Source: Roseospira navarrensis (GTDB lineage: Bacteria > Pseudomonadota > Alphaproteobacteria > Rhodospirillales > Rhodospirillaceae). From it: a stretch of DNA of 64,000 bases. Under the pieces are notes generated by a model. The model ran no database searches, was not told the origin of the DNA, and saw only the letters and a program-made list of their open reading frames with translations. Made by a program: the position numbers and the translations under genes. The stretch lies in assembly GCF_009601025.1 (NCBI RefSeq), contig NZ_WIVE01000001.1:1-64000 (forward strand). Reading direction: 5' to 3'. Numbering within the stretch: the stretch's first letter is position 1; each line of letters opens with the position of its first letter. This document shows, piece by piece, positions 1-64,000 of this stretch.

Positions 1-17
1 AACGTGTCCCGATCCAT
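1..17 (-). CDS. 5' end of an unidentified gene, cut by window edge
   Basis: Only the first five codons are inside the window (M-D-R-D-T). The start is supported by a strong Shine-Dalgarno (GGGAGG at 23-28 on the complement) five bases before the ATG, and by a palindrome just upstream at 35-52 that looks like an operator. A regulator controlling itself is a natural guess, but the product cannot be named from five residues. Confidence 0.5.
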
Positions 18-34
18 GCCCGCCTCCCGCGTTC

Positions 35-52
35 GGTATCCTTCATGATACC
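35..52. promoter_or_regulatory. Palindrome GGTATC-N6-GATACC, probable operator
   Basis: A perfect 6-bp inverted repeat with a 6-bp spacer. It extends to 9-bp arms with one mismatch (TTTGGTATC / GATACCGAA on the complement). It lies seven bases upstream of the Shine-Dalgarno of the minus-strand gene starting at 17, inside an AT-rich stretch (about 40-125) unlike the rest of the window. The arms resemble GntR-type sites, but the regulator is unknown. Confidence 0.45.
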
Positions 53-94
53 AAATCCGGGAATGCATAGCGAACGCTATTTGAGCCAATAATT

Positions 95-325
95 ATGGCA
101 CGCCGCGATCAAATAATTTCATCCGCTTCACCCCGCCAGTTGGAATACGGCACCGGCGGCCCGCCGGTGGCCGAGATGCTGTACGCCCCCGACACCCTGG
201 CCGCCGACTTCGACGGCCTGCTGGACCTGGACCTGCTGGAGGACGGCGAGACCGACCTGGACGAGGGTCCGCATCACCAGGGCCGGGCGCACACCACCCG
301 ACTGGTGGGGCGGCGGACGGGCTGA
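95..325 (+). pseudogene. 3' remnant of a class I SAM-dependent methyltransferase
   Basis: From about base 149 to the stop at 323-325 the frame has nearly pure G/C third positions, as in real genes here. It encodes a tail (GGPP...EMLY, then LDEGP.HQGRA...LVGRR) typical of the last 55-60 residues of small class I methyltransferases. The SAM-binding half is missing. Upstream, codons 95-148 are AT-rich and unrelated, and a stop (68-70) closes the frame. I infer a 5' deletion or rearrangement that left the end of the gene beside foreign AT-rich DNA. The family link rests on remembered C-terminal patterns, so it is moderate. Confidence 0.45.
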
Positions 326-572
326 CAAAAAGGGTGACTTTTTTTATGTCAGCCGGCCGGCGCGACCGCGTCGGCGCGGCGAAAAAAGTTCATCACGGAA
401 GTCCGGGATCGCGGGGTCATGGTGCCCGGACTCCTCCCCCCTGCCGGGGGGGAGGTACAGGAGTCCCGGTCCGCCTTTCGGTCCTGATACCGGCCCGACT
501 GGGCCGGCGCCGCGAAGCGGCGGAGGCCATGAACCGGGCGTGTCCGTTTCATGGCCGATCAAAACAATCCCC
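326..572. other. Intergenic stretch with several hairpins
   Basis: No gene seen. It holds a short inverted repeat around CTGACA / TGTCAG (333-363), a G/C-rich hairpin bounded by GGACTCC / GGAGTCC (about 427-467), and a clear inverted repeat GGCCATGAA-N14-TTCATGGCC at 525-556. The last follows the minus-strand binding-protein gene and could act in its 3' end, although no T-run follows. Confidence 0.4.
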
Positions 573-1748
573 TCAGCGCGGCCGGCTGAGCGCGGCCGGA
601 TCAACCGGACGGGCATCGGTAAACCGGCCGTCGCGGATCCAGCCGCTCCACATCACCATGCTGGATTGGTGGGTTTCGGGCGCGAATCGCATCTCGCCCA
701 CGGGCGAGGACAGGGTCAGGTCGGCCAGCGCCTCGGCCAGTTGGTCGGGCTTGACCGACCATGCGGTGTCGAGGGCGGTCGCCGCCGTGGTCATGGCCAC
801 GTAGCCATAGAGCGCCCCCAGCGTGGGCGAGCGCCCGCGCGGGTCGGCCTGCTGGTAGGCGTCGGCGAACGCCCGGTGCGGCTGGCCGCCGGTCTCGCAG
901 CACAGGTAGCCGGTGGTGATCCAGCCGTTGGGCCGGGCGCCGCCGAGGGCGCCCAGGATCTCTGGCGAGCCCATGTGCGGGACCGCGACCTGCACGCCGT
1001 CCAGCACCCCGGCGCCGGCCGCGCCCTGCACGAAGGCCACCAGATCGCCGTCGCGCAGAGCCACCAGCAGGCCCTCGGGCCGGGTGTTGGCGACCGCGTC
1101 CAGCGCCGGCCCGACCGCGCCCGACAGAGTCGGCACGTACTGCTCCATGGCCAGCTCCAGGCCCGGCTGGGCGGCGGACAGATCGTTCCAGAAGGCGTGC
1201 GTGACGGCGCGGCCGAAGTAGTCGTCCCGGGCCACCACCCCCCAGCGGGTCACGCCGGTGGTGGCCGCCTGCGCGGCCAGGGCGCGGCCCAGAGCCTCGG
1301 CCGAGGGGCCGATCTGGTAAAGGTTGGGCACGTCCCGCACCAGCGCGGCCGGCAGCCGGGCATCCGCCGCCAGCACGGGCGTGTCCCCGGCGGCGCGGGC
1401 GACAGCCAGGGTGACATCGGCCAGCAGCCCGCCGATGAACAGCGCGACCCCCTGCTTCTTCAACTCCTCGACCGCCCGCGCGGCGGCCTGGGGATCGCCC
1501 TCGGGGTCGATGGAGACGATCTCCAGTTTGCGCGAGCCCATCACGCCGCCGGCCATGTCGATGAACCCCGCCGCCAGATCGCGCCCGAGCCGGTAGGTGT
1601 CGGCCGGGTCGCCGATGCGGCCCACCGTGGTGAGGTCACCGATCAGGATCGTCTGGTCCGGCGTCTGCGCCCGGGCGGGCGGGCACCAGGCGGCGATCAG
1701 CGCCAGGAGAACGGCGGACAGAACGGCCGTGCACCGTCGCGAAGCCAT
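573..1748 (-). CDS. ABC transporter substrate-binding protein, Leu/Ile/Val-binding type
   Basis: 391 residues. Starts at the ATG at 1748, giving a clean signal peptide (M-A-S-R-R..., hydrophobic core, cleavage near A-R-A-Q at about 28), so it acts in the periplasm. The mature part follows the type I periplasmic binding fold used by branched-chain amino acid receptors ([10 protein letters not shown] near the N-terminus, a G-G...LADVTLAVA segment, and a Y-G-Y repeat region near residue 330). No permease or ATPase genes adjoin it, so the substrate cannot be read from context; related orphans bind amino acids, amides or aromatic acids. It diverges from moaC across a 209-bp gap. Confidence 0.8.
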
Positions 1749-1957
1749 GGGCGGGGGTGTCCTCGTCTGAACAGGGGTGGGGCATCCTAGACCCTTCGGG
1801 CCGCCCGCCCAAGCCCCCCAAAGGGGGCGCGATTGTGGCACCGGCGGCGACCGGCAGAGAGGTGGCGGCCGCCGGACCGGGACGATATGGTCGGACCCCG
1901 GTCCGGCCCCTCCCGCAGGAGACGGGCCGTCCGGACCACCCAACGGGAGCGGCAGAG

Positions 1958-2431
1958 ATGGGCCTCACGCACTTCGACGACCAGGGCAACGCGGTCATGG
2001 TGGATGTCGCGGGCAAGGACGAGACCCGCCGTGTCGCGGTGGCGCGCGGGCGCGTGCTGGCCGCGCCGGAGACCCTCCGCCTGATCCGAGACCATGGCCT
2101 GAAGAAGGGCGACGTGCTGTCGGTGGCCCAGCTGGCCGGCATCATGGGGGCCAAGCGCACGCCGGACCTGATCCCGCTGTGCCATCCGCTGGCCCTGACC
2201 AAGGTCACGGTGGACCTGTCGCTGGACGAGGCCGCCGACGCGGTGGAGATCACCGCCACCTGCGCCCTGACCGGCCGCACGGGCGTGGAGATGGAGGCGC
2301 TGACGGCGGTCTCGGTCGCCGCCCTGACGGTCTATGACATGTGCAAGGCGATGGACCGGGGCATGCGGATCACCGACATCCGGCTGGTGCACAAGTCCGG
2401 CGGCGCCTCGGGCCGATTCGACGCGGATTGA
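1958..2431 (+). CDS. moaC: Cyclic pyranopterin monophosphate synthase MoaC
   Basis: 157 residues, normal family length. MoaC converts the 3',8-cyclo-GTP made by MoaA into cyclic pyranopterin monophosphate, the first stable intermediate of molybdenum cofactor synthesis, in the cytoplasm. Family residues are all visible: K50, the LCHPL motif with H76, E111 and E113, and the D127...M-C-K130-AMDR stretch, each one position before the E. coli numbering. The ATG at 1958 is preceded by GGGAGCGG. In many alphaproteobacteria moaC directly follows trpC; here they are more than 6 kb apart and on opposite strands. Confidence 0.95.
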
Positions 2432-2479
2432 GGCCGATCGGCAATGATCCGGACGCATCCATTTTAACGCCGATCAGGA

Positions 2480-4459
2480 TCAAGAAGACTCGGCGGACCG
2501 CGCCACCAGCGCTTCGACGGCCAGTTGCCGCGCGGCATCGTCCAGGCCGAGGGCCCGCAGGCCCCGCAGCACGCCCGTCAGCGTCTCCAGCGAGGCCCCG
2601 GCCGGCCCGTCCGGCCCCAGCGCGACCAGCGCCAGCGCCACGGCCTCGCCCAGGCGACCGGCGGGCGCGGCCTCCGCCAGCGCCGCCAGCCGGTCCGGGT
2701 CGGTATGCCCGCCCTCGATGGATACGGCCTCGACGAACACCCGGTTCGTGCGCAGCGGCAGCCAGTGCGCCTCGCCGATGTCCGCGCCCAGCGCCTCGAA
2801 CAGGTTCAGCAGCAGCACATGGTCCCGGTCCAGCGCCCGCCGGGCCTCGGGCGAGTCGCCCCGCCGCGCCGCCTGGGCCTGCCGCCAGTACAGCAGGCGC
2901 TCCGTGGGCACCGCCGCGCCCATGGCCGGATCGGCAAGGCGCGCCAGCGGCCACAGCAGGGCGGCCGCTTCCTCGGACTGGAGATCGCCGGCGCGGCCCT
3001 GGCTTTCCAGGCGCGCCAGCCAGGTGCGCCCGGCCTCGACGGAGCGGGCCACATAGAGCGCGCGCCCGGCGGCCTCGCCCAGGAAGGCCGGCACACGCGG
3101 GTTCACCGGCACCCGCCGGACCAGGGGGGCATACAGCCGGGCATGGGTGGGATAGAGCGCGGGCGTGGTGACGTGGCTGGTCTCCAGCGGATGGATCAAC
3201 GCCTCGGCCAGCCGGGCCGGGTCGGTCAGGCGCGCCGTGATGGCATAGGCCACGGCGCGGTCGAGCGCCGAGCCGCCCAGCACCACGCGGGACAGCGGCG
3301 TGTCCAGGTCGCGTGGATCCACGGACAGGGTGGTCCAGACCCTGGCCAGGGTGTCCACGCCCAGAGCGCCGGCGGCGGCGGCCCGCTCGGCGGCGGCCGC
3401 GCGCAGCACGGGCGGCCCGCCGTCCTCGGCCAGCGCCAGCGCGCGCGCGGTCCAGGGCTGGGCGGGATCGAGGGCGTCGGGCGGCGCGTCCACATCGGGC
3501 AGACGTCGGAGCAGGCGCCAGGCCACCGGGGTCGCCTGGGCGAATCGGTCCGGCGGCGGACTGTCCAGGCCGGCCAGACGCTCGGCGAGCAGGGTGAAGG
3601 CCCAGCCCTCGGCATCGGTGCCCCGCCCCATCTCGCGCAGCATGGACAGGCCGAGCAGCGCCGCGTCCCGCCGGTCCTCCAGCAGGTCGCAATGGATCGC
3701 CGCCTGCTGCCAGATGGCGTCCGGGTAGCGGGCGCCGACCGCGCGCACCAGGGCGCAGGCGCGGGCGTCGTCGGCCTCCACCAGCAGGGCGTGCAGGCGC
3801 AGACGGTCCACGGTGGCGTCGCGCCCGACCGGATCGGCCAGGGCCATGACCTCGCTGGCGGTCCCGCCCGCCGCCACCAGCACAGCGAGTCGGGCGCGCA
3901 GCAGGTCCAGGGCGGATACGCCGTCGGGTGTGCGTTGTTCGCTCAGCAGCAGGCGCCGGCGCAACTCGGCCATGACCGGCGAGGTGGTGCCGACCGGCAG
4001 CGCCCGCACCAGCGCGGCGGCGCGATCGCCGGGGGTGCCGGTCCACAGATCGGCCGGAAAGCCGCCCACCTGCGGCGTCAGGATGCCGGTCGCGCCCGGC
4101 AGCGGTCCGTCCACCGCCTCCACGGACGGCGCCGGGCGGGCGGGCGTCTCGGTTTCGGGGGCGAGGGCGGGGGCGGGGGTCCGTTCACTCTCGGTCAGGC
4201 CGCCGGGGGGCGGCGCGACCTCGCGCGGGGCCTCCAGCGGCGGCGGCGCGGCCGGACGGGCGGGATCGAACACGGGACCCGGGGCGGGCCCCGGGGCGGG
4301 CTGCGGCACCGGACCGGAGCGCATGTCCGGCGGCAGCAGATCAAGGGGAGCCTGCTGCGCCTGGGCGGATGCGGGGGCGAACGCGGGGGCGAACGCGGGG
4401 GCGGCGAGCGCCAGGGCCAGCGCACCGGCGACCCGACGTCCGGCGCTAGAACCGATCAT
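2480..4459 (-). CDS. Secreted proline-rich protein of unknown function
   Basis: 659 residues, not recognised as a named family. The N-terminus is a signal peptide ([17 protein letters not shown]...) followed by an A-F-A-P repeat and about 100 residues rich in Pro, Ala and Gly. The remaining about 520 residues look helical and Ala/Leu/Arg-rich, suggesting a repeat solenoid, so a periplasmic or envelope role is likely. I choose the ATG at 4459, with AGGTG eight bases upstream, over the in-frame TTG at 4465. The 5' end overlaps the stop of the small membrane gene upstream, so the two are probably co-transcribed. Confidence 0.7.
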
Positions 4460-4619
4460 TATCAAGCACCTTTTCGACCGGGCGGGTCGGCGCTTTCATG
4501 TCCCAGGTGGCCAGCAGCACGCCGCCGCCCACCACCACGCCGATCAGCAAGACCCCCAGGATCTTCAGCAAGACACTGGAGGAATCATCCCCGGTAAACC
4601 GCCCGCGCCGACGTGCCAC
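4446..4619 (-). CDS. Small single-pass membrane protein
   Basis: 57 residues if started at the GTG at 4619, where AAGGGAGA sits five bases upstream. A longer in-frame GTG at 4676 would add 19 residues and has no comparable ribosome site. A basic N-terminus (V-A-R-R-R-G-R) is followed by one glycine/valine-rich membrane helix ([20 protein letters not shown]) and a short tail ending [10 protein letters not shown]. Small proteins with such tails occur next to aroK in relatives. Its stop lies 14 bases inside the next gene, implying coupled translation. Function unknown. Confidence 0.65.
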
Positions 4620-4781
4620 ACCTGTCTCCCTTGTCTTGTCCGGGACCGGATCGCCCCCGCCATGATCGGCCGGCACCCTGGACAGGGCACCGCCGGCCGT
4701 CTAAACAAAATGGAGGCAAGGGCCGCGGACCGGGTCCGCGTTCCCCCTCTTCTTTCCGTGTGCGGCGAACGAACGGGACCC

Positions 4782-5378
4782 ATGGCAACCGCGCGGCAGT
4801 TTAAATCCCCCCCGGCTCCGACGCAACGCATCGACGGCGCGCGCACCGTGGTGCTGGTCGGGCTGATGGGCGCGGGCAAGAGCTGCGTCGGCCGCCGGCT
4901 GGCGGCGCGGCTGGGGCGACCGTTCGTGGACGCCGACGACCAGATCGTCAAGGCCGCCGGGCTGAGCATCGCCGAGATCTTCACCGTCTACGGCGAAAGC
5001 GCCTTCCGCGACTGCGAGCGCAAGGTGATGGCCCGCCTGCTGGAGGCCCCCCCCAGCGTGCTGGCGGCCGGCGGCGGGGCCTTCATGGATACCGAAACCC
5101 GCGCCCTGATCCAGCGGCAGGCCGTGTCGGTCTGGCTGCGCGCCGACCTGGACACCCTGGTGTCGCGCACCGTGGGGCGGACCCACCGCCCGCTGCTCAA
5201 CACCGGAGACCCGCGCGCCAAGCTGCAGGCGCTGATGACGGAACGCTACCCCGTCTATGCCGAGGCCGACGTGGTGGTGGACACCGGCCCCGATTCCGCC
5301 GACCAGACCACCCACGCCGTGCTGCGGGCCCTGGCCGCGCGGCCGGCGGATCCCGCGCAGGAGCAAGACACCCCATGA
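4782..5378 (+). CDS. aroK: Shikimate kinase AroK
   Basis: 198 residues. Phosphorylates shikimate at O3 with ATP in the chorismate pathway. Walker A is GLMGAGKS at 27-34. The shikimate-binding D-A-D-D follows at 50-53, Arg76 and Arg80 lie in FRDCER, the GGG turn is at 97-99 and the lid RPLL at 136-139. The ATG at 4782 is taken; an in-frame ATG at 4711 would add 24 residues without homology to the family. The stop overlaps the aroB start by four bases (ATGA), so the pair is translationally coupled. Confidence 0.95.
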
Positions 5379-6520
5379 ACGTCGTCGGCGACGTCCTCGG
5401 CGCGCCCCGTGGAGCCCCCGCGGTCACGGTGGAGGTCGCGCTCGGCGACCGCGCCTATCCCATCCACATCGGGCCGGGCCTGCTCGGCCGGGCGGGCGAA
5501 CTGGTGCGCGCGGCGCTGCCGAAGGCCGGCCGCGCCTTCGTGGTCAGCGACGAGACCGTGGCCGGCCTGTATCTGGAGCCCCTGGCCGCCACCCTGGAGG
5601 CCGCCGGGCTGGCCTGGACCGGCCACATCGTGCCGGCGGGCGAGGCCAGCAAGAGCGTGGGCCGGCTGGAGGCGCTGCTGGACGCCATGCTCGGCTTCGG
5701 GCTGGAGCGCGGCACGCCCGTGATCGCCCTGGGCGGCGGCGTGGTGGGCGATCTGGCGGGCTTCGCCGCCGCCGTCGCGCTGCGCGGGGTGCCGCTGGTG
5801 CAGATCCCGACCACGCTCCTGTCCCAGGTGGACAGCAGCGTGGGCGGCAAGACCGCCGTCAACAGCCGCCACGGCAAGAACCTGATCGGCGCCTTCCACC
5901 AGCCGCGTCTGGTGCTGGCCGACACCGACACCCTGGACAGCCTGCCGCCGCGCGAGCTGCTGGCGGGCTATGCCGAGACCGCCAAGTACGGCCTGATCGG
6001 CGATGCCGGGTTCTGGGACTGGCTGGAGGCCAACGGCGCCGCCCTGCTGGCGGGCGATGCACGCGGGCGCGCCGAGGCCATCGCCGTGAGTTGCCGCGCC
6101 AAGGCCGCCGTGGTCGCCGCCGACGAGCGCGAGGCCGGGCAGCGCGCGCTGCTGAACCTGGGCCACACCTTCGGCCACGCGCTGGAGGCCGAGACCGGCT
6201 ACGGCGCCGCCCTGCTGCACGGCGAGGCCGTGGCCATCGGCATGGTCATGGCCTTCGACCTGTCGCACCGGATCGGCCTGTGCCCGGGCCAGGACGTCGC
6301 GCGCGTGCGGCGTCACCTGGAGGCCGTCGGCCTGCCCGTGCGCCCCGACCCCGCCCGGTCGTGGGACATCGACCGCCTGATGGGCCACATGGCCCGGGAC
6401 AAGAAGGTCGAGGACGGCCGCGTCACCTTTGTGGTGGCGGACGGCATCGGCAAGGCCCATCTGAAACGCGATGTGCCCGCTGCGGCGGTGCGGGAGACTC
6501 TGGCCGCCGCCCTGTCCTGA
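5375..6520 (+). CDS. aroB: 3-dehydroquinate synthase AroB
   Basis: 381 residues. Cyclises DAHP to 3-dehydroquinate, with NAD and a divalent metal, in the second step of the shikimate pathway. Visible signatures are the NAD-binding [11 protein letters not shown] at 120-130, [16 protein letters not shown] at 145-160, and the metal ligands in NLGHTFGH and LHGEAV. The first 17 residues are an extra leader compared with shorter relatives. It overlaps aroK by four bases and is followed 72 bases later by the CorC-type membrane gene, so all three may form one transcript. Confidence 0.95.
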
Positions 6521-6592
6521 CACGGCCCCCGCGCCGCTCCCGGTCCGCCCCCGCCCTGTTCAGACCCTGCCACGACCCACCCCATCGGACCC

Positions 6593-7864
6593 ATGATCGA
6601 ATCCATCATCGCCGTCGTGCTTCTGCTCGTGCTGTCCGGCCTGTTTTCGGGCTCGGAAACCGCGCTCACCGCCGCCTCGCGCCCCCTGATGATGGAGCTG
6701 GAGAAGGGCGGCAACCGCCGGGCGCGGACCGTCAACACCCTGCTGAAGACGCGCGAGCAGCTCATCGGCACTATCCTGCTGGGCAACAACCTGGTCAACA
6801 TTCTGGCCTCGTCGCTGGCCACCAGCGTGATGATCGCGACCTTCGGCGAAACCGGCGTGGTCTATGCCACGGCCGGCATGACGGTGCTGGTGCTGATCTT
6901 CGCCGAGATCCTGCCCAAGACCTATGCCCTGACCCACACCAACACCATGGCCCTGACGGTGGCGCCGATCATGCGGGTGCTCACCCTCGTGTTCTGGCCG
7001 GTGACCCGGGTGATCCAGGGGCTGGTGCAGGTGATGCTGAAGACCTTCAAGGCGGACGCGGGCCAGGAGAAGACGGCCCCCCACGCCCTGGCCGAACTGC
7101 GCGGCGCCATCGAGCTGCACACCGCCGAGGCCGACGGCGACGGCCCCTCCGGCCGCACCGTGCGGCGCGAGCGCGCCATGCTGAAGAGCGTGCTGGACCT
7201 CGCCGATGTGGAGGTGGGCGAGATCATGGTCCACCGTTCCAAGCTGGTGATGATCGACGCCGACCTTCCCGCCTCGGAGATCGTCGAGCAGGTGCTCAAC
7301 AGCCCCTACACCCGCATTCCGCTGTGGCGCGACCGGATGGACAACATCATCGGCGTGCTGCACGTCAAGGCGCTGCTGCGGGCCGTGCAGGCCTACACCG
7401 GCAATCTGGACGAGATGGACGTGGTCGGGCTGGCGTCACCGACCTGGTTCATTCCGGACACCACCACCCTGCTGCACCAGTTGCAGGCGTTCCGCGAGCG
7501 GCGCGAGCACTTCGCCATGGTGGTGGACGAGTACGGCACCATCATGGGCGTGGTCACCCTGGAAGACATTCTGGAAGAGATCGTCGGCGACATCAGCGAT
7601 GAACACGACGTGCAGGTGGCCGGGGTGCGGGCCCAGTCGGACGGGACCTACGTCATCAGCGGCGATGTCACCATCCGCGACCTGAACCGCGAGTTCGAGT
7701 GGAACCTGCCGGATGACGTGGCCAACACGCTTGCGGGACTGGTCCTGCATGAGGCCCGCCGCATCCCCGAACCGGGCCAGACCTTCCTTTTCCACGGCTT
7801 CCGGTTCGAGGTGCAGAAGCGCATGCGCAACCGCATCACCTCGATCCGGGTGACGCCGCGATAA
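6593..7864 (+). CDS. Hemolysin family / CorC-type protein (DUF21, CBS pair, CorC_HlyC)
   Basis: 423 residues with the standard three-part layout. The N-terminal DUF21 membrane domain (about 1-190, opening with VVLLLVLSGLFSGSETAL) is followed by a pair of CBS domains (about 200-325, including VHRSKLV and MVVDEYGTIMGVVTLEDI) and a C-terminal CorC_HlyC domain. Relatives are linked to magnesium or cobalt export, despite the historical hemolysin name; transport here is inferred. Following aroB is its usual place in alphaproteobacteria. A 9-bp-stem hairpin begins 13 bases after the stop. Confidence 0.88.
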   Translation: MIESIIAVVLLLVLSGLFSGSETALTAASRPLMMELEKGGNRRARTVNTLLKTREQLIGTILLGNNLVNILASSLATSVMIATFGETGVVYATAGMTVLVLIFAEILPKTYALTHTNTMALTVAPIMRVLTLVFWPVTRVIQGLVQVMLKTFKADAGQEKTAPHALAELRGAIELHTAEADGDGPSGRTVRRERAMLKSVLDLADVEVGEIMVHRSKLVMIDADLPASEIVEQVLNSPYTRIPLWRDRMDNIIGVLHVKALLRAVQAYTGNLDEMDVVGLASPTWFIPDTTTLLHQLQAFRERREHFAMVVDEYGTIMGVVTLEDILEEIVGDISDEHDVQVAGVRAQSDGTYVISGDVTIRDLNREFEWNLPDDVANTLAGLVLHEARRIPEPGQTFLFHGFRFEVQKRMRNRITSIRVTPR

Positions 7865-7876
7865 GGAGCGCGTGAG

Positions 7877-7900
7877 TGAGCCCGGCGTGACCCGGGCTCA
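7877..7900 (+). terminator. Hairpin after the CorC-type gene
   Basis: A perfect 9-bp stem (TGAGCCCGG / CCGGGCTCA) with a 6-base loop starts 13 bases after the stop. There is no T-run, so it may protect the 3' end rather than terminate alone. A second palindrome, CATAC...GTATG, follows, and CCTGACACGTCAGG lies at 7985-7998. Confidence 0.45.
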
Positions 7901-8007
7901 TACCGGCCGGCGTATGACCTGTTGTCATTCGGCGGCCGGCCGGTGCGACGGCACCGGCGCCGCGAAGCGGCGTAGGGCCTTTCTCCTGACACGTCAGGAA
8001 AACCCAA

Positions 8008-8373
8008 TCAATGCCACGCGATGGACCGCGCCCCCTTGTGAACAGCGCTCCGCCCGTGGCGGGGGCCGGTCCGGCCCTCCAACTGCACCGCCCCGGGCGA
8101 GGCCGGCTCGCCGCCGGCCGCCGGGTGCGCCTCCAGCGAGGTCTGGAAGAGCGCGGCCAGCCGCTCGCACCGGGCGCGGTCCCGCCGCAGCACGGCGCGG
8201 CAGTACTCATCCAGGATCATGCGCCGCATGGCCGCCGCCCCGGACGGGTCCCCAAGCAGCGCATACGCCTTGCTCGCGGCCAGGATGGGCGGCAAATGTT
8301 CGTGGCAGGCAATCACAACGACCTCGTCGGGCGTTGCATCGGTCAGGCCAAGGCAATCCTGAATCGTAATCAT
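8008..8373 (-). CDS. Conserved hypothetical protein
   Basis: 121 residues, no named family recognised. It begins MITIQDCLGL, continues through an acidic helix (TPDEVVVIACHEH) and a second helical block with DEYCRAVLRRDRARC, then ends in a weakly conserved Gly/Pro-rich tail. Small all-helical proteins of this type, starting M-I-T-I-x-D, recur in Rhodospirillales; that memory and the good codon use support a real gene. It has no membrane segment or signal peptide, so it is cytoplasmic. It lies on the same strand as trpC but 247 bases beyond it, so it is likely a separate unit. Confidence 0.65.
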   Translation of the reverse strand: MITIQDCLGLTDATPDEVVVIACHEHLPPILAASKAYALLGDPSGAAAMRRMILDEYCRAVLRRDRARCERLAALFQTSLEAHPAAGGEPASPGAVQLEGRTGPRHGRSAVHKGARSIAWH

Positions 8374-8580
8374 GACACCCTCCTCCGGCTGCTCTCGGAC
8401 GGATGCAGGGCGCGGACGCCGATGTCCGGCCGGGAGGAACGGGTCATGGGTGTGTGACGTCGGTCTCGCACGCGCACCGTCACTTTCACCCTAAGCCTTT
8501 AGTCTACACCAAACCGGGCCGACCTGCACGAACGTCGTGGCGGGGCATTCCAGATATGCAGAACGGCAAGGATGGGGCGC

Positions 8581-8618
8581 GCGGACTCGGCCGCCACGGC
8601 CACGGCCGCCGGGTCCGC
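8581..8618 (-). terminator. G/C-rich hairpin after trpC
   Basis: GCGGACTC at 8581-8588 pairs with GGGTCCGC at 8611-8618, with further pairing inside through GGCCGCC runs. It begins directly beyond the trpC stop on the minus strand. No clear T-run follows, so intrinsic termination is uncertain. The remaining gap to 8374 shows no gene. Confidence 0.35.
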
Positions 8619-8620
8619 CG

Positions 8621-9427
8621 CTACACCGGCGTGAGCAGCGCGCCGACCGCCGCCGCCACGTCATCCTGGCGCATGAACGACTCGCCGATCAGGAAGCGCC
8701 GGGCGCCGGACTCGGCCATGCGCGCAAGGTCGGCGCGGGTCTTCAGGCCGCTCTCGCACACCAGATGGCGGTCGGGCGGGACCATCGGCGCCAGCGCCTC
8801 GGTGGTCGCGAGGTCCGTGACCAGGGTCTTCAGGTTGCGGTTGTTGATGCCGATCAGCGGGCACGGCAGCCGCAGGGCGCGCTCCAGCTCGGGCGCGTCA
8901 TGGACCTCCACCAGCGCGTCCATGCCCCAGTCGGCAGCGGCCGCCGCCAGCTCGCCCGCAAGGGCATCGTCCACGGCCGCCATGATGATGAGGATCGCAT
9001 CCGCGCCCATGGCGCGGGCCTCGGGCACCATCCAGGGATCGACCATGAAGTCCTTGCGCAGCACGGGCAGATCGCAGGCCGCGCGCGCAGCCTCCAGATA
9101 GGCCGGCTCGCCCTGGAAGAACGGACCGTCGGTCAACACGGACAGGCAGGCCGCCCCGCCGGCCGCATAGGCGCGGGCCAGCGCGGGCGGATCGAAGTCG
9201 GGCCGGATCAACCCGGCCGAGGGCGAGGCCTTCTTGATCTCGCAGATCAGGCCGAAGCCGCCCCCCTCCGCCGGGGCCGCGACCTTCGCCGTCAGGGCGG
9301 CGCCGAACGGGCGCACGGGAGAGGCCGCGCGGGCGTCGGCCTCCAGGTCGGCGGTGGAGCGGGCCTTTTTGCGGGCCGTCAGGTCCTCTCGGGTGCGGGC
9401 GCAGATACGCTCCAGAACGTCGCTCAC
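8621..9427 (-). CDS. trpC: Indole-3-glycerol phosphate synthase TrpC
   Basis: 268 residues, monofunctional. Closes the indole ring of indole-3-glycerol phosphate from carboxyphenylaminodeoxyribulose phosphate in tryptophan synthesis. TIM-barrel signatures are present: [12 protein letters not shown] near 80-95 with the substrate-binding Lys, the [11 protein letters not shown] strand, [12 protein letters not shown] with the catalytic Lys, and GINNRNLKT. The start is GTG at 9427, overlapping the trpD stop as GTGA. No trpF is fused or adjacent. Confidence 0.95.
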
Positions 9428-10473
9428 GCCTCAGCCTCCGCCGGATCGGCCCGGTGCGTGATGCCGACCATCTTTTCCAGCGTGGCCCTGGCCGCGCCGC
9501 TGTCGAGCGCCTCGGCGGCCAGGGCCGCCCCGCCCTTCAGGTCCGCCGCCTTGCCCGCCACCACCAGCGCGGCGGCGGCGTTCATCACCACGATGTCGCG
9601 GTAGGGACCGGGCGCGCCGTCGAGCATGGCGCGGATGGCGGCCGCGTTCTCCTCCGGCGTGCCGCCCTTCAGGTCGTCCGGCGTGGCGCGGGACAGCCCG
9701 GCGTCCTCCGGCTGGATGGTGAAGGTCTCGACCTTGCTGCCGTCCCACGCGGCCACATAGGTCACGTCGGTGGTGGTCACCTCATCCAGGCCGTCGGCCC
9801 CGTGGACGACCCAGGCGCGCTCGGCGCCCAGACGGCCCAGCACCTCCGCCAGCGGTTCCACCCAGGCGTGGGAGAACACTCCCATCAGTTCGCGCTTCGC
9901 CCCGGCCGGATTGGACAGCGGCCCCAGCACGTTGAAGATGGTGCGCACGCCCATCTCGCCGCGCACGGGGGCGACGTGCTTCATGGCGCCGTGATGGCGC
10001 TGGGCGAACATGAAGCCGATGTTGGCCTCGCGGATGGCGGCCTCGATCACCGGCATGGGCGCGTCCAGGTTCACGCCGAGCGCGGCCAGCACGTCCGCCG
10101 AACCCGATTTGGACGAGGCGGCGCGGTTGCCGTGCTTGGCCACCGGCACGCCGCAGGCGGCCACCACCAGCGCGGCCCCGGTCGAGACGTTGTAGGTGCC
10201 CGAGCCGTCGCCGCCCGTGCCCACGATGTCGATGGCGTCGGCGGGAGCGTTGATACGGGTGGCCTTGGCGCGCATGGCGCGGGCGGCCCCGGTGATCTCC
10301 GCCACCGTCTCGCCGCGCACCCGCAGGCCCATCAGCAGGGCGCCCATCTGCGCGGGCGTGGCATCGCCGGCCATGAGCGTATCGAACACCGTGCGGGCCT
10401 GATCCTCGTCCAGCGGCAGGCCCTCGGCGACCCGCGCCAGCAGGGCGCGGAAGGGAAGCGGTTCGGTGGTCAT
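9424..10473 (-). CDS. trpD: Anthranilate phosphoribosyltransferase TrpD
   Basis: 349 residues. Transfers the phosphoribosyl group of PRPP to anthranilate. The glycine-rich PRPP loop ([20 protein letters not shown], near residues 79-98), [15 protein letters not shown] and the GPLSNPAGA segment are as in the family. The ATG at 10473 shares one base with the trpG stop, and the 3' end overlaps trpC by four bases, so trpG-trpD-trpC is one tightly coupled operon. Confidence 0.95.
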
Positions 10474-11090
10474 CAGGCGGCCCTCTCGCCCATCACGTCG
10501 TCCAGCGACCGCAGGCCGGGCACCCCGGCCAGGGTCAGGAAGTTGAGCAGCAGCCGGTGACCGTGCTCCGAGGCGATGCTCTCCGGGTGGAACTGCACGC
10601 CGAACATCGGCAGCGAGCGGTGGGCGATGGCCATGATGAGCCCGTCCTCGGTCCAGGCGGTCACCTCCAGGCTGTCGGGCAGGCTGTCCCGCTCGACGAT
10701 CAGGGAGTGGTAGCGCGTGGCCGTGAAGGGCGACGGCAGGCCCTCGAACAGGCCGGTGCCGGTGTGGTGGATCCGGTCCACCTTGCCGTGCATCACATCG
10801 GGGGCGCGGACGACGCGCCCGCCCATGGCCTGCCCCAGGGACTGATGCCCCAGGCACACGCCCATCACCGGCAGGCGACCGGCGGCGGCGCGGATCAGGT
10901 CCAGGCAGATGCCCGCGCTGTCGGGATCGCATGGCCCGGGCGAGATGACGAGCGCGGCCGGATCGAGCGCCAGGGCGTCCTCCACCGAGAGCACGTCGTT
11001 GCGGCGCACCATGACCTCGGGCCCCAGCTCGCCGAGGTAGTGCCAGAGGTTGTACGTAAAGCTGTCGTAGTTGTCGATGAGCAGCAGCAT
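10473..11090 (-). CDS. trpG: Anthranilate synthase glutamine amidotransferase subunit TrpG
   Basis: 205 residues. Supplies ammonia from glutamine to TrpE for anthranilate synthesis; in some bacteria the same subunit serves aminodeoxychorismate synthase. Class I amidotransferase triad: Cys79 in GVCLGHQ, His168 and Glu170 in FHPESI. The N-terminus [14 protein letters not shown] is canonical. The partner gene trpE is not next to it or anywhere in this window. First gene of the trpGDC unit, diverging from the PAAR gene across 161 bases in which no clear attenuator peptide was seen. Confidence 0.95.
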
Positions 11091-11251
11091 GATCCGCGCG
11101 AGCCCCCCGTGCCGGCCGAAGAGGCGGCAGGATTGCAGGGGCCGCCGGGCCGGTCAAGGTCGGGGACGCGGATGGGACGGCCGGGGATCGTTGATGGGCG
11201 CGCGCGTCCATGCCAAGCTGAGGGTCTCGTCTCCGTCCGGGAGGACTCCCC

Positions 11252-11545
11252 ATGGGCCAGCCCGCCGCCCGTATTGGCGATATGCACACCTGTCCGATGG
11301 TGAACCCCGGGCCGGTGCCGCACGTGGGCGGCCCCATCATCAAGGGTCAACCCAACGTTCTGACCTGCAAGATGCCGCAGGCCCGCATCTCGGATCTGGC
11401 CACCTGCGTCGGTCCGCCGGACGTGATCGTGAAGGGCGCCTTCACCTGCCTGGTGGGCGGCATGCCGGCCGCCCGGATGGGGGACAATACGGTGCACGGC
11501 GGCGTCATCGTGATGGGCTGCCCGACCGTCCTGATCGGGGGCTGA
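11252..11545 (+). CDS. Orphan PAAR-domain protein
   Basis: 97 residues, essentially a single PAAR domain. It begins MGQPAARIGDMHTCPM and contains the repeated metal-binding and turn motifs (ARISDLATCVGPPD, GGMPAARMGDNTVHGG). PAAR proteins form the zinc-bound sharp tip of type VI secretion spikes and carry effectors. A GGGAGGAC ribosome site precedes the start. No Hcp, VgrG or sheath gene lies in the window, so either the apparatus is elsewhere or this is a stand-alone tip. The only effector-like candidate here is the protein at 31390-31938. Confidence 0.85.
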   Translation: MGQPAARIGDMHTCPMVNPGPVPHVGGPIIKGQPNVLTCKMPQARISDLATCVGPPDVIVKGAFTCLVGGMPAARMGDNTVHGGVIVMGCPTVLIGG

Positions 11546-11635
11546 GCGCACCCCCGGCACATTGACGGCGGACGTCGCGCGGCCCACGTATGGCGCATGC
11601 TGTCCGTTTCCCGAGACCACGAGGGAGGTCGCGCC

Positions 11636-13852
11636 ATGGATGCGCGCACGCCCACGACCACCTATGAACTCGACATCACCGGCATGACCTGCGCCGCCTG
11701 CTCGGCGCGGATCGAGAAGGTGTTGAACCGCCGCACCGGCGTGACCAATGCTTCGGTCAATCTGGCCACCGAGACCGCCCGCGTGGATGTGGCCGGTGAC
11801 AGCGTGACCCTGGACGACCTGATCGGCGCGGTGCGCAAGGCCGGCTACGACGCCGGCCCGCGCCGCGACGACTGGACCGCCGCCGACCTGGACACCTCGT
11901 GGCGCTCGGACCGGCGGGGCCTGTTCGACCTGGCGGTGGCCGTGGTGTTCACCCTGCCCCTGCTGGCCGAGATGGTCGCCATGTGGACGGGGCTGCCGTT
12001 CCACCTGTCGCCCTGGCTGGCGCTGGCGCTGGCGACCCCGGTGCAGGTCGTCTCCGGCGCGCGGTTCTACCGGGGGGCCTGGACCAGCCTGAAGGCCGGC
12101 GCGGGCAACATGGACGTGCTGGTGGCCCTGGGCACCACGGCGGCCTATGCGTTCAGCGTCTGGCGCGTGGTCACGGGCACCGCCGACCAGGGCCTGTACT
12201 TCGAGGGTGCGGCCGTGGTCATCACCCTCGTCCTGCTGGGCAAGGTGCTGGAGGCCCGCGCCAAGGGCTCGGCCGCCGCCGCCATCCGCACCCTGATGAC
12301 CCTGCGCCCCGACGTGGCCCGGATCGAGCGCGACGACGGCGCGACGGCCGAAGTGCCTCTGCGCGAGGTCATGGTGGGGACCGTGGTGCTGGTCCGGCCC
12401 GGCGAGCGGGTCCCCGTGGACGGCGAGATCGTCTCCGGCGACAGCCAGCTTGATGAAAGCCTCATCACCGGCGAAAGCCTGCCGGTCGCGCGCGGCCCGG
12501 GCGATGCCGTCATCGGCGGCGCGGTCAACGGCGACGGGCTGTTGCGCCTGCGGGCCACCAGCGCCGGCGGTCAGGGCGTGCTGACCCGCATCATCCGCAT
12601 GGTCGAGGACGCCCAGGCCAGCAAGGCCCCGGTGCAGCGGCTGGTGGACCGCGTGGCGGCCGTGTTCGTGCCCGTGATCGTGGCCATCGCGGCAACCACG
12701 TTTCTGCTGTGGTGGCTGGTGGGCGGCGCGCCCGAAACCGGCTTCGTCGCCGCCGTCTCGGTGCTGGTGATCGCCTGCCCCTGCGCCCTTGGGCTGGCCA
12801 CGCCGACCGCGATCATGGTCGGCACCGGGCTGGCGGCCAGGCGCGGGGTGCTCATCAAGGACGCCGCCGCGCTGGAAGGGGCGCACCGCATCGACACCGT
12901 GGTGTTCGACAAGACCGGCACCATCACCGAGGGCCGACCCGCGCTGGACGCCGTCGCCGTGCTCGCCCCGGATCTCGACGAGGACGCCCTGGTGACGCTG
13001 GCCGCCAGCGCCCAGCAGGGCAGCGAACACGTGCTGGGCCGCGCCATCCTGGAGGCCGCCGACACCCGAGGGCTCGACCTGAGCCCGCTGGAGTCGTTCG
13101 AGGCGTTGCCGGGGCGGGGCGTGTCCGCCACCGTGGGCGGACGGTCGTTGCTGATCGGATCCCGCCGCCTGATGGTGGAGCGCGAGCGGGCCGACGCGGC
13201 GTCCGAGGCGCGCGCCCGCGATCTGGCCAACAATCGGGAGGGCGCCGGGCGCACCGTGGTCTGGGTGGCCGAGGCGGACGGCCCCGTGCTGGGCCTGATC
13301 GCCCTGGCCGATCCGGTCAAGGACGGCGCCGCCGAGACCGTGAAGGCCCTGAAGGCCCGCGGCCTGACCCCGGTGCTGCTGACCGGCGATTCCCGGGCCG
13401 CCGCCGAGTCCGTAGCGGCGCGTGTGGGCATCGACGATGTGCGCGCCGAGGTGCTGCCCGCCGACAAGGCCGAGGTGGTCCGAAGCCTCCAGGCCGAGGG
13501 CCGCACCGTCGCCATGGTGGGCGACGGCATCAACGACGCCCCCGCCCTGGCCGCCGCCGATGTGGGCATCGCCATGGGCTCGGGGACCGACGTCGCCATG
13601 CAGACCGCCGGCCTGACCCTGATGCGGGGCGATCCGCGCCTTCTGGACACGGCCCTGGGCCTGTCCCGGGCGACCTATGACCGGATCCGGTTGAACCTGA
13701 TGTGGGCCTTCCTCTACAACGTGGCCGCCGTGCCGGCCGCCGCGCTGGGATATCTGTCCCCGGCGATCGCGGGGGCCGCCATGGCGTTTTCGAGTGTGAG
13801 CGTGGTGACCAGTTCCCTGCTGCTGCGGCTTAGCCCGGCGGCGCGGCGTTAG
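11636..13852 (+). CDS. copA: Copper-exporting P1B-type ATPase CopA
   Basis: 738 residues. Pumps Cu(I) out of the cytoplasm at the expense of ATP. One N-terminal heavy-metal domain carries C19-x2-C22 (GMTCAACSAR). Membrane helices hold the transport motif C381-P-C383; the actuator has TGES. The phosphorylated Asp425 is in DKTGTIT, the hinge is GDGINDAP at 629-636, and the last helices carry the M-x2-S-S signature of Cu(I) pumps (MAFSSVSVVTSS). The start at ATG 11636 follows GAGGGAGG. An upstream in-frame ATG (11597) lacks such a site. A SqrR/BigR-type ArsR gene follows 167 bases later. Confidence 0.93.
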   Translation: MDARTPTTTYELDITGMTCAACSARIEKVLNRRTGVTNASVNLATETARVDVAGDSVTLDDLIGAVRKAGYDAGPRRDDWTAADLDTSWRSDRRGLFDLAVAVVFTLPLLAEMVAMWTGLPFHLSPWLALALATPVQVVSGARFYRGAWTSLKAGAGNMDVLVALGTTAAYAFSVWRVVTGTADQGLYFEGAAVVITLVLLGKVLEARAKGSAAAAIRTLMTLRPDVARIERDDGATAEVPLREVMVGTVVLVRPGERVPVDGEIVSGDSQLDESLITGESLPVARGPGDAVIGGAVNGDGLLRLRATSAGGQGVLTRIIRMVEDAQASKAPVQRLVDRVAAVFVPVIVAIAATTFLLWWLVGGAPETGFVAAVSVLVIACPCALGLATPTAIMVGTGLAARRGVLIKDAAALEGAHRIDTVVFDKTGTITEGRPALDAVAVLAPDLDEDALVTLAASAQQGSEHVLGRAILEAADTRGLDLSPLESFEALPGRGVSATVGGRSLLIGSRRLMVERERADAASEARARDLANNREGAGRTVVWVAEADGPVLGLIALADPVKDGAAETVKALKARGLTPVLLTGDSRAAAESVAARVGIDDVRAEVLPADKAEVVRSLQAEGRTVAMVGDGINDAPALAAADVGIAMGSGTDVAMQTAGLTLMRGDPRLLDTALGLSRATYDRIRLNLMWAFLYNVAAVPAAALGYLSPAIAGAAMAFSSVSVVTSSLLLRLSPAARR

Positions 13853-13920
13853 CGGTCGCCCCTTGGAACACCGGGGGCCGTCGCCATATCGGGGGATGGG
13901 GGACGTATTCCGCTGCCGGA

Positions 13921-13941
13921 ATATGCTACCCTGTAGAATAT
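13921..13941. promoter_or_regulatory. Imperfect palindrome, probable ArsR operator
   Basis: ATATGCTAC, then CCT, then GTAGAATAT: nine-base arms differing at one position each. It lies 79 bases before the ATG of the ArsR gene at 14020, in a notably AT-rich patch. Its A/T-flanked core resembles the palindrome before the second ArsR gene at 36492-36513, supporting autoregulation by the same regulator type. Confidence 0.55.
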
Positions 13942-14019
13942 AACAGCGCCGAGGCGGGCTTTTCCGTCTGTCGGCTTGCGGCCCGCCCCATGTCGGGGCC
14001 GGGTGATCGTGGGGCGGTC

Positions 14020-14397
14020 ATGAACCAGAACGACCTGGAACTCCTGCAGGAGAAGGCGCGCAACGCCAGTACGCTGCTCAAGGCCATGAGCAACGAATAC
14101 CGTCTTCTGATCCTCTGTCAGCTTGTGGGGCAGGAACGGTCGGTCGGTGAGCTTGAGCGCGTCGTCGGGCTGAGTCAGTCGGCGCTGTCCCAGCATCTGG
14201 CGCGCCTGCGTCGGGATGACCTGGTCAAGACCCGGCGGGTGGCCCAGACCATCTACTACTCGCTCAAGGGGTCCGAGGTCTCGGCGGTGCTCGACACCCT
14301 GTACGGCATCTATTGCGCCCCGGCCGCCGCGCATCCCGAGGCACAGGACGGGGCCGACGGCCCGCACCCCGAACGCCGCCTCGTCACCGTGGCGTGA
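14020..14397 (+). CDS. ArsR-family regulator of the SqrR/BigR persulfide-sensing type
   Basis: 125 residues, winged helix-turn-helix. The recognition helix reads LSQSALSQHLARLR, identical in the second paralogue at 36520-36849. Two cysteines, C33 (LLILCQLV) and C99 (LYGIYC), lie 66 residues apart, the same spacing as the C41/C107 pair of Rhodobacter SqrR and that of BigR, which link through a persulfide bridge. Typical ArsR metal-box cysteines (ELCVCDL) are absent, so despite lying after copA it is probably not a copper sensor. A palindrome at 13921-13941 suggests autoregulation. The last codons and stop lie in a 20-bp sequence repeated after the downstream repeat element. Confidence 0.8.
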   Translation: MNQNDLELLQEKARNASTLLKAMSNEYRLLILCQLVGQERSVGELERVVGLSQSALSQHLARLRRDDLVKTRRVAQTIYYSLKGSEVSAVLDTLYGIYCAPAAAHPEAQDGADGPHPERRLVTVA

Positions 14398-14630
14398 CGG
14401 ACAGGGCAATGGGTTCAGGTTAACATGACGGCCTGTTCCGAGATGTCGGAGCGGGCCTCTCGGGATCCCTCGTCTCGCTTCGCTCACTCGGGATGACACA
14501 CCAAAATTATAGGATGTCATCCTGAAGCCGCGAAGCGGCTGAAGGACCTCGAGCGCAAGTCTCCGACCCCCTGCAAAGACCTGGAAGAGCGATCCCGTTA
14601 ACCGTAGCCAGTCACCGTGGCGTGACGGAC
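14383..14630. repeat. Family A dispersed repeat, copy 1, with flanking 20-bp direct repeats
   Basis: The 208-bp core (14403-14610) starts AGGGCAATGGGTTCAGG and carries inner arms around CCCTCGTCTCGCTTCGCTCA and GCCGCGAAGCGGCTGAAGGA. It is bounded by exact 20-bp direct copies at 14383-14402 and 14611-14630, the first of which includes the stop codon of the ArsR gene. This looks like a target duplication made by insertion. Further copies lie at 15681-15934 and 49298-49513. This element fills most of the 330-bp gap before pheA. Confidence 0.8.
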
Positions 14631-14727
14631 CGCCCGGGCCATTCCGCTTGACGGGCGGAACGAGCGCGGTCTAGGCAAGCGGGCGCTTCGGCGCCGTCGC
14701 CCGCCACAGGACCGAGACCCCGCGCCC

Positions 14728-15657
14728 ATGTCGCCTGATCCCGTCGCCGATCCCACCGCAGACGTTTCCTTGCCGATGCCCCCGAAGCCCGTGATCGCGT
14801 TTCAGGGGCTGCCGGGCGCGTATTCGCACGCCTCATGCCTCGCCGCCTATCCGGACATGGACCCGCTGCCCCGGGCCGCGTTCGAGGATGTGTTCGCCGC
14901 GGTCCGCGACGGCAAGGCGCTGTACGCCATGATCCCCATCGACAACTCGGTGGCCGGCCGGGTGGCGGACATTCACCACCTGCTGCCGGGCTCGGGCTTG
15001 CACATCGTCGCCGAACACTTCCTGCGCGTGAACCACCACCTTTTGGTGGTGCCGGGCACCACGCTGGAGGACCTGCGCACCGTGGAAAGCCACGTCCACG
15101 CGCTGTCCCAGTGCCGCCGGATGACCCGCGAACTGGGCCTGACCCCCGTGGTCACGGCGGATACCGCCGGCGCCGCCCGCGACGTGGCCCGGCGCGGCGA
15201 CAAGACCGTGGCCGCTATCGGCTCCGCCCTGTCGGCCGAGATCTACGGCCTGGAGTCCCTGCGCGCCAACATCGAGGACGAGGAGCACAACACCACCCGC
15301 TTCGTCGTCATGGCCCGCGAGCCGGTCAGCCCCCGCGCCGACGTGGAGTCCGTGACCTCGTTCATCTTCCGGGTGCGCAACGTGCCGGCGGCGCTCTACA
15401 AGGCGTTGGGCGGGTTCGCCACCAACGGCGTCAACATGACCAAGCTGGAGAGCTACCAGATCGGCGGCACCTTCGTGGCCGCGCAGTTCTATGCCGAGGT
15501 GGAGGGCCGGCCGGACGACCGCCCGGTGGCCTACGCCATGGAGGAGCTGCGCTTCTTCTCCCACGAGGTGGTGGTGCTGGGTGTCTATCCGGCCCACCCC
15601 TATCGGTTCGAGGCCCGCCGCCGCGCCCTGGAAGCGGAAACCCGGCTGCTGCCGTGA
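14728..15657 (+). CDS. pheA: Prephenate dehydratase PheA
   Basis: 309 residues, monofunctional, no chorismate mutase domain. Converts prephenate to phenylpyruvate in phenylalanine synthesis. The catalytic domain (about 22-200) opens with IAFQGLPGAYSHASC and ends with the substrate-binding N-T-T-R-F. A C-terminal ACT domain (about 215-290, with GVNMTKLESYQ) probably gives phenylalanine feedback control. The first 20 residues are a Pro/Asp-rich leader. It sits alone between two copies of repeat family A. Confidence 0.93.
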   Translation: MSPDPVADPTADVSLPMPPKPVIAFQGLPGAYSHASCLAAYPDMDPLPRAAFEDVFAAVRDGKALYAMIPIDNSVAGRVADIHHLLPGSGLHIVAEHFLRVNHHLLVVPGTTLEDLRTVESHVHALSQCRRMTRELGLTPVVTADTAGAARDVARRGDKTVAAIGSALSAEIYGLESLRANIEDEEHNTTRFVVMAREPVSPRADVESVTSFIFRVRNVPAALYKALGGFATNGVNMTKLESYQIGGTFVAAQFYAEVEGRPDDRPVAYAMEELRFFSHEVVVLGVYPAHPYRFEARRRALEAETRLLP

Positions 15658-15680
15658 CGCGGATCGGCCGGAAGGCGAAT

Positions 15681-15934
15681 GCGTTGACGGCCAAACGCTC
15701 GGGCAAAGAGCGCACGTTACCATGACGGCGCTTTGCGCGCCGTCAGAGCATGCCTCTCGAGATCCCTCGTCTCGCTTCGCTCGCTCGGGATGACATAATA
15801 CAATTATTGGATGTCTTCCTGAGGCCGCGAAGCGGCTGAAGGATCTCGAGCGCGGATCTCCGACCTGCTGCAAAGACCTGCAGGAGCGATCCCGTTACCC
15901 TGAACCTGTTGCCCTTGGCCAAACGCGTTGACGG
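15681..15934. repeat. Family A dispersed repeat, copy 2
   Basis: Between pheA and trpS. Same inner arms as copy 1 (CCCTCGTCTCGCTTCGCTCG and GGCCGCGAAGCGGCTGAAGG), more diverged. GCGTTGACGG occurs directly at both ends (15681-15690 and 15925-15934), followed in each case nearby by TCGGGCA, and GGCCAAACGC also appears at both ends. Ends are imperfectly inverted (GTTACC...ATGACGG against CCGTTACCCTGAACC). Confidence 0.7.
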
Positions 15935-15992
15935 TCGGGCAGGATTGGTCTACCCCCCTGCACTCCCTTCCGTCATCCCGGGCCGTTCAACG

Positions 15993-16991
15993 ATGAAGCG
16001 TATCTTCTCCGGCGTTCAGCCGACCGGCAACCTGCACCTCGGCAACTATCTGGGCGCGATCCGCAACTGGGTGCGGCTGCAGAAGGACTACGAGAGCATC
16101 TTCTGCGTCGTGGACATGCACGCGATCACCGTGTGGCAGGACCCGGCGGAGCTGACCCGCACGACCCGCGAGGTCACGGCGGCGTTCATCGCCGCCGGCA
16201 TCGACCCGGAGGGCTGCGTCATCTTCAACCAGTCGGCCGTGCCCGGGCATGCCCAACTGGCGTGGGTGTTCAACTGCGTCGCCCGCATGGGCTGGCTGAA
16301 CCGCATGACGCAGTTCAAGGAAAAGGCGGGCAAGCACAAGGAGAACGCCTCGGTCGGGCTGTTCGCCTATCCGAACCTGATGGCCGCCGACATCCTGCTG
16401 TACAAGGCCACCCACGTCCCCGTCGGCGAAGACCAGAAGCAGCACCTGGAGTTGGCCCGCGACATCGCCCAGAAGTTCAACAACGACTTCGAGCGCGCGG
16501 TGTTCCCGATCACCGAACCGCTGATCCTGGGGGAGGCGACCCGCGTGATGTCCCTGCGGGACGGGTCGAAGAAGATGAGCAAGTCGGATGCCTCGGACTT
16601 CTCGCGCATCAACCTGACCGACGATGCCGATCTTCTGGCGCAGAAGATCCGCAAGGCCAAGACCGACCCCGAGCCGCTGCCGTCCGAGGTGGAGGGCCTG
16701 GAAGGCCGCCCCGAGGCCGCCAATCTGGTCGGCATCTTCGCCGCCCTGTCCGACACCAGCCGCGAAGCGGTGCTGGCCGAGCATGGCGGCCAGCCGTTCA
16801 GCGCCTTCAAGCAGTCCCTCACCGACCTGTCGGTCGCGGTCCTGGGGCCGATGAACGCGGAGATGAACCGTCTGCTCGCCAACCCCGCCGAGATCGACGC
16901 CATCCTGGCGCGCGGCGCGCAGCGCGCCCAGGCCATTGCCGGCCCGGTGCTGGACGAGGTCTACGAGACCGTCGGCTTCCTGCGGGTGTAA
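15993..16991 (+). CDS. trpS: Tryptophanyl-tRNA synthetase TrpS
   Basis: 332 residues. Class I synthetase charging tRNA-Trp. The HIGH-type motif is PTGNLHLGN at 10-18, and KMSKS is exact at 194-198. The start ATG at 15993 gives the canonical [12 protein letters not shown]. Upstream in-frame codons back to 15909 run into the repeat and are unlikely to be translated. In many alphaproteobacteria trpS follows murJ; here it follows a repeat element instead. The C-terminus ([12 protein letters not shown]) is normal. Confidence 0.95.
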
Positions 16992-17050
16992 TCCCGCCCC
17001 GACCGGGCCGGCGGAGCCGCGCGCCCCAAAGGGGCGCCGCGGCGATCAGG

Positions 17051-17080
17051 ACAAGACCGCAATACACAAGACCGCAATAC
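17051..17080. repeat. 15-bp perfect tandem duplication
   Basis: ACAAGACCGCAATAC occurs twice back to back just after trpS. It is too short to be a satellite; probably slippage in spacer DNA. Confidence 0.8.
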
Positions 17081-17400
17081 AGAGGACGTGTCGCCGGACC
17101 CGGCAGCCGGACGGGTCACCATGTCCGCCGGAGGGGACAAGGCTCATCCAGAAAAAGCGTTCATCCCGGACAATCGGGGCGATGGTGCTTCTCTGGACCT
17201 TTCGTCGGGTGCAGACCGAACGCCCGCCCCTGGCAAGGCGATCACGGTCACACATTAAGGCTTATCCCCTTGGTTCCGGTCCCCCCATGATGTGGAGGAC
17301 GCGCGACCGCCGGACCCACCACCGACCGCGCCAACCGGACGCAGGGGGATAAGCCGGCACACATGTTCGAACGAGAGCGGCCGTCTTCGGCAACAGGATG

Positions 17401-17532
17401 GACCACCAAGACACCAGGACACAAAGGGGTCGGCGTCCGGCCAAGCCGTTGCGGTGACCGGCTGCGAGTCCGTAGAGCTTGACGCGATTGTCTTGAAGCT
17501 CCGCTCTTGGTGTTCTTTGTGTCTTTGTGGTG
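17401..17532. repeat. Inverted repeat of the ACCAC(A)AAGACAC type
   Basis: The left arm (17401-17426, starting GACCACCAAGACACC) is largely the reverse complement of the right arm (17506-17532, starting CTTGGTGTTCTTTG). About 80 bases separate them, and a run of eight T follows the right arm. The arrangement could form a long hairpin with a U-tract, that is, a terminator or a small structured RNA on the plus strand, or be a remnant of an intergenic repeat. Confidence 0.55.
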
Positions 17533-17807
17533 ATTTTTTTTCGGCGCTGTAGGATCGTCCAGCGCCCTCCCGCCAAAGACGTGTGAATCAGATAGCCCAT
17601 GTATGGCGGAGGAGTCCCGGTCCACCAGACGCCGGCCGGACTCCCTCCCCAAGGAATGAGGAGGGGTGGGGAGGGGGTGTCTCGGGTGGCCGCCGCAGTC
17701 CAGAAACCACCCGACCCCGATCATCCGTGATGATCCACGAAAAAGGGCGCCCGGTTCGTCTGAACCAGGGCGCCCTGTCCCGCGTCATGCGATGGTCTCG
17801 GTCTGAT

Positions 17808-17884
17808 TGGTCGGAGTGGCAGGATTCGAACCTGCGGCCCCTGCCTCCCGAAGACAGTGCTCTACCAGGCTGAGCTACACTCCG
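17808..17884 (-). tRNA. tRNA-Pro (anticodon CGG)
   Basis: 77 nt read on the complement: acceptor CGGAGTG pairs with CACTCCG, the D arm begins GCTCAGCCTGGTAGAGC, the anticodon loop is TTCGGGA, and the T arm is GCAGG-TTCGAAT-CCTGC. CCA is encoded. The CGG anticodon reads CCG, one of the commonest Pro codons at this GC content. Confidence 0.96.
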
Positions 17885-18424
17885 GTCCGAGGTCTCGCCT
17901 GCGCGGGACCGCTTCTATAGTCCCTCACGCCGTCCCATGCAAGGCCGGATCTTCACGCGATGTCATCGCGCGTGTCGCCGGCCCGCATGGGGGCATACAG
18001 AGTGACGATGAGAGTGACGCCTCCGACAGACGGGTTCGGCGATGAACCTGTGGCGATGCGTCTTTTTGAGGCACGAGCCACCGCAACCTTAGCCGATTCC
18101 TGTACTGGCGCTCGGACTGTTCGCCACAGGTCCGGCGCGGACTCCCCACGGGGCTTGGGTCGCGGCCAATCCGCCGGGGCGCGCGTCCTCCCCAGGTGGT
18201 CAAGCCACAGGAGCCAATTGGCTGCTCCCGGTGGATCGGCTCGGTTCAGGAAGGATACACCACCGCTTCGGGCCGTCGCCCGCTGGTCACGCTTCGTTCC
18301 GCTCCGCTTCACTGCGCATGACCAGCGGTGTCTCCATTCCAAGAACCGCGTGAGAATGGTACAGGAGTCCGGGCAGCGCCGACCGATGATGACACGGCGT
18401 TTCAGGAAAGCAGGACCGGACCTC
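17885..18424. other. Intergenic region before cobO
   Basis: 540 bases between tRNA-Pro and the chosen cobO start. A reading frame continues upstream in phase with cobO to 17960, but it is rich in Ser, Arg and Thr without homology and with poor codon bias, so I treat it as noncoding. I looked for a cobalamin riboswitch (B12 box, CCACTG core) on both strands and found none convincing. Confidence 0.4.
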
Positions 18425-19072
18425 ATGATCGACGACCAGGACCACCAGACGGATGCCGGGCAGGACCCGCCCGAGGGCGACGACGCCCGCCACACCGCCA
18501 AGATGCGCAAGAAGAAGGCCGCGCGCGACCGCATGATGGCCGGCAAGAGCGGCGAGAAGGGCCTGCTGATCGTTCACACCGGCCCCGGCAAGGGCAAGAG
18601 CTCGGCCGCTTTCGGCATGGTCCTGCGCTGTCTGGGCCACGGCATGAAGGTCGGCGTGGTGCAGTTCATCAAGGGGGCCATGGACACCGCCGAACGCACC
18701 GTGCTGGAGCGCTATCCGGATCTGGTGACCATCCGGGCCATGGGCGAGGGCTTCACGTGGGAAACCCAGGACCGCGCCCGCGATGTCGCCGCCGCCGAGC
18801 GGGCCTGGGCGCTCGCCGCCGAGATGCTGGCCGATCCCGACATCGCCATGGTGGTGCTGGACGAGATCAACGTGGTGCTGCGCTACGGGTATCTTGAGAT
18901 CGAGCCGGTGCTGGACACCATCCACGGCCGCCCGCCCCTGCAGCACGTGGTGATGACCGGCCGCAACGCCGGCGACGCGATCATCGAGGCCGCCGATCTG
19001 GTCACCGAGATGAAGCTGGTCAAGCACCCCTTCCGCAGCGGCGTGAAGGGCCAGAAGGGCGTGGAGTTTTAA
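18425..19072 (+). CDS. cobO: Cob(I)yrinic acid a,c-diamide adenosyltransferase CobO
   Basis: 215 residues. Attaches the adenosyl group from ATP to the corrin cobalt (CobO/BtuR/CobA family), making adenosylcobalamin precursors. The P-loop HTGPGKGKSSAAFG lies at 51-64, VVQFIKGA and the VVLDEINVVLRYGYL strand follow, and the tail FRSGVKGQKGVEF matches the family. The ATG at 18425 is chosen; ATGs at 18386/18389 would add 12-13 residues. It is convergent with nudC, the two stops overlapping by four bases. B12 is also the ligand of the AerR protein encoded at the right end. Confidence 0.93.
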   Translation: MIDDQDHQTDAGQDPPEGDDARHTAKMRKKKAARDRMMAGKSGEKGLLIVHTGPGKGKSSAAFGMVLRCLGHGMKVGVVQFIKGAMDTAERTVLERYPDLVTIRAMGEGFTWETQDRARDVAAAERAWALAAEMLADPDIAMVVLDEINVVLRYGYLEIEPVLDTIHGRPPLQHVVMTGRNAGDAIIEAADLVTEMKLVKHPFRSGVKGQKGVEF

Positions 19073-20130
19073 GGGGACGCCTCCTCAAACACCTCGCCCG
19101 CCAGCCAGCCCAGGATCAGGCGCCGCGCGATGGAGTCGGTCCGGGGCAGCAGCCATCCGGACTCCGGCGCGTCCCGGCCCATCTCGCCGAAGGCGGCCAC
19201 CTCCGCGCGGGTGTGCCACGCGGCGTGCTCCAGCTCGCGCGGATCCAGCACGATGTCCGTGGTCTCGGCCTCGCAGTGGAAGCCGAGCATGATCGAGGCC
19301 GGGAACGGCCACGGCTGCGACGCCCCGTAGGCCAGGCGACCGACACGGAGGCCCGTTTCCTCGTGGACCTCGCGGCGGACCGCCTCTTCCAGGCTCTCGC
19401 CGGGCTCCACGAAGCCGGCCAGGGTGGAGACCATGCGCGGCGGCAACCGGGCCCCGCGCGCCAGCAGGCAGCGGGCATCCGGCCCGCGCCCGTGGTGCAC
19501 CAGCATGATGACCGCCGGGTCGGTGCGCGGGAAGTGCCCGGCCCCGCAGGCCGGATCGGTGCAGCGGCGGCGGTAGCCCGCATCAGCCATCACCGAGGGC
19601 GCCCCGCAGGCGGCACAGAAGCGGTGCCGGCGGTGCCACGCCAGCACGCCCAGCGCCTGGGCCAGGATGGCGGCCTCGTCCGGGGGCAGGGCCGGCCCCA
19701 CCGTGCGCAGCGGCAGGAAGCGCCCGCCCAGCCCGGTGTCCGGCCCGGCCTCGTCGCCGCCCTCGGCCTCGGCGGGGAGCTGCGCGGCGAACCACGCCAC
19801 GCCCGCGCCGTCACGGCCCAGAAAGACCGTCTCGTCTGGTGTCAGGGCGGGGTCCGCCGGGGTCCAGTCGCCGCCCGTGACCATGGCGCGCGGGGCTGCC
19901 CGGCCGCCCGAGGTGTCCACCAGGACCTGATTGCGCCACAGCAGCACGACGCGGCTGGCCGGCTCCCGGCGGAGGCGCCCAACGGCGGTCGCGTCCTCGC
20001 GCAGGGGCTCCGCGCGGTCCAGGGGGGCGCCGGTGTAGACGAGCCCCTCCAGCGCCGTCCGCGCCGAGGGCGTCAGGGTCGCCCACCCGTGGGCGCCGGC
20101 GCTCCGTCCGGCCGCTGCTATCGTTTCCAT
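19069..20130 (-). CDS. nudC: NAD(+)/NADH diphosphatase NudC
   Basis: 353 residues. Nudix hydrolase splitting NADH (and NAD caps on RNA in E. coli) into NMN(H) and AMP. It has the NudC layout: a variable N-terminal domain, a zinc ribbon with four Cys (FCAACG...RRCTDPACG, about 180-205), then a Nudix box near 237-259 (G-F-V-E-P-G-E-S-L-E-E...REVHEETG), followed by the SQPWPFPASIMLGF sequence typical of NudC. ATG at 20130. The 5' end overlaps the stop of the methyltransferase gene by 13 bases, so they are probably co-transcribed. Confidence 0.93.
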   Translation of the reverse strand: METIAAAGRSAGAHGWATLTPSARTALEGLVYTGAPLDRAEPLREDATAVGRLRREPASRVVLLWRNQVLVDTSGGRAAPRAMVTGGDWTPADPALTPDETVFLGRDGAGVAWFAAQLPAEAEGGDEAGPDTGLGGRFLPLRTVGPALPPDEAAILAQALGVLAWHRRHRFCAACGAPSVMADAGYRRRCTDPACGAGHFPRTDPAVIMLVHHGRGPDARCLLARGARLPPRMVSTLAGFVEPGESLEEAVRREVHEETGLRVGRLAYGASQPWPFPASIMLGFHCEAETTDIVLDPRELEHAAWHTRAEVAAFGEMGRDAPESGWLLPRTDSIARRLILGWLAGEVFEEASP

Positions 20131-20885
20131 GCCATTGCCTTCGCGGCCTCGTCCGTCTTGTACAGGTAGAGGGAGAAGTCGTTGGGGTCGTAGTCCTCCC
20201 GCAGCACCGCCTTGGCCACGCCGTCCTGCGCCTGGCCCCAGGCCAGGGCGGCGTCCGGGTCGGCGTGGAACAGGGTCCACAGGTTGCCGTGCGGCGCCTT
20301 CAGGCTGAGCGAGTTGATCGCCACACCCTTGCGCGCCCGCGCCAGCATGGCCATCGTCAGGGCCTTCATGTAGGCGTCGGGTTCGTCCCGGCGGTGGGCG
20401 AACACGCCGCTCGCCACCACCCAGTCGAAGGTGTCCTGCGGCAGGTCGGGAGCCGGATCCCCCAGCAGGCAGCCCTGACGGAACGCCAGCGTGGGATAAC
20501 GGGCGGTGGCGTGCTCGATCATCGCCGGGGTCAGGTCCAGGCCGCAGTAGCCCAGGTCCATGCCGTGGCGGGCCAGCCAGTCCACGAAATCGCCGATGCC
20601 GCAGCCCACGTCCAGAAGGGTCTCGCCCGAGCGCAGTCCGGCCTCGGCCAGCACGGCGAATCGGCGTTCCTGGCTCTCGCGGCTGTTCCACTCCAGCGCG
20701 GCATGACTGCGGCCATGGCGCATGAGCAGGCGGCTGAAATGGGTGATGGTATGCCGGTCGTCGTCATGACTGACGTCGTCCAGGGCGCGACTGGTTTCGC
20801 TCACCACCTGGCGGTTGGCTGATCCAATGTCCAGGTGGAGTCGTAGAGTCTTGAGTTTCGAAACAAATGAAGGTGAGGACGACAT
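20118..20885 (-). CDS. Class I SAM-dependent methyltransferase
   Basis: 255 residues if started at ATG 20885, which has GGAAG four bases upstream. SAM-binding motif I is LLDVGCGIGDF at 90-100, followed by GLDLTPAMIEHA and a FDWVVASGVF strand. The substrate is unknown. The chosen start lies face to face with the ATG of the divergent gene at 20884, the two start codons sharing two bases, which would place each promoter inside the other gene. A GTG at 20807 would avoid this but lacks a ribosome site. Its end overlaps nudC. Confidence 0.8.
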   Translation of the reverse strand: MSSSPSFVSKLKTLRLHLDIGSANRQVVSETSRALDDVSHDDDRHTITHFSRLLMRHGRSHAALEWNSRESQERRFAVLAEAGLRSGETLLDVGCGIGDFVDWLARHGMDLGYCGLDLTPAMIEHATARYPTLAFRQGCLLGDPAPDLPQDTFDWVVASGVFAHRRDEPDAYMKALTMAMLARARKGVAINSLSLKAPHGNLWTLFHADPDAALAWGQAQDGVAKAVLREDYDPNDFSLYLYKTDEAAKAMAWKR

Positions 20886-21639
20886 GGTTCTTCCGTCCCG
20901 GCTGTCCCGCGGGTCTGTGGCGGGCATCTTGGCGATGGGTGTGGCGCTGGCGGCGGGGTCGGTTCCGCCCGCCGGCGCATCGTCGCAAATTGAGTCCACC
21001 TTCGCCAAGGACCAACTGGCGAGCGTCCCCGCTTCGCCCGAGACCCTGTACCCCAACGGCCTGCGCTTTGACGTGGTCCGCAAGGGCGACGTGGTGGGCG
21101 AGCATCGCACCACCTTCCGGCGCGACGGCGACACCCTGGTGGTGGACAGCCGCATGTCGCTGGACATCGGCTTTCTGGGGATGACCCTGTACACCTACGA
21201 CTATGATTCCACGGGCCGCTGGCGCGACGGCGTTCCGGTCGCGGTGGACGCCAGGGTGAACGAAGACGGCGACATCCGCCGGGTCGAGGCCCGATGGTCC
21301 GGCGACACCCTGTCCGTGGATGGCTCCAAGGGCGCCTGGACGGCCGAGTCTCCCGTCCTGCCCACCAACCACTGGAACGCCGCCGTCCTGACCCGGACCG
21401 AGGTGCTCAACACCATCACCGGCGGGCGCAACAGCGTGACCATCACGCCCGGCCCGATGGAGCGCGTCGAGACCGGCGCCGGCCCGCGTGAGGCGCGCCG
21501 CTTCGACTATACCGGCGAGCTGGAGGTTCAGGTCTGGTACGACGCGCGCGGCCGCTGGGTGAGGCTGGCGTTCGAGGGCAAGGACGGCACGCCCGTGACC
21601 TATGTTTGCACTGAATGTGGTGGGGACCCGAATGGATGA
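20884..21639 (+). CDS. Exported DUF6134-family protein
   Basis: 251 residues. A signal peptide (SRLSRGSVAGILAMGVALAA, cleavage near GASSQ at about 35) is followed by a beta-rich body. The hallmark is LRFDVVRKGDVVGEHRTTFR, with N-H-W-N-A-A-V near the middle and a short tail with a C-T-E-C pair. The fold is that of periplasmic DUF3108/DUF6134 proteins; biochemical role unknown. AGGTGAGG precedes the start. It overlaps the SDR gene by eight bases, forming a three-gene unit with the SDR and NTF2-like genes. Such proteins often travel with lipid-modification genes, which is suggestive only. Confidence 0.75.
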   Translation: MVLPSRLSRGSVAGILAMGVALAAGSVPPAGASSQIESTFAKDQLASVPASPETLYPNGLRFDVVRKGDVVGEHRTTFRRDGDTLVVDSRMSLDIGFLGMTLYTYDYDSTGRWRDGVPVAVDARVNEDGDIRRVEARWSGDTLSVDGSKGAWTAESPVLPTNHWNAAVLTRTEVLNTITGGRNSVTITPGPMERVETGAGPREARRFDYTGELEVQVWYDARGRWVRLAFEGKDGTPVTYVCTECGGDPNG

Positions 21640-22474
21640 TCCGACCCCCGACTCCGTGGTCTGGCTGATCGGGGCCGGCCGAGGCATCGGCCGCGCGCTG
21701 GCCCTGCACCTCGCGCGCGAGGGACGCACGGTGGTGGGCAGCGCCCGCAACCGCGAGGACCTGGAGTCCCTGGCCCGCGAAGCCGAGGGTCTGTCCGGCC
21801 GCATCCTGCCGCAGCCGCTGGACGTGACCGACCGGGCCGCGACCGCCCAGGCGCTGGAGGAGATCGAGGCCCGCGTGGGGCTGCCCGATGTCGTGGTGCT
21901 GAACGCCGGCACGCACACGTCGATGCCGGCCGCGCGGTTCGATCCGGAGGTGTTCGATAAACTCATGGCCGTCAATGTCGGGGGTGTGGTCAACGGCCTC
22001 GCCGCCGTCATTCCGCGGTTCGTCAAGCGCCGCCGGGGCCGGATCACGGTGGTGGGCTCGGTGGCGGGCTATGTGGGCCTGCCCACGGCCTCCGCCTACA
22101 GCGCCAGCAAGGCCGCCGTGATCGCCATGGGCCAGTCCCTGCGGCCGGAGCTTGAGGCGTTCGGCATCACCGTCCAGGTAGTCAACCCGGGCTTCGTGCG
22201 GACACCGCTGACGGACCGCAACACCTTCGCCATGCCGTTCCTGATGGAGCCGGAGGCCGCCGCCGCCCGCATCGCCAAGGGCCTGCGCTCCAGTCGGTTC
22301 GAGATCACCATGCCGCGCCGGTTCACGTGGCTGATGAAGCTGCTCGCCATGCTGCCGTACCCGGTGCTGTTCGCGCTGACCCGTCGGGCCATCCCGCCGG
22401 AGGCGCGGCCCGAGGCCCTGGACGCGGACGGGACCGACGAGGGCGGGACGGACCGCAAGGCCGACGCGGCATGA
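21632..22474 (+). CDS. Short-chain dehydrogenase/reductase
   Basis: 280 residues, classical SDR. The NAD(P)-binding G-A-G-R-G-I-G is at 14-20, the N-A-G motif at 91-93 (VVLNAG), and the catalytic Ser143, Tyr156 and Lys160 in SAYSASK. The C-terminal 50 residues (RRFTWLMKLLAMLPYPVLFALTRRA) are hydrophobic and basic and may sit on a membrane, as in SDRs that handle lipids. Substrate unknown. Translationally coupled on both sides (8-bp overlap upstream, ATGA downstream). Confidence 0.85.
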   Translation: MDDPTPDSVVWLIGAGRGIGRALALHLAREGRTVVGSARNREDLESLAREAEGLSGRILPQPLDVTDRAATAQALEEIEARVGLPDVVVLNAGTHTSMPAARFDPEVFDKLMAVNVGGVVNGLAAVIPRFVKRRRGRITVVGSVAGYVGLPTASAYSASKAAVIAMGQSLRPELEAFGITVQVVNPGFVRTPLTDRNTFAMPFLMEPEAAAARIAKGLRSSRFEITMPRRFTWLMKLLAMLPYPVLFALTRRAIPPEARPEALDADGTDEGGTDRKADAA

Positions 22475-22959
22475 CGGACCCCTTTTTCGAGCCGCCGCCC
22501 CCCGCTGCGCCCTCTCAGGTCGTTGTGCACGGCGCGGCCCGCTACGTGGCCTTCTTCGAGGGCATGACGCCGGAGGCGCTCGACCGGCTGGCCGAGGTGG
22601 CGACGGCGGACATCCACTTCGTCGATCCGTTCAACGACACCGTGGGCCTGCCGGCGCTGCGGCGCATCCTGGCCGCCATGTACCAGGACACCCAGGACCC
22701 GTGCTTCCGCGTGACGCACCGGGCCTTCGACGGGGACGTGTGCTTCCTGCGCTGGGTGTTCACGGCGCGCATCAAGGCATTGGGCGGGGACTGGCGCATC
22801 GACGGCATGAGCGAGGTGCGGTTCGCCGAAGACGGCCGCGCGCGCGAGCACATCGACCACTGGGACGCCGCCCGCCAGTTCCACGAGCGCCTGCCCGTGC
22901 TGGGGTGGGTGCTGCGCCGGGTGCGCCGCCGCCTTGCCCACGGCAAGCGGGCGGGGTAG
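22471..22959 (+). CDS. NTF2/SnoaL-like protein
   Basis: 162 residues. After a Pro-rich leader, a cone-shaped NTF2-like fold is indicated by FFEGMTPEALDRLAEVATADIHFVDPFNDTVG at the start and the MSEVRF...DHWDAA strand pair at the end. In relatives an SDR followed by such a protein is part of a fatty-acid or lipid-modifying cluster (with DUF1365 and cyclopropane-synthase genes). Those partners are not here, so catalysis or binding of a lipid is inference. ATGA overlap with the SDR. Confidence 0.8.
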   Translation: MTDPFFEPPPPAAPSQVVVHGAARYVAFFEGMTPEALDRLAEVATADIHFVDPFNDTVGLPALRRILAAMYQDTQDPCFRVTHRAFDGDVCFLRWVFTARIKALGGDWRIDGMSEVRFAEDGRAREHIDHWDAARQFHERLPVLGWVLRRVRRRLAHGKRAG

Positions 22960-23237
22960 GGGTTGGTGATGCCGCAGGGCTCCGAATCCAGATGACAGGG
23001 GTGTCATGGTTCGTGCCCCTTCACGAGAGCCGTCGCGCCTTTCGGGAGCTCAGGGTGACAATACCTACTAAAAGTGTGTCATCCTGAGGGAGTGAAGCGA
23101 CCGAAGGACCTCGACAGGTGGGTTCGCCTCCATCAGTGTCTCAGAACGGTCATCCGGGTTCGGCGCCCTGGGTGATGCCGGGCGGGAGTTGCACTCTCGC
23201 CCGGACCGATTTCATCCCCATACTTGGACGAAACGGT

Positions 23238-23264
23238 CCGGACGGGGCTGCAAGCCCCGTCCGG
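23238..23264. terminator. 12-bp stem hairpin between convergent genes
   Basis: CCGGACGGGGCT, loop GCA, AGCCCCGTCCGG: a perfect stem placed between the convergent NTF2-like and glycosylase genes. No T-run on either side, so bidirectional termination is plausible, not certain. Confidence 0.5.
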
Positions 23265-23297
23265 CACGCAGAGCGAACCCATCGAACGTTGCTTGTG

Positions 23298-23324
23298 CCA
23301 ACGGTCATCGTCAGATGCGGTTGG
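23298..23324. repeat. Family B hairpin, short copy
   Basis: CCAACGGTCATCG...GCGGTTGGG, read from the complement as the CCAACGGCATCTGACGATGA type hairpin. It abuts the stop codon of the uracil-DNA glycosylase gene. Confidence 0.65.
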
Positions 23325-23326
23325 GA

Positions 23327-23932
23327 TCACCCCTCCGTTAGCAATGCCGCCACGCGGGCGCGCAGGACGGGCAGAAGCTCGGTCTCGAACCAGGGGTTCC
23401 GCCGCAGCCAGGCCGTGTTGCGCCAGCTCGGATGGGGCAGGGGCAGCCGCCCGGCCTCGGCCAGCGGCGCGGCGAATCCGCGCACCGTCTCGGTCATGGT
23501 CCGCGCCCGGCGATCGCCCAGATAGCGGGCCTGGGCGTACTGCCCCACCAGCAAGGTGAGTCCCACCCGGGGCAGCCCCGCCAGCAGCGGCGGGTGCCAC
23601 GTGGGCGCGCAGTCCGGACGCTGCGGGGCATCGCCGCCGCGCGGCAGCCGGCCCGGGTAGCACAGCCCCATGGGCACGATGGCCACCCGGTCCTCGTCGT
23701 AGAAGGTCTCGCGGTCCACGCCCATCCAGGCGCGCAGGCGGTCGCCGGACGGGTCGTTCCAGGGGATGCCGGTGGCGTGGACCCTGGTGCCCGGGGCCTG
23801 CCCGACGATCAGCAGGCGCGCCGTCGCCCGGGCCCGCAGCACCGGGCGCGGCCCCAGCGGCAGATGGGCCGCGCACAGGGTGCAGGCCCGCGCGGCCGCC
23901 ACGGTCTCGTCGAGGGAGTCTCTTCCGCTCAC
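23327..23932 (-). CDS. Uracil-DNA glycosylase family protein with probable Fe-S cluster
   Basis: 201 residues from the GTG at 23932. The UDG fold is shown by motif 1 GQAPG (44-48) and the C-terminal HPSWRN (167-172). Four cysteines, C17-x2-C20, C91 and C108, match the placement of the [4Fe-4S] ligands in family 4/5 UDGs. It probably excises uracil or a related deaminated base from DNA, but the exact subfamily is uncertain because motif 1 is G-Q-A-P-G rather than G-E-x-P-G. An upstream extension of the frame to 24040 runs into repeat DNA and is rejected. Confidence 0.8.
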   Translation of the reverse strand: MSGRDSLDETVAAARACTLCAAHLPLGPRPVLRARATARLLIVGQAPGTRVHATGIPWNDPSGDRLRAWMGVDRETFYDEDRVAIVPMGLCYPGRLPRGGDAPQRPDCAPTWHPPLLAGLPRVGLTLLVGQYAQARYLGDRRARTMTETVRGFAAPLAEAGRLPLPHPSWRNTAWLRRNPWFETELLPVLRARVAALLTEG

Positions 23933-23960
23933 GCTGCCGCCCTCGGCCCGTACGGCATTC

Positions 23961-24115
23961 GGGCGCCCAAACCTGAACCGATGGCGCCGCGAAGCGGCGC
24001 CAGGGCGGCACCGGCCCGCTCCCCCACCCGGCCACCCCAAGGATGCGGGCGGGGGTGGCCGGGGGGGGGGGCGGGCCGGCCACGGGCTTCAACGGTCATC
24101 GTCAGATGCCGTTGG
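23961..24115 (-). repeat. Family B composite repeat, long copy
   Basis: On the complement: hairpin CCAACGGCATCTGACGATGA...CCGTTG, then two C-rich/G-rich arms (CCCCCACCCGG type), then GGCGCCGCTTCGCGGCGCC and GTTTGGGCGCCC. The same order is found at 26941-27094. It begins two bases after the ispE stop. It includes a run of ten or more G near 24061. Confidence 0.75.
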
Positions 24116-24117
24116 TG

Positions 24118-25020
24118 TTAAGCCTGCCCGTCGAGCGCGCGGGCGTCGGTGACCAGCCGGGTGCGTTCCACCCACCAGGCGGGCCGCGTCTCGGCGATGA
24201 TCTGGCGGGCGGTCTCCGCCTCCGCGTCCGATCCGAACAGGGCGAAGCAGGTCCCGCCGCTGCCCGACATGCGGGTCAGCAGCGCGCCCGCCTGATCGGT
24301 CAGCAGGTCCAGGGCCTCGCCCACCTCGTCCGCCACGGTGCGGGTGGGTGTCTCCAGGTCGTTGCGCCGGCCGGCCAGATCGTTGGCCAGCGCCAATGCG
24401 TTGACGGGGGCGTCGCGCAGCGGGAACGGTCGCGAGAACGGGCCGGAGCGCAGCCCGAACACCTCGCCCGTGGGCACCGGCACGCCCGGGTTGACCAGCA
24501 GCAGCGGCACGGCCGGCAGGGCGGGAGCGGGCTCCAGCACCTCGCCGATTCCCGAGACGTTGGCGGCCCGGCCGTACAGGCAGATCGGCACATCCGCCCC
24601 CAGACCCAGCGCCACGTCCAGCATGGCGGCGTCCTCCAGGGCGAGGCCCCACAGCCGGTACAACCCGCGCAGCACGGCGGCCGCGTCGGACGAGCCGCCG
24701 CCGATGCCGCCGGCCACCGGCAGTCGCTTGACCAGGGTCAGGCGGGCGCCGGCGGTCACGCCGGCGATGTCGGCGAGGCGGCGGGCCGCGCGGATCATCA
24801 GGTTGTCGTCCGCATCCAGGCCGTCCAGCGCGGCGGCGCGCGGCCCCTCGATGGTCAGGGAGAGGCTCTCGGCCGGCTCGATCACCACCGTGTCGAACAC
24901 GCCGGCGAACACCATCAGGCTGTCGAGCAGGTGATAGCCGTCGGTGCGGCGGCCGGTGATGTGCAGGTGCAGGTTCACCTTGGCCGGGGCGGCCAGGCGC
25001 AGGGCGTTGGGCGACGTCAC
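24118..25020 (-). CDS. ispE: 4-diphosphocytidyl-2-C-methyl-D-erythritol kinase IspE
   Basis: 300 residues, GHMP kinase. Phosphorylates CDP-ME in the MEP isoprenoid pathway, which also supplies geranylgeranyl and carotenoid precursors for the photosynthetic membrane. Lys14 in PAKVNLHLH, RRTDGYH (24-30), the ATP loop LPVAGGIGGGSSDA (100-113), the catalytic Asp in GLGADVPI, and RMSGSGGTCF near the C-terminus are all present. The GTG start at 25020 overlaps the stop of the upstream TPR gene (GTGA). Confidence 0.95.
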   Translation of the reverse strand: MTSPNALRLAAPAKVNLHLHITGRRTDGYHLLDSLMVFAGVFDTVVIEPAESLSLTIEGPRAAALDGLDADDNLMIRAARRLADIAGVTAGARLTLVKRLPVAGGIGGGSSDAAAVLRGLYRLWGLALEDAAMLDVALGLGADVPICLYGRAANVSGIGEVLEPAPALPAVPLLLVNPGVPVPTGEVFGLRSGPFSRPFPLRDAPVNALALANDLAGRRNDLETPTRTVADEVGEALDLLTDQAGALLTRMSGSGGTCFALFGSDAEAETARQIIAETRPAWWVERTRLVTDARALDGQA

Positions 25021-26903
25021 CGGCCGCCCTCCGCGACCGGCTCCAGCCCCGTCTCCAGCTTGGCTTCGATCTCGGGGATCGTGTCCTCCTCGGGCTCCAG
25101 GCTGAGCGCGCGTTCCCACTGGAAGCGGGCTTCGGTGCGCCGGCCCACGCGCCAGTAGGCATCGCCCAGGTGGTCGTTGATGGTCCAGTCCTGCGGCCGC
25201 AACTCGACGGCGCGTTCCAGTTCCACCACGGCTTCCTCGTAGCGCCCCAGCAGGTAGTACCCCCAGCCCAGGCTGTCCACGATGTAGCCGTCGTTGGGGC
25301 GCTGGCGCACGGCCTCCTTGACCATGTCCACCGCGCGCTCGATGTTCTCGCCCCGGTCCAGCCAGGAATAGCCCAGGTAGTTCAGGATCTCCGGCTGGTC
25401 CGGCTCCAGGTCCAGGGCGCGCAGGAAGTCGGCCTCGGCCTTGTCCCATTCGCCCGCCCGTTCGTAGGACACGCCGCGCCGGTACAGCACCGGCCACAGG
25501 GCGACGCCGTTGTCGTTGTCGATGCGGTCGATAGCGACCGAGTAGGCCTCCGCCGCCTCGGCGAAGCGGTCGGCGCGGCGCAGCAGGTCGCCCTTGTCCA
25601 CCAGCGGTTCCAACTGGTCCGGATGGGTCTCGGCGAGGGCGTCGTAGCGGGCCAGCGCCTCGTCGATGCGGTCGAGCTGTTCCAGGTTCTCGGCCAGATA
25701 CAACCGCGTCACGTAGTCCAGCGCCGGATCATCGGTGGTGTCGATCTCCTGCAGGACGGTGTTGGCGGCCTCGTACTGCTTCATGCGGCGCAGGGTCTCG
25801 GCGATGCCCAGGGCGGCGCGCTGGAAGTCCGGGTTCACGCCCAGGGCCATCTGCATGAGCACGATCGCCGTGTCCGACCCCTGGCCCTGGTTGACGGCGA
25901 GCCCGGTGTGATAGAGCGCCTCGGCATAGCCCTCCCGGGCGGTGGTGACCAGATCGGACACACCGTCGGCGCCCTCGGCCCGCACCCGCGCGGCCAGATC
26001 GGAGACCATCAGGGGCGCGGGCCCCTGGGCCAGATAGTCTTCCACCAGGTCCAGCGCCTCGGCGGTGCGGCCCTGATGCGTCAGCAGCATGACGATCAGT
26101 TCCAGCGGCCGGGCGTTGTCGGGCGGCCCATCCTCCAGGTAGGCGTCCAGCAGCGCGCCGGCGCGGGCCCGGTCGCCGCTGATGTCGGCGATCAGGATGC
26201 CGTGCAGGTCCACCAGTCGCCGGGCCGAGGCCATGGAGCGCGCCGGCTCCAGCGCCTCCAGGGCGCCGTCCAGGTCGCCGGTGTCGAGCCGCGCCCAGGC
26301 CAGCAGCATGGGCTGCAGCAGCGCGTTCAGGCCGTTGGCCTCGATCGGCCACAGCCACCCGACGGCGTCGTTGGGATTGCCGTCGCGCATGGCGGACGAG
26401 GCCAGCAGCAGCGGCGCGAAGTCCTCGCCGGCCAGGGCCACGACCGCATCGCGGGCCACGCCCACGGCCTCGTCGAAGCGGCCGTCCGCCATCAGGTAAT
26501 AGTACGCCCGGCGCATCAGCATGGGATTGCCGGGATCGGCGGCCAGGGCGTCGGCGAAGTGGCTGGCGGCGGCCGAAATGTTGTTGTCGTACTGCGCCGC
26601 GCGGCCGGCCAGATACTTGCCCAGCGCGCGCCCCGAGGGGCCTTGCGCCGCGTCGTCGGTGGACGCATCCGGCGCCTTGGCGGCCGGGCCCCCATTTGAC
26701 GCGCCCTCCGGCGCCGTCGCATCGGCGGCGGCCAGACGGGTGAGACCGGCGGCCCCGGTCGGCTCCGCGGCCGTGTCGCCGGGATGGGCGCAGGCCGCCG
26801 GCGTCAGGGCCAGGGCCGCCCACAGGACCACAAACGCGGCCTGGGCCGGCCTGCGCGCCGGAGGAAAGGATACGCTCTGCGCCATCTGCGCCCTCTGCGC
26901 CAT
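25017..26903 (-). CDS. Exported TPR-repeat protein
   Basis: 628 residues from ATG 26903 (GGGAG six bases upstream). A signal sequence (AAFVVLWAALALTPAACAH) ends in a possible lipobox, P-A-A-C, so it may be a lipoprotein. After a Thr/Ala/Gly-rich linker come many tetratricopeptide units (for example PEILNYLGYSWLDRGENIER and NDGYIVDSLGWGYYLLGRYE), spanning roughly 110-620. A scaffold or protein-interaction role in the periplasm is inferred. Its position before ispE is conserved in several alphaproteobacteria. Coupled to ispE by a 4-base overlap. Confidence 0.85.
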   Translation of the reverse strand: MAQRAQMAQSVSFPPARRPAQAAFVVLWAALALTPAACAHPGDTAAEPTGAAGLTRLAAADATAPEGASNGGPAAKAPDASTDDAAQGPSGRALGKYLAGRAAQYDNNISAAASHFADALAADPGNPMLMRRAYYYLMADGRFDEAVGVARDAVVALAGEDFAPLLLASSAMRDGNPNDAVGWLWPIEANGLNALLQPMLLAWARLDTGDLDGALEALEPARSMASARRLVDLHGILIADISGDRARAGALLDAYLEDGPPDNARPLELIVMLLTHQGRTAEALDLVEDYLAQGPAPLMVSDLAARVRAEGADGVSDLVTTAREGYAEALYHTGLAVNQGQGSDTAIVLMQMALGVNPDFQRAALGIAETLRRMKQYEAANTVLQEIDTTDDPALDYVTRLYLAENLEQLDRIDEALARYDALAETHPDQLEPLVDKGDLLRRADRFAEAAEAYSVAIDRIDNDNGVALWPVLYRRGVSYERAGEWDKAEADFLRALDLEPDQPEILNYLGYSWLDRGENIERAVDMVKEAVRQRPNDGYIVDSLGWGYYLLGRYEEAVVELERAVELRPQDWTINDHLGDAYWRVGRRTEARFQWERALSLEPEEDTIPEIEAKLETGLEPVAEGGR

Positions 26904-26940
26904 GGAGTGCTCCCGGACCGTCGTTGCCTGCGGATCAATT

Positions 26941-27094
26941 CCAACGGCATCTGACGATGACCGTTGGAGTCCGTGGCCGGCCCTCTCCCCCACCCGGCCC
27001 CCCATAGGATACTTTCGTTGGGTGGGCGGGGGGGGGAGAGGGCCGGTGCTGCCCTGGCACCGCTTCTCGGTGCCATTCTTCCAGTTTGGGCGCC
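26941..27094 (+). repeat. Family B composite repeat, long copy
   Basis: Starts with the perfect-armed hairpin CCAACGG...CCGTTGG, then CTCTCCCCCACCCGGCC, a nine-G run with GGGAGAGGGCC, GGCACCGCTTCTCGGTGCC, and GTTTGGGCGCC. Same block order as the copy at 23961-24115. Lies between the 3' end of etfQO and the 5' end of the TPR gene. Confidence 0.8.
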
Positions 27095-27139
27095 TGGGGG
27101 GCGCCCGGGCGGGTGAGTCACACTCACCCGCCGCAGGGA

Positions 27140-28771
27140 CTACATGTTCGGATAGTTGGGGCCGTCCCCGCCCTGCGGCACCACCCAGTTGATGTTCTGG
27201 GTGGGGTCCTTGATGTCGCAGGTCTTGCAGTGGACGCAGTTCTGGAAGTTGATCTGCAGCTTCTGGCCGCCCGCCTCGGCGTCGTCCACGAACTCGTACA
27301 CCCCGGCCGGACAGAACCGCGCCTCGGGCCCGGCGTACTCCGGCAGGTTCACCCGCTTCGGCACCGCGTCATCCTTCAGCGTCAGATGACAGGGCTGGTT
27401 TTCCTCGTGGTTCGTGTTCGACAGGTAGACCGAGGACAGCCGGTCGAAGCTGATCTTGCCATCGGGCTTGGGATAGTCGATGGGCTTGCACTCCGATGCC
27501 TTCTTCAGCGCCGTGTGGTCCTCGTGGTGGCCCAGCGTCCACGGCGCGTAGCCGCGCAGGCCGTAGGCCTCCAGCGCCGAATAGGTCAGGCCGCCCCACA
27601 TGCCCCACTTGAACGACGGGCGGATGTTGCGGACCTGCTTCAACTCCTTGCCCATCCAGGACTTATCCAGGGCCTCGCGGTAGCCGGTGACGGCGCCCGC
27701 CGTGTCCGCCTTCAGGTGGGCGAACACGGCCTCGGCGGCCAGCATGCCCGACTTCATGGCGGTATGGGTGCCCTTGATCTTGGGCACGTTCAGGAAGCCG
27801 GCGGTGTCGCCCACCAGCACGCCGCCGGGGAAGGTCAGCTTGGGGATGGACTGCCAGCCGCCTTCGGCCAGGGCGCGCGCGCCGTAGGAGACGCGGCGGC
27901 CGTTCTCGAAATAGGTCCGCACCTTGGGGTGCGTCTTCCACTGCTGGAATTCGTCGAACGGGCTCAGATAGGGGTTGGTGTAGTCCAGGCCGACCACGAA
28001 CCCGACAGCGACCATGTTGTCGCCGAAGTGGTACATGAACGAGCCGCCGTAGACGTCGCGCGGCACCGGCCAGCCGATGGTGTGGACGATCAGGCCGGGC
28101 TTGTGCACGGCGGGTTCGACCTCCCACAGTTCCTTGATGCCGATGCCGTAGGTCTGCGGCTGCACGCCCTCGCGCAGCTTGAAGCGGTCCATCAGGCCCT
28201 TGGTCAGCGAGCCCCGGCAGCCCTCGGCGAAGATGGTCTGGCGCGCGTGCAGCTCCATGCCCGGCTCGAACAGGGCGGTGGGCTCGCCGTCCTTGCCGAC
28301 CCCCATGGCGCCGGTGGCGACACCCTTGACCGAGCCGTCCTCGTGGTACAGCACCTCGGCCGCCGCGAAGCCCGGGTAGACCTCGACGCCCAGGGCCTCG
28401 GCCTGCTCGGCCAGCCAGCGGCAGACGTTGCCCAGGCTGACGATGTAGTTGCCCTTGTTGTGCATCTGGGGCGGCGTGGGCAGCTTGAACCCGCCGCCCT
28501 TGGTGAGGAACAGGAACTCGTCCTTGCCCGCCGCCTGGTCCAGGGGCGCGCCCTTGTCGCGCCAGTCCGGGATCAGTTCGTCGAGCGCGCGGGTCTCGAT
28601 GACCGCGCCGGACAGGATGTGGGCGCCCACCTCGGAGCCCTTTTCCAGCACGCAGACACTGAGGTCGTGGCCCTGCTCGGCCGCCAGGGTGCGCAGACGG
28701 ATCGCCGCGGACAGGCCGGACGGCCCGGCGCCCACGATGACCACATCGAATTCCATCGCTTCGCGTTCCAT
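27140..28771 (-). CDS. etfQO: Electron transfer flavoprotein-ubiquinone oxidoreductase
   Basis: 543 residues. Passes electrons from ETF (fed by acyl-CoA and amino acid dehydrogenases) to ubiquinone at the inner membrane. It has an FAD Rossmann motif at the N-terminus ([14 protein letters not shown]), the ubiquinone-binding hydrophobic region in the middle, and a C-terminal [4Fe-4S] domain with CPAGVYEF and [10 protein letters not shown]. Start ATG 28771, preceded by GGGGAG. Three tandem GC-rich hairpin units lie directly upstream of the ribosome site. The etfAB genes are not in this window. Confidence 0.95.
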
Positions 28772-28781
28772 GACATCTCCC

Positions 28782-28859
28782 CGTGCCCGCCCCGCGGGCG
28801 ATTTCCCGTGCCCGCCCCAGCGGGCGAATTTTCGTGCCCGCCCGCCGGCGCGGGCGATC
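28782..28859. repeat. Three tandem 25-27 bp hairpin units before etfQO
   Basis: Units start at 28782, 28807 and 28833, each CGTGCCCGCCCC followed by GCGGGCGA plus two to four T and C. Each unit can fold (GCCCGC / GCGGGC). They sit 11 bases or more upstream of the etfQO start, that is, in its probable leader. Confidence 0.75.
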
Positions 28860-28964
28860 CTGTTCGGATACCGACCTGTTCGGCCTCTTGATGCCGCACC
28901 CTATAGCATGGGAACGGGCCCGGCGACAAAATCCGGTGTGTGACCGGCCTCGCGGCACGCTCGA

Positions 28965-29822
28965 TCAGCCCGCGTCGGCGGTGTCCGCTTCCACGGTCTG
29001 GCGCTGCTCGCCCAGCCCGTCGATGCCCAGCCGCATTTCATTGCCGGGGCGCAGGTAGACCCGAGGGCGGCGCCCCATGCCCACGCCCGGGGGTGTGCCG
29101 GTGGCGATCACGTCGCCCGGGTGCAGGGTCATCAACTGGCTGAGGTACGAGACCAGGAACGCCACCCCATAGACCATGGTGGCGGTGGAGCCGGTCTGCA
29201 TGCGTTGCTCGTCGACGTCCAGCCACAGGCCGAGCGCCTGCGGATCGGCGATCTCGTCGCGGGTGACCAGCCACGGCCCGAGCGGACAGAAGGTGTCGCA
29301 GCTCTTGCCTTTGGTCCACTGGCCGGCGCGCTTGATTTGGTAGTGCCGCTCCGAGACGTCGTTGACGATGGTGTAGCCGGCGACATGCGTCAGGGCGTCG
29401 TCCTCCGTCACGTATTTCGCGGGGGTGCCGATGACCACGCCCAGTTCCACCTCCCAGTCGGTGGCGACGGAGCCGCGCGGCAGCACCACCGGGTCGTTGG
29501 GGCCGTTGATGGCGCTCGTGGCCTTCATGAACAGCACCGGCTCGGGCGGGACCTCGCCGCCGGTTTCGGCCGCGTGGTCGGCGTAGTTCAGGCCGATGGC
29601 CATGACCTTGCCCACGCCGGCCACGGGCGGACCCAGGCGAGTGCCCTCGGGCACGACGGGGAGGGCGGCGGGGTCGAGCGCGCGCAGGCGCTCCAGCCCG
29701 GCCTCGGACAGCACGGCCCCGGCGAGGTCGTCCACATGGGCGGACAGATCACGGACGCGGCCGTCGGCGTCGAGCAGGCCGGGCTTTTCCTGACCCCGGG
29801 GGCCATGGCGGAGGAGTTTCAT
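28965..29822 (-). CDS. Fumarylacetoacetate hydrolase family protein
   Basis: 285 residues. FAH/2-keto-4-pentenoate hydratase fold: an N-terminal lead-in, then IGLNYADHAAE (about 77-87), PEPVLFMKATSAINGPND, and the metal-binding D-W-E-V-E-L-G-V-V-I-G with two Glu. The GKSCDTFCPLGPW and VIATGTPPGVG segments are characteristic. Members hydrolyse or hydrate 2-oxo acids (fumarylpyruvate, ureidoglycolate, acylpyruvates); sequence alone does not choose. It is on the same strand as the amidase upstream of it (120-bp gap) and could act on its product, as inference. Confidence 0.85.
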   Translation of the reverse strand: MKLLRHGPRGQEKPGLLDADGRVRDLSAHVDDLAGAVLSEAGLERLRALDPAALPVVPEGTRLGPPVAGVGKVMAIGLNYADHAAETGGEVPPEPVLFMKATSAINGPNDPVVLPRGSVATDWEVELGVVIGTPAKYVTEDDALTHVAGYTIVNDVSERHYQIKRAGQWTKGKSCDTFCPLGPWLVTRDEIADPQALGLWLDVDEQRMQTGSTATMVYGVAFLVSYLSQLMTLHPGDVIATGTPPGVGMGRRPRVYLRPGNEMRLGIDGLGEQRQTVEADTADAG

Positions 29823-29941
29823 CGGGATTCGGTCCTGTGTGCGGGCGGTGCAGCATCAAGCATACGCCGGGTGCGCCGCGCCACCAAGACGCGACCGCGT
29901 GCACCGCACACGGCGGGGTGCGCCGGTGGCACGACCCCGCC

Positions 29942-31309
29942 CTATGGGGTCTCCCGCACCACGGCCTCGACCGCCTTGGCGACGGTGAGCAGGCGGCGGT
30001 CTCCGCCGTGGGGGCCGATCAGCATCAGGCCGACGGGGGGCTCGCCCGGACGGTGGCAGGGCACGGAGATGGCGCAGGCGTTCATGATGTTGGCCACCGA
30101 GGGGTTCCGGAGCATGGCCATGTTGATGCGGGCGTAGTCCGCCTCGGCGCGCAGGGCGCTCACCGGCGGGGCCACCGTGGGCACCGTCGGCCACACGAAG
30201 GCGTCGTGGCGGGCCAGCGCCGCGTGAAACCGCGACGTCAGGTCCAGGCGGCCGCGCTGCACATCCACCAGATCGGCGGCGTCCATTTCCGCCCCGCGCT
30301 CGATGCGCACCCGTACACGGGGGTCGTAGCGGTCGGCGGCCGCGCGATCGGCCAGCCGGGCGCGGTGGATGGCCCAGGACTCGGCCGCCGCCAGTCCGCC
30401 CTTGGCGTTCAGCGCCGGCACCTCGGCGATGGCCGGCACCGCCTGATCGGTGATCCGCACGCCGGCCTGGGACAGGCGGGAGAGGGCGCGGGCGAAGGTG
30501 TCCGCCACGGTCTCGTCCAGGTCGTCCAGCCCCAGGTCGGTGGGCACCACCAGGTCCAGGCCGGCCGCGCCGATCTCCGGCAGCGGCGGCGCCATGGGGT
30601 GGCCGGACAGAATGGCGTCCAGCGTCGCGCAGCAGTCCACCGAGCGGCCCAGCGGCCCCACCGAATCCAGGCTGAAGGACAGCGGAAACACGCCGTCGCG
30701 CGGCACCCGGCTGGCGGTCGGCTTGAACCCGACCAGTCCGCACAAGGCGGCCGGGATGCGGCAGGACCCGCCGGTGTCCGTGCCCACGGCGCCGTGGGCC
30801 ATGCCGTCGGTCACCGAGACCGCCGCGCCGGACGAGGACCCGCCCGGAATGCGCCCCGTGGCGCGGTCCCAGGGGTTCAGCGGTGTGCCGAAGTGCGGAT
30901 TCAGGCCGACGCCGGAGAAGGCGAACTCGGTCATGTTGGCGCGCCCCAGCACGATCAGTCCGGCGGCCCGCAGGCGGGTGACGGCGGGGGCGTCCATGGC
31001 GGCCGGCGGCGCGTCGGCCAGCACCTTCGAGCCGGCGCGGGTGGTCTGCCCGACCTCGTCGAACAGGTCCTTGATGGAGACCGGCACACCCGCCAGCGGA
31101 TGCGGGTGGGCCCCCGCCGCGCGCAACTGGTCCAGGGCGTCTGCGGCGGCGCGGGCGGCGGCGGCGTGCAACTTCACATAGACCCGCTGGCCCTCTCCGG
31201 CGGGGTCGGCGATCCGCTCCAGGCAGGCTTCAACAAGCGCGCGGCTGCTGGTCTTTCCGCTTTGCAGGCGCTGCGCCATCTGGCGCAGGGTCGGCGCGTC
31301 CAAGGTCAT
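29942..31309 (-). CDS. Amidase signature family protein
   Basis: 455 residues. The Ser-cisSer-Lys triad is visible: Lys in VPVSIKDLFDE (about 84), Ser in GGSSSGAAVS and the nucleophile Ser in GTDTGGSCRIPAA. Family members hydrolyse amides such as indoleacetamide, nicotinamide or aryl amides. No GatB or GatC genes adjoin, so it is unlikely to be the tRNA amidotransferase subunit. Substrate unknown. Confidence 0.88.
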   Translation of the reverse strand: MTLDAPTLRQMAQRLQSGKTSSRALVEACLERIADPAGEGQRVYVKLHAAAARAAADALDQLRAAGAHPHPLAGVPVSIKDLFDEVGQTTRAGSKVLADAPPAAMDAPAVTRLRAAGLIVLGRANMTEFAFSGVGLNPHFGTPLNPWDRATGRIPGGSSSGAAVSVTDGMAHGAVGTDTGGSCRIPAALCGLVGFKPTASRVPRDGVFPLSFSLDSVGPLGRSVDCCATLDAILSGHPMAPPLPEIGAAGLDLVVPTDLGLDDLDETVADTFARALSRLSQAGVRITDQAVPAIAEVPALNAKGGLAAAESWAIHRARLADRAAADRYDPRVRVRIERGAEMDAADLVDVQRGRLDLTSRFHAALARHDAFVWPTVPTVAPPVSALRAEADYARINMAMLRNPSVANIMNACAISVPCHRPGEPPVGLMLIGPHGGDRRLLTVAKAVEAVVRETP

Positions 31310-31389
31310 GCGCGGTCGGGTCCCGTCCGGTTCAGGTCACGCGGAACCCTAGACCGGGCCGCGCGGGTTTGGGAAGCCTGCAGAAACCT

Positions 31390-31938
31390 CTACTTGAAGT
31401 AGCTGGCCGGGATCTCGTCCTCCTCGCCCCAGTCGAAGCCGGAGAACTCGCCGGCCTTGATGCGGGTGGTCTTGGGCACGCCGCAGGCCTTGAACAGGCT
31501 GTTGACCCAGGCCGCGCAGTTCTCGTCGATCAGGCTGTAGGGCAGGTTCTTTTTGGCCTCGTTTTTCTTGAACAGTTCGGCCTTGACGATGATGTCCTTG
31601 ACGAAGGCGTCCTTGGTCTTGCCGTTGGGTGGCGCCACCGCGTGCCGCTCCAGGTCGAAGTCGGACCACTGCTTCTTGGTGATCGCCGGGTTCAGGACCT
31701 CCTTGACCGCGTGCACGTCCGATTTCTCGTTGTAGCCCAGCATCAGCCGGTTGGTGCCGCCCTTCTTGATGGCGAAGGCGGCGATGGTCATGAACTCGGT
31801 GCCGGCGTATTTCTGCCAGGTCACGCCCATGGTGGACGTGATCTTGGGTTCGCCCTGGACGACCAGGATGAAATGGTGGTTGCCCCAGGGCGAGCCCGCC
31901 AGATCGCGGGCACACCAGTAGATCTTGCTTGCGGCCAT
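31390..31938 (-). CDS. Unrecognised protein with permuted papain-like (LRAT/NlpC-type) His and Cys
   Basis: 182 residues. No named family recognised. His21/His22 lie in a hydrophobic strand (GNHHFILVV) near the N-terminus and Cys141 in NCAAWVNSLFKACGV near the C-terminus. That order (His first, N-C-x2-W/F later) is the circularly permuted papain fold seen in LRAT-like and NlpC/P60-like enzymes. Codon use and Lys content (about 20 Lys) are higher than in neighbours, hinting at later arrival. No signal peptide. It may be a cell-wall or lipid hydrolase, possibly a secreted effector given the orphan PAAR gene elsewhere in the window, which is speculation. ATG at 31938 with a G-rich site upstream. 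Confidence 0.6.
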   Translation of the reverse strand: MAASKIYWCARDLAGSPWGNHHFILVVQGEPKITSTMGVTWQKYAGTEFMTIAAFAIKKGGTNRLMLGYNEKSDVHAVKEVLNPAITKKQWSDFDLERHAVAPPNGKTKDAFVKDIIVKAELFKKNEAKKNLPYSLIDENCAAWVNSLFKACGVPKTTRIKAGEFSGFDWGEEDEIPASYFK

Positions 31939-32024
31939 GTGACGGTCCCCCCCTGCCGGTCGATGCGGTCGCGTGACGAAGGGGTACGATACCGCATCGA
32001 CCGGCGAGCCGGAACCGGGAAGGG

Positions 32025-35000
32025 TCACGCCGGCTTGCCGTCGTCCCGCAGCGCCACATAGATCGCCGGGATCACCAGCAGGGTGAGCGCGGTGGACGAA
32101 GCCAGCCCGAAGCACAGCGAAAGCGCCAGCCCCTGGAAGATCGGGTCGGTCAGGATGAACGCCGCGCCGATGATGGCCGAGACCGCCGTCAGCAGGATGG
32201 GCGTGAAGCGGATCGCCCCGGCGTCCAGCAGCGCCTCGCGCAGGGACGAGGCCGTCGGCTGGCGGTGCTTGATGAAGTCCACCAGCAGGATGGAGTTGCG
32301 CACGATGATGCCGGCCAGGGCGATGAAGCCGATCATGGACGTGGCGGTGAACGGCGCACTGAACAGCCAGTGCCCGAATACGATGCCGATCAGGGTCAGC
32401 GGGACCGGGGTCAGGATCACCAGCGGCGCCTTGAACGAGCCGAACTGCGCCACCACCAGCAGGTAAATCCCCAGGATCGCGACCCCGAAGGCCGCGCCCA
32501 TGTCGCGGAAGGTGACGTAGGTGATTTCCCACTCGCCGTCCCACAGCACGGTGGGGGTCGCCGACGTCTCCGGCTGGCCATAGAGGCTGATCGCCGGCTT
32601 GGGCAGGCCCAGGCCGTCCCAGTCGTGGGCGTCGATGCGGTCCTGCACCTCCAGCATGCCGTAGATGGGGGCCTCGAAACGGCCGGCCAGTTCGGCCTGC
32701 ACCATCTCGGCGAAATGGCCGTCGCGGCGGAACAGCGTGTGCGACGCGGGCTCGCGCGTCACCCGCACCACGTCGCCCAGCTCCACGATGCCGTCGGCGC
32801 CGGGCACGGGGGTGGAGAGCAGGTATTCGCCCGGGCTCAGGCGCGCCTTGGGCAGACGCACGGCGATCTCGACCGGGTCCACGCCATGGCCCCGGTGGGA
32901 GTAGCCCACGCTGACCCCGCCCAGCAGGGCGGAGAGGGTATCGAAGACGGCTTCCTCCTCGACGCCGTGATACTCCAGCGCCTGCTGGTCGAGCGCGAAG
33001 CGCAGGCGCTCCGCCGGGTCGCCCCAGGAATCGTCCACATCCACGATGAAGTCCACGTCGCGGAAGATGCCCTTGATCTCCTCGGCCACGGCGCGGCGGG
33101 TCTCGGCGTCCGGGCCGTAGATCTCGGCCAGCAGGGTGGCGAGCACGGGTGGGCCGGGCGGCACCTCGACCACCGACAGGGCGGTGCCCTCGGGCAGGTC
33201 CATGTCCGCGAGGCGCTCCCGCACCTCCAGGGCGATAGCGTGGCTGGCCCGCTCCCGGTGGTGCTTGGCGGTCAGGTTCAGTTGCAGATCGCCCATGTAG
33301 GGGTCGTTCCGCAGATAGGAATGCCGCACCAGGCCGTTGAAGTTGAACGGCGCCGCCGTGCCCGCGTGCAGTTGCATGGAGACCAGCTCCGGCAGGTCCG
33401 CGAGGCGACGGGCGGCGTCCATCAGGGTGCGCTCGGTCTGCTCCAGCGGGGCGTCCTGGGGCAGGGTCAGGACGACCTGCAGTTCGCTCTTGTTGTCGAA
33501 CGGCAGCAGCTTGACGGTGACGTGCTGGGTGTAGAACGGCACACAGGCCACGATGGTGGCGATCCCCACACCGATGAGGAACATCCACGCCCGCGCCCGG
33601 GTCTTCAGCACCGGGGCGGCCACGCGGCGGTAGAGCCGCCCCAGCCGGCCCTCGGCCTCGCCCTCGGTCGGGTCCCGAGGGGTCCCGTCGCCGCCCGGCC
33701 CCTCGCCCGGGTCCGCCTCGGGCTCGCCCGGATCGCCCGGGGCGGCATAGGGCACGCCCATGCGCCGCGCGGTGCCGCGCCCGGCGATCTTGACCAGCAG
33801 CCAGGGCGTCAGCATGACCGCGACGAAGAACGAGAACACCATCGCCGCCGAGGCATTGGCCGGGATCGGGCTCATGTACGGCCCCATCAGGCCCGAGACG
33901 AACATCATCGGCAGCAGCGCCGCGATGATGGTCAGGGTGGCGATGATGGTGGGGTTGCCGACCTCGGCCACGCCCTCGATCGCCTTGCGCATGATCGAGC
34001 GGCCGTCCTTCATGGCCCAGTGCCGGGCCATGTTCTCGACGATCACGATGGCGTCGTCCACCAGGATGCCGATGGAGAAGATCAGCGCGAACAGGCTCAC
34101 CCGGTTGATGGTGTAGCCCATCATCCAGGCCGAAAAGAGGGTGAGCAGGATGGTGGTCGGGATCACCACCGCCACCACCATGCCGGCGCGCCAGCCGATG
34201 GCGAGCGTGATGAGCGCCACGATGGTGATCGTCGCCATGCCCAGGTGCGACAGCAACTCGTTGGACTTTTCCAGCGCGGTTTCGCCGTAGTTCCGGGTGA
34301 CGGCGACCTCGATCCCGTCCGGCACCACGCGGCCCCTCATGTCCGCCAGCCGCTCCAGGATGGAGTCGGCGACGACCACGGCGTTGGCCCCCTTGCGCTT
34401 GGCGAGCGCCACGGAGACCGCCGGGGTGGCGCGGATGGTGTCCTGATCGGCGGCGGGGTCCGTGGCCGGCTCCACCTGCCACACACGGTGATCCACCGGC
34501 TCGGTGCCCACGATCACGTCGGCCACGTCCTTGACGTAGACCGGCCGGCCGTCGCGCGTGGTCAGCAGCAGGTCGCCGATGTCGGCCACCCCCTGCAGCG
34601 TCTGGCCGGCCACCACGGGCACGCTGTCCCCCGCCTCGCGCAGGCGGCCCAGCCGGATCGAGCGGTTGGCGTTCTCCAGCTTCTCCACCAGCCGGTTCAG
34701 CGTCAGGCCGTACATGGACAGCCGCTCCGGGTCGGGCTCGACGCGGATCTGGTCGGTGCGGCCGCCGACGATGAAGGTCAGGCCCACGTCCTCGACCTTG
34801 ATGAGTTCGACCAGCAGTTCCTCGGCCACGGCGTGCAGGCCGGCGTCCGTCCAGCGGTCGGCGACGTCGGCCTCGGGCGAGAGGGTCAGCACCACAATGG
34901 GTACGTCGTTGATGCCGCGCCCGACGATCAGCGGTTCCGGAATGCCCAGCGGGATGCGGCTCATGTTGGCGCGGATGGTCTCGTGGACGCGCAGCATGGC

Positions 35001-35324
35001 CACGTCCTCGTCCGTGCCCACGTTGAAGCGCGCCGTGACCGTCACGCCGTCGTCCACGGTCTGGCTGTAGACGTGATCGACGCCGTCGATGCCCTTGACG
35101 ATGTCTTCCAGCGGCTTGGTGACCATCTCGGCGGCGTCCACGGCCTTCAGGCCGTTGGCCTGGACCATGATGTCCACCATGGGCACGGAGATCTGGGGTT
35201 CCTCCTCGCGCGGCACCATGACCAGGGCGAGCACGCCCACGACGATGGCGGCCAGCAGCAGAAGGGGGGTCAGCGGGGAGCGGATGAAGGCCTTGGTGAG
35301 ATGACCGGAGACGCCGAGTTTCAT
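32025..35324 (-). CDS. RND-family efflux permease
   Basis: 1099 residues, AcrB/HAE type, somewhat longer than the usual 1030-1050 because of an acidic Gly/Pro-rich insert (about residues 518-556) in the cytoplasmic loop between the halves. Twelve membrane helices are expected. The proton-relay signature is GILVDDAIVIVENM in helix 4. It starts at ATG 35324, sharing a base with the stop of the membrane-fusion gene, and would pump substrates out of the periplasm or membrane with it. No outer-membrane channel gene adjoins. Opposite-facing SqrR/BigR-type regulator and operator suggest sulfur- or redox-responsive expression. Confidence 0.9.
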   Translation of the reverse strand: MKLGVSGHLTKAFIRSPLTPLLLLAAIVVGVLALVMVPREEEPQISVPMVDIMVQANGLKAVDAAEMVTKPLEDIVKGIDGVDHVYSQTVDDGVTVTARFNVGTDEDVAMLRVHETIRANMSRIPLGIPEPLIVGRGINDVPIVVLTLSPEADVADRWTDAGLHAVAEELLVELIKVEDVGLTFIVGGRTDQIRVEPDPERLSMYGLTLNRLVEKLENANRSIRLGRLREAGDSVPVVAGQTLQGVADIGDLLLTTRDGRPVYVKDVADVIVGTEPVDHRVWQVEPATDPAADQDTIRATPAVSVALAKRKGANAVVVADSILERLADMRGRVVPDGIEVAVTRNYGETALEKSNELLSHLGMATITIVALITLAIGWRAGMVVAVVIPTTILLTLFSAWMMGYTINRVSLFALIFSIGILVDDAIVIVENMARHWAMKDGRSIMRKAIEGVAEVGNPTIIATLTIIAALLPMMFVSGLMGPYMSPIPANASAAMVFSFFVAVMLTPWLLVKIAGRGTARRMGVPYAAPGDPGEPEADPGEGPGGDGTPRDPTEGEAEGRLGRLYRRVAAPVLKTRARAWMFLIGVGIATIVACVPFYTQHVTVKLLPFDNKSELQVVLTLPQDAPLEQTERTLMDAARRLADLPELVSMQLHAGTAAPFNFNGLVRHSYLRNDPYMGDLQLNLTAKHHRERASHAIALEVRERLADMDLPEGTALSVVEVPPGPPVLATLLAEIYGPDAETRRAVAEEIKGIFRDVDFIVDVDDSWGDPAERLRFALDQQALEYHGVEEEAVFDTLSALLGGVSVGYSHRGHGVDPVEIAVRLPKARLSPGEYLLSTPVPGADGIVELGDVVRVTREPASHTLFRRDGHFAEMVQAELAGRFEAPIYGMLEVQDRIDAHDWDGLGLPKPAISLYGQPETSATPTVLWDGEWEITYVTFRDMGAAFGVAILGIYLLVVAQFGSFKAPLVILTPVPLTLIGIVFGHWLFSAPFTATSMIGFIALAGIIVRNSILLVDFIKHRQPTASSLREALLDAGAIRFTPILLTAVSAIIGAAFILTDPIFQGLALSLCFGLASSTALTLLVIPAIYVALRDDGKPA

Positions 35325-36421
35325 CAGGAGTGACCCTCCCCGGCGTCGGCGTCGGCGTCGGCGTCGGACTCGGCCCCGCCCGCGATGGCGCCGCACTGCA
35401 CCGGCATCAGCACGTCACCGGGGCGCAGGCCCGACAACACCTCGATCCCGCCGGGCACCCGCGCGCCGGTCTGCACGATGACCACGCGCCGGCCCTCCAG
35501 GCACACGCTGGTCACGCCGAAGCGCGTGCTCACATAGTCCGGCGGCACCACATAGGCGGTGCGCTGGCCGGTCACGATGTCCACAAGGGCGCGCTCGCCG
35601 ACGAAATAGCCGCCCAGGTCGTCCACGCGCACGTCGGCGATGACGCGGCCGTTCCGAAGTTCCGGGTAGACCTTGACGATGGTGCCCGTGCGCCAGTCGT
35701 CGGCCGAGACGTCGCCGGTCTCCAGACCCAGGCCGCGCGGCCCGACCCGAACCGAATCGCCGGTCTCGATGAAGCGGGCGTGCCGCTCGGGCAGGCGCAG
35801 GCGCAGGATGAACCGTTCCGTGGCCACGCGGGCGATGGGCTCGCCGGGCAGGACCACGCTGCCGTCGGAGATCATCACCTCCAGCACGCGCCCGGCCGCC
35901 GGGGCCAGCACTTCGCCTTCGCTGACCTGCTGGCGCAGCACGTCCATTTCCGAGCGCAGGGAGTCGAGCTGGCGTTCCGCCACCTCCAGCGCCGTGCGGG
36001 CGGAATCCAGGCGGCTTTGCGGGGCGGCGCCCTGGGAGCGCAACTCCCGCGCCCGGCGCAGATCGGTGCGGGCCTGATCCACGGTCGCCTGCTGGGCGTT
36101 GAGCTGGGACTCCAGCGCCTGCATCTGCGGGGCCAGCTTCTCGTCCACCACCAGGGCGAGGCGCTGGCCGTTGGTGACCGCATCGCCCTCGTCCACCGTC
36201 AGGTCCCGCACCGTGCCGCTGAGCCGCGCGCGGGCCGCCAGCACGTCCACGCTCTCGACCGTGGCGAAGACGGCCTTGCGGTCGGCGATGGTCTGCGGCC
36301 GGACGGTCAGCGGCTCGGCGGACGCGGGGCCGGCGGACGCCACGGCGGCGACCATCAGGGCCAGAATCGGGGCCAGCAGCAGGCGCGGGACGGTGGCGCG
36401 TCCAGGACGGGGCAGGGGCAT
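35324..36421 (-). CDS. RND efflux periplasmic adaptor (membrane fusion) subunit
   Basis: 365 residues. A signal peptide (ILALMVAAVASAGPASA) is followed by a lipoyl half-motif (LSGTVRDLTVDEGDAV), a long coiled-coil hairpin (about 105-170, QMQALESQLNAQQATVDQAR...), then the second half (GEVLAPAAGRVLEVMISDG) and a beta-barrel. The C-terminal tail is an odd D-A-D-A-D-A run coded by GTCGGC hexamers (35344-35368). First gene of the efflux operon, diverging from the ArsR gene over about 100 bases. It bridges the permease to an outer-membrane channel encoded elsewhere. Confidence 0.88.
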   Translation of the reverse strand: MPLPRPGRATVPRLLLAPILALMVAAVASAGPASAEPLTVRPQTIADRKAVFATVESVDVLAARARLSGTVRDLTVDEGDAVTNGQRLALVVDEKLAPQMQALESQLNAQQATVDQARTDLRRARELRSQGAAPQSRLDSARTALEVAERQLDSLRSEMDVLRQQVSEGEVLAPAAGRVLEVMISDGSVVLPGEPIARVATERFILRLRLPERHARFIETGDSVRVGPRGLGLETGDVSADDWRTGTIVKVYPELRNGRVIADVRVDDLGGYFVGERALVDIVTGQRTAYVVPPDYVSTRFGVTSVCLEGRRVVIVQTGARVPGGIEVLSGLRPGDVLMPVQCGAIAGGAESDADADADAGEGHS

Positions 36422-36484
36422 GGGGTCTCTCCCTTGGCGGGCGGGGGCGGGCGGGTGGATCGCACGGCCCCCGGAACAAACGCG

Positions 36485-36513
36485 TTGACTTTATATTAGT
36501 GTGCGCTAATATA
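36485..36513 (+). promoter_or_regulatory. ArsR promoter overlapped by a perfect palindromic operator
   Basis: TTGACT (36485-36490), 16 bases, then TAATAT (36507-36512): a near-consensus sigma-70 promoter. A perfect inverted repeat, TATATTAG-N6-CTAATATA at 36492-36513, covers the spacer and -10 box, so a bound repressor would block transcription. It also lies between the ArsR gene and the divergent efflux operon and may control both. AT-rich palindromes of this kind are the sites of BigR-type repressors. Confidence 0.8.
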
Positions 36514-36519
36514 TGCAAC

Positions 36520-36849
36520 ATGATTATGCACGTGGATCGACTGCACGCGCACAGCGCGCGCGCCGCCGCTGTCCTGAAGGCGCTCGGCAATGACCGCCGC
36601 CTGCTGATCCTCTGTGCCCTGGCGGGCGGGGAACACACGGTGGGCGATCTGGAAGCGCGCGTGGGCCTGAGCCAGTCGGCCCTGTCCCAGCATCTCGCCC
36701 GGCTGCGGCGGGACCACCTGGTTGCGACCCGGCGGGTGGGGCAGCACATCCACTACCGGATCGCCAGCGATGAAGTCATGGCGATCATTGAAACCCTGGC
36801 GCGGCTGTACTGTCCGGTTCCGGAGCCCGCGCCGCCCCGGCCCCGATAG
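36520..36849 (+). CDS. ArsR-family regulator of the SqrR/BigR type, second paralogue
   Basis: 109 residues. Same recognition helix (LSQSALSQHLARLR) as the paralogue at 14020. C32 (LLILCALAGGE) and C98 (LYCPVP) are again 66 apart, matching the sensing pair of SqrR and BigR. The -10 box ends at 36512, so transcription should start at about 36519-36520, which makes the ATG at 36520 nearly leaderless; the ATG at 36526 is the other option. It most likely represses itself, the following DUF2892 gene and perhaps the divergent RND genes until persulfide joins the two cysteines. Confidence 0.85.
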   Translation: MIMHVDRLHAHSARAAAVLKALGNDRRLLILCALAGGEHTVGDLEARVGLSQSALSQHLARLRRDHLVATRRVGQHIHYRIASDEVMAIIETLARLYCPVPEPAPPRPR

Positions 36850-36888
36850 CGGGTCCGGAACGCAAACCACACCAAGGAGGTTCCCGCC

Positions 36889-37095
36889 ATGTCCATCGAC
36901 AAGATCGTGCTCGCCTTTGCCGGCACCGTGGTGCTGGTCACCGCGCTGGTGGCGCTGTTCACGCCCTACACCTGGGTGCTGTGGCTGACCGCCTTCGTCG
37001 GCGCCAACATGCTGCAGGCCGCGTTCACGGGCGTTTGCCCGCTGGCGATGATCCTGAAGAAGATGGGCGTCAAGCCCGGCGTGGCGTTCGGGTAG
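36889..37095 (+). CDS. DUF2892 (YgaP-type) small membrane protein
   Basis: 68 residues with two membrane helices (IVLAFAGTVVLVTALVALF and TWVLWLTAFVGANMLQAAF) and the family ending TGVCPLAMILKKMGVKPG. The same segment is the membrane tail of E. coli YgaP, a rhodanese, and stand-alone copies recur in sulfide- or persulfide-responsive operons. A very strong ribosome site, AAGGAGG, precedes it. Follows the ArsR gene by 39 bases and ends at a hairpin terminator, so the two form a short operon. Exact role unknown. Confidence 0.85.
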   Translation: MSIDKIVLAFAGTVVLVTALVALFTPYTWVLWLTAFVGANMLQAAFTGVCPLAMILKKMGVKPGVAFG

Positions 37096-37105
37096 GGGGA
37101 GACAC

Positions 37106-37126
37106 AACCCGCTTCGCGGCGGGTTT
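37106..37126 (+). terminator. Intrinsic terminator after the DUF2892 gene
   Basis: AACCCGC, loop TTCGCG, GCGGGTT followed by T: seven-bp stem ending in T residues, 11 bases after the stop. Confidence 0.65.
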
Positions 37127-37258
37127 CGCCTGCGACAGCGGCGATCCCGCCGGGGGGCCGCTGGATGGCGGGTTGCGCCTTTGGCGCGACCCCGCCCTAT
37201 ACCGACACACCCGCCCGGGCGGTCGATGAAACGGGCGGATAGATCGGCCCGACCCGGC

Positions 37259-37867
37259 CTATCCCAGCGCGCGGGCGCCGCGTTCGGGCGGCACCCCGTT
37301 GCCTTCGGCGCGCCCCGCCAGTTCGGCGGCCAGGGTGGGCAGCACGGCGTCCGTCGTGTCCACGACGGTGAACAGCCGGCGGCTCGACTCGCCGGCGAAA
37401 CCGTCGGCGATGATGCGGTCCACCAGCGCCAGCAGCGGATCCCAGTACCCGCCGATATTCAGCAACGCGATGGGCTTGTCGTGCAGGCCGAGCTGCCGCC
37501 AGGTCATGATCTCGAAGGTCTCGTCCAGCGTGCCCAGCCCCCCCGGCAGCACACAGAAGGCATCGGCGCGCTCGAACATGCCCAGCTTGCGGGTGTGCAT
37601 GTCGGGCACGATGTGCAACTCCGGCAGGGCCTTGTCCGCCACCTCGATGCGCTCCAGGTGCTCGGGGATGAAGCCCGCCACGTGGCCCCCGGCCTCCTGG
37701 GTGGCGCGGGCCAGCTCGCCCATCAGCCCCACCCGGCCGCCGCCGAACACCAGGGTGCGGCCGCTGGCGCCGATGGCCGTGCCCAGCGCGCGCGCGGCAG
37801 TGACGAGATCGGGGTTGGCGCCGGAACGTGCGCCACAGAACACGCACAGGGAGGTCAGCTCGGCCAT
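37259..37867 (-). CDS. LOG family protein (TIGR00730 type)
   Basis: 202 residues. Carries the LOG signature: GGGRVGLMG at 42-50, R93 in MHTRKLGM, and PGGLGTLDE at 108-116. Bacterial members release the base from nucleoside 5'-monophosphates (phosphoribohydrolase), the reaction that activates cytokinins in plants; many act in general nucleotide salvage. AGGA lies five bases before the ATG. It stands alone, diverging from the DUF423 gene. Confidence 0.9.
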   Translation of the reverse strand: MAELTSLCVFCGARSGANPDLVTAARALGTAIGASGRTLVFGGGRVGLMGELARATQEAGGHVAGFIPEHLERIEVADKALPELHIVPDMHTRKLGMFERADAFCVLPGGLGTLDETFEIMTWRQLGLHDKPIALLNIGGYWDPLLALVDRIIADGFAGESSRRLFTVVDTTDAVLPTLAAELAGRAEGNGVPPERGARALG

Positions 37868-38024
37868 GATGATCCTGCAGAAAAAGGGGAAGACCCGGAG
37901 ATGCCCTGTTGTAGAGCATCGCCCCCGGGCATGGAAAGAGGCACCGCTCGGGCGATCCGCTCTGGCCTGACCGGACGCGACGGCGCATGGTGGGGCCGTT
38001 CCTGCCACCGTCCGGAGACCCGCC

Positions 38025-38444
38025 ATGGCTCACCCCCGCCCCTGGATCGTGATCGGCGCCCTGCTCGGCCTGCTGGCCGTCGCCCTGGGGGCGTTCGCCG
38101 CCCACGGTCTGGAGGCCGCCGGCGACACCCGGGCCGTGGAGCTGGTCAAGACGGCCGCGCACTATCAGGCCGTCCACGCCATCGCCCTGGTGCTCTGCGG
38201 CCTGCTCGCGCTGATCGCGGGGCCGGACAGCCGCGCCGCCCGCTGGGCCGGCCGCGCGGGCGTGGCGTTCCTGATCGGGGTGCTGCTGTTCTGCGGCGCG
38301 CTCTACGGCATCGCGCTGGCGGGCGCGCCGCTGGGCATGGTGGCGCCCTTCGGCGGCACCGCCTTCATGGTCGGCTGGGGCCTGCTGGCGGTGGCCGGCC
38401 TGCGCCTGCCCTCCGCGCCGGGCAGGGACGCAAAGGGCTCATGA
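38025..38444 (+). CDS. DUF423 membrane protein
   Basis: 139 residues, four membrane helices. Starts WIVIGALLGLLAVALGAFAAHGLE and has the family pattern of A-A-H-Y-Q in KTAAHYQAVHAIAL and P-F-G-G near the end (MVAPFGGTAFMVGW). Family function is unknown in all bacteria. No operon partners; the spacing to divK is 152 bases. Confidence 0.88.
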   Translation: MAHPRPWIVIGALLGLLAVALGAFAAHGLEAAGDTRAVELVKTAAHYQAVHAIALVLCGLLALIAGPDSRAARWAGRAGVAFLIGVLLFCGALYGIALAGAPLGMVAPFGGTAFMVGWGLLAVAGLRLPSAPGRDAKGS

Positions 38445-38596
38445 CGGCCCCGCGCGGATTCCCACCCGTGCGCTGTTGGATTCCGCGAGGAATCCGGGTA
38501 CAAACATCGGGTTGAAGAAGGGCCACGCCCGTTGAGCGTGACTCGCACCCCCGCGTTCGACCTCACACCGAACAGGCGTTGGCAGGCAGGCACAGC

Positions 38597-38962
38597 ATGT
38601 CGAAGACCATTCTGATCGTTGAAGACAACGAGCTGAACATGAAGCTGTTCAACGATCTGCTCCAGGCGCACGGATACACCACGCTGCAGACATCCGACGG
38701 ACGCGAGGTGATGGGGATCGCCCGGGACCACAAGCCCGACCTGATCCTGATGGACATCCAGCTTCCCGAGATCTCCGGCCTGGAGATCACCAAGATGCTG
38801 AAGGAAGACGAGGACCTGAAGGCCATTCCGGTGGTCGCGGTCACCGCCTTCGCCATGAAGGGCGACGAAGAAAAGATCCGCGAGGGCGGCTGCGAGGGCT
38901 ATATCGCCAAGCCGATCTCGGTGGCCAACTTCCTGCAGACGGTCAGCAAGTTCCTGAACTAA
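38597..38962 (+). CDS. divK: Single-domain response regulator, DivK-like
   Basis: 121 residues, receiver domain only. Acidic pocket E9-D10, phosphorylated Asp53 (LILMDIQLP), the Thr in VTAF, and Lys in [22 protein letters not shown] and the [13 protein letters not shown] ending match DivK, the cell-pole phosphorelay protein that relays signals from PleC and DivJ toward CtrA. In Caulobacter pleD follows; here a hairpin follows. ATG 38597 is preferred to the in-frame ATG at 38579 because it gives [12 protein letters not shown]. Confidence 0.88.
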
Positions 38963-38963
38963 A

Positions 38964-39006
38964 GCAAATCCCGAGCGATCCGGTACGGATCGCGACGACG
39001 ATTTGC
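38964..39006. terminator. Two-tier hairpin, probable bidirectional terminator
   Basis: Inner stem GCGATCCG-GTA-CGGATCGC (38975-38993) inside an outer pair GCAAATC / GATTTGC (38964-38970 and 39000-39006). It lies just after the divK stop and about 70 bases beyond the convergent dehydrogenase stop. On the minus strand it ends GCTTT. Confidence 0.65.
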
Positions 39007-39075
39007 GTCAGTATGACAGGCTGGCCCGCACCCCACCGCCAGGGGGCGCGTCCCCCGGCGGACCCGCGTTTTGCG

Positions 39076-40533
39076 TCACACCACCACCTTGCCCGGATTG
39101 AACAGGCCGTCGGGATCGATGGCCCGCTTGACCGCGCGCATCATCTCCAGTTCCACCGGCGCCTTCAGGCGTTCCAGCTCGCCCACCTTGATGCGCCCGA
39201 CGCCGTGTTCGGCGGCGATGGAGCCCTCCATCTCCACCACGATGTCGTGGACGATGCGGTTCATCGCGTCCCACTGCGCCAGGTACTCCGCCTTGTCCAT
39301 GCCCTCGGGCTGGGTCAGGTTGTAGTGCACGTTGCCGTCGCCCAGGTGCCCGAAGGGGCACGGCCGCAGGCCCGGCATGGCCGCGGTCACCGCCCGGTTG
39401 GCGCGGGCGATGAACGCCGGGATGTCGGAGACCGGCAACGAGACATCGTGCTTGATCGAGCCGCCCTCGAAGCCCTGGGCCTCGCTCATGGATTCGCGCA
39501 GCCGCCACAGCGCGTCGCGCTGGTCCAGGCTTTCGGCCAGCACGGCGTCGCCGATCAGGCCCTGTTCGAGAGCCTCGCCCAGCAGCCCTTCCAGGTCCTC
39601 GCGCACACTGGCGGCGGAGTCCGGCCGGGCGCTGGACAGCTCGATGAGAACATACCAGGGCCAGGGCGACTCCAGCGGGTCCGAACAGCCGGGCATGTGG
39701 CGGCAGGTGATCTCGATCCCGAAGCGGGGCATGAACTCGAACGCCGTCACCCCGTCGCCGGACCACGCGCGGGCGTGCCGCAGCAGGGCGGTGACGGTCT
39801 CCAGGTCGGACACGCCACAGAACGCCGTCGCGGTCGCCACTGGCTTGGGGTACAGCTTCAGGGTCGCGGCCGTCACGAGGCCGAGCGTACCCTCGGACCC
39901 CACGAACAGGTGACGCAGGGCATAGCCCGCGTTGTCCTTGCCCAGCCGGCGCAGGCCGTTCCAGATGCGGCCGTCGGGCAGCACCACCTCCAGGCCCAGC
40001 ACCTGCTCGCGCATGTTGCCGTAGCGCAGCACGCCGGTGCCGCCGGCGTTGGCGGCGATGTTGCCGCCGATCTGGCACGAGCCCTCGGCGGCGAGGCTGA
40101 CCGGGAACAGGCAGTCCGCGTCCTCGGCGGCGGCCTGCAGGTCGGCCAGCACCACCCCGGCCTCGACCGTGGCGGTCAGGTTGACCGGATCCAGCGCCCG
40201 GATGCGGGTCATGCGAACGGTCGAGATCACGACCTCGCCGCCGTGATCGAACGGCACGTTGCCGCCCACCAGGCCCGTATTGCCACCCTGCGGCACCATC
40301 GGCACGCCGGCCTGATGGCAGGCGGCGACGACGGCCGCGGCCTCCTCCGTGGTGGCCGGCTTGACCACCGCGCGGGCCTTGCCGTGGAATAGACCGCGCG
40401 GCTCCACCATGTGCGCGGCCATGTCCTCGGCCGTGGTCAGCACGGCCCCGGGGCCGACAATCTCGACGAAGCGGGCCAGCAGCGGGTCGGTGGGCGTGGG
40501 CGTGGTCGTGGCGGCGGCAGCGGAGTCGGTCAT
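39076..40533 (-). CDS. FAD-linked D-2-hydroxyglutarate dehydrogenase-type oxidoreductase
   Basis: 485 residues. FAD_binding_4 domain with VPQGGNTGLVGGNVP and the GGNIAANAGGTGVLRYG loop, then a C-terminal FAD-oxidase domain with FGHLGDGNVHYN and the ending AIDPDGLFNPGKV. This layout fits D-2-hydroxyglutarate or D-lactate dehydrogenases. It overlaps serB by four bases (ATGA). SerA-type enzymes of serine synthesis make D-2-hydroxyglutarate while recycling NADH, and such a dehydrogenase clears it, so I favour D-2-hydroxyglutarate as substrate by context. Confidence 0.82.
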   Translation of the reverse strand: MTDSAAAATTTPTPTDPLLARFVEIVGPGAVLTTAEDMAAHMVEPRGLFHGKARAVVKPATTEEAAAVVAACHQAGVPMVPQGGNTGLVGGNVPFDHGGEVVISTVRMTRIRALDPVNLTATVEAGVVLADLQAAAEDADCLFPVSLAAEGSCQIGGNIAANAGGTGVLRYGNMREQVLGLEVVLPDGRIWNGLRRLGKDNAGYALRHLFVGSEGTLGLVTAATLKLYPKPVATATAFCGVSDLETVTALLRHARAWSGDGVTAFEFMPRFGIEITCRHMPGCSDPLESPWPWYVLIELSSARPDSAASVREDLEGLLGEALEQGLIGDAVLAESLDQRDALWRLRESMSEAQGFEGGSIKHDVSLPVSDIPAFIARANRAVTAAMPGLRPCPFGHLGDGNVHYNLTQPEGMDKAEYLAQWDAMNRIVHDIVVEMEGSIAAEHGVGRIKVGELERLKAPVELEMMRAVKRAIDPDGLFNPGKVVV

Positions 40534-41510
40534 GGGGTCTCCCTGAACTCGTCCCGGGCATAGCCCTGGGCGTACAGAAGCGCGGACAGGTCGCCGTGGC
40601 GAACCACCGCGCGAGCCTCGGCCGCGACGGCGGGGCGGGGCCGGAACGCCACCCCCAGGCCGGCGGCCAGCAGCATGGGCAGGTCGTTGGCGCCGTCGCC
40701 CACGGCCAGGGTGCGGGACATGGGCAGGCCGAGGCGTCCGGCCTCCCGCATCAGCGTGTCCAGCTTGGTGCGGCGGTCGCGCACCGGCTCCATGACGCGG
40801 CCGGTCAGGCGACCGTCCTCGATCTCGACATCATTGGAGACCTGGGCATCGAAGCCGCACAGGTCCATCACCCGTTCGGTGAAATACCGGAACCCGCCCG
40901 AGACCAGCAGGCAGCGCGCGCCGGACGCCTTCATGGTCGCGACCAGCGTTCGCGCGCCCGGGGTCAGGCGGGTTTCGGCCCAGGTGTCGGCGAAGGCGCC
41001 CTCGGTCAGGCCCACGAGCATGCCGACGCGCTCGCGCAGGGCCTCGGCGAAGTCGATCTCGCCGTTCATGGCGCGGGCGGTGATGGCCGCGATGGCGTCG
41101 CGCAGGCCGACGTGGGCGGCCAGATCGTCCAGCGTCTCCGAGGTGACGATGGTGGAGTCCATGTCCGCGATCAGCAGGGCCTTGCGGCGGTCCGCCATCG
41201 GCTGGGCCACGATGTCCACCGGCCGATCGCCCAGCGCCATGCGGGCCGCGCCCTCGGCCTGCTCCGGGGCAAGCCCGGCGAAGGCGAGATCGCAGGCCTC
41301 GCCCTTGGCCAGCCAGCGCGGACGGTCTTCCTCGGCGCCCAGGCGGTCCAGCGCGGACCGCACGGCCTCGACGCGGGGCGCGTCCAGCGCGCCGGACCCG
41401 GGCGCGGCGACCAGGGTCAGCACGCCGTCCAGCCCCTGCGCACCGGGCGAGGGGTCGTCATGAGAGGACGCGGCGCGGGACGCGCTGGGCGGCGGGGTCG
41501 GGGTATCCAT
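40530..41510 (-). CDS. serB: Phosphoserine phosphatase SerB
   Basis: 326 residues. HAD phosphatase finishing serine synthesis. The catalytic D116-M-D118-S-T lies in LIADMDSTIV, with VSGGFRYF and VGDGANDLPML downstream. An N-terminal ACT-like region (about 28-105) precedes it, plus a Ser/Pro-rich leader of about 25 residues. First gene of a two-gene unit with the D-2-hydroxyglutarate dehydrogenase. Confidence 0.93.
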   Translation of the reverse strand: MDTPTPPPSASRAASSHDDPSPGAQGLDGVLTLVAAPGSGALDAPRVEAVRSALDRLGAEEDRPRWLAKGEACDLAFAGLAPEQAEGAARMALGDRPVDIVAQPMADRRKALLIADMDSTIVTSETLDDLAAHVGLRDAIAAITARAMNGEIDFAEALRERVGMLVGLTEGAFADTWAETRLTPGARTLVATMKASGARCLLVSGGFRYFTERVMDLCGFDAQVSNDVEIEDGRLTGRVMEPVRDRRTKLDTLMREAGRLGLPMSRTLAVGDGANDLPMLLAAGLGVAFRPRPAVAAEARAVVRHGDLSALLYAQGYARDEFRETP

Positions 41511-41600
41511 GAAGGAGCGGCTCCGGCAGAGGCAGGGGACGCGGGTGAGGCGTCGTCCTTTAGCGCGGATCGCCCCCGGATGGCAACGCGGGGGGTGGAG

Positions 41601-42251
41601 TCAAGAGTCGGCCCGCGTCAGCACCGCGGAGAACGCGTACCCGCGGTACAGCGGCGTGATCGCCACGTGGGCGCGGCCCTCGGCGTGGATTTCGCGCAGG
41701 TAGGCCACCAGTTCCGGGCGATAGTGCACATGGAACAGGCCGAGCCACCAGTACAGCACGGCGCGGAACCAGCCCGGCAGCCCGGCCTGATCGCCGAAAT
41801 CGACGATGTGGATGCGGCCGCCCGGGCGGACCAGCCCAAGCGCATGATCCACCGAGTCGCGCCACGGCGGAATCATGGACAGGCTGTAGGAGAACACGAC
41901 GTGATCCAGCGGCCGGTCCAGCCCGAACAGCGCCTGCGGATCGAAGTCCTGGGCCAGGGCATGGGCCAGCGGCACCCGCTCGCCCAGGCCCGCGCGGTCC
42001 AGCTTGCCGCGCGCGGTCTCCAGCATGGCGGCGCTGGCGTCCAGCCCCATCAGGCGCGCGCGCGGCCAGGCCTTCGCCATCTTCACCAGATTGCGGGCGG
42101 TGCCGCAGCCAACCTCGCACACCGTCTCGCCGTCCGCCGCGCCGAGATCGCGGATCAGGCGGTCCCGGCCCAGCAGGAAGTATTTCCGGGTCAGGTCGTA
42201 AATGTGCCGCTGCTGCCGGTAGATCCGGTCCATCAGGTCGCGGGCGTCCAT
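41601..42251 (-). CDS. btaB: Betaine lipid N-methyltransferase BtaB
   Basis: 216 residues. Class I methyltransferase with motif I VCEVGCGTARN at 44-54 and the N-terminal IYRQQRHIYDLTRKYFLLGRD typical of BtaB. It methylates diacylglyceryl-homoserine three times to DGTS. It follows btaA by 25 bases on the same strand, which makes the assignment firm. The C-terminal region (GWFRAVLYWWLGLFHVHYR) is hydrophobic, in keeping with work at a membrane. Confidence 0.88.
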   Translation of the reverse strand: MDARDLMDRIYRQQRHIYDLTRKYFLLGRDRLIRDLGAADGETVCEVGCGTARNLVKMAKAWPRARLMGLDASAAMLETARGKLDRAGLGERVPLAHALAQDFDPQALFGLDRPLDHVVFSYSLSMIPPWRDSVDHALGLVRPGGRIHIVDFGDQAGLPGWFRAVLYWWLGLFHVHYRPELVAYLREIHAEGRAHVAITPLYRGYAFSAVLTRADS

Positions 42252-42276
42252 GGGGTCGGCTCGCTTTCGTCCGGGA

Positions 42277-43497
42277 TCACGCCGCGCGGCGGATGTACAG
42301 GTGGAAGCCGCCGTAGATGGACGCCCGGTCTTTCTGCGACCGAGCCTTGCAGTCCTCCACGTCGTGATCCCAGACCTCCAGCAGGTCCGGCGTCAGCTTG
42401 TGGTTCAGCGGACTGTCGTCGCCGGCGGTGCGGAAGATGACGCGGGCGCCGGGCTTGGCGGTGCGCACGATCTGCGCCCAGAGAGCATTGAGTTGGCGCT
42501 CGTTCATCCAGTCCTGGGCATCCAGCAGCACATAGCCGTCCAGGCTTTCCGCCGGCTGCTCGGCCAGCCAGTCGGTCATGGAGGCGTGATGGATGGTCAC
42601 CCGGTCGGACAGGTCACGAAGCGTTTCGTAGTTTTCCCGGCGCAGATACCGGGGCACCGCCTTGCGGTAATGGCGGTCGTACCCCCGACCGAAGGCCTGC
42701 CACGCGAAGTAGTTTTCCTCGATGGGATAGTCACAGGCCAGCCGCTCCAGGCGATCCCGCAACAGCTTGGCGATGTCGCCGTTGGACGAGGCCATCAGCG
42801 CCTGGAACTGCGCCGGCGGAATGCCCAGGCCGTACAGGGTGACCGGCATGCCGCACAGGGCCCGCACCAGCTTCTTCTCGAACAACGGCGAAATGGTCGC
42901 ATCGAACATCGCCCGCTGTTCTTCCGGCGTGCGCACGGCCAGCAGGACGCGCGGGTTCGTGCCGTGGACGCGGGCGACGGCATGCACCGAGCCGATGAAG
43001 CGGCCGAGCAGCCCGAACTTGTAGATGTTCTTGGTGAAGTAGTTGATGCGCCGCCCGTGCAGCGGGGTCCAGGCCGTCCAGTATTTGCGCGTATGTTCGT
43101 CCAGGTGCGGCAGCAGATACTTGGCGAAGGCCCGGCGGTTGCCGCGTTCGTCGGCGTGGCCGAAGAACCGGAAATACGTCTCGTGATCCGGGAAGTGCGT
43201 CAGCGCGGCCTGCTTCAGACGGCTCAGCGCCACGTGGGCCGGATTCAGGTCGACGGCGTCGATCCGCGCCGGCCCTTCCGTCAGGTAGTTCAGCACGTTG
43301 CACCCGCCGGACGCGATCGTCACGATCCGCTTGTCCGGGGTCAGGTCCAGCGCATCCAGATCGACCTCCGGGTCCTCCCAGATCTGCGGGTAGACGAAGC
43401 CGCGGAACATCAGCGTGAACAGCCGCTCCAGCGCCCCTTGCCTGGAAATCGCGCGGCTGTTGTGGACAGCGGCGTTGAGCAGGGCGTTCTTCTTCAT
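42277..43497 (-). CDS. btaA: Diacylglycerol 3-amino-3-carboxypropyl transferase BtaA
   Basis: 406 residues, DUF3419 family. Moves the aminocarboxypropyl group of SAM onto diacylglycerol, the first step to the phosphorus-free betaine lipid DGTS. Diagnostic stretches are FRGFVYPQIWEDPEVD near 31-46, IASGGCNVLNYL (SAM site) and AVDLNPAHVALSRLK. The ATG at 43497 is chosen; the frame runs on upstream but without homology. Together with btaB it would let the cell spare phosphate. No clear Pho box was seen upstream. Confidence 0.9.
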   Translation of the reverse strand: MKKNALLNAAVHNSRAISRQGALERLFTLMFRGFVYPQIWEDPEVDLDALDLTPDKRIVTIASGGCNVLNYLTEGPARIDAVDLNPAHVALSRLKQAALTHFPDHETYFRFFGHADERGNRRAFAKYLLPHLDEHTRKYWTAWTPLHGRRINYFTKNIYKFGLLGRFIGSVHAVARVHGTNPRVLLAVRTPEEQRAMFDATISPLFEKKLVRALCGMPVTLYGLGIPPAQFQALMASSNGDIAKLLRDRLERLACDYPIEENYFAWQAFGRGYDRHYRKAVPRYLRRENYETLRDLSDRVTIHHASMTDWLAEQPAESLDGYVLLDAQDWMNERQLNALWAQIVRTAKPGARVIFRTAGDDSPLNHKLTPDLLEVWDHDVEDCKARSQKDRASIYGGFHLYIRRAA

Positions 43498-43639
43498 GGC
43501 GTCTGGATTCCACACGGAGCTGGAGGGCACGAAACGGCGGCATCCCCGCCCTTGAGAGGGGGCGGGGCGAAAGGCGGCGCATCCTACTGTCTTTCGACCG
43601 GCGACGAAACCAGATTCGACACCGATGCGGGCACGCGGG

Positions 43640-44425
43640 TCAGCGCGCCGAAAACGCCGGTTTTCTCTTTCCCTTGAAGGCGTTGACGCCCTCTTCATAG
43701 TCCTTGGTGGTGAGGAAGTCGTAGCACTCGTCAAGCTCGCTCTGCGAGACCGGGTGCGGGGTCACCAGCCGGCGCACGAAGCGCTTGTGCCAGCGCGCCA
43801 CCAGCGGCGCGCCCAGCCCGATGCGCTCCACCACCCCGGCCATGGTCTCGTCCAGGGCCTCGGGCTCCACGGCGTAGTTGACCAGACCGGCCTGCAACGC
43901 CCAGGCGGCATCCAGGATCTTGCCTTCCAGCAGGATCTCGTTCATGCGCGCGGGTCCGATCAGGCGCTGGATGGCCTCGATCTCGGGATACGCCATGACG
44001 ACGGAGATGCGCGCGATCGGCACCCCGAACTTGGACCGCGTGGTGGCCACCCGCAGGTCGGCCATGCACGCCAGCTCCAGGCCGCCGCCGACGCAGGCGC
44101 CGTCGATGCGGGCCACCACCGGCGCCGGGCACTCCCGCACCGCCTTGAGCGCGCGGCGCAGCATCAGGTCATAGGTCTTGGCCTGCTCGGGCGTCGCCCG
44201 CACGGTATCGAACTCGCCGATGTCGGCGCCCGCCGCGAAGGCCTTGCCCGCGCCCTCCAGCACCACGCAGCGCAGGCTTTCGTCCTCGGCCAGGGCCTCG
44301 AACGCCTCGGCCAGGCCCTGCCACATGGGCAGGTCGAGCGCATTCAGCTTGTCGGGCTTGTTCAGGGTCACGGTGGCGACATGGCCGGAGTCGTCCCGGC
44401 GGGTCAGGATGGCGTCGTCGGACAT
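43640..44425 (-). CDS. Enoyl-CoA hydratase/isomerase family protein
   Basis: 261 residues, crotonase fold. Oxyanion-hole motifs are AAGADIGEF (about 66-74) and the IDGACVGGGLELA segment (109-121). The position of the second catalytic Glu is held by A-Y-P-E-I in VVMAYPEIEA. Probably hydrates enoyl-CoA or isomerises related thioesters; no beta-oxidation partners adjoin. The ATG at 44425 gives MSDDAILTRRDDSG. Diverges from pyrE. Confidence 0.85.
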   Translation of the reverse strand: MSDDAILTRRDDSGHVATVTLNKPDKLNALDLPMWQGLAEAFEALAEDESLRCVVLEGAGKAFAAGADIGEFDTVRATPEQAKTYDLMLRRALKAVRECPAPVVARIDGACVGGGLELACMADLRVATTRSKFGVPIARISVVMAYPEIEAIQRLIGPARMNEILLEGKILDAAWALQAGLVNYAVEPEALDETMAGVVERIGLGAPLVARWHKRFVRRLVTPHPVSQSELDECYDFLTTKDYEEGVNAFKGKRKPAFSAR

Positions 44426-44561
44426 GAACGGGGTCCCTGCGGTTGTCTGGCGCGGGTCTCCGGGCGGGGACCCACGGGGCGATTGCGGTGGCGCCCTTAT
44501 AGCCGGTAAACAGGGCCGGATCGACGGAGAAATCCCCGCCGCCCCCATCGGAGCCCAAGAC

Positions 44562-45272
44562 ATGACCCCCGTCCCCGCCCCCGCCCATCCCGACGACCGT
44601 CAGGCCCGCTACAAGGACGCGGGGCGGCTGGTCGCGCAGATCCTGCTGGAGACCGGCGCCGTCAACTTCCGGCCGGAAGAGCCGTACACCCTGACGGCGG
44701 GCTGGGCGAGCCCGGTCTACATCGACTGCCGCCGCCTGATCTCGTTCCCCCGGGCGCGGCGGCGGATCATCGCGCTGGCCACGGACCAGTTGCAACGGGA
44801 CGCGGGCTTCGAGGCGTTCGACGCCGTCGCCGGCGGCGAGACGGCCGGCATTCCCTACGGCGCGTGGCTGGCCGACGCCTTCGACCTGCCCATGCTGTAC
44901 GTGCGCAAGAAGCCCAAGGGCTTCGGCCGCATGGCCCAGATCGAGGGCACCTTCCCGGAGGGCGCGCGCGTGCTGCTGGTCGAGGATCTGGCCACCGACG
45001 GCGGCTCCAAGCTGGCGTTCTGCACGGCGCTGCGCGAGGCCGGGGCGCAGGTGTCGCACGCGTTCGTCGTCTTCTTCTATGGGGTGTTCCCGGGTGCGCT
45101 GAAGACACTGGAAGAGGCGGACGTCTCGCTGCACTTCCTGTGCACCTGGTGGGACGTGCTGGAAGAGGCGGAGGCCCGCCGCGCCTTCCCCGAGGCCGCC
45201 ATCCAGGGGGTGCGCGACTTCCTGCACGACCCCATCGGCTGGTCCGCGCGCCACGGCGGCCGAAGCGAATAG
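44562..45272 (+). CDS. pyrE: Orotate phosphoribosyltransferase PyrE
   Basis: 236 residues. Makes orotidine 5'-phosphate from orotate and PRPP. The PRPP motif VLLVEDLATDGGS is at 137-149, YVRKKPKGFG (113-122) holds the catalytic flexible loop Lys, and FTLTAG-type YTLTAGWASPVYIDCR lies at 42-57. The family variant with an extra C-terminal 60 residues, common in alphaproteobacteria. No other pyr genes nearby. Confidence 0.93.
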   Translation: MTPVPAPAHPDDRQARYKDAGRLVAQILLETGAVNFRPEEPYTLTAGWASPVYIDCRRLISFPRARRRIIALATDQLQRDAGFEAFDAVAGGETAGIPYGAWLADAFDLPMLYVRKKPKGFGRMAQIEGTFPEGARVLLVEDLATDGGSKLAFCTALREAGAQVSHAFVVFFYGVFPGALKTLEEADVSLHFLCTWWDVLEEAEARRAFPEAAIQGVRDFLHDPIGWSARHGGRSE

Positions 45273-45357
45273 GCGACGGCCGGGCGGCCGATGAGCCGGG
45301 CCGCAATCGGACGCGTAGACCAGACGTGCATTGCGCCCTGAAGCCCGGACCCGTCCC

Positions 45358-46170
45358 ATGGAAGACACCCTACTCGCGCTCGAAACCCCCGTCCGGCTGG
45401 CCGTGTTTCTCGGCCTGTTCGGCGCCATGGCGTTGTGGGAGGCGCTGGCCCCGCGCCGGCCGCTGATGACGCATCGGGCCGTGCGCTGGCCCAACAACCT
45501 GTCGCTGGTGGTGATCGACACGCTTGCGCTGCGCCTGCTGCTGCCGATCCTTGCGGTGGAGGCGGCGCTGCAGGCCCAGGCGCGGGGCTGGGGCCTGCTG
45601 ACCCTGCTGGACGTGCCGGGCTGGGTGGCCGTGCCGCTGGCGATCCTTCTGCTCGATCTGGTGATCTATGCCCAGCACGTGGCCTTTCATAAGGTTCCCC
45701 TCCTGTGGCGGCTGCATCGGGTGCACCACGCTGACCTGGACTTCGACGTGACCACCGCGCTGCGATTCCACCCGGTCGAAATCGTGCTGTCCATGCTGCT
45801 GAAAGTGGTCGTGGTGGTGGCGCTGGGCGCGCCGGCGGTGGCGGTGCTCCTGTTCGAGGTGATGCTGAACGGCGCCGCCCTGTTCAATCACGGCAACGTC
45901 TCGCTGCCCCCGGCGGCGGAACGCTGGCTGCGCCGGGTGGTGGTCACGCCGGACATGCACCGGGTCCACCACTCGATTCACCGCGCCGAGACGGACAGTA
46001 ACTACGGGTTCGCCCTGTCCTGGTGGGACCGCCTGTTCGGCACCTACACCGCCCGGCCCCGCGACGGGCACGACGGTATGACCATCGGTCTCGACCTGTT
46101 CCGCACCCCGCGCGACCTGTGGCTGGACCGGCTGCTGATCCAGCCCTTGCGGGGGACCGCCCGGCGGTGA
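45358..46170 (+). CDS. Sterol desaturase / fatty acid hydroxylase family protein
   Basis: 270 residues, integral membrane. Di-iron His clusters are visible: QHVAFH, HRVHH (in LWRLHRVHHADLDFD), FNHGN, and DMHRVHHSIH. Four membrane helices. Family members oxidise sterols, fatty acids or carotenoids with O2. Being just upstream of alr and the Mla-type genes is compatible with an envelope lipid substrate, but this is not decided. ATG 45358 is chosen over 45331. Confidence 0.87.
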   Translation: MEDTLLALETPVRLAVFLGLFGAMALWEALAPRRPLMTHRAVRWPNNLSLVVIDTLALRLLLPILAVEAALQAQARGWGLLTLLDVPGWVAVPLAILLLDLVIYAQHVAFHKVPLLWRLHRVHHADLDFDVTTALRFHPVEIVLSMLLKVVVVVALGAPAVAVLLFEVMLNGAALFNHGNVSLPPAAERWLRRVVVTPDMHRVHHSIHRAETDSNYGFALSWWDRLFGTYTARPRDGHDGMTIGLDLFRTPRDLWLDRLLIQPLRGTARR

Positions 46171-46217
46171 TGAGGTAGGCGCGTCCGCCGTGCCGCCCCC
46201 CTTGGGAGAACCCGTCC

Positions 46218-47417
46218 GTGTCCGCCCCTGCCGCCGTCCCTGCCGCCGTCCCTGGCTTCGCCGCCGCCGACCACCCCGCCGCCGGCGGGCTGTTGACCAT
46301 CGACCTGGATGCCCTGACCGGGAACTGGCGCCGCCTGCGCGACGCCCTGTCGCCGGGCACCGAATGCGCCGGCGTGGTGAAGGCCAACGGCTACGGGCTG
46401 GGCGCGGTCACGGTGGCGCGGGCGCTGAGCCGGGCCGGCTGCCGGACGTTCTTCGTGGCGCAACTGGACGAGGGCCTGCGGCTGCGTCCCACCCTGCCCC
46501 GGGATGCGCGGCTGTTCGTGCTGTCGGGACCGGCCCCCGGCACGGCGGCGGCCTTCGCGGCGGCGGGCCTGATCCCGGTGCTCAACAGCCCGGAGCAGAT
46601 CGCCGCGTGGGCGGATCTGGCCCGCGCCCGGGACCGCGCCCTGCCGGCGGCGATCCACGTGGACACGGGCATGGCCCGCCTGGGCCTGACCCCGGGCGAG
46701 GTGGCCGCGCTGGCGGCGGACGGCGGCGTGCCGCCGGGTCTCCGCCCGGTGCTGGTCATGAGCCATTTCGCCTGCGCCGACGAACCGGGGCACCCGCTCA
46801 CCCCGCGCCAGATCGAGGCGTTCCGGGCCGCGCGGGCGGCCTTCCCGGGGGTGCCGGGCAGCCTCGCCAACTCGGCGGGCGTGTTCCTGGGTCCCGAGGC
46901 GTACCACGACCTCGCCCGCCCCGGCGTGGCGCTGTACGGGTCAAACCCGACGCCCGGCCGGCCCAACCCGATGGCCGACGTCATCCGGCTGCAGGGCCGG
47001 GTCCTGCAGGTGCGCTGCGTTGACGCTCCCGGAAGCGTTGGATATGGTGCATCGCATCGGGTGGCGTGCCGCTCTCTCATCGCAACCGTCGGGATCGGCT
47101 ATGCCGACGGCTTTCCCCGGTCGGCCAGCAACAGCGCGGTCGGCTACGTGGGGGAGACGCCGGTGCCGATGGTCGGGCGGGTCTCCATGGACTTGGTCAC
47201 TTTCGACGTCAGCGGGCTGCCCGCCGACCGGATGGTGCGGGCCGGGGATCTGATCGACCTCATCGGGCCGCACAATCCCGTCGATGATCTGGCCCGGCGC
47301 GCCGGCACCATCGGCTATGAGATCCTGACCACGCTCGGGCCGCGCTATGCCCGGCGGCATGTGGATCGGGCCCGGCGCGGTCCGGACCGAGGGGATGGAA
47401 AGGACAGCGGATCGTGA
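46218..47417 (+). CDS. alr: Alanine racemase
   Basis: 399 residues. Pyridoxal-phosphate enzyme making D-alanine for peptidoglycan. The PLP Lys55 is in VVKANGYGLG; the second catalytic residue, Tyr, lies in SVGYGASHR (about 274-282), and IATVGIGYADGFPR and VGRVSMDLVTFD are typical. GTG start at 46218 with GGGAG upstream. The C-terminal 25 residues are an Arg/Asp-rich extension. Overlaps mlaE by four bases (GTGA). Confidence 0.93.
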   Translation: MSAPAAVPAAVPGFAAADHPAAGGLLTIDLDALTGNWRRLRDALSPGTECAGVVKANGYGLGAVTVARALSRAGCRTFFVAQLDEGLRLRPTLPRDARLFVLSGPAPGTAAAFAAAGLIPVLNSPEQIAAWADLARARDRALPAAIHVDTGMARLGLTPGEVAALAADGGVPPGLRPVLVMSHFACADEPGHPLTPRQIEAFRAARAAFPGVPGSLANSAGVFLGPEAYHDLARPGVALYGSNPTPGRPNPMADVIRLQGRVLQVRCVDAPGSVGYGASHRVACRSLIATVGIGYADGFPRSASNSAVGYVGETPVPMVGRVSMDLVTFDVSGLPADRMVRAGDLIDLIGPHNPVDDLARRAGTIGYEILTTLGPRYARRHVDRARRGPDRGDGKDSGS

Positions 47418-48187
47418 ATGTTCTGGCCATCGTCGGGCGCGTGTTCCTGACCTTTTTGATCCAGGTGGGGCGGCTCTCCATCTTTACCGGCCGTGCCGTG
47501 GGCCACATGGTGCGCCCGCCGTTCTATCCGCGCCTGATCGGGCGGCAGATGGTCGAGATCGGCTATTACTCGCTGCCGGTGGTGGGACTGACCACGATCT
47601 TTTCGGGCATGGTTCTGGCGCTGCAAAGCCACACCGGCTTCGCCCGCTTCTCGGCCGAGGGCGCGGTGGCCACCGTCGTGGTCATCTCCATCACCCGCGA
47701 GCTGGGGCCGGTGCTGGCCGGCCTGATGGTTGCCGGCCGCATCGGCGCGGCCATGGCCGCCGAGATCGGCACCATGCGCGTGACCGAACAGATCGACGCC
47801 CTCAGCACGCTGTCCACCAACCCGTTCAAGTATCTGGTCGCCCCGCGCCTGATCGCGGGCGTCACCATGCTGCCGCTGCTGGTGCTGGTGGGCGACGTCA
47901 TCGGCGTGTTCGGCGGCTACCTGATCGGCACCACCAAGCTGGGCTTCAACCCGGCCACCTACATCGCCCGCACCGCCGAGTTCCTGGAGGTGATCGACGT
48001 GGTCTCCGGCCTGGTGAAGGCGGCGGTGTTCGGCTTCGTTATCGCCCTGATGGGCTGCTACCACGGCTACTACTCCAAGGGCGGCGCCCAGGGCGTGGGG
48101 GCCGCGACCACCAACGCGGTGGTGAGCGCGTCCATCCTGATCCTGATCCTGAACTACGTCATCACCGAGCTGTTCTTCGCGCAGTAG
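47414..48187 (+). CDS. mlaE: MlaE-family ABC transporter permease
   Basis: 257 residues with five to six membrane helices. The family signature is in VGLTTIFSGMVLALQSHTG and ELGPVLAGLMVAGRIGAAMAAEIGTM, where the coupling helix contacts the ATPase. MlaE-type permeases move phospholipids between the inner and outer membranes. GTG start coupled to alr. The ATPase gene mlaF lies 271 bases downstream, the two being separated by a family B repeat and a hairpin; mlaD-type genes do not follow. Confidence 0.92.
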   Translation: MNVLAIVGRVFLTFLIQVGRLSIFTGRAVGHMVRPPFYPRLIGRQMVEIGYYSLPVVGLTTIFSGMVLALQSHTGFARFSAEGAVATVVVISITRELGPVLAGLMVAGRIGAAMAAEIGTMRVTEQIDALSTLSTNPFKYLVAPRLIAGVTMLPLLVLVGDVIGVFGGYLIGTTKLGFNPATYIARTAEFLEVIDVVSGLVKAAVFGFVIALMGCYHGYYSKGGAQGVGAATTNAVVSASILILILNYVITELFFAQ

Positions 48188-48196
48188 CGTTTGAAA

Positions 48197-48304
48197 CCAA
48201 CGGCCTCTGACGAGGGCCGTTGGAGTCCCTGGCCAGCCCTCTCCCCCACCCGGCCACCCAACGCCAGTATCCTATGGGTGGCCGGGTGGGGGAGAGGGCT
48301 GGTC
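48197..48304 (+). repeat. Family B composite repeat, long copy between mlaE and mlaF
   Basis: CCAACGGCCTCTGACGAGGG...CCGTTGG, then CCCTCTCCCCCACCCGGCC pairing with GGCCGGGTGGGGGAGAGGG. It begins 10 bases after the mlaE stop. The first hairpin has compensating changes in loop and arms (CATCTGACGATG here reads CCTCTGACGAGG), which keeps pairing. Confidence 0.8.
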
Positions 48305-48310
48305 CCGAAA

Positions 48311-48335
48311 AGCGGATGAGCCCCGCTCATCCGCT
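48311..48335 (+). terminator. Perfect 11-bp hairpin between mlaE and mlaF
   Basis: AGCGGATGAGC, loop CCC, GCTCATCCGCT. Very stable and preceded by AAA but not followed by T, so it may act as a processing or stabilising structure rather than end transcription before mlaF. Confidence 0.5.
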
Positions 48336-48458
48336 GGTGATATGGAGATCGCCGGCGCGGTCGCGCCGGATAAGTGTAGACCCGCCGTTCACGCGGCGCC
48401 GGTTCGGTTCGTCCTGATCCCCGCGGCGTGCCGATGTCTTGACCCAACGGACTGGCCC

Positions 48459-49271
48459 ATGACCGGACCCACCGCCCCAAAGACCACCGGAGAGACCAAC
48501 GCCCCGCCCAAGATCCGCCTGCGCGGCGTGCGCAAGCGGTTCGGCGCCAACGTGGTGCTGGATGGCATCGACCTGGACATCACCGCCGGGGAATCGCTGG
48601 TCGTGATCGGTGGTTCGGGCACCGGCAAGTCGGTGCTGCTGAAATGCGTGCTCGGCCTGCTGCGCCCCGACGAAGGCTCCATCGAGATCGACGGCGAGGA
48701 GACCGTGGGCCTGTCCGGCCGCGCCCGCGACCGCGTCAACGCGCACATCGGCATGCTGTTCCAGGGGGCCGCGCTGTTCGACAGCCTGCCGGTCTGGGAG
48801 AACGTGGCCTTCGGCCTGATCCAGGGACGCCGGGGCAAACGCGAGGACGCCCGCGCCCGCGCCATGGCCTGTCTTGACGAGGTCGGTCTTCCCGATCGGG
48901 TCGCGGATTTGTTTCCGTCTGAGATGTCGGGCGGCATGCAGAAGCGCGTCGGCCTCGCCCGCGCCATCGCCGCCCAGCCCGACATCGTGTTCTTCGACGA
49001 GCCCACCACCGGCCTCGACCCCATCATGGCCGATGTCATCAACGACCTGATCGTCGCGACCACCAAGGAATTGGGCGCCACCGCGCTGTCCATCACCCAC
49101 GACATGGCCAGCGCCACCAAGATCGGCGACCGCATCGCCATGCTCTACAAGGGCAAACTGATCTGGGTCGGCGCCGCCAAGGACGTGTTCGACAGCGGCA
49201 ACGCCCATGTGGACCAGTTCGTGCACGGCCGCGCCGACGGCCCCATCACCCAGGAGGCCGAGGCCGACTAG
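48459..49271 (+). CDS. mlaF: MlaF-family ABC transporter ATPase
   Basis: 270 residues. Walker A GGSGTGKS at 51-58, signature MSGGMQKRV, Walker B IVFFDEPTTGLDP and the switch His in SITHDM. Energises phospholipid transport together with the MlaE permease encoded just upstream. The ATG at 48459 gives a hydrophilic N-terminal stretch of 18 residues before the domain. Confidence 0.92.
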   Translation: MTGPTAPKTTGETNAPPKIRLRGVRKRFGANVVLDGIDLDITAGESLVVIGGSGTGKSVLLKCVLGLLRPDEGSIEIDGEETVGLSGRARDRVNAHIGMLFQGAALFDSLPVWENVAFGLIQGRRGKREDARARAMACLDEVGLPDRVADLFPSEMSGGMQKRVGLARAIAAQPDIVFFDEPTTGLDPIMADVINDLIVATTKELGATALSITHDMASATKIGDRIAMLYKGKLIWVGAAKDVFDSGNAHVDQFVHGRADGPITQEAEAD

Positions 49272-49606
49272 AGGGTCCGCCCTCCTCCCTTGTCTCCAGG
49301 GCAACGGGTTCAGGTTGACATGACGGCCTGTTCCGCGCCGCCTGAGCAGGCCTCTCGAGATCCCTCGTCTCGCTTCGCTCACTCGGGATGACACCCTAAA
49401 ATTATAGGATGTCATCCTGAAGCCGCGAAGCGGCTGAAGGACCTCGAGCGCAGGTCTCCGACCCCCTGCAAAGACCTGGAAGAGCGATCCCGTTAACCTG
49501 AGCCCGTCGCCCTCCCCCCTCGCACGAACACTGGCAGGCGCGGGGCCGGATCGGCTAGGGTAAGACCAACGATCCCATCCCTTCCACCACAGGAGACACG
49601 CCCGCC
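49272..49606. other. Gap before bolA, mostly repeat family A
   Basis: 335 bases without a gene. 49298-49513 is a family A copy. The rest (49514-49606) holds the leader of bolA, with CAGGAGAC directly before its start. Confidence 0.6.
49298..49513. repeat. Family A dispersed repeat, copy 3
   Basis: The best-preserved ends: AGGGCAACGGGTTCAGGTTG at the left and AACCTGAGCCCGTCGCCCT at the right are inverted over about 20 bases with few mismatches. The inside is nearly identical to copy 1 (for example CCTCGTCTCGCTTCGCTCAC and ACCCCCTGCAAAGACCTGGA). No long flanking direct repeat here. Confidence 0.8.
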
Positions 49607-49840
49607 ATGGCCATGGACGCCGGTACCCTGAAGAGCATGATCCTGGACGCCTTCCCCGATGCCCGCGTGGACATCGACGACTTCCAGGGCGACGGCGACC
49701 ACTACGCCGCCAACATCGTCTCCGAGGCGTTCCGGGGCAAAACCCGGGTCCAGCAGCACCAGATGGTCTACGCCGCCCTGAAGGGGAAGATGGGCGGCGA
49801 ACTGCACGCCCTGGCGCTGCAGACCAAGGCGCCGGAGTAA
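49607..49840 (+). CDS. BolA-family protein
   Basis: 77 residues. BolA-like fold with AFPDARVDIDDFQGDGDHYA at the start and the conserved H in VQQHQMVYAAL, ending LHALALQTKAPE. The E/C-x-H pattern fits the IbaG/BolA2 branch that pairs with the monothiol glutaredoxin Grx4 in Fe-S trafficking. In many alphaproteobacteria the glutaredoxin gene follows; here gabD does. CAGGAGAC precedes the ATG. Confidence 0.9.
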   Translation: MAMDAGTLKSMILDAFPDARVDIDDFQGDGDHYAANIVSEAFRGKTRVQQHQMVYAALKGKMGGELHALALQTKAPE

Positions 49841-49964
49841 CCCCGCGCCGGTCTGTCTGCCTTCCGATGCTGGCTGCCCCTCCTTGATTGGCCCCAGACG
49901 GCCCGCCCGTGACCTTTGGGCTCAGGCCGTCCGGCCGCGCCTTGACGATTGAAGGACCCCGCCG

Positions 49965-51425
49965 ATGAAACTCACCGACCATCGCCTCCTGCGCCAGCAG
50001 TGCTACATCAACGGCCAGTGGTGCGACGCCGACGGCGGCGGCACGTTCCCCGTCACCAACCCGGCCACCGGGGCCGAACTGGCGCGCGTGCCCGACATGG
50101 GCGTGGACGAGACCCGCCGCGCCATCGAAGCCGCCAACGCCGCCTGGCCGGCTTGGCGCACCAAGACCGCCAAGGAACGCGCCAACATCCTGCGCGCCTG
50201 GTTCAACCTCATCATGGCGCACCAGGAGGATCTGGCCGTCCTGATGACCGCCGAACAGGGCAAGCCGCTGGCCGAGGCCAAGGGCGAGATCGCCTACGGC
50301 GCCAGCTTCGTCGAATGGTTCGCCGAGGAAGGCAAGCGCATCTACGGCGACGTCATCCCGTCGCACGGTCCGGACAAGCGCATCCTGGTGCTGAAGCAGC
50401 CCATCGGCGTGGTCTGCGCCATCACGCCGTGGAACTTCCCCACCGCCATGATCACCCGCAAGTGCGCGCCGGCGCTGGCCGCCGGCTGCCCGGTGGTCAT
50501 CAAGCCGGCGGCGCTGACCCCGCTGTCCGCGCTGGCGCTGGCGGAACTGGCGCACGAGGCCGGCATCCCGCCCGGGGTGCTGAACATCCTGACCACCAAG
50601 CGGTCGTCGGCGATGGGCGGCGAGATGACCTCCAACCCGCTGGTCCGCAAGGTCTCGTTCACCGGCTCCACCGAGATCGGCAAGACGCTCATGGAGCAGT
50701 GCGCCGGGACGGTGAAAAAGGTCTCGCTGGAACTGGGCGGCAACGCGCCCTTCATCGTGTTCGACGACGCCGACCTGGATGCCGCCGTGGCGGGCGCGAT
50801 CGCGTCCAAGTACCGCAACACCGGCCAGACCTGCGTCTGCGCCAACCGCCTGATGGTGCAGGACAGCGTCTATGACGCCTTCGCCGAGAAACTGGCCGCG
50901 GCCGTCAAGGACCTGAAGGTGGGCGACGGCCTTGCCGGCGAGACCCAGCAGGGCCCGCTGATCGACGCCGCCGCGCTCGACAAGGTGCAGGACCTGGTGG
51001 GCGACGCCACCGCCAAGGGGGCGCGCGTGGTGCTCGGCGGCAAGCCGCACAGCCTGGGGGGCACCTTCTTCGAGCCCACCATCCTGGCCGACGTGACGGA
51101 CTCGATGCGGCTGTTCCGCGAGGAGATCTTCGGCCCCGTCGCCCCGCTGTACCGCTTCTCGACCGAAGACGAGGCCATCCGGATGGCCAACGACACCGAA
51201 TACGGCCTCGCGGCGTACTTCTACGCCCGCGACATGGGCCGCATCTGGCGCGTGTCCGAGGGCCTGGAATACGGCATCGTCGGCATCAACGAGGGCATCA
51301 TCTCCACCGAGGTCGCGCCCTTCGGCGGCGTCAAGGAATCGGGCCTGGGCCGCGAGGGCTCCAAGTACGGCATCGATGACTTCGTGGAAATCAAGTACCT
51401 TTGCATGGGTGGCGTGGACCGTTAG
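49965..51425 (+). CDS. gabD: Succinate-semialdehyde dehydrogenase GabD
   Basis: 486 residues, aldehyde dehydrogenase superfamily. Catalytic Cys290 in TGQTCVCANR (next to Cys292, a vicinal pair found in GabD enzymes where a disulfide gives redox control) and Glu256 in LELGGNAPF. The NAD(P) site is GSTEIGKTL and the sequence is GabD-like through ITPWNFPTAMITRKCAPALA. It oxidises succinate semialdehyde to succinate in GABA use. No GABA transaminase gene adjoins. Confidence 0.9.
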   Translation: MKLTDHRLLRQQCYINGQWCDADGGGTFPVTNPATGAELARVPDMGVDETRRAIEAANAAWPAWRTKTAKERANILRAWFNLIMAHQEDLAVLMTAEQGKPLAEAKGEIAYGASFVEWFAEEGKRIYGDVIPSHGPDKRILVLKQPIGVVCAITPWNFPTAMITRKCAPALAAGCPVVIKPAALTPLSALALAELAHEAGIPPGVLNILTTKRSSAMGGEMTSNPLVRKVSFTGSTEIGKTLMEQCAGTVKKVSLELGGNAPFIVFDDADLDAAVAGAIASKYRNTGQTCVCANRLMVQDSVYDAFAEKLAAAVKDLKVGDGLAGETQQGPLIDAAALDKVQDLVGDATAKGARVVLGGKPHSLGGTFFEPTILADVTDSMRLFREEIFGPVAPLYRFSTEDEAIRMANDTEYGLAAYFYARDMGRIWRVSEGLEYGIVGINEGIISTEVAPFGGVKESGLGREGSKYGIDDFVEIKYLCMGGVDR

Positions 51426-51494
51426 CCCCCACGCCGCATCCTGGAGGGGGATGCGGCGCCGGACCGGCCATCAAAGGGAGCCCCAGACGGCGTC

Positions 51495-52166
51495 ATGGCA
51501 CGGGACAAACCGACGGCGGCGATCCTGGCCGACGACGACGGCGACGGCAAGGCGGCCCTGGGCTGCCTCGCCGCCCTGCTGGTCATCGGCGGCATCGCGG
51601 GCGCCATCGCCCTGTTCGCGGATTTCGGGTCGGGGCAGCAGGTCGGGGACTCGGTCTCCGGCGATCTGCCCATCACCCGGGTCGAGGCCCTGGAGAAGCA
51701 GCGGGCCTCCACCGACGGGCCGGGCCGCATCCTGGCCCGCAACCTGGAGCCCGGCGCCACCTCGGGCGCGGTGGCGGGCTATTCCGGCGTGGTCTCCGAC
51801 CTGCTGGCCGAGTTCTACGAACACGGCATCGAGCCGGAGACCCTGGAACGCGAACTGAAGCGCCGGTCCGTCTGCTACAACGGCCGGCCGGCGCGCATCG
51901 TGCCGCTGGTGCTGGCCACGGATTCGGAGGGCTTCGCGCTGTCCTTCGGAGCACCCGGGTTCGACGAGGGCGACCCCCGCCCCCGCATCGAATTTTTTCA
52001 TGGGATCCAGAAGGACCTGGAAACCCTATATTACGCGAGTCTGACGCACGAACCCCTGCCCGGGTTCGACCAGATGGGCGAGCGCATCCCGAACACCCGC
52101 AAGGATGTGGGGCGGGTCATGCTCGAATGGGTGGCCGAGGTGGCCAACACATCCTGCCCGGAGTAG
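51495..52166 (+). CDS. Membrane-anchored hypothetical protein
   Basis: 223 residues; not recognised. After about 20 charged residues (ILADDDGDGKA) one membrane helix (ALGCLAALLVIGGIAGAIALF, about 21-41) anchors a C-terminal domain of about 180 residues, probably periplasmic. That domain contains LLAEFYEHGIEPETLEREL, a single C-Y-N-G segment and a C-terminal T-S-C-P. Codon use is normal. Same strand as gabD and the ubiH-like gene but with separate spacing; function unknown. Confidence 0.65.
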   Translation: MARDKPTAAILADDDGDGKAALGCLAALLVIGGIAGAIALFADFGSGQQVGDSVSGDLPITRVEALEKQRASTDGPGRILARNLEPGATSGAVAGYSGVVSDLLAEFYEHGIEPETLERELKRRSVCYNGRPARIVPLVLATDSEGFALSFGAPGFDEGDPRPRIEFFHGIQKDLETLYYASLTHEPLPGFDQMGERIPNTRKDVGRVMLEWVAEVANTSCPE

Positions 52167-52212
52167 GGGACCGGACCCTGCCCGGGGCGCAGCCAAGGCA
52201 ATGGGAGACCAC

Positions 52213-53487
52213 ATGGCGTCGCAGGCGAAGGAACGGCGGACTCAGGACACCGGCCCGGACACCGACGAGGTGCTGACGGCCGACGTGCTGGTGATCGGGG
52301 GCGGTCTGGTGGGCGGCACCCTGGCGTGCGGGCTGGCCCAGCACGGCATTTCGGTGTTGGTGGCCGAACGCGACGACCCCGCCGGCTGGATGAGCAACGC
52401 GTATGACGGCCGCGCCTCCGCCGTCGCGCTGGGGTGCCAGAAGGTGCTCGACGCGCTCGGCATCTGGCGGCACATGGGCGAGGCCTGCCAGCCCATCGAC
52501 GATATCCGCATCGCCGACAAGAACGCGCCCCTGTCCATGCACTATCACCGGCACGAGGCCGGCGACGAGCCCATGGGCTACATGGCGGAAAATCTGGTCA
52601 CCCGCCGGGCCATCCAGACCCGCCTGGGTGAACTGGAGCACGCCACCCTGCTCGCGCCCGTCGAGGTGATCGGCACCACCCGCGATGCCCACGGCGTCGA
52701 GGCCACGCTGGCCGATGGCCGCCGGCTGCGCGCCCGGCTTCTGGTGGCGGCGGACGGCCGCCGCTCGCCGACGCGCGAGACCGCCGGCATCGGCACGAAG
52801 GGCTGGCGCTACAATCAGGACGCCATCGTGGTGACCGTGGAGCACGAGGCGCCGCACAACGGCACCGCCATCGAGCACTTCCTGCCCGCCGGACCGTTCG
52901 CCACCCTGCCCTTGACCGGCAACCGCTCGTCCATCGTCTGGTGCGAAACGCCGGCATGGACCAAGGACCTGATCGCCCTGCCCGACGACCGCTTCAAGGC
53001 CGAGTTCATGGCCCGCTTCGGCGACCACTTCGGCGACGTGCGGTTCGTCGGGCCGCGATTCTCGTATCCGCTGTCGCTGCAGGTGGCGGACCGCTACACC
53101 GACCACCGGCTGGTGCTGGTGGGCGATGCCGCCCACGGCATGCACCCGGTGGCGGGTCAGGGCATGAACTACGGCCTGCGCGATGTGGCCGTGCTGGTCG
53201 AGGAGTTGGTGCGCGCCCACCGCCTGGGCCTGGACGTGGGCGCGCCGGACGTGCTGCGCCGCTACGGCCAGCTTCGCCCCGTGGACAACGCCGTCATGCT
53301 GGCGGCGACCGACGGCATCGTGCGGCTGTTCTCCAACGACTGGCAGCCGCTGCGGCTGGCGCGCACGGCCGGCCTCGCCGTCGTGGACAAGATGGGGCCG
53401 CTGAAAAAGCTGTTCATGCGCCACGCCATGGGCACGGTCGGCGTCATCGGCGGCGTGCCCCGCCTGATGCAGGGCCGGGCGCTGTAG
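52213..53487 (+). CDS. ubiH: UbiH/Coq6-type FAD monooxygenase of ubiquinone synthesis
   Basis: 424 residues from the ATG at 52213, which has GGGAG five bases before; the ATG at 52201 is weaker. FAD-binding motifs: DVLVIGGGLVGGTLACGL near the N-terminus, the D-G motif in LVAADGRRSPTRE, and GDAAHGMHPVAGQGMNYGLRD in the C-terminal part. It hydroxylates the ubiquinone ring; which carbon (UbiH, UbiF or the combined UbiL type of alphaproteobacteria) is not decided by sequence. Confidence 0.88.
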   Translation: MASQAKERRTQDTGPDTDEVLTADVLVIGGGLVGGTLACGLAQHGISVLVAERDDPAGWMSNAYDGRASAVALGCQKVLDALGIWRHMGEACQPIDDIRIADKNAPLSMHYHRHEAGDEPMGYMAENLVTRRAIQTRLGELEHATLLAPVEVIGTTRDAHGVEATLADGRRLRARLLVAADGRRSPTRETAGIGTKGWRYNQDAIVVTVEHEAPHNGTAIEHFLPAGPFATLPLTGNRSSIVWCETPAWTKDLIALPDDRFKAEFMARFGDHFGDVRFVGPRFSYPLSLQVADRYTDHRLVLVGDAAHGMHPVAGQGMNYGLRDVAVLVEELVRAHRLGLDVGAPDVLRRYGQLRPVDNAVMLAATDGIVRLFSNDWQPLRLARTAGLAVVDKMGPLKKLFMRHAMGTVGVIGGVPRLMQGRAL

Positions 53488-53566
53488 GACGGGCTCGCGC
53501 CGCCGTCCGTGTCGAATCCCTTAGGGCGTCCACACACGCCCGAAGGGGCGACGGGAACAATCGGCC

Positions 53567-54031
53567 CTATCCGCCCCGATGGTACGGGTGGCCGGCCAGG
53601 ATCGCCCAGGCGCGGTAGATCTGCTCGGCCAGCATGGGCCGCACCAGCATGTGCGGCCACGTCATGGCGCCCAGCGACAGGCGCTGATCGGCGCGCGCCA
53701 GCACCTCGGGCGCGTGACCGTCCGCGCCGCCCACCAGGAACGCGACGGTGCGCGCGCCTTCGTCGCGCACGCGGCCCAGGTGCGCGGCCAGGTCCTCGCT
53801 CGACCAGGCCCGGCCGCGCCCGTCCAGCACGATGCAGTGGGCGCCGTCGGGCACCTGTTCGAGCAGGAGACGGCCTTCGCGGGCCATCCGCTCGGGCGGG
53901 GGCAGGGGGCGGCGCTCCTCCACCTCGCGCACGCTCAGCGACCAGCCGCGCAGGCGGGCGGCGTAGGTCTCGAACAGGGCGGCTTCGGGGCTGGTCCGGG
54001 CGCGGCCGACCGCGATCAGCAACAGGTTCAC
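53567..54031 (-). CDS. rlmH: 23S rRNA (pseudouridine1915-N3)-methyltransferase RlmH
   Basis: 154 residues, SPOUT fold. The SAM-binding knot shows as AFLVGGADGH (about 97-106) and the SLGAMTWPHMLVRPMLAEQIYRAW C-terminus is diagnostic. The GTG at 54031 gives the usual N-terminus (VNLLLIAVGRART). Methylates helix 69 of 23S rRNA after pseudouridylation. It follows rsfS by 84 bases in the conserved nadD-rsfS-rlmH order. Confidence 0.92.
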   Translation of the reverse strand: MNLLLIAVGRARTSPEAALFETYAARLRGWSLSVREVEERRPLPPPERMAREGRLLLEQVPDGAHCIVLDGRGRAWSSEDLAAHLGRVRDEGARTVAFLVGGADGHAPEVLARADQRLSLGAMTWPHMLVRPMLAEQIYRAWAILAGHPYHRGG

Positions 54032-54115
54032 GGCGCCGTCCGGCCCCCGACCCGTTCGGTTGAACGGGCCCCCCCTGCACACCAACGGCTCACACCGGAT
54101 GCCGTCCGTTTCACC

Positions 54116-54529
54116 TCAGGGGCTCGCGGCCATCATCAGCGGCGGCGGCGGGGCCGGCATGCCGGCGAAGGCGCCGGGGCCGGTCCGGGGCACGCCCCAC
54201 ATCTTTTCGAGGTTGTAGAAGGCACGCACTTCCGGTCGGAAGAGGTGCACCACCACGTCGCCGGCGTCGATCAGCACCCAGTCGCACTGGGGCACGCCCT
54301 CGACGGCGGGGCGATAGCCCAGGTCCTTCAGGGCCTCGACCACGTGATCCGCCAGGGCGCCCACATGACGCGCCGACTGCCCGGAGGCGATGACCATGGC
54401 GTCGGCGAAGTCCGTCTTGCCCGCCAGATCGATGCGGACCAGATCCTCGGCCTTGTGATCGGCGAGGCTGGTTTCGACCGTGTCAACGAGACGCGTGGCG
54501 TCCGTCTGGTCGAAGGCTGCGGTAGATAT
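54116..54529 (-). CDS. rsfS: Ribosomal silencing factor RsfS, apparent ATA start codon
   Basis: 137 residues if started at the ATA at 54529-54527. RsfS binds protein uL14 and stops subunit joining in stationary phase. The conserved block AEDLVRIDLAGKTDFADAM VIASG and WVLIDAGDVVVHLF...YNLEKMWG are intact. The frame is open only back to a TGA at 54544-54542. Between that stop and the conserved block there is no ATG, GTG or TTG. AAAGGA lies seven bases before ATA, which would give (M)STAAFDQTDATRL, a natural RsfS beginning. The next ATG (54397) would delete 44 conserved residues. A variant or base error turning ATG to ATA is the main alternative. Confidence 0.8.
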   Translation of the reverse strand: MSTAAFDQTDATRLVDTVETSLADHKAEDLVRIDLAGKTDFADAMVIASGQSARHVGALADHVVEALKDLGYRPAVEGVPQCDWVLIDAGDVVVHLFRPEVRAFYNLEKMWGVPRTGPGAFAGMPAPPPPLMMAASP

Positions 54530-54552
54530 GACGTGTTCCTTTCATGAAATGC

Positions 54553-54576
54553 AGCGGCATCTGACGATGGCCGCCG
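54553..54576. repeat. Family B hairpin, degraded copy
   Basis: GCGGCATCTGACGATGGCCG keeps the loop of the family B hairpin with altered arms. It lies in the 66-bp gap between the nadD stop and the rsfS start. Confidence 0.45.
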
Positions 54577-54595
54577 GCAAAGGTTCGGATCCGGA

Positions 54596-55240
54596 TCAGG
54601 GTCCGCCGGGTCCCCCCGCCGGGTCGGCGCCTGCCCGGATCGCCGAGGCCGAGGCCGCATGCCGCCGGATGGGCAGAAACACCCACGACGGTGCGGCGTC
54701 GTCCGCCAAGCCCGCGGCGGCCCGGACGGGGCGGCGATGCGCCGCGTACCGGCGGGCGGCCCGGACATTGACGGTCCCAAAAGAATATCGCGGCCGGTCG
54801 AACACCGCAACCGGAACGGTTTCCATCAGCTCCACCCAGCCGCGCCAGCGATGGAACTGGGCCAGATTGTCCGCGCCCATCAGCCACACGAACCGCACCC
54901 GGGGAAACCGGGTCTGAAGCGCGCGCACCGTGTCCAGGGTGTAGCGGGTGCCCAGGGCGGACTCGATGCCGGTGGGCACCATGCGCGGATGCCGGGCGAC
55001 GGCCTCGGCGCGGGTCAGCCGCTCGTCCAGGGGCGCCATGGGCTGCCCGGTCTTCAGAGGATTGCCGGGCGAGACCAGCCACCAGACCTGATCCAGGCCC
55101 AGGCGGCGCAGCGCCTCCTGCCCGATGTGGCGGTGCCCCGCGTGCGCCGGGTTGAACGAGCCGCCCAGCAGACCGATGCGGACCCGGCGGCGGTCGCCAT
55201 AGGGGGGCGGGGACAGGAAACGCGGCACGGGACGCGGCAT
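54596..55240 (-). CDS. nadD: Nicotinate-nucleotide adenylyltransferase NadD
   Basis: 214 residues. Makes deamido-NAD from nicotinate mononucleotide and ATP. The nucleotidyltransferase H-x-G-H is in GLLGGSFNPAHAGHRHI (about 23-39), VSPGNPLK and FVWLMGADNLAQFHRW follow, and the last motif is SASAIRAG, a slightly diverged form of I-S-S/A-T-x-I-R. The ATG at 55240 adds about 20 residues before the domain. The gene follows the deacetylase gene by 17 bases. Confidence 0.93.
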   Translation of the reverse strand: MPRPVPRFLSPPPYGDRRRVRIGLLGGSFNPAHAGHRHIGQEALRRLGLDQVWWLVSPGNPLKTGQPMAPLDERLTRAEAVARHPRMVPTGIESALGTRYTLDTVRALQTRFPRVRFVWLMGADNLAQFHRWRGWVELMETVPVAVFDRPRYSFGTVNVRAARRYAAHRRPVRAAAGLADDAAPSWVFLPIRRHAASASAIRAGADPAGGPGGP

Positions 55241-55257
55241 GGCGGGGTCAGGCGCGG

Positions 55258-56778
55258 TCAGGCGTGGCGCGCGAAGCGCGGGATGGCGCTGGCCGGGACG
55301 AGGGCGAATCCGCGCTCCAGGACGGGGCCGAGCCATCCCGACACCGCCGCGATGGTGGCGTCGCGCGGATGGCCGATGGCGACCGCGTGGCCGTGGCGGG
55401 TGGCCTGCCGCTCCAGTTCGGCAAGCTGGCGCTCGGCGGCCGGGCGTCCCGGGTCGTGGTCGATGAACACGGCGCGCTCCAGGAACGGCACCCCGGCCGC
55501 TCCGGCCAGCCGGGGCGCGACCGAGGCGCCCGTTGTGCGGCTGTCCAGGAACAGCAGTTCGCGGCGGCGGGCCACGTCCATCACCACCCGCATGCCGGCG
55601 GCGTCGGCGGTGTAGCGCGAGCCCATGTGGTTGTTCAGGCCCACATAGCCCGTGAAGGCGGCAAGCGCTCGCTCCAGACGGCGGCGGTTCTCGGCCGCCG
55701 GCAGGTCCACCATCAGGGCGCCGGGTCCGGGGTCCACGGTCCGGCTGCCGGGCTGCATGGGCATGTGCAGCATCAGTTCGTGGCCGAAGGCCGCCCCGGC
55801 GAGGCTCTGCGCGGGCAGGTCGGGGGCGTAGGCCATGAACGACAGCGTCAGCGGGCCGGGCAGGGCGGCCACCCGGGCGGTGCGGGCGCGGTCCAGCCCC
55901 AGGTCGTCCATGACGATGGCGATCATGGGACGCTGGCCGGGGTGCGGCACATTGCGGGCATTGGCGAGCCACAGGGGCGCGCCGGGGGTAGCCGGCGCGC
56001 GCGGCGGTGGTGTTGCGGTCGCCGGGGCCGGGGCCGGGGCGGGTGCGGCCGCGGTCGGCGCCGACGGCGGCCGGTGCCCTTCCTCGGGCTTGTGCCCGGG
56101 CGTGGGCAGGGCGGCGGCCATCATCGCCGGTTCGGGATCGGGCATGGCGATGGGGTCCGGCGTCGGTGTCGGTGTCGGCGTCGGGTCCGGCTGCGGCGCC
56201 GGCTCGGGGGCGGGCGCGGCGGTCGTCGGCTTCGGCGGCGCGGTCGTGACGGCGGGGCGGACGGGCTTGGCGATGGCCGGCGCGGCCTCGGCCTCCGGCA
56301 TCGGGGGCAGGCTGGCCAGCACGCTGCGGTCGGGCACCGCCACGCGCGTGGGGGTGGTCGGGGCCGCCAGCACGTCGGGCGAGGCCCCTTCGGCCATGGG
56401 CATGTCGATGCGCACGGTGTCGGCCGGCGGGACGTCGGCCACCGTGATCGTCCCCGGCGGCGGACGCCGGGGCGGCGGCGCGGGCGGACTCGCCTGGGCC
56501 AGGGGCACCGACGCGGCCGGCGGTCCGACCCGCCACAGCAGGCCCAGCCCGAGGCCCAGGGCCAGTGTCACCGAGCCGCCCAGCACGATGCGGCGGCGGG
56601 CCGGGGCGGGGTCCTTGTGGGTGCCCAACACGGCGCGGGCGCCGCTGTTGCCGGAGACGGCCCAGCGCGGCGGCTGCTCCTGCGCGGCGCGGCCGAAGCG
56701 CGCGGACGGGCGCGGCGCGGACGCCCCGCGCCCCCGGCCGGATGCCCCGGGTCCGCTGCCCTTGCCGCGTGCCGCCAT
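55258..56778 (-). CDS. Divergent polysaccharide deacetylase (YibQ/DUF610) protein
   Basis: 506 residues. A basic Gly/Arg-rich N-terminus and one membrane helix (IVLGGSVTLALGLGLGLLW, about 65-83) anchor it; a long Pro/Ala linker (about 90-260) follows. The C-terminal domain (about 285-505) is the divergent deacetylase: IAIVMDDLGLD, HELMLHMPMQP, YVGLNNHMGSRYT and HAVAIGHPRDATI. It acts in the periplasm, perhaps on cell-wall sugars. In many relatives gpmI, an EnvC-type peptidase and ctpA lie between rlmH and this gene; here it directly precedes nadD. Confidence 0.87.
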   Translation of the reverse strand: MAARGKGSGPGASGRGRGASAPRPSARFGRAAQEQPPRWAVSGNSGARAVLGTHKDPAPARRRIVLGGSVTLALGLGLGLLWRVGPPAASVPLAQASPPAPPPRRPPPGTITVADVPPADTVRIDMPMAEGASPDVLAAPTTPTRVAVPDRSVLASLPPMPEAEAAPAIAKPVRPAVTTAPPKPTTAAPAPEPAPQPDPTPTPTPTPDPIAMPDPEPAMMAAALPTPGHKPEEGHRPPSAPTAAAPAPAPAPATATPPPRAPATPGAPLWLANARNVPHPGQRPMIAIVMDDLGLDRARTARVAALPGPLTLSFMAYAPDLPAQSLAGAAFGHELMLHMPMQPGSRTVDPGPGALMVDLPAAENRRRLERALAAFTGYVGLNNHMGSRYTADAAGMRVVMDVARRRELLFLDSRTTGASVAPRLAGAAGVPFLERAVFIDHDPGRPAAERQLAELERQATRHGHAVAIGHPRDATIAAVSGWLGPVLERGFALVPASAIPRFARHA

Positions 56779-56878
56779 ACGTGCCGTCCTTTCTCGTTCT
56801 GATCGGCGATGCGCCGCACTCCGTCGGCCGCACCGCCTTTCGGCACTCTATCACCGATGCCGGCGGGACAAAATACCA

Positions 56879-56911
56879 GAGCGGTCATCCTCCGTGTGAA
56901 GATGACCGCTC
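56879..56911 (-). terminator. Terminator of the bch-tspO unit
   Basis: Perfect 11-bp stem GAGCGGTCATC / GATGACCGCTC with an 11-base loop, 41 bases beyond the tspO stop. On the minus strand it is followed by TGGTATTTTG, a partial T-tract. It probably ends the transcript of the photosynthesis genes and shields the deacetylase gene. Confidence 0.65.
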
Positions 56912-56952
56912 AAGATATTGGGATGATGGCTTTTTGAGTCCAGGTCCCGCGA

Positions 56953-57492
56953 TCAGCCGCCCATCGCCACGCCGGGGAAGGGGGCATTCAGCCACACCAC
57001 GGCGGCATTCAGCGTGAAGGCGAACGTCACCCAGGCCATGTAGGGCGCCAGCAGCCACGCCGCCAGTCGGTTGCAGCGCGCGGTGATGACCACCAGCCAC
57101 AGCACCGAGGCCCAGAGGAACACGTTCTCGATCAGCGACCAGTCGGGCCGCTGCAGCACGAAGAACAGGTAGCTCCAGCCGATGTTGATGGCGGCCGAGA
57201 TCAGATGCACGGCCAGCAGCCACCGTTTGGCGCTGGCATGGCGCGGCCGCTGCCAGGCCAGCACGCCGGACGTGGCCGTGAACAGGTAGATCACGCTCCA
57301 GCCGATGGGAAAGGCCCAGTCCGGCGGCTTGAAGAAGGGCTGCTCCAGGGAGTCGTACCACGGCCCCAGGATCGTGAATTGATCGCCCGCGCCGCCGACC
57401 ACGCCGATGATCAGCAGGGCGACGACAATGGGTTTCCACACCGGCCCCGGCTGGGGCCGATGGTGGTCTGAATCCGCTGTATCGGTTGTCAT
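56953..57492 (-). CDS. tspO: TspO/MBR family tryptophan-rich sensory protein
   Basis: 179 residues, five membrane helices, rich in Trp. Family landmarks: WYDSLEQPFFKPPDWAFPIGWSVIYLF, then A-I-N-I-G-W-S-Y-L-F-F and a P-Y-M-A-W-V-T-F-A motif in helix 5. In Rhodobacter TspO (CrtK) sits in the outer membrane, binds tetrapyrroles and represses pigment genes in oxygen. Here it overlaps bchP by four bases, so it is made together with the enzyme finishing bacteriochlorophyll; in Rhodobacter it sits with carotenoid genes instead. Confidence 0.9.
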   Translation of the reverse strand: MTTDTADSDHHRPQPGPVWKPIVVALLIIGVVGGAGDQFTILGPWYDSLEQPFFKPPDWAFPIGWSVIYLFTATSGVLAWQRPRHASAKRWLLAVHLISAAINIGWSYLFFVLQRPDWSLIENVFLWASVLWLVVITARCNRLAAWLLAPYMAWVTFAFTLNAAVVWLNAPFPGVAMGG

Positions 57493-58688
57493 GTTGCCTT
57501 CACCAGTCCGAGCAGATGCGCCATGTCCTTGAGGAAGATGCGCACGTGTGCCATCGGGCTCGTCCGGACCAGAGCCTTGTTCATGTACGCTTCCCACGTC
57601 AGCCGCTGGACGTCGGGGTCCTCGCACATGGACACGAAGCGCTCGCGGCGCTTGTCGTTCTTGTACCAGAAATCCTGCATCACGCCGAGGATCCAGAACA
57701 CCCGGCCGTGCTCCTTCATGAAGCGCTTGCGGGCGTCGGCCAGATGCACGGCCTTGCCGGTGCGCAGCATGGCGTCCACCGCCTCGCCGGCCAGCCGGCC
57801 GCCGCACAGGGCGTAATAGATGCCCTCGCCCGAGGCCGGGGCGACCACGCCGGCGGCGTCGCCGGCCACCACCACGTCCTTACCGTTGTCCCACTTCTTC
57901 ATGGGCTTCAGGGGGATGGGCGCGCCCTCGTAGCGCAGGGTCTCCACCTTGTCGAGGCCGGCGCGGCGGCGCAGGTCGGCGGTCGCGGCGCGCAGGTCCA
58001 CGCCCTTTTTCTCGGTGCCCATGCCGATGCTGACCGTGTCCCCATGCGGGAAGATCCAGCCGTAGAAGTCGGGCGAGATGGTGCCGTCGTAATAGACGTC
58101 GCAGCGCTCCGGGTCATAGCCGGGCACGGTGCCGGGCTCGGGCGCCTTGACGATCTCGTGATAGGCGACGACGTAGGGCCGCTCCTTGCCGCCGGGGATC
58201 TCCGACTTGGCGATGGTGGAGCGCGCGCCGTCGGCCCCGATCACCGCGCGGGCGCGCAGGCGGACGGGCTCGGCGTCCGCGCCTTCGCCCTGCGGGTGGT
58301 AGACCACCACGGCGGTGCCGTCCGGATCCCGCTCGATGCGCTGGAAGGTGCCCACCCGGCGGTCGGCGCCGGACTCGGCGGCGCGCTCGCGAAGCCAGGG
58401 GTCGAAGTCCTTGCGGTCCACCATGCCGACGTAGCCGCTCAGGATCGGCATGTCGATCATGCGGGCCGTGGGCGAGACGATGCGCGCGCCCTTCACCTTG
58501 CAGACCAGCCGCGACTCGGGGATCGCGAAGTCCTTCATGGCGCGCGGGGGAATGGCGCCGCCACACGGCTTGATGCGGCTTTCCCGGTCCAGCAGGACCA
58601 CCGAGCGGCCCTTCAGCGCCAGGTCGTTGGCGGCGGTTGCGCCCGCCGGGCCGCCGCCAACCACCACAACGTCCACGGTTTCCACCAC
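57489..58688 (-). CDS. bchP: Geranylgeranyl reductase BchP
   Basis: 399 residues. Reduces the geranylgeranyl tail of bacteriochlorophyll (or the free diphosphate) to phytyl in three steps. FAD Rossmann motif VVVVGGGPAGATAANDLA at the N-terminus, followed by CGGAIPPRAMKDF, the D-G-A-R-S-T in GADGARSTIAK, and GDAAGVVAPASGEGIYYAL. The tail MNKALVRTSPMAHVRIFLKD is BchP-like. Follows the PucC-type gene by 84 bases. Confidence 0.93.
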   Translation of the reverse strand: MVETVDVVVVGGGPAGATAANDLALKGRSVVLLDRESRIKPCGGAIPPRAMKDFAIPESRLVCKVKGARIVSPTARMIDMPILSGYVGMVDRKDFDPWLRERAAESGADRRVGTFQRIERDPDGTAVVVYHPQGEGADAEPVRLRARAVIGADGARSTIAKSEIPGGKERPYVVAYHEIVKAPEPGTVPGYDPERCDVYYDGTISPDFYGWIFPHGDTVSIGMGTEKKGVDLRAATADLRRRAGLDKVETLRYEGAPIPLKPMKKWDNGKDVVVAGDAAGVVAPASGEGIYYALCGGRLAGEAVDAMLRTGKAVHLADARKRFMKEHGRVFWILGVMQDFWYKNDKRRERFVSMCEDPDVQRLTWEAYMNKALVRTSPMAHVRIFLKDMAHLLGLVKAT

Positions 58689-58772
58689 GACCAGTCCCCT
58701 TTCCCTTCACAGAGTGTTGCACGTCAAATGACTTGGTTCCGCAGGCCGCGCCCTCTCGGCGCCGCCCGGGTG

Positions 58773-60206
58773 TCAGGCTCCCAACTGGTTCTCCGCCACC
58801 GAGGCCAGGCCCGAGGCCGCGCGCGGCGCCTCCGCCGGGCGCGAGGTCCGCAGCGAGGTGGCCACGCCGCCGATGCGCGCGGCCAGCACGGCCGAGATCA
58901 GGAACAGCACGGCCTCGGCCAGGAACACGATGCCGTAGGCGTCGGCCTTGGCGTCCAGCACCAGATGCGAGGCGTCCGCGACCAGGGTGCCCACGAAGCT
59001 GCCGAGCGCGAACGCCACGGCCTGCGCGGCCCCCCACACGCCCATGCGGATGCCCTCGCGGTTGCTCTTGCCCGCGCCGGCGAGACCCATCATGGAACTG
59101 ATGGCGGCCACGGTGAACGCGCCGGTGGTGAAGCCCATCAGGATCACGTTGGCCCGGAACGGCCACCACTCGATGAACTGGCCCGACAGCGCCAGGCCGC
59201 CAAGCGCCAGCGCCGAGGCGATGCAGCCGCCGATGGTCCACAGCTTGAGCGCGGCCGGATGGCCGCCGCCCAGGCGTTTGCGGCTGGCGAGGAAGCCGAC
59301 CAGGATCATGCCGGCCAGCGCGCCGGAATGCTGCATGCCCGTCAGGCTGGTGGACTCGCCCACGGAAAACCCGAAGGCCGCGCCCGCGAAGGGCTCCAGG
59401 ATCAGGTCCTGCATGTTGTAGGCGAACATGGAGACGAACACGAACACGGCGAAGCGCCGCGCCTCGCCCTCGCGCCAGACATCGGCGAGGGTCTCCAGGA
59501 ACGCGGGTTTCCCGGTCGCGTCCGGCTGGGAGGCGCCTGACTCCGCCGGGGCCGGGGCCGGGGCCGGGGCGGGATCGCGGGGGCGCTCGACGCCCCAGAC
59601 GGCCAGCGCGGAGACCAGGAAGGCGGCGCCGCAGACGATGGCGGTGACCAGCACCAGCCGCGCGGGGTCGTAGGTTCCGGCCTCGCCCGTGTCGAGGAAC
59701 TGCCCCGCCGTGGCCGAGGCCACGATGAAGCCGACGAACATCATCAGCCAGACGATGGTGACCGCCGGGGCGCGGCGCGCCGGGGCGACCTGCTTGGCCA
59801 GCAGGGCGAGCAGGTTGGTGCCGCCCGCGCCCACGCCGATGCCGATCACGATATAGGACAGCACGGCGGCCGCGAGGCCGCCCTCCGGGTTCGTGCTCAT
59901 CCAGGCGGTGGCGGCGCCGGCCCCGGTGACGCCCAGCGCCAGCAGGCCCATGCCGCCGACGATCCAGGGGGTGCGGCGACCACCCACATCCGAGCCGTGG
60001 CCCCAGCGCGGCCGCAGGAACTGCAGCACCTCGCGCAGGGCGACCAGCGCGCCCGGGATCATGGCGGCCATGGCCAGTTCGACGACCATCACCCGGTTGA
60101 AGGTGGAGGTGGTCAGCACGACCATCGCGCCCAGGGCGGCCTGCACCAGACCCAGGCGCGCGATCGCCAGCCAGCTCAATCCGGGAGTGTCGCCGGGGCG
60201 ACTCAT
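58773..60206 (-). CDS. PucC-family (Bch2/ORF428-type) major facilitator carrier
   Basis: 477 residues, 12 predicted membrane helices. Starts LSWLAIARLGLVQAALGAMVVLTTSTFNRVMVVEL, the hallmark of the PucC/LhaA/Bch2 group, with SDVGGRRTPWI and NMQDLILEPFAGAAFG. A cytoplasmic Ala/Pro linker (A-P-A-P-A-P repeats, about 213-228) divides the halves. The group is thought to deliver bacteriochlorophyll to light-harvesting proteins. Position between bchG and bchP is that of ORF428 in Rhodobacter, which supports the Bch2 label. ATGA overlap with bchG. Confidence 0.9.
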   Translation of the reverse strand: MSRPGDTPGLSWLAIARLGLVQAALGAMVVLTTSTFNRVMVVELAMAAMIPGALVALREVLQFLRPRWGHGSDVGGRRTPWIVGGMGLLALGVTGAGAATAWMSTNPEGGLAAAVLSYIVIGIGVGAGGTNLLALLAKQVAPARRAPAVTIVWLMMFVGFIVASATAGQFLDTGEAGTYDPARLVLVTAIVCGAAFLVSALAVWGVERPRDPAPAPAPAPAESGASQPDATGKPAFLETLADVWREGEARRFAVFVFVSMFAYNMQDLILEPFAGAAFGFSVGESTSLTGMQHSGALAGMILVGFLASRKRLGGGHPAALKLWTIGGCIASALALGGLALSGQFIEWWPFRANVILMGFTTGAFTVAAISSMMGLAGAGKSNREGIRMGVWGAAQAVAFALGSFVGTLVADASHLVLDAKADAYGIVFLAEAVLFLISAVLAARIGGVATSLRTSRPAEAPRAASGLASVAENQLGA

Positions 60207-61120
60207 GACAGGCCGCCCGTGACCATGGGATCAAAGCGCAGCGCGAAGGCGCTGATCATCATGCCGGACACATAGAACGGCACGCCCAGGCCGCTGTACC
60301 AGCGGGCGTGCGCCACAGGGTCCTTCAGGAAACGGATCATCAGCAGGCCCTGCACCACCAGCAGACCGACCACGGCCAGCGCGTGCCAATGATGGCCCCA
60401 GCCCAGCAACAGGCCGATCACGACCACCTGCGGCACGGCCATGACCCAGCAGGCCACCTGCGCCGAACGCCGCGCGCCCAACTGCACGGGCAGGGTGCGC
60501 ACGCCCAGTTGGGTGTCGCCCTCGATGGCCTTGAAGTCGTTCAGCGTCATGATGCCGTGGGCGCCGGCGCCGTACAGCGCCGCCAGCACGATGATGGACC
60601 AGTGCGGCAGTCCGCCGGCCATGATGGCCGCGCCCGTGAACCAGGGCAGGCTTTCATAGCACAGGCCGACCGCGCCGTTGCCCCACCAGCCGTTCAGCTT
60701 CAGCCGGAACGGGGGCATGGAATAGGCCCAGGCCAGCGCCAGCCCGAAGAGCGCGGCATACAGCACCCACAGCCCCAGCGCCCAGGCCAGCAGCAGCGAC
60801 AGCCCGGTCATGATGAACGAGAGATACAGGCCCCAGTGCCCCGGAATGCGTCCGGAGGGGATGGGCCGATCCGGCTCGTTGATCGCGTCCACGTGGCGGT
60901 CGAACCAGTCGTTCACCACCTGACTGGTGCCGCAGACCATGGGGCCGGCCAGCAGGACGCCGCCCAGGATGACAAGCACGTGCGACAGAACGGGCTGACC
61001 CGACGACACGACGCCGCAGGTGAAGGCCCACATGGGTGCGAACCAGGTGACGGGATGCATCACCTCAAGGATCGCGGACGGCTGGATGCGTTGCATGGGC
61101 GGACAGTATGTTTGGGCCAT
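60203..61120 (-). CDS. bchG: Bacteriochlorophyll synthase BchG
   Basis: 305 residues, UbiA prenyltransferase superfamily, about eight membrane helices. Esterifies bacteriochlorophyllide a with geranylgeranyl diphosphate. Two Asp-rich motifs: N-D-W-F-D-R-H-V-D-A-I-N-E-P-D-R-P-I-P-S-G in the first half, and TLNDFKAIEGDTQLGVRTLP in the second. The N-terminus AILEVMHPVTWFAPMWAFTCG is BchG-specific. The ATG at 61120 is used; an ATG at 61096 is possible and would move the nearby inverted repeat out of the coding region. Confidence 0.93.
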   Translation of the reverse strand: MAQTYCPPMQRIQPSAILEVMHPVTWFAPMWAFTCGVVSSGQPVLSHVLVILGGVLLAGPMVCGTSQVVNDWFDRHVDAINEPDRPIPSGRIPGHWGLYLSFIMTGLSLLLAWALGLWVLYAALFGLALAWAYSMPPFRLKLNGWWGNGAVGLCYESLPWFTGAAIMAGGLPHWSIIVLAALYGAGAHGIMTLNDFKAIEGDTQLGVRTLPVQLGARRSAQVACWVMAVPQVVVIGLLLGWGHHWHALAVVGLLVVQGLLMIRFLKDPVAHARWYSGLGVPFYVSGMMISAFALRFDPMVTGGLS

Positions 61121-61138
61121 CGTTCCGTCAATCCAAAC
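61110..61138. promoter_or_regulatory. Inverted repeat at the bchG start
   Basis: GTTTGG (61110-61115), 17-bp spacer, CCAAAC (61133-61138), spanning the bchG start codon. It is not the TGT-N12-ACA site of PpsR/CrtJ, and none of that exact form was found in the 116-bp gap between ppsR and bchG. It could bind another regulator or be chance. Confidence 0.3.
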
Positions 61139-61236
61139 TGACAGTGGCGACTCGGGTCCGACACCCGGTCGCGGACCGTCGCGCCGGTCGGACCGACGCG
61201 ACTCGAAGGATCGCGTGCAACCGCGATCGGTTGCGC

Positions 61237-62715
61237 CTAATTGGAGTCATGCGGGGTCAGGTCGCCCAGATGGTAGCGCCGCAGCTTGACGTACAGGCTC
61301 TGGCGGCTGAGGCCCAGCATCTCCGCCGCCGAGGCCCGGTTGTCGCCGGTCAGCTCCAAAGCGGCCTGGATGCAGAGCTTTTCGATCATGTCGTTGGTCT
61401 CGCGGATGATCTCCTTCAGCGAGACCCGGCCGACCAGTTCCGTCAGTTGCTCCACCGAGCGGGGCGGGGTCACGGTGGCCTGGCCGGAGTCGCCGTCGCC
61501 CTCGCGCTGGGTCGCGGCCCGCAGGATGAAGCCCAGGCAGGGGCGGTCCGCATGGGGCACGGCCACGGCGGAGATCTCCACCGGCGTGCTGGTGCCCACG
61601 TCGCCGTGGACCACGGTGGTGAACTGGCGCACCGTCTCCAGTTCCCGCAGGTTGGCGATCAGGGGCATGACCTCCACCCCCTGGCGGCCGATGTAGCGGC
61701 CCAGCGGGCGGCCGCGCACCTGGCCTTCGGTGGCCACCTGCACGAAATCCAGGAAGGCGGTGTTGGCGGAGAGAATGACCCCCTCCATGTCGGTGACCAC
61801 GATCCCGTCCGGCGCGCCGTCCAGCACATCCAGCAGGCGGGCGCGCGTATGGGTGACCAGGGTGCCGTCGCCGCCGCCGGTCTGGGGCGTCAGGCGGATC
61901 AGATACTGCACCGTGCGCTCGAACCGGAACAGCGCGGCGGAGACCATCACTTCCCGCTTGGCCGGGCCCAGGCGGGCGATGACGTCTTCGCCGCGTCCCA
62001 TGGCGCGCACGCTGGCCAGCAGGGTTTCGATGGAATCGGCGTCTTCGGCCTCAAGACCGTGGGGGAACACGCGTCCGACCAGGGACTTGTTGCTGTCCGC
62101 CAGCAGGGTGTGGGCGGTGGGGTTGGCCTCGATGATGCGGCGCGAGGCCGAGTCCACGAACAGCACCGCCTCGGACGACAGCTTGAACAGCAGCCGGTAG
62201 CGGGTTTCCAGGTGGCGCAGGCGGTTGTAATCCCGCTCGACGGTCTGCTGGGCGATCAGCAGGCGCTGTTGCATGGCCGCGACCGAGCGCATGTCGCGCC
62301 CGATGGCCACGATCCGGGAGCCGGACGAGGAATCCGGCCGGGTTTCTGGGTGATGGGCCGGAGCCGGCCGGGACCGGGCAGCCAGCCGGACCACGGTATA
62401 AAGGACGGGAATGTCGGCGCCGTCCGGCACCGCATAGGCGATCTGGCGCCAGGGCGAGGGCAGGTCGGCCAGGGCATCGCCGATCAGCGCCTCGACCTTG
62501 GGGCGACTGTCCTCGCTGACGGTGTCCGCCCAGGGACGGCCCATCCAGGCGGCGGCACCCTCCGCCAGGAAATCGGCCTTGCCGACGGCGACGTCCCGAA
62601 TGACGCCGTCGTCGTCCAGGATCAGCGCGACATCCGCCGAGGCCGCGATGACGCGGGCCGCAAGGTCGGCATCCAGGTCTCCCAAAGAGGCATGTGGCGC
62701 GCTGAACTGGTGCAC
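61237..62715 (-). CDS. ppsR: Photosynthesis repressor PpsR/CrtJ
   Basis: 492 residues. Layout: N-terminal PAS-like region (about 15-110), linker helix around QQRLLIAQQTVERDYNRLR (150-168), two further PAS domains (about 170-275 and 290-400), and a Fis-type helix-turn-helix at the end (about 440-482, AAEMLGLSRQSLYVKLRRY). It represses bch, crt and puc genes in oxygen or light. Only two cysteines exist, C393 and C448; C448 sits in the helix-turn-helix region, like the redox Cys of Rhodobacter CrtJ, and no Cys lies near 250. GTG start with GAGGGG upstream. Follows aerR by 43 bases. Confidence 0.93.
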   Translation of the reverse strand: MHQFSAPHASLGDLDADLAARVIAASADVALILDDDGVIRDVAVGKADFLAEGAAAWMGRPWADTVSEDSRPKVEALIGDALADLPSPWRQIAYAVPDGADIPVLYTVVRLAARSRPAPAHHPETRPDSSSGSRIVAIGRDMRSVAAMQQRLLIAQQTVERDYNRLRHLETRYRLLFKLSSEAVLFVDSASRRIIEANPTAHTLLADSNKSLVGRVFPHGLEAEDADSIETLLASVRAMGRGEDVIARLGPAKREVMVSAALFRFERTVQYLIRLTPQTGGGDGTLVTHTRARLLDVLDGAPDGIVVTDMEGVILSANTAFLDFVQVATEGQVRGRPLGRYIGRQGVEVMPLIANLRELETVRQFTTVVHGDVGTSTPVEISAVAVPHADRPCLGFILRAATQREGDGDSGQATVTPPRSVEQLTELVGRVSLKEIIRETNDMIEKLCIQAALELTGDNRASAAEMLGLSRQSLYVKLRRYHLGDLTPHDSN

Positions 62716-62758
62716 AAATCCCCTCGCCCATGCGGGAGCCCCAGACGGACCCGCATGC

Positions 62759-63817
62759 TCAGTCTTGCTCCAGCGCGTCGGCGAGCAGATCCTCCGCCCG
62801 TTCCAACGCCGTCAGAGCGGTTTCAGCCACGGCATCGGCGCCCGTCTTCGCGAGCGTCTCTGGATCGCGGCAGGGGGGCCCGACCAGCAGGACCCGCAGG
62901 CACGGGTTGAGAGACCCCCGCCGCAACTCGTCGATCAGGCCCGTCAGCCCCGCCAGTTGGCAGGGCCGACAGACCCACAGGCCGATCACCGGGTATGTGT
63001 CCTCCGCCACCAGCCGGAGCAGGGCGGCGCGGGACTCGGCAATCAGCGCATCGGAGACATCCCAGCCGGCCCGGTGGAACATGGCCGAGACCAGCGAGAT
63101 GCCGAAGGTGTGCCGCTCGGCGGGAACCGCCGCCAGCAGCACGCGATGACCGACCCCGTGGATCGCCTCGTCCTGGCCGAGGTCGCGCTCCATCTCGTGG
63201 AGGATCCACTGCAGGCGGCTGAGCGCCACCGTCAGGTCGGAGAAGTCATAGGCGTCGTTGGACCAGAACGCCTCGATCCGGGCCGCCGCCGGTTCCAGCA
63301 GATCGGCGCACAGAGCCTCGAACGAGACGCCGCGCTCCTCCATCTCGCGCACCAGGGCCAGCGCCCGGGTGTTCTCGCCCCGCAGAATGTGGCGGACGAA
63401 CAGGTCCACCGTGGACTCCATGCCCGCCCGCACCTCCCGGCGCGGCGGTTCCCCCGACACGCCGCCGGTCAGCGGGGCGCCCTCCGCCGGCCCATGCCGA
63501 TAGGCACTGACCAGGCGAGGGATGACGTCCCCTTCGATGACGCTCGCCAAGGTGCGACCCTCCCGAGCTTGCAGCGACACGGACGCGGCTTCAGTCGCGG
63601 AGTCCCGGTGCGGCGCCCCATCGGGCGTGCGCGGTCCCCACCCGCGCTGCGCCGTCGTCTCCGCCCCATCGGACCGATGGAGAGGGGCCGTCGGCGCCCA
63701 CAGATCATCCGACTGCTGCCACGGCCGCGGCCGGGCCAATCCCCGAGACTCCAGGCCGGCGGCGAGATCCGCGGTCCAGAGTCCCATATTCACGTTGCGG
63801 CGCCCGATACCCGTCAT
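62759..63817 (-). CDS. aerR: B12-binding antirepressor AerR/PpaA
   Basis: 352 residues from ATG 63817 (AAGGGAGGGG upstream). The C-terminal two-thirds (about 135-350) has a four-helix segment with W185-S-N-D and LSRLQWILHEME, then a cobalamin-binding domain with the cobalt ligand His236 in AERHTFG and FHRAGW. AerR with B12 binds CrtJ/PpsR and lifts repression in the light. The first about 130 residues are poorly conserved, Arg/Pro-rich and longer than in many relatives. Upstream of ppsR and co-transcribed, as in other purple bacteria. Confidence 0.9.
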   Translation of the reverse strand: MTGIGRRNVNMGLWTADLAAGLESRGLARPRPWQQSDDLWAPTAPLHRSDGAETTAQRGWGPRTPDGAPHRDSATEAASVSLQAREGRTLASVIEGDVIPRLVSAYRHGPAEGAPLTGGVSGEPPRREVRAGMESTVDLFVRHILRGENTRALALVREMEERGVSFEALCADLLEPAAARIEAFWSNDAYDFSDLTVALSRLQWILHEMERDLGQDEAIHGVGHRVLLAAVPAERHTFGISLVSAMFHRAGWDVSDALIAESRAALLRLVAEDTYPVIGLWVCRPCQLAGLTGLIDELRRGSLNPCLRVLLVGPPCRDPETLAKTGADAVAETALTALERAEDLLADALEQD

Positions 63818-64000
63818 GGCGCACCCCTCCCTTGGCCTTGCCCCGTCCACATGACCTCGAACACCACCACGTCATCCCGCTTGTCGCGGTTTACACACCA
63901 AAGCGGCGATTCATGAAAAACCATGGATCGCACAGACACGGTGCTGGCGGGGTGGTTTCGGGTCTCCCGGCTAGAGGCATCACTTGACCAAGAAACAGGC
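63818..64000. promoter_or_regulatory. Upstream region of aerR
   Basis: No gene in these 183 bases. It is the likely aerR-ppsR promoter region. TGT-N8-ACA at 63882-63895 (also readable as TGT-N10-ACA to 63897) is near but not equal to the TGT-N12-ACA consensus of PpsR. An AT-rich patch with TTCATGAAAAA lies at 63910-63920. Confidence 0.35.

Follow-up and report, generated by a model that had tools for sequence, protein, structure and literature searches.

rsfS of Roseospira navarrensis and of its order probably starts at AUA-type codons of the class rejected by IF3

Within the window, the whole stretch of 64,000 nucleotides of Roseospira navarrensis analysed here, sequence comparison gives good support to translation of the ribosome anti-association factor RsfS from AUA (54529-54527, minus strand), with formyl-methionine first and with the aid of a good Shine-Dalgarno (SD) motif. 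Codons of the same kind, ATA, ATC or ATT, are called at the start of rsfS across the order and at the start of infC, the gene of initiation factor IF3. We propose, with a probability of roughly 0.68, that rsfS is a lineage-wide client of the start-codon discrimination exerted by IF3, RsfS being made weakly and together with IF3. The features of the locus are listed below.

54116..54529, minus strand: coding sequence of rsfS, 137 codons plus stop, beginning at ATA and ending with TGA; Pfam RsfS, 106.1 bits.
54527..54529, minus strand: probable ATA start codon of rsfS; sequence read directly, with relatives and the order survey.
54537..54541, minus strand: SD motif AAGGA, seven bases 5' of ATA.
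54542..54544, minus strand: TGA closing the rsfS frame upstream, in frame; sequence read directly.
54395..54397, minus strand: first canonical in-frame codon of rsfS, ATG, 44 codons into the gene.
54596..55198, minus strand: 3' part of nadD, the upstream neighbour of rsfS; TGA stop at 54598-54596.
53567..54031, minus strand: rlmH, the downstream neighbour of rsfS, with a GTG start.
54483..54545, minus strand: 20-codon ATG reading frame lying over the rsfS SD motif and start, in another frame.

A direct reading of the minus strand shows TGA at 54544-54542 closing the rsfS frame, followed by AAG GAA CAC GTC ATA TCT ACC GCA. The motif AAGGA occupies 54541-54537 and ATA follows at 54529-54527, seven bases further. 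Between the closing TGA and the conserved core, the window contains no in-frame ATG, GTG or TTG, and the earliest in-frame CTG, at 54442, falls within the AEDL block. On each of these points, namely the closing stop, the lack of a usual start ahead of the core and the place of ATA behind the SD motif, the original prediction had read the DNA correctly. The gene ends with TGA at 54118-54116.

The product is RsfS: it matches NCBIfam TIGR00090 with 110.9 bits against a cut-off of 56.9, over positions 2-99 of the 99 in the profile, and the Pfam RsfS (PF02410) match in the window's genome (G000) lies at 54197-54475. A gene caller limited to ATG, GTG and TTG would have to begin at ATG 54397-54395, with the loss of 44 residues that include the start of the conserved core. 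RNA folding over the start revealed nothing unusual in the window or in the same-genus relative G001 (z 0.17 and 0.75).

The upstream neighbour, which we take to be nadD on account of its GGSFNP motif, ends 66 bases before ATA and runs in the same direction. Both neighbours were named by their motifs and by comparing the loci with tblastn, and the gene order nadD-rsfS-rlmH is the one annotated in Sinorhizobium meliloti. Such a neighbourhood would allow translational coupling, in which ribosomes terminating on nadD re-initiate at AUA; this is compatible with the other readings and, to our judgement, quite improbable. A gap of 66 bases seems long for re-initiation. Furthermore, in Rhizobium sp. 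NLR16a and Qingshengfaniella the upstream gene listed is not nadD and lies on the opposite strand, and the Rhizobium rsfS keeps CTG with an SD motif.

We searched five same-genus genomes for rsfS and could read the start in four of them, the contig of the fifth (G005) ending before it. All four have ATA (G001 and G004) or ATC (G002 and G003), none ATG, at the same spot and behind the same motif, GAAAGGA. In the alignment of these four with the window, neither GAAAGGA nor the first two bases of the start codon vary; at the third base, three sequences have A and two have C. The start at ATA, predicted from the letters of the window, is thus matched by ATA or ATC in each same-genus relative with a readable start.

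With ATA present in G001 and G004 too, a misread base in the window is very unlikely, which indirectly answers the call of the original prediction for a second reading of that base. The window does come from a draft assembly of 197 contigs, and ATA could in principle stand for an ATG that was wrongly sequenced or assembled, or be the mark of a decaying gene. Yet the other assemblies of the genus have ATA or ATC in the same place, the isolates Caenispirillum salinarum AK4 (L117) and Oleispirillum naphthae (L104) have ATA and the isolate Phaeovibrio sulfidiphilus (L110) has ATT, and the protein matches the whole RsfS profile. We give error or decay hardly any credence.

For the order-wide survey, RsfS was found in 146 distinct genomes, made up of 58 of 60 relatives and 119 of 120 genomes of the order, with 31 shared. 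Starts were read in 110 of the 146 genomes, window included, and 105 loci were left after five identical to named loci were moved to the named set. Four rows were dropped: L032 and L033, which repeat L027 and L028, and L035 and L051, whose contigs end before the start. Merging loci with identical start regions reduced their number from 279 to 266. The start was then called by an SD rule. Of the in-frame codons ATG, GTG, TTG, CTG, ATA, ATC and ATT, it takes the one whose SD match is longest, and it demands at least four matching SD bases at working distance.

Applied to the 105 distinct loci of the order, the SD rule calls ATA in 65, ATT in 19, ATC in 15, TTG in two, ATG in one and GTG in one, with no call in two. 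ATA, ATC or ATT is called in 99 of the 105 in the true frame, against 9 and 17 in the two wrong frames, and such a start is present in 24 of the 25 families sampled. When the rule is made blind to the codon, it lands on ATA, ATC or ATT in 67 of 105 loci and on ATG, GTG or TTG in none, the former three being about 5% of all codons that were scanned. If every codon under the best SD match is counted, the codon-blind figure is 95 of 105, versus 2 and 9 in the wrong frames. The SD match reaches at least five bases at 81 of the 99 starts, and the aligned spacer is 5-6 at 74 of them. Shuffled SD strings land on these starts often as well (mean 50.6, maximum 96 of 105), since purines abound in the upstream tract and shuffling keeps them in the strings; SD strength alone is therefore no proof.

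Codon usage was compared within the same genes. ATA accounts for 65 of the 99 starts versus 28 of 659 internal isoleucine codons (Fisher p 4e-46, a value that serves only as a guide since related sequences are not independent). Judged by this usage, ATA in rsfS behaves like a start and not like an isoleucine codon. In addition, G+C shows codon periodicity after the start (0.67/0.42/0.70 at +21 to +60) and none before it (0.63/0.61/0.60 at -60 to -31). The original prediction had described AUA initiation as very rare; this fits bacteria in general, and it does not fit rsfS in this lineage.

The true start might instead lie elsewhere, either in an upstream frame joined by frameshift or at an internal codon. 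The window and G001 do have the ATG of the 20-codon frame (54483..54545 in the window) over the SD motif, as the first of these would have it; G002, G003 and G004 lack that ATG. Among the 57 closed-frame loci of the order that have an ATA-type start, an in-frame stop lies 4-15 codons upstream in 43, and the window is without an internal canonical codon ahead of the core; a start elsewhere is accordingly very improbable. Where the frame is closed within 62 codons (58 order loci), 26 have no ATG, GTG or TTG at least 13 codons before the core. The 20-codon frame was also considered as a leader or frameshift donor and was discarded, since three of the five same-genus sequences lack its ATG.

On a quick tree of the 105 RsfS core proteins, we counted at least 14 changes among ATA, ATC and ATT and 3 to or from anything else, with L279 and L288 entered as "other". 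None of the 14 third-base changes leads to G, for which the chance is about (2/3)^14 = 0.003 by hand arithmetic if G is equally likely. As far as these sequences tell, ATG is avoided at the rsfS start across the order, as expected under selection against it.

The exceptions are few. Locus L007 has ATG with an SD match of 4, and L013 is unclear, being called GTG. In L279 and L288 the rule calls TTG; 15 codons closer to the core there is also an ATA whose SD match is of the same length. The ATA called in L041 lies unusually far out, 57 codons ahead of the core. Finally, L020 and L049 receive no call and have ATG without an SD motif near the usual place. These two come from reduced genomes (1.3-1.4 Mb) in the window's family. 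In one of them (G014) infC retains ATA (L205) alongside the rsfS ATG, so there is no strict tie between the two codons.

Control genes were read in the same way. In loci of the order, the SD rule calls ATA, ATC or ATT in 6 of 51 rlmH and 6 of 52 nadD, and gives no call in 25 and 29 of them, respectively. Across all groups, a canonical codon lies at most 12 codons upstream of the N-terminal motif of rlmH in 115 of 118 loci; the N-terminus of nadD is variable, with 51 of 129 loci having no canonical codon within 12 codons of the anchor. As a further control, rplT was of no use, its motif having matched unrelated frames. The start of rpmI is ATG in all 15 loci in which its motif was found, out of 59 searched, and we set aside as unlikely an initiator tRNA that prefers AUA. 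In the five genus genomes G000-G004, where the rRNA operon may be missing, neither the 3' end of 16S rRNA nor the anticodon stem of the initiator tRNA was matched by an exact pattern. An SD motif is no matter of course in the class, as it is found at 24.6% of starts in Caulobacter crescentus (PMC4117421).

Starts of infC were read in the best 30 of 58 matching relatives in the order, L189 being cut. Of these 29 readable loci, 22 are called at ATA, six at ATC and one at TTG. The best 29 of 140 matching class genomes represent other alphaproteobacterial orders and yield ATA in 17, ATC in six, ATT in one, ATG in one and no call in four. The window's own genome has its infC called at ATA (L186, G000 C182; IARPPMTAPP...). 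Elsewhere, the reported infC start is ATT in E. coli and ATC in Streptomyces (PMC5472188), ATT in Xanthomonas (PMC5559785) and AUA in S. aureus (PMC13009471).

The original prediction had also likened the weak rsfS start to the control of infC. This idea gains weight because infC itself is called at ATA or ATC in the same order; control of rsfS of this kind would be a further step, taken up below. The start site, its conservation and the codon class that rsfS has in common with infC are shown by comparison, and the AUA-type starts of the two genes suggest that two brakes on ribosome assembly are tuned together.

Outside the order, starts were read in 90 of 130 matching genomes of other alphaproteobacterial orders. 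Among these loci, 89 of them distinct, ATA, ATC or ATT is called in 42, CTG in 20 and ATG, GTG or TTG in five, with no call in 22. The named loci are the best 80 of 318, of which 79 were used; in this set members of the order (Magnetospirillum) are mixed with others. Its 72 distinct loci give ATA, ATC or ATT in 34, CTG in 31, ATG in one and no call in six. Among the matches listed, the seven loci whose titles name Caulobacter all have CTG as the call, as do two of the four that name Asticcacaulis.

A search of the phylum, limited to the best 30 of 117 matching genomes, added 28 new loci. Nine of them are alphaproteobacterial, and CTG is called in all nine. The other 19, from other classes, have ATG in six, TTG in three, ATC in one (with an ATG closer to the core) and no SD call in nine, each of which has an ATG near the core. 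In E. coli, rsfS starts with TTG, for which the rule finds no SD match of 4 bases. With this limited sample from outside the class, the weak start of rsfS looks like an alphaproteobacterial trait. RsfS itself had no match in 11 of 143 alphaproteobacterial genomes, seven of which are of at most 1.2 Mb (G163, G170, G198, G211, G229, G258 and G288).

We can now sketch how IF3 might control rsfS. Selection would keep the codon weak, letting its third base shift among A, C and T and hardly ever to G. The most likely reason for this weakness lies in IF3, a factor that rejects 30S initiation complexes formed on any codon but AUG, GUG and UUG. As long as free IF3 is plentiful, infC and rsfS would be little translated. 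Once 30S subunits, whether or not they are mature, build up and sequester IF3, initiation at AUA would be tolerated, and IF3 and RsfS would rise together. With IF3 guarding the 30S and RsfS the 50S subunit against premature joining, both brakes would be renewed. We infer the repression of rsfS by IF3, the joint rise and its benefit; a weak rsfS start would be a simple mechanism by which the two proteins could rise together.

Published work bears on several of these steps. IF3 is reported to repress codons other than ATG, GTG and TTG (PMC5472188). In S. aureus, AUA starts with a good SD motif give about 10% of the output of AUG, and that of ccpN up to 30% in rich medium (PMC13009471); this relatively better use in rich medium is opposite to a simple starvation switch. 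S. aureus RsfS binds uL14 and prevents 50S joining (PMC7125091). In E. coli without RimM, IF3 and RsfS are both raised and hold 30S and 50S apart; deletion of rsfS left the lag of the rimM mutant unshortened, which counts against the mechanism (PMC13246957). Moreover, E. coli rsfS has TTG, a codon counted among those that IF3 accepts (PMC5472188), so a joint rise needs no IF3-rejected codon. Further background is found in PMC8266586, PMC7566282, PMC11497404 and PMC10158994.

The conserved weak codon could also be explained without any sensing. AUA would then merely fix a low and constant level of RsfS, a surplus of the anti-association factor being harmful and the level of IF3 varying too little. 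The Streptomyces sigR gene offers a parallel, since its GTC start keeps the ratio of two proteins (PMC5472188), and the replacement of ATA-type starts by CTG in other orders fits a need for weakness and not for one codon. For such an end a weak SD motif with AUG would do, yet in rsfS it is the codon that is weak, next to the SD matches of at least five bases at 81 of 99 starts; the equal codon class of infC would also have to be a coincidence. A constant low level thus seems to us rather unlikely, while deserving to be taken seriously.

Control of rsfS by IF3, the reading that we prefer, also has a bolder form. In Alphaproteobacteria, rsfS and infC may make up one IF3-sensed circuit, in which RsfS would repress its own AUA and that of infC more than genes with AUG. 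By slowing 50S joining, RsfS would prolong the time that IF3 has for rejecting 30S complexes on weak codons and would in this way limit its own AUA; the feedback would then read the rate of subunit joining. Switches between AUA-type codons and CUG from one order to another would keep rsfS within the IF3-rejected set. We regard this one circuit as a tentative possibility and rather doubt it.

Several known systems resemble the proposed one. The autoregulation of infC shares with it a start of the class rejected by IF3, an SD motif and a product that acts on subunit joining. Unlike IF3, RsfS binds 50S, and so this would be control of a second protein and not simple self-repression. Streptomyces sigR, whose GTC start is repressed by IF3, is likewise a protein kept scarce by a non-canonical start (PMC5472188); it differs in that GTC is two positions off ATG and ATA one, and in that sigR encodes a sigma factor and is reported for Streptomyces. 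In S. aureus, ccpN (AUA) and cvfC1 (AUU) have conserved starts with strong or extended SD motifs that yield about a tenth of the AUG output (PMC13009471). These belong to another phylum and encode no ribosome factors, their products being a transcription repressor and a small protein. The E. coli ortholog of rsfS also has a minor start codon, TTG (also PMC10917681), which, in contrast to ATA, belongs to the three that IF3 accepts.

Control of this kind is already known from infC, sigR and ccpN; what appears to be new is the gene concerned, how widely such a start occurs in it and its pairing with infC. Few bacterial genes with IF3-rejected start codons are described as experimentally characterised (PMC5472188). 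Here, a ribosome anti-association factor would have such a start across an order and, counting CTG, apparently in much of the class. A search of the open-licence literature, covering titles and the beginnings of abstracts among the matches listed, gave no report of a non-canonical rsfS start, and the word rsfS is absent from the main text of an S. meliloti profiling paper (PMC10117765). Single cases may be recorded in the ribosome profiling data set of Caulobacter, in which CTG makes up 0.7% and other near-cognate codons 0.25% of starts (PMC4117421).

A non-canonical start makes it likely that gene callers misplace the beginning of RsfS, as happened to sigR, whose start was misplaced in genome annotation (PMC5472188). 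The records of S. meliloti and Rhizobium sp. are cases in point (L371, about 1375-1500, and L373, about 1378-1440). In both, rsfS is annotated from an upstream ATG without a clear SD motif. Downstream and in frame, the two share GGAAAGG, seven bases and then CTG ACA ACA. From this arrangement, the SD-linked CTG is more likely to be the start of rsfS in S. meliloti and Rhizobium than the annotated ATG.
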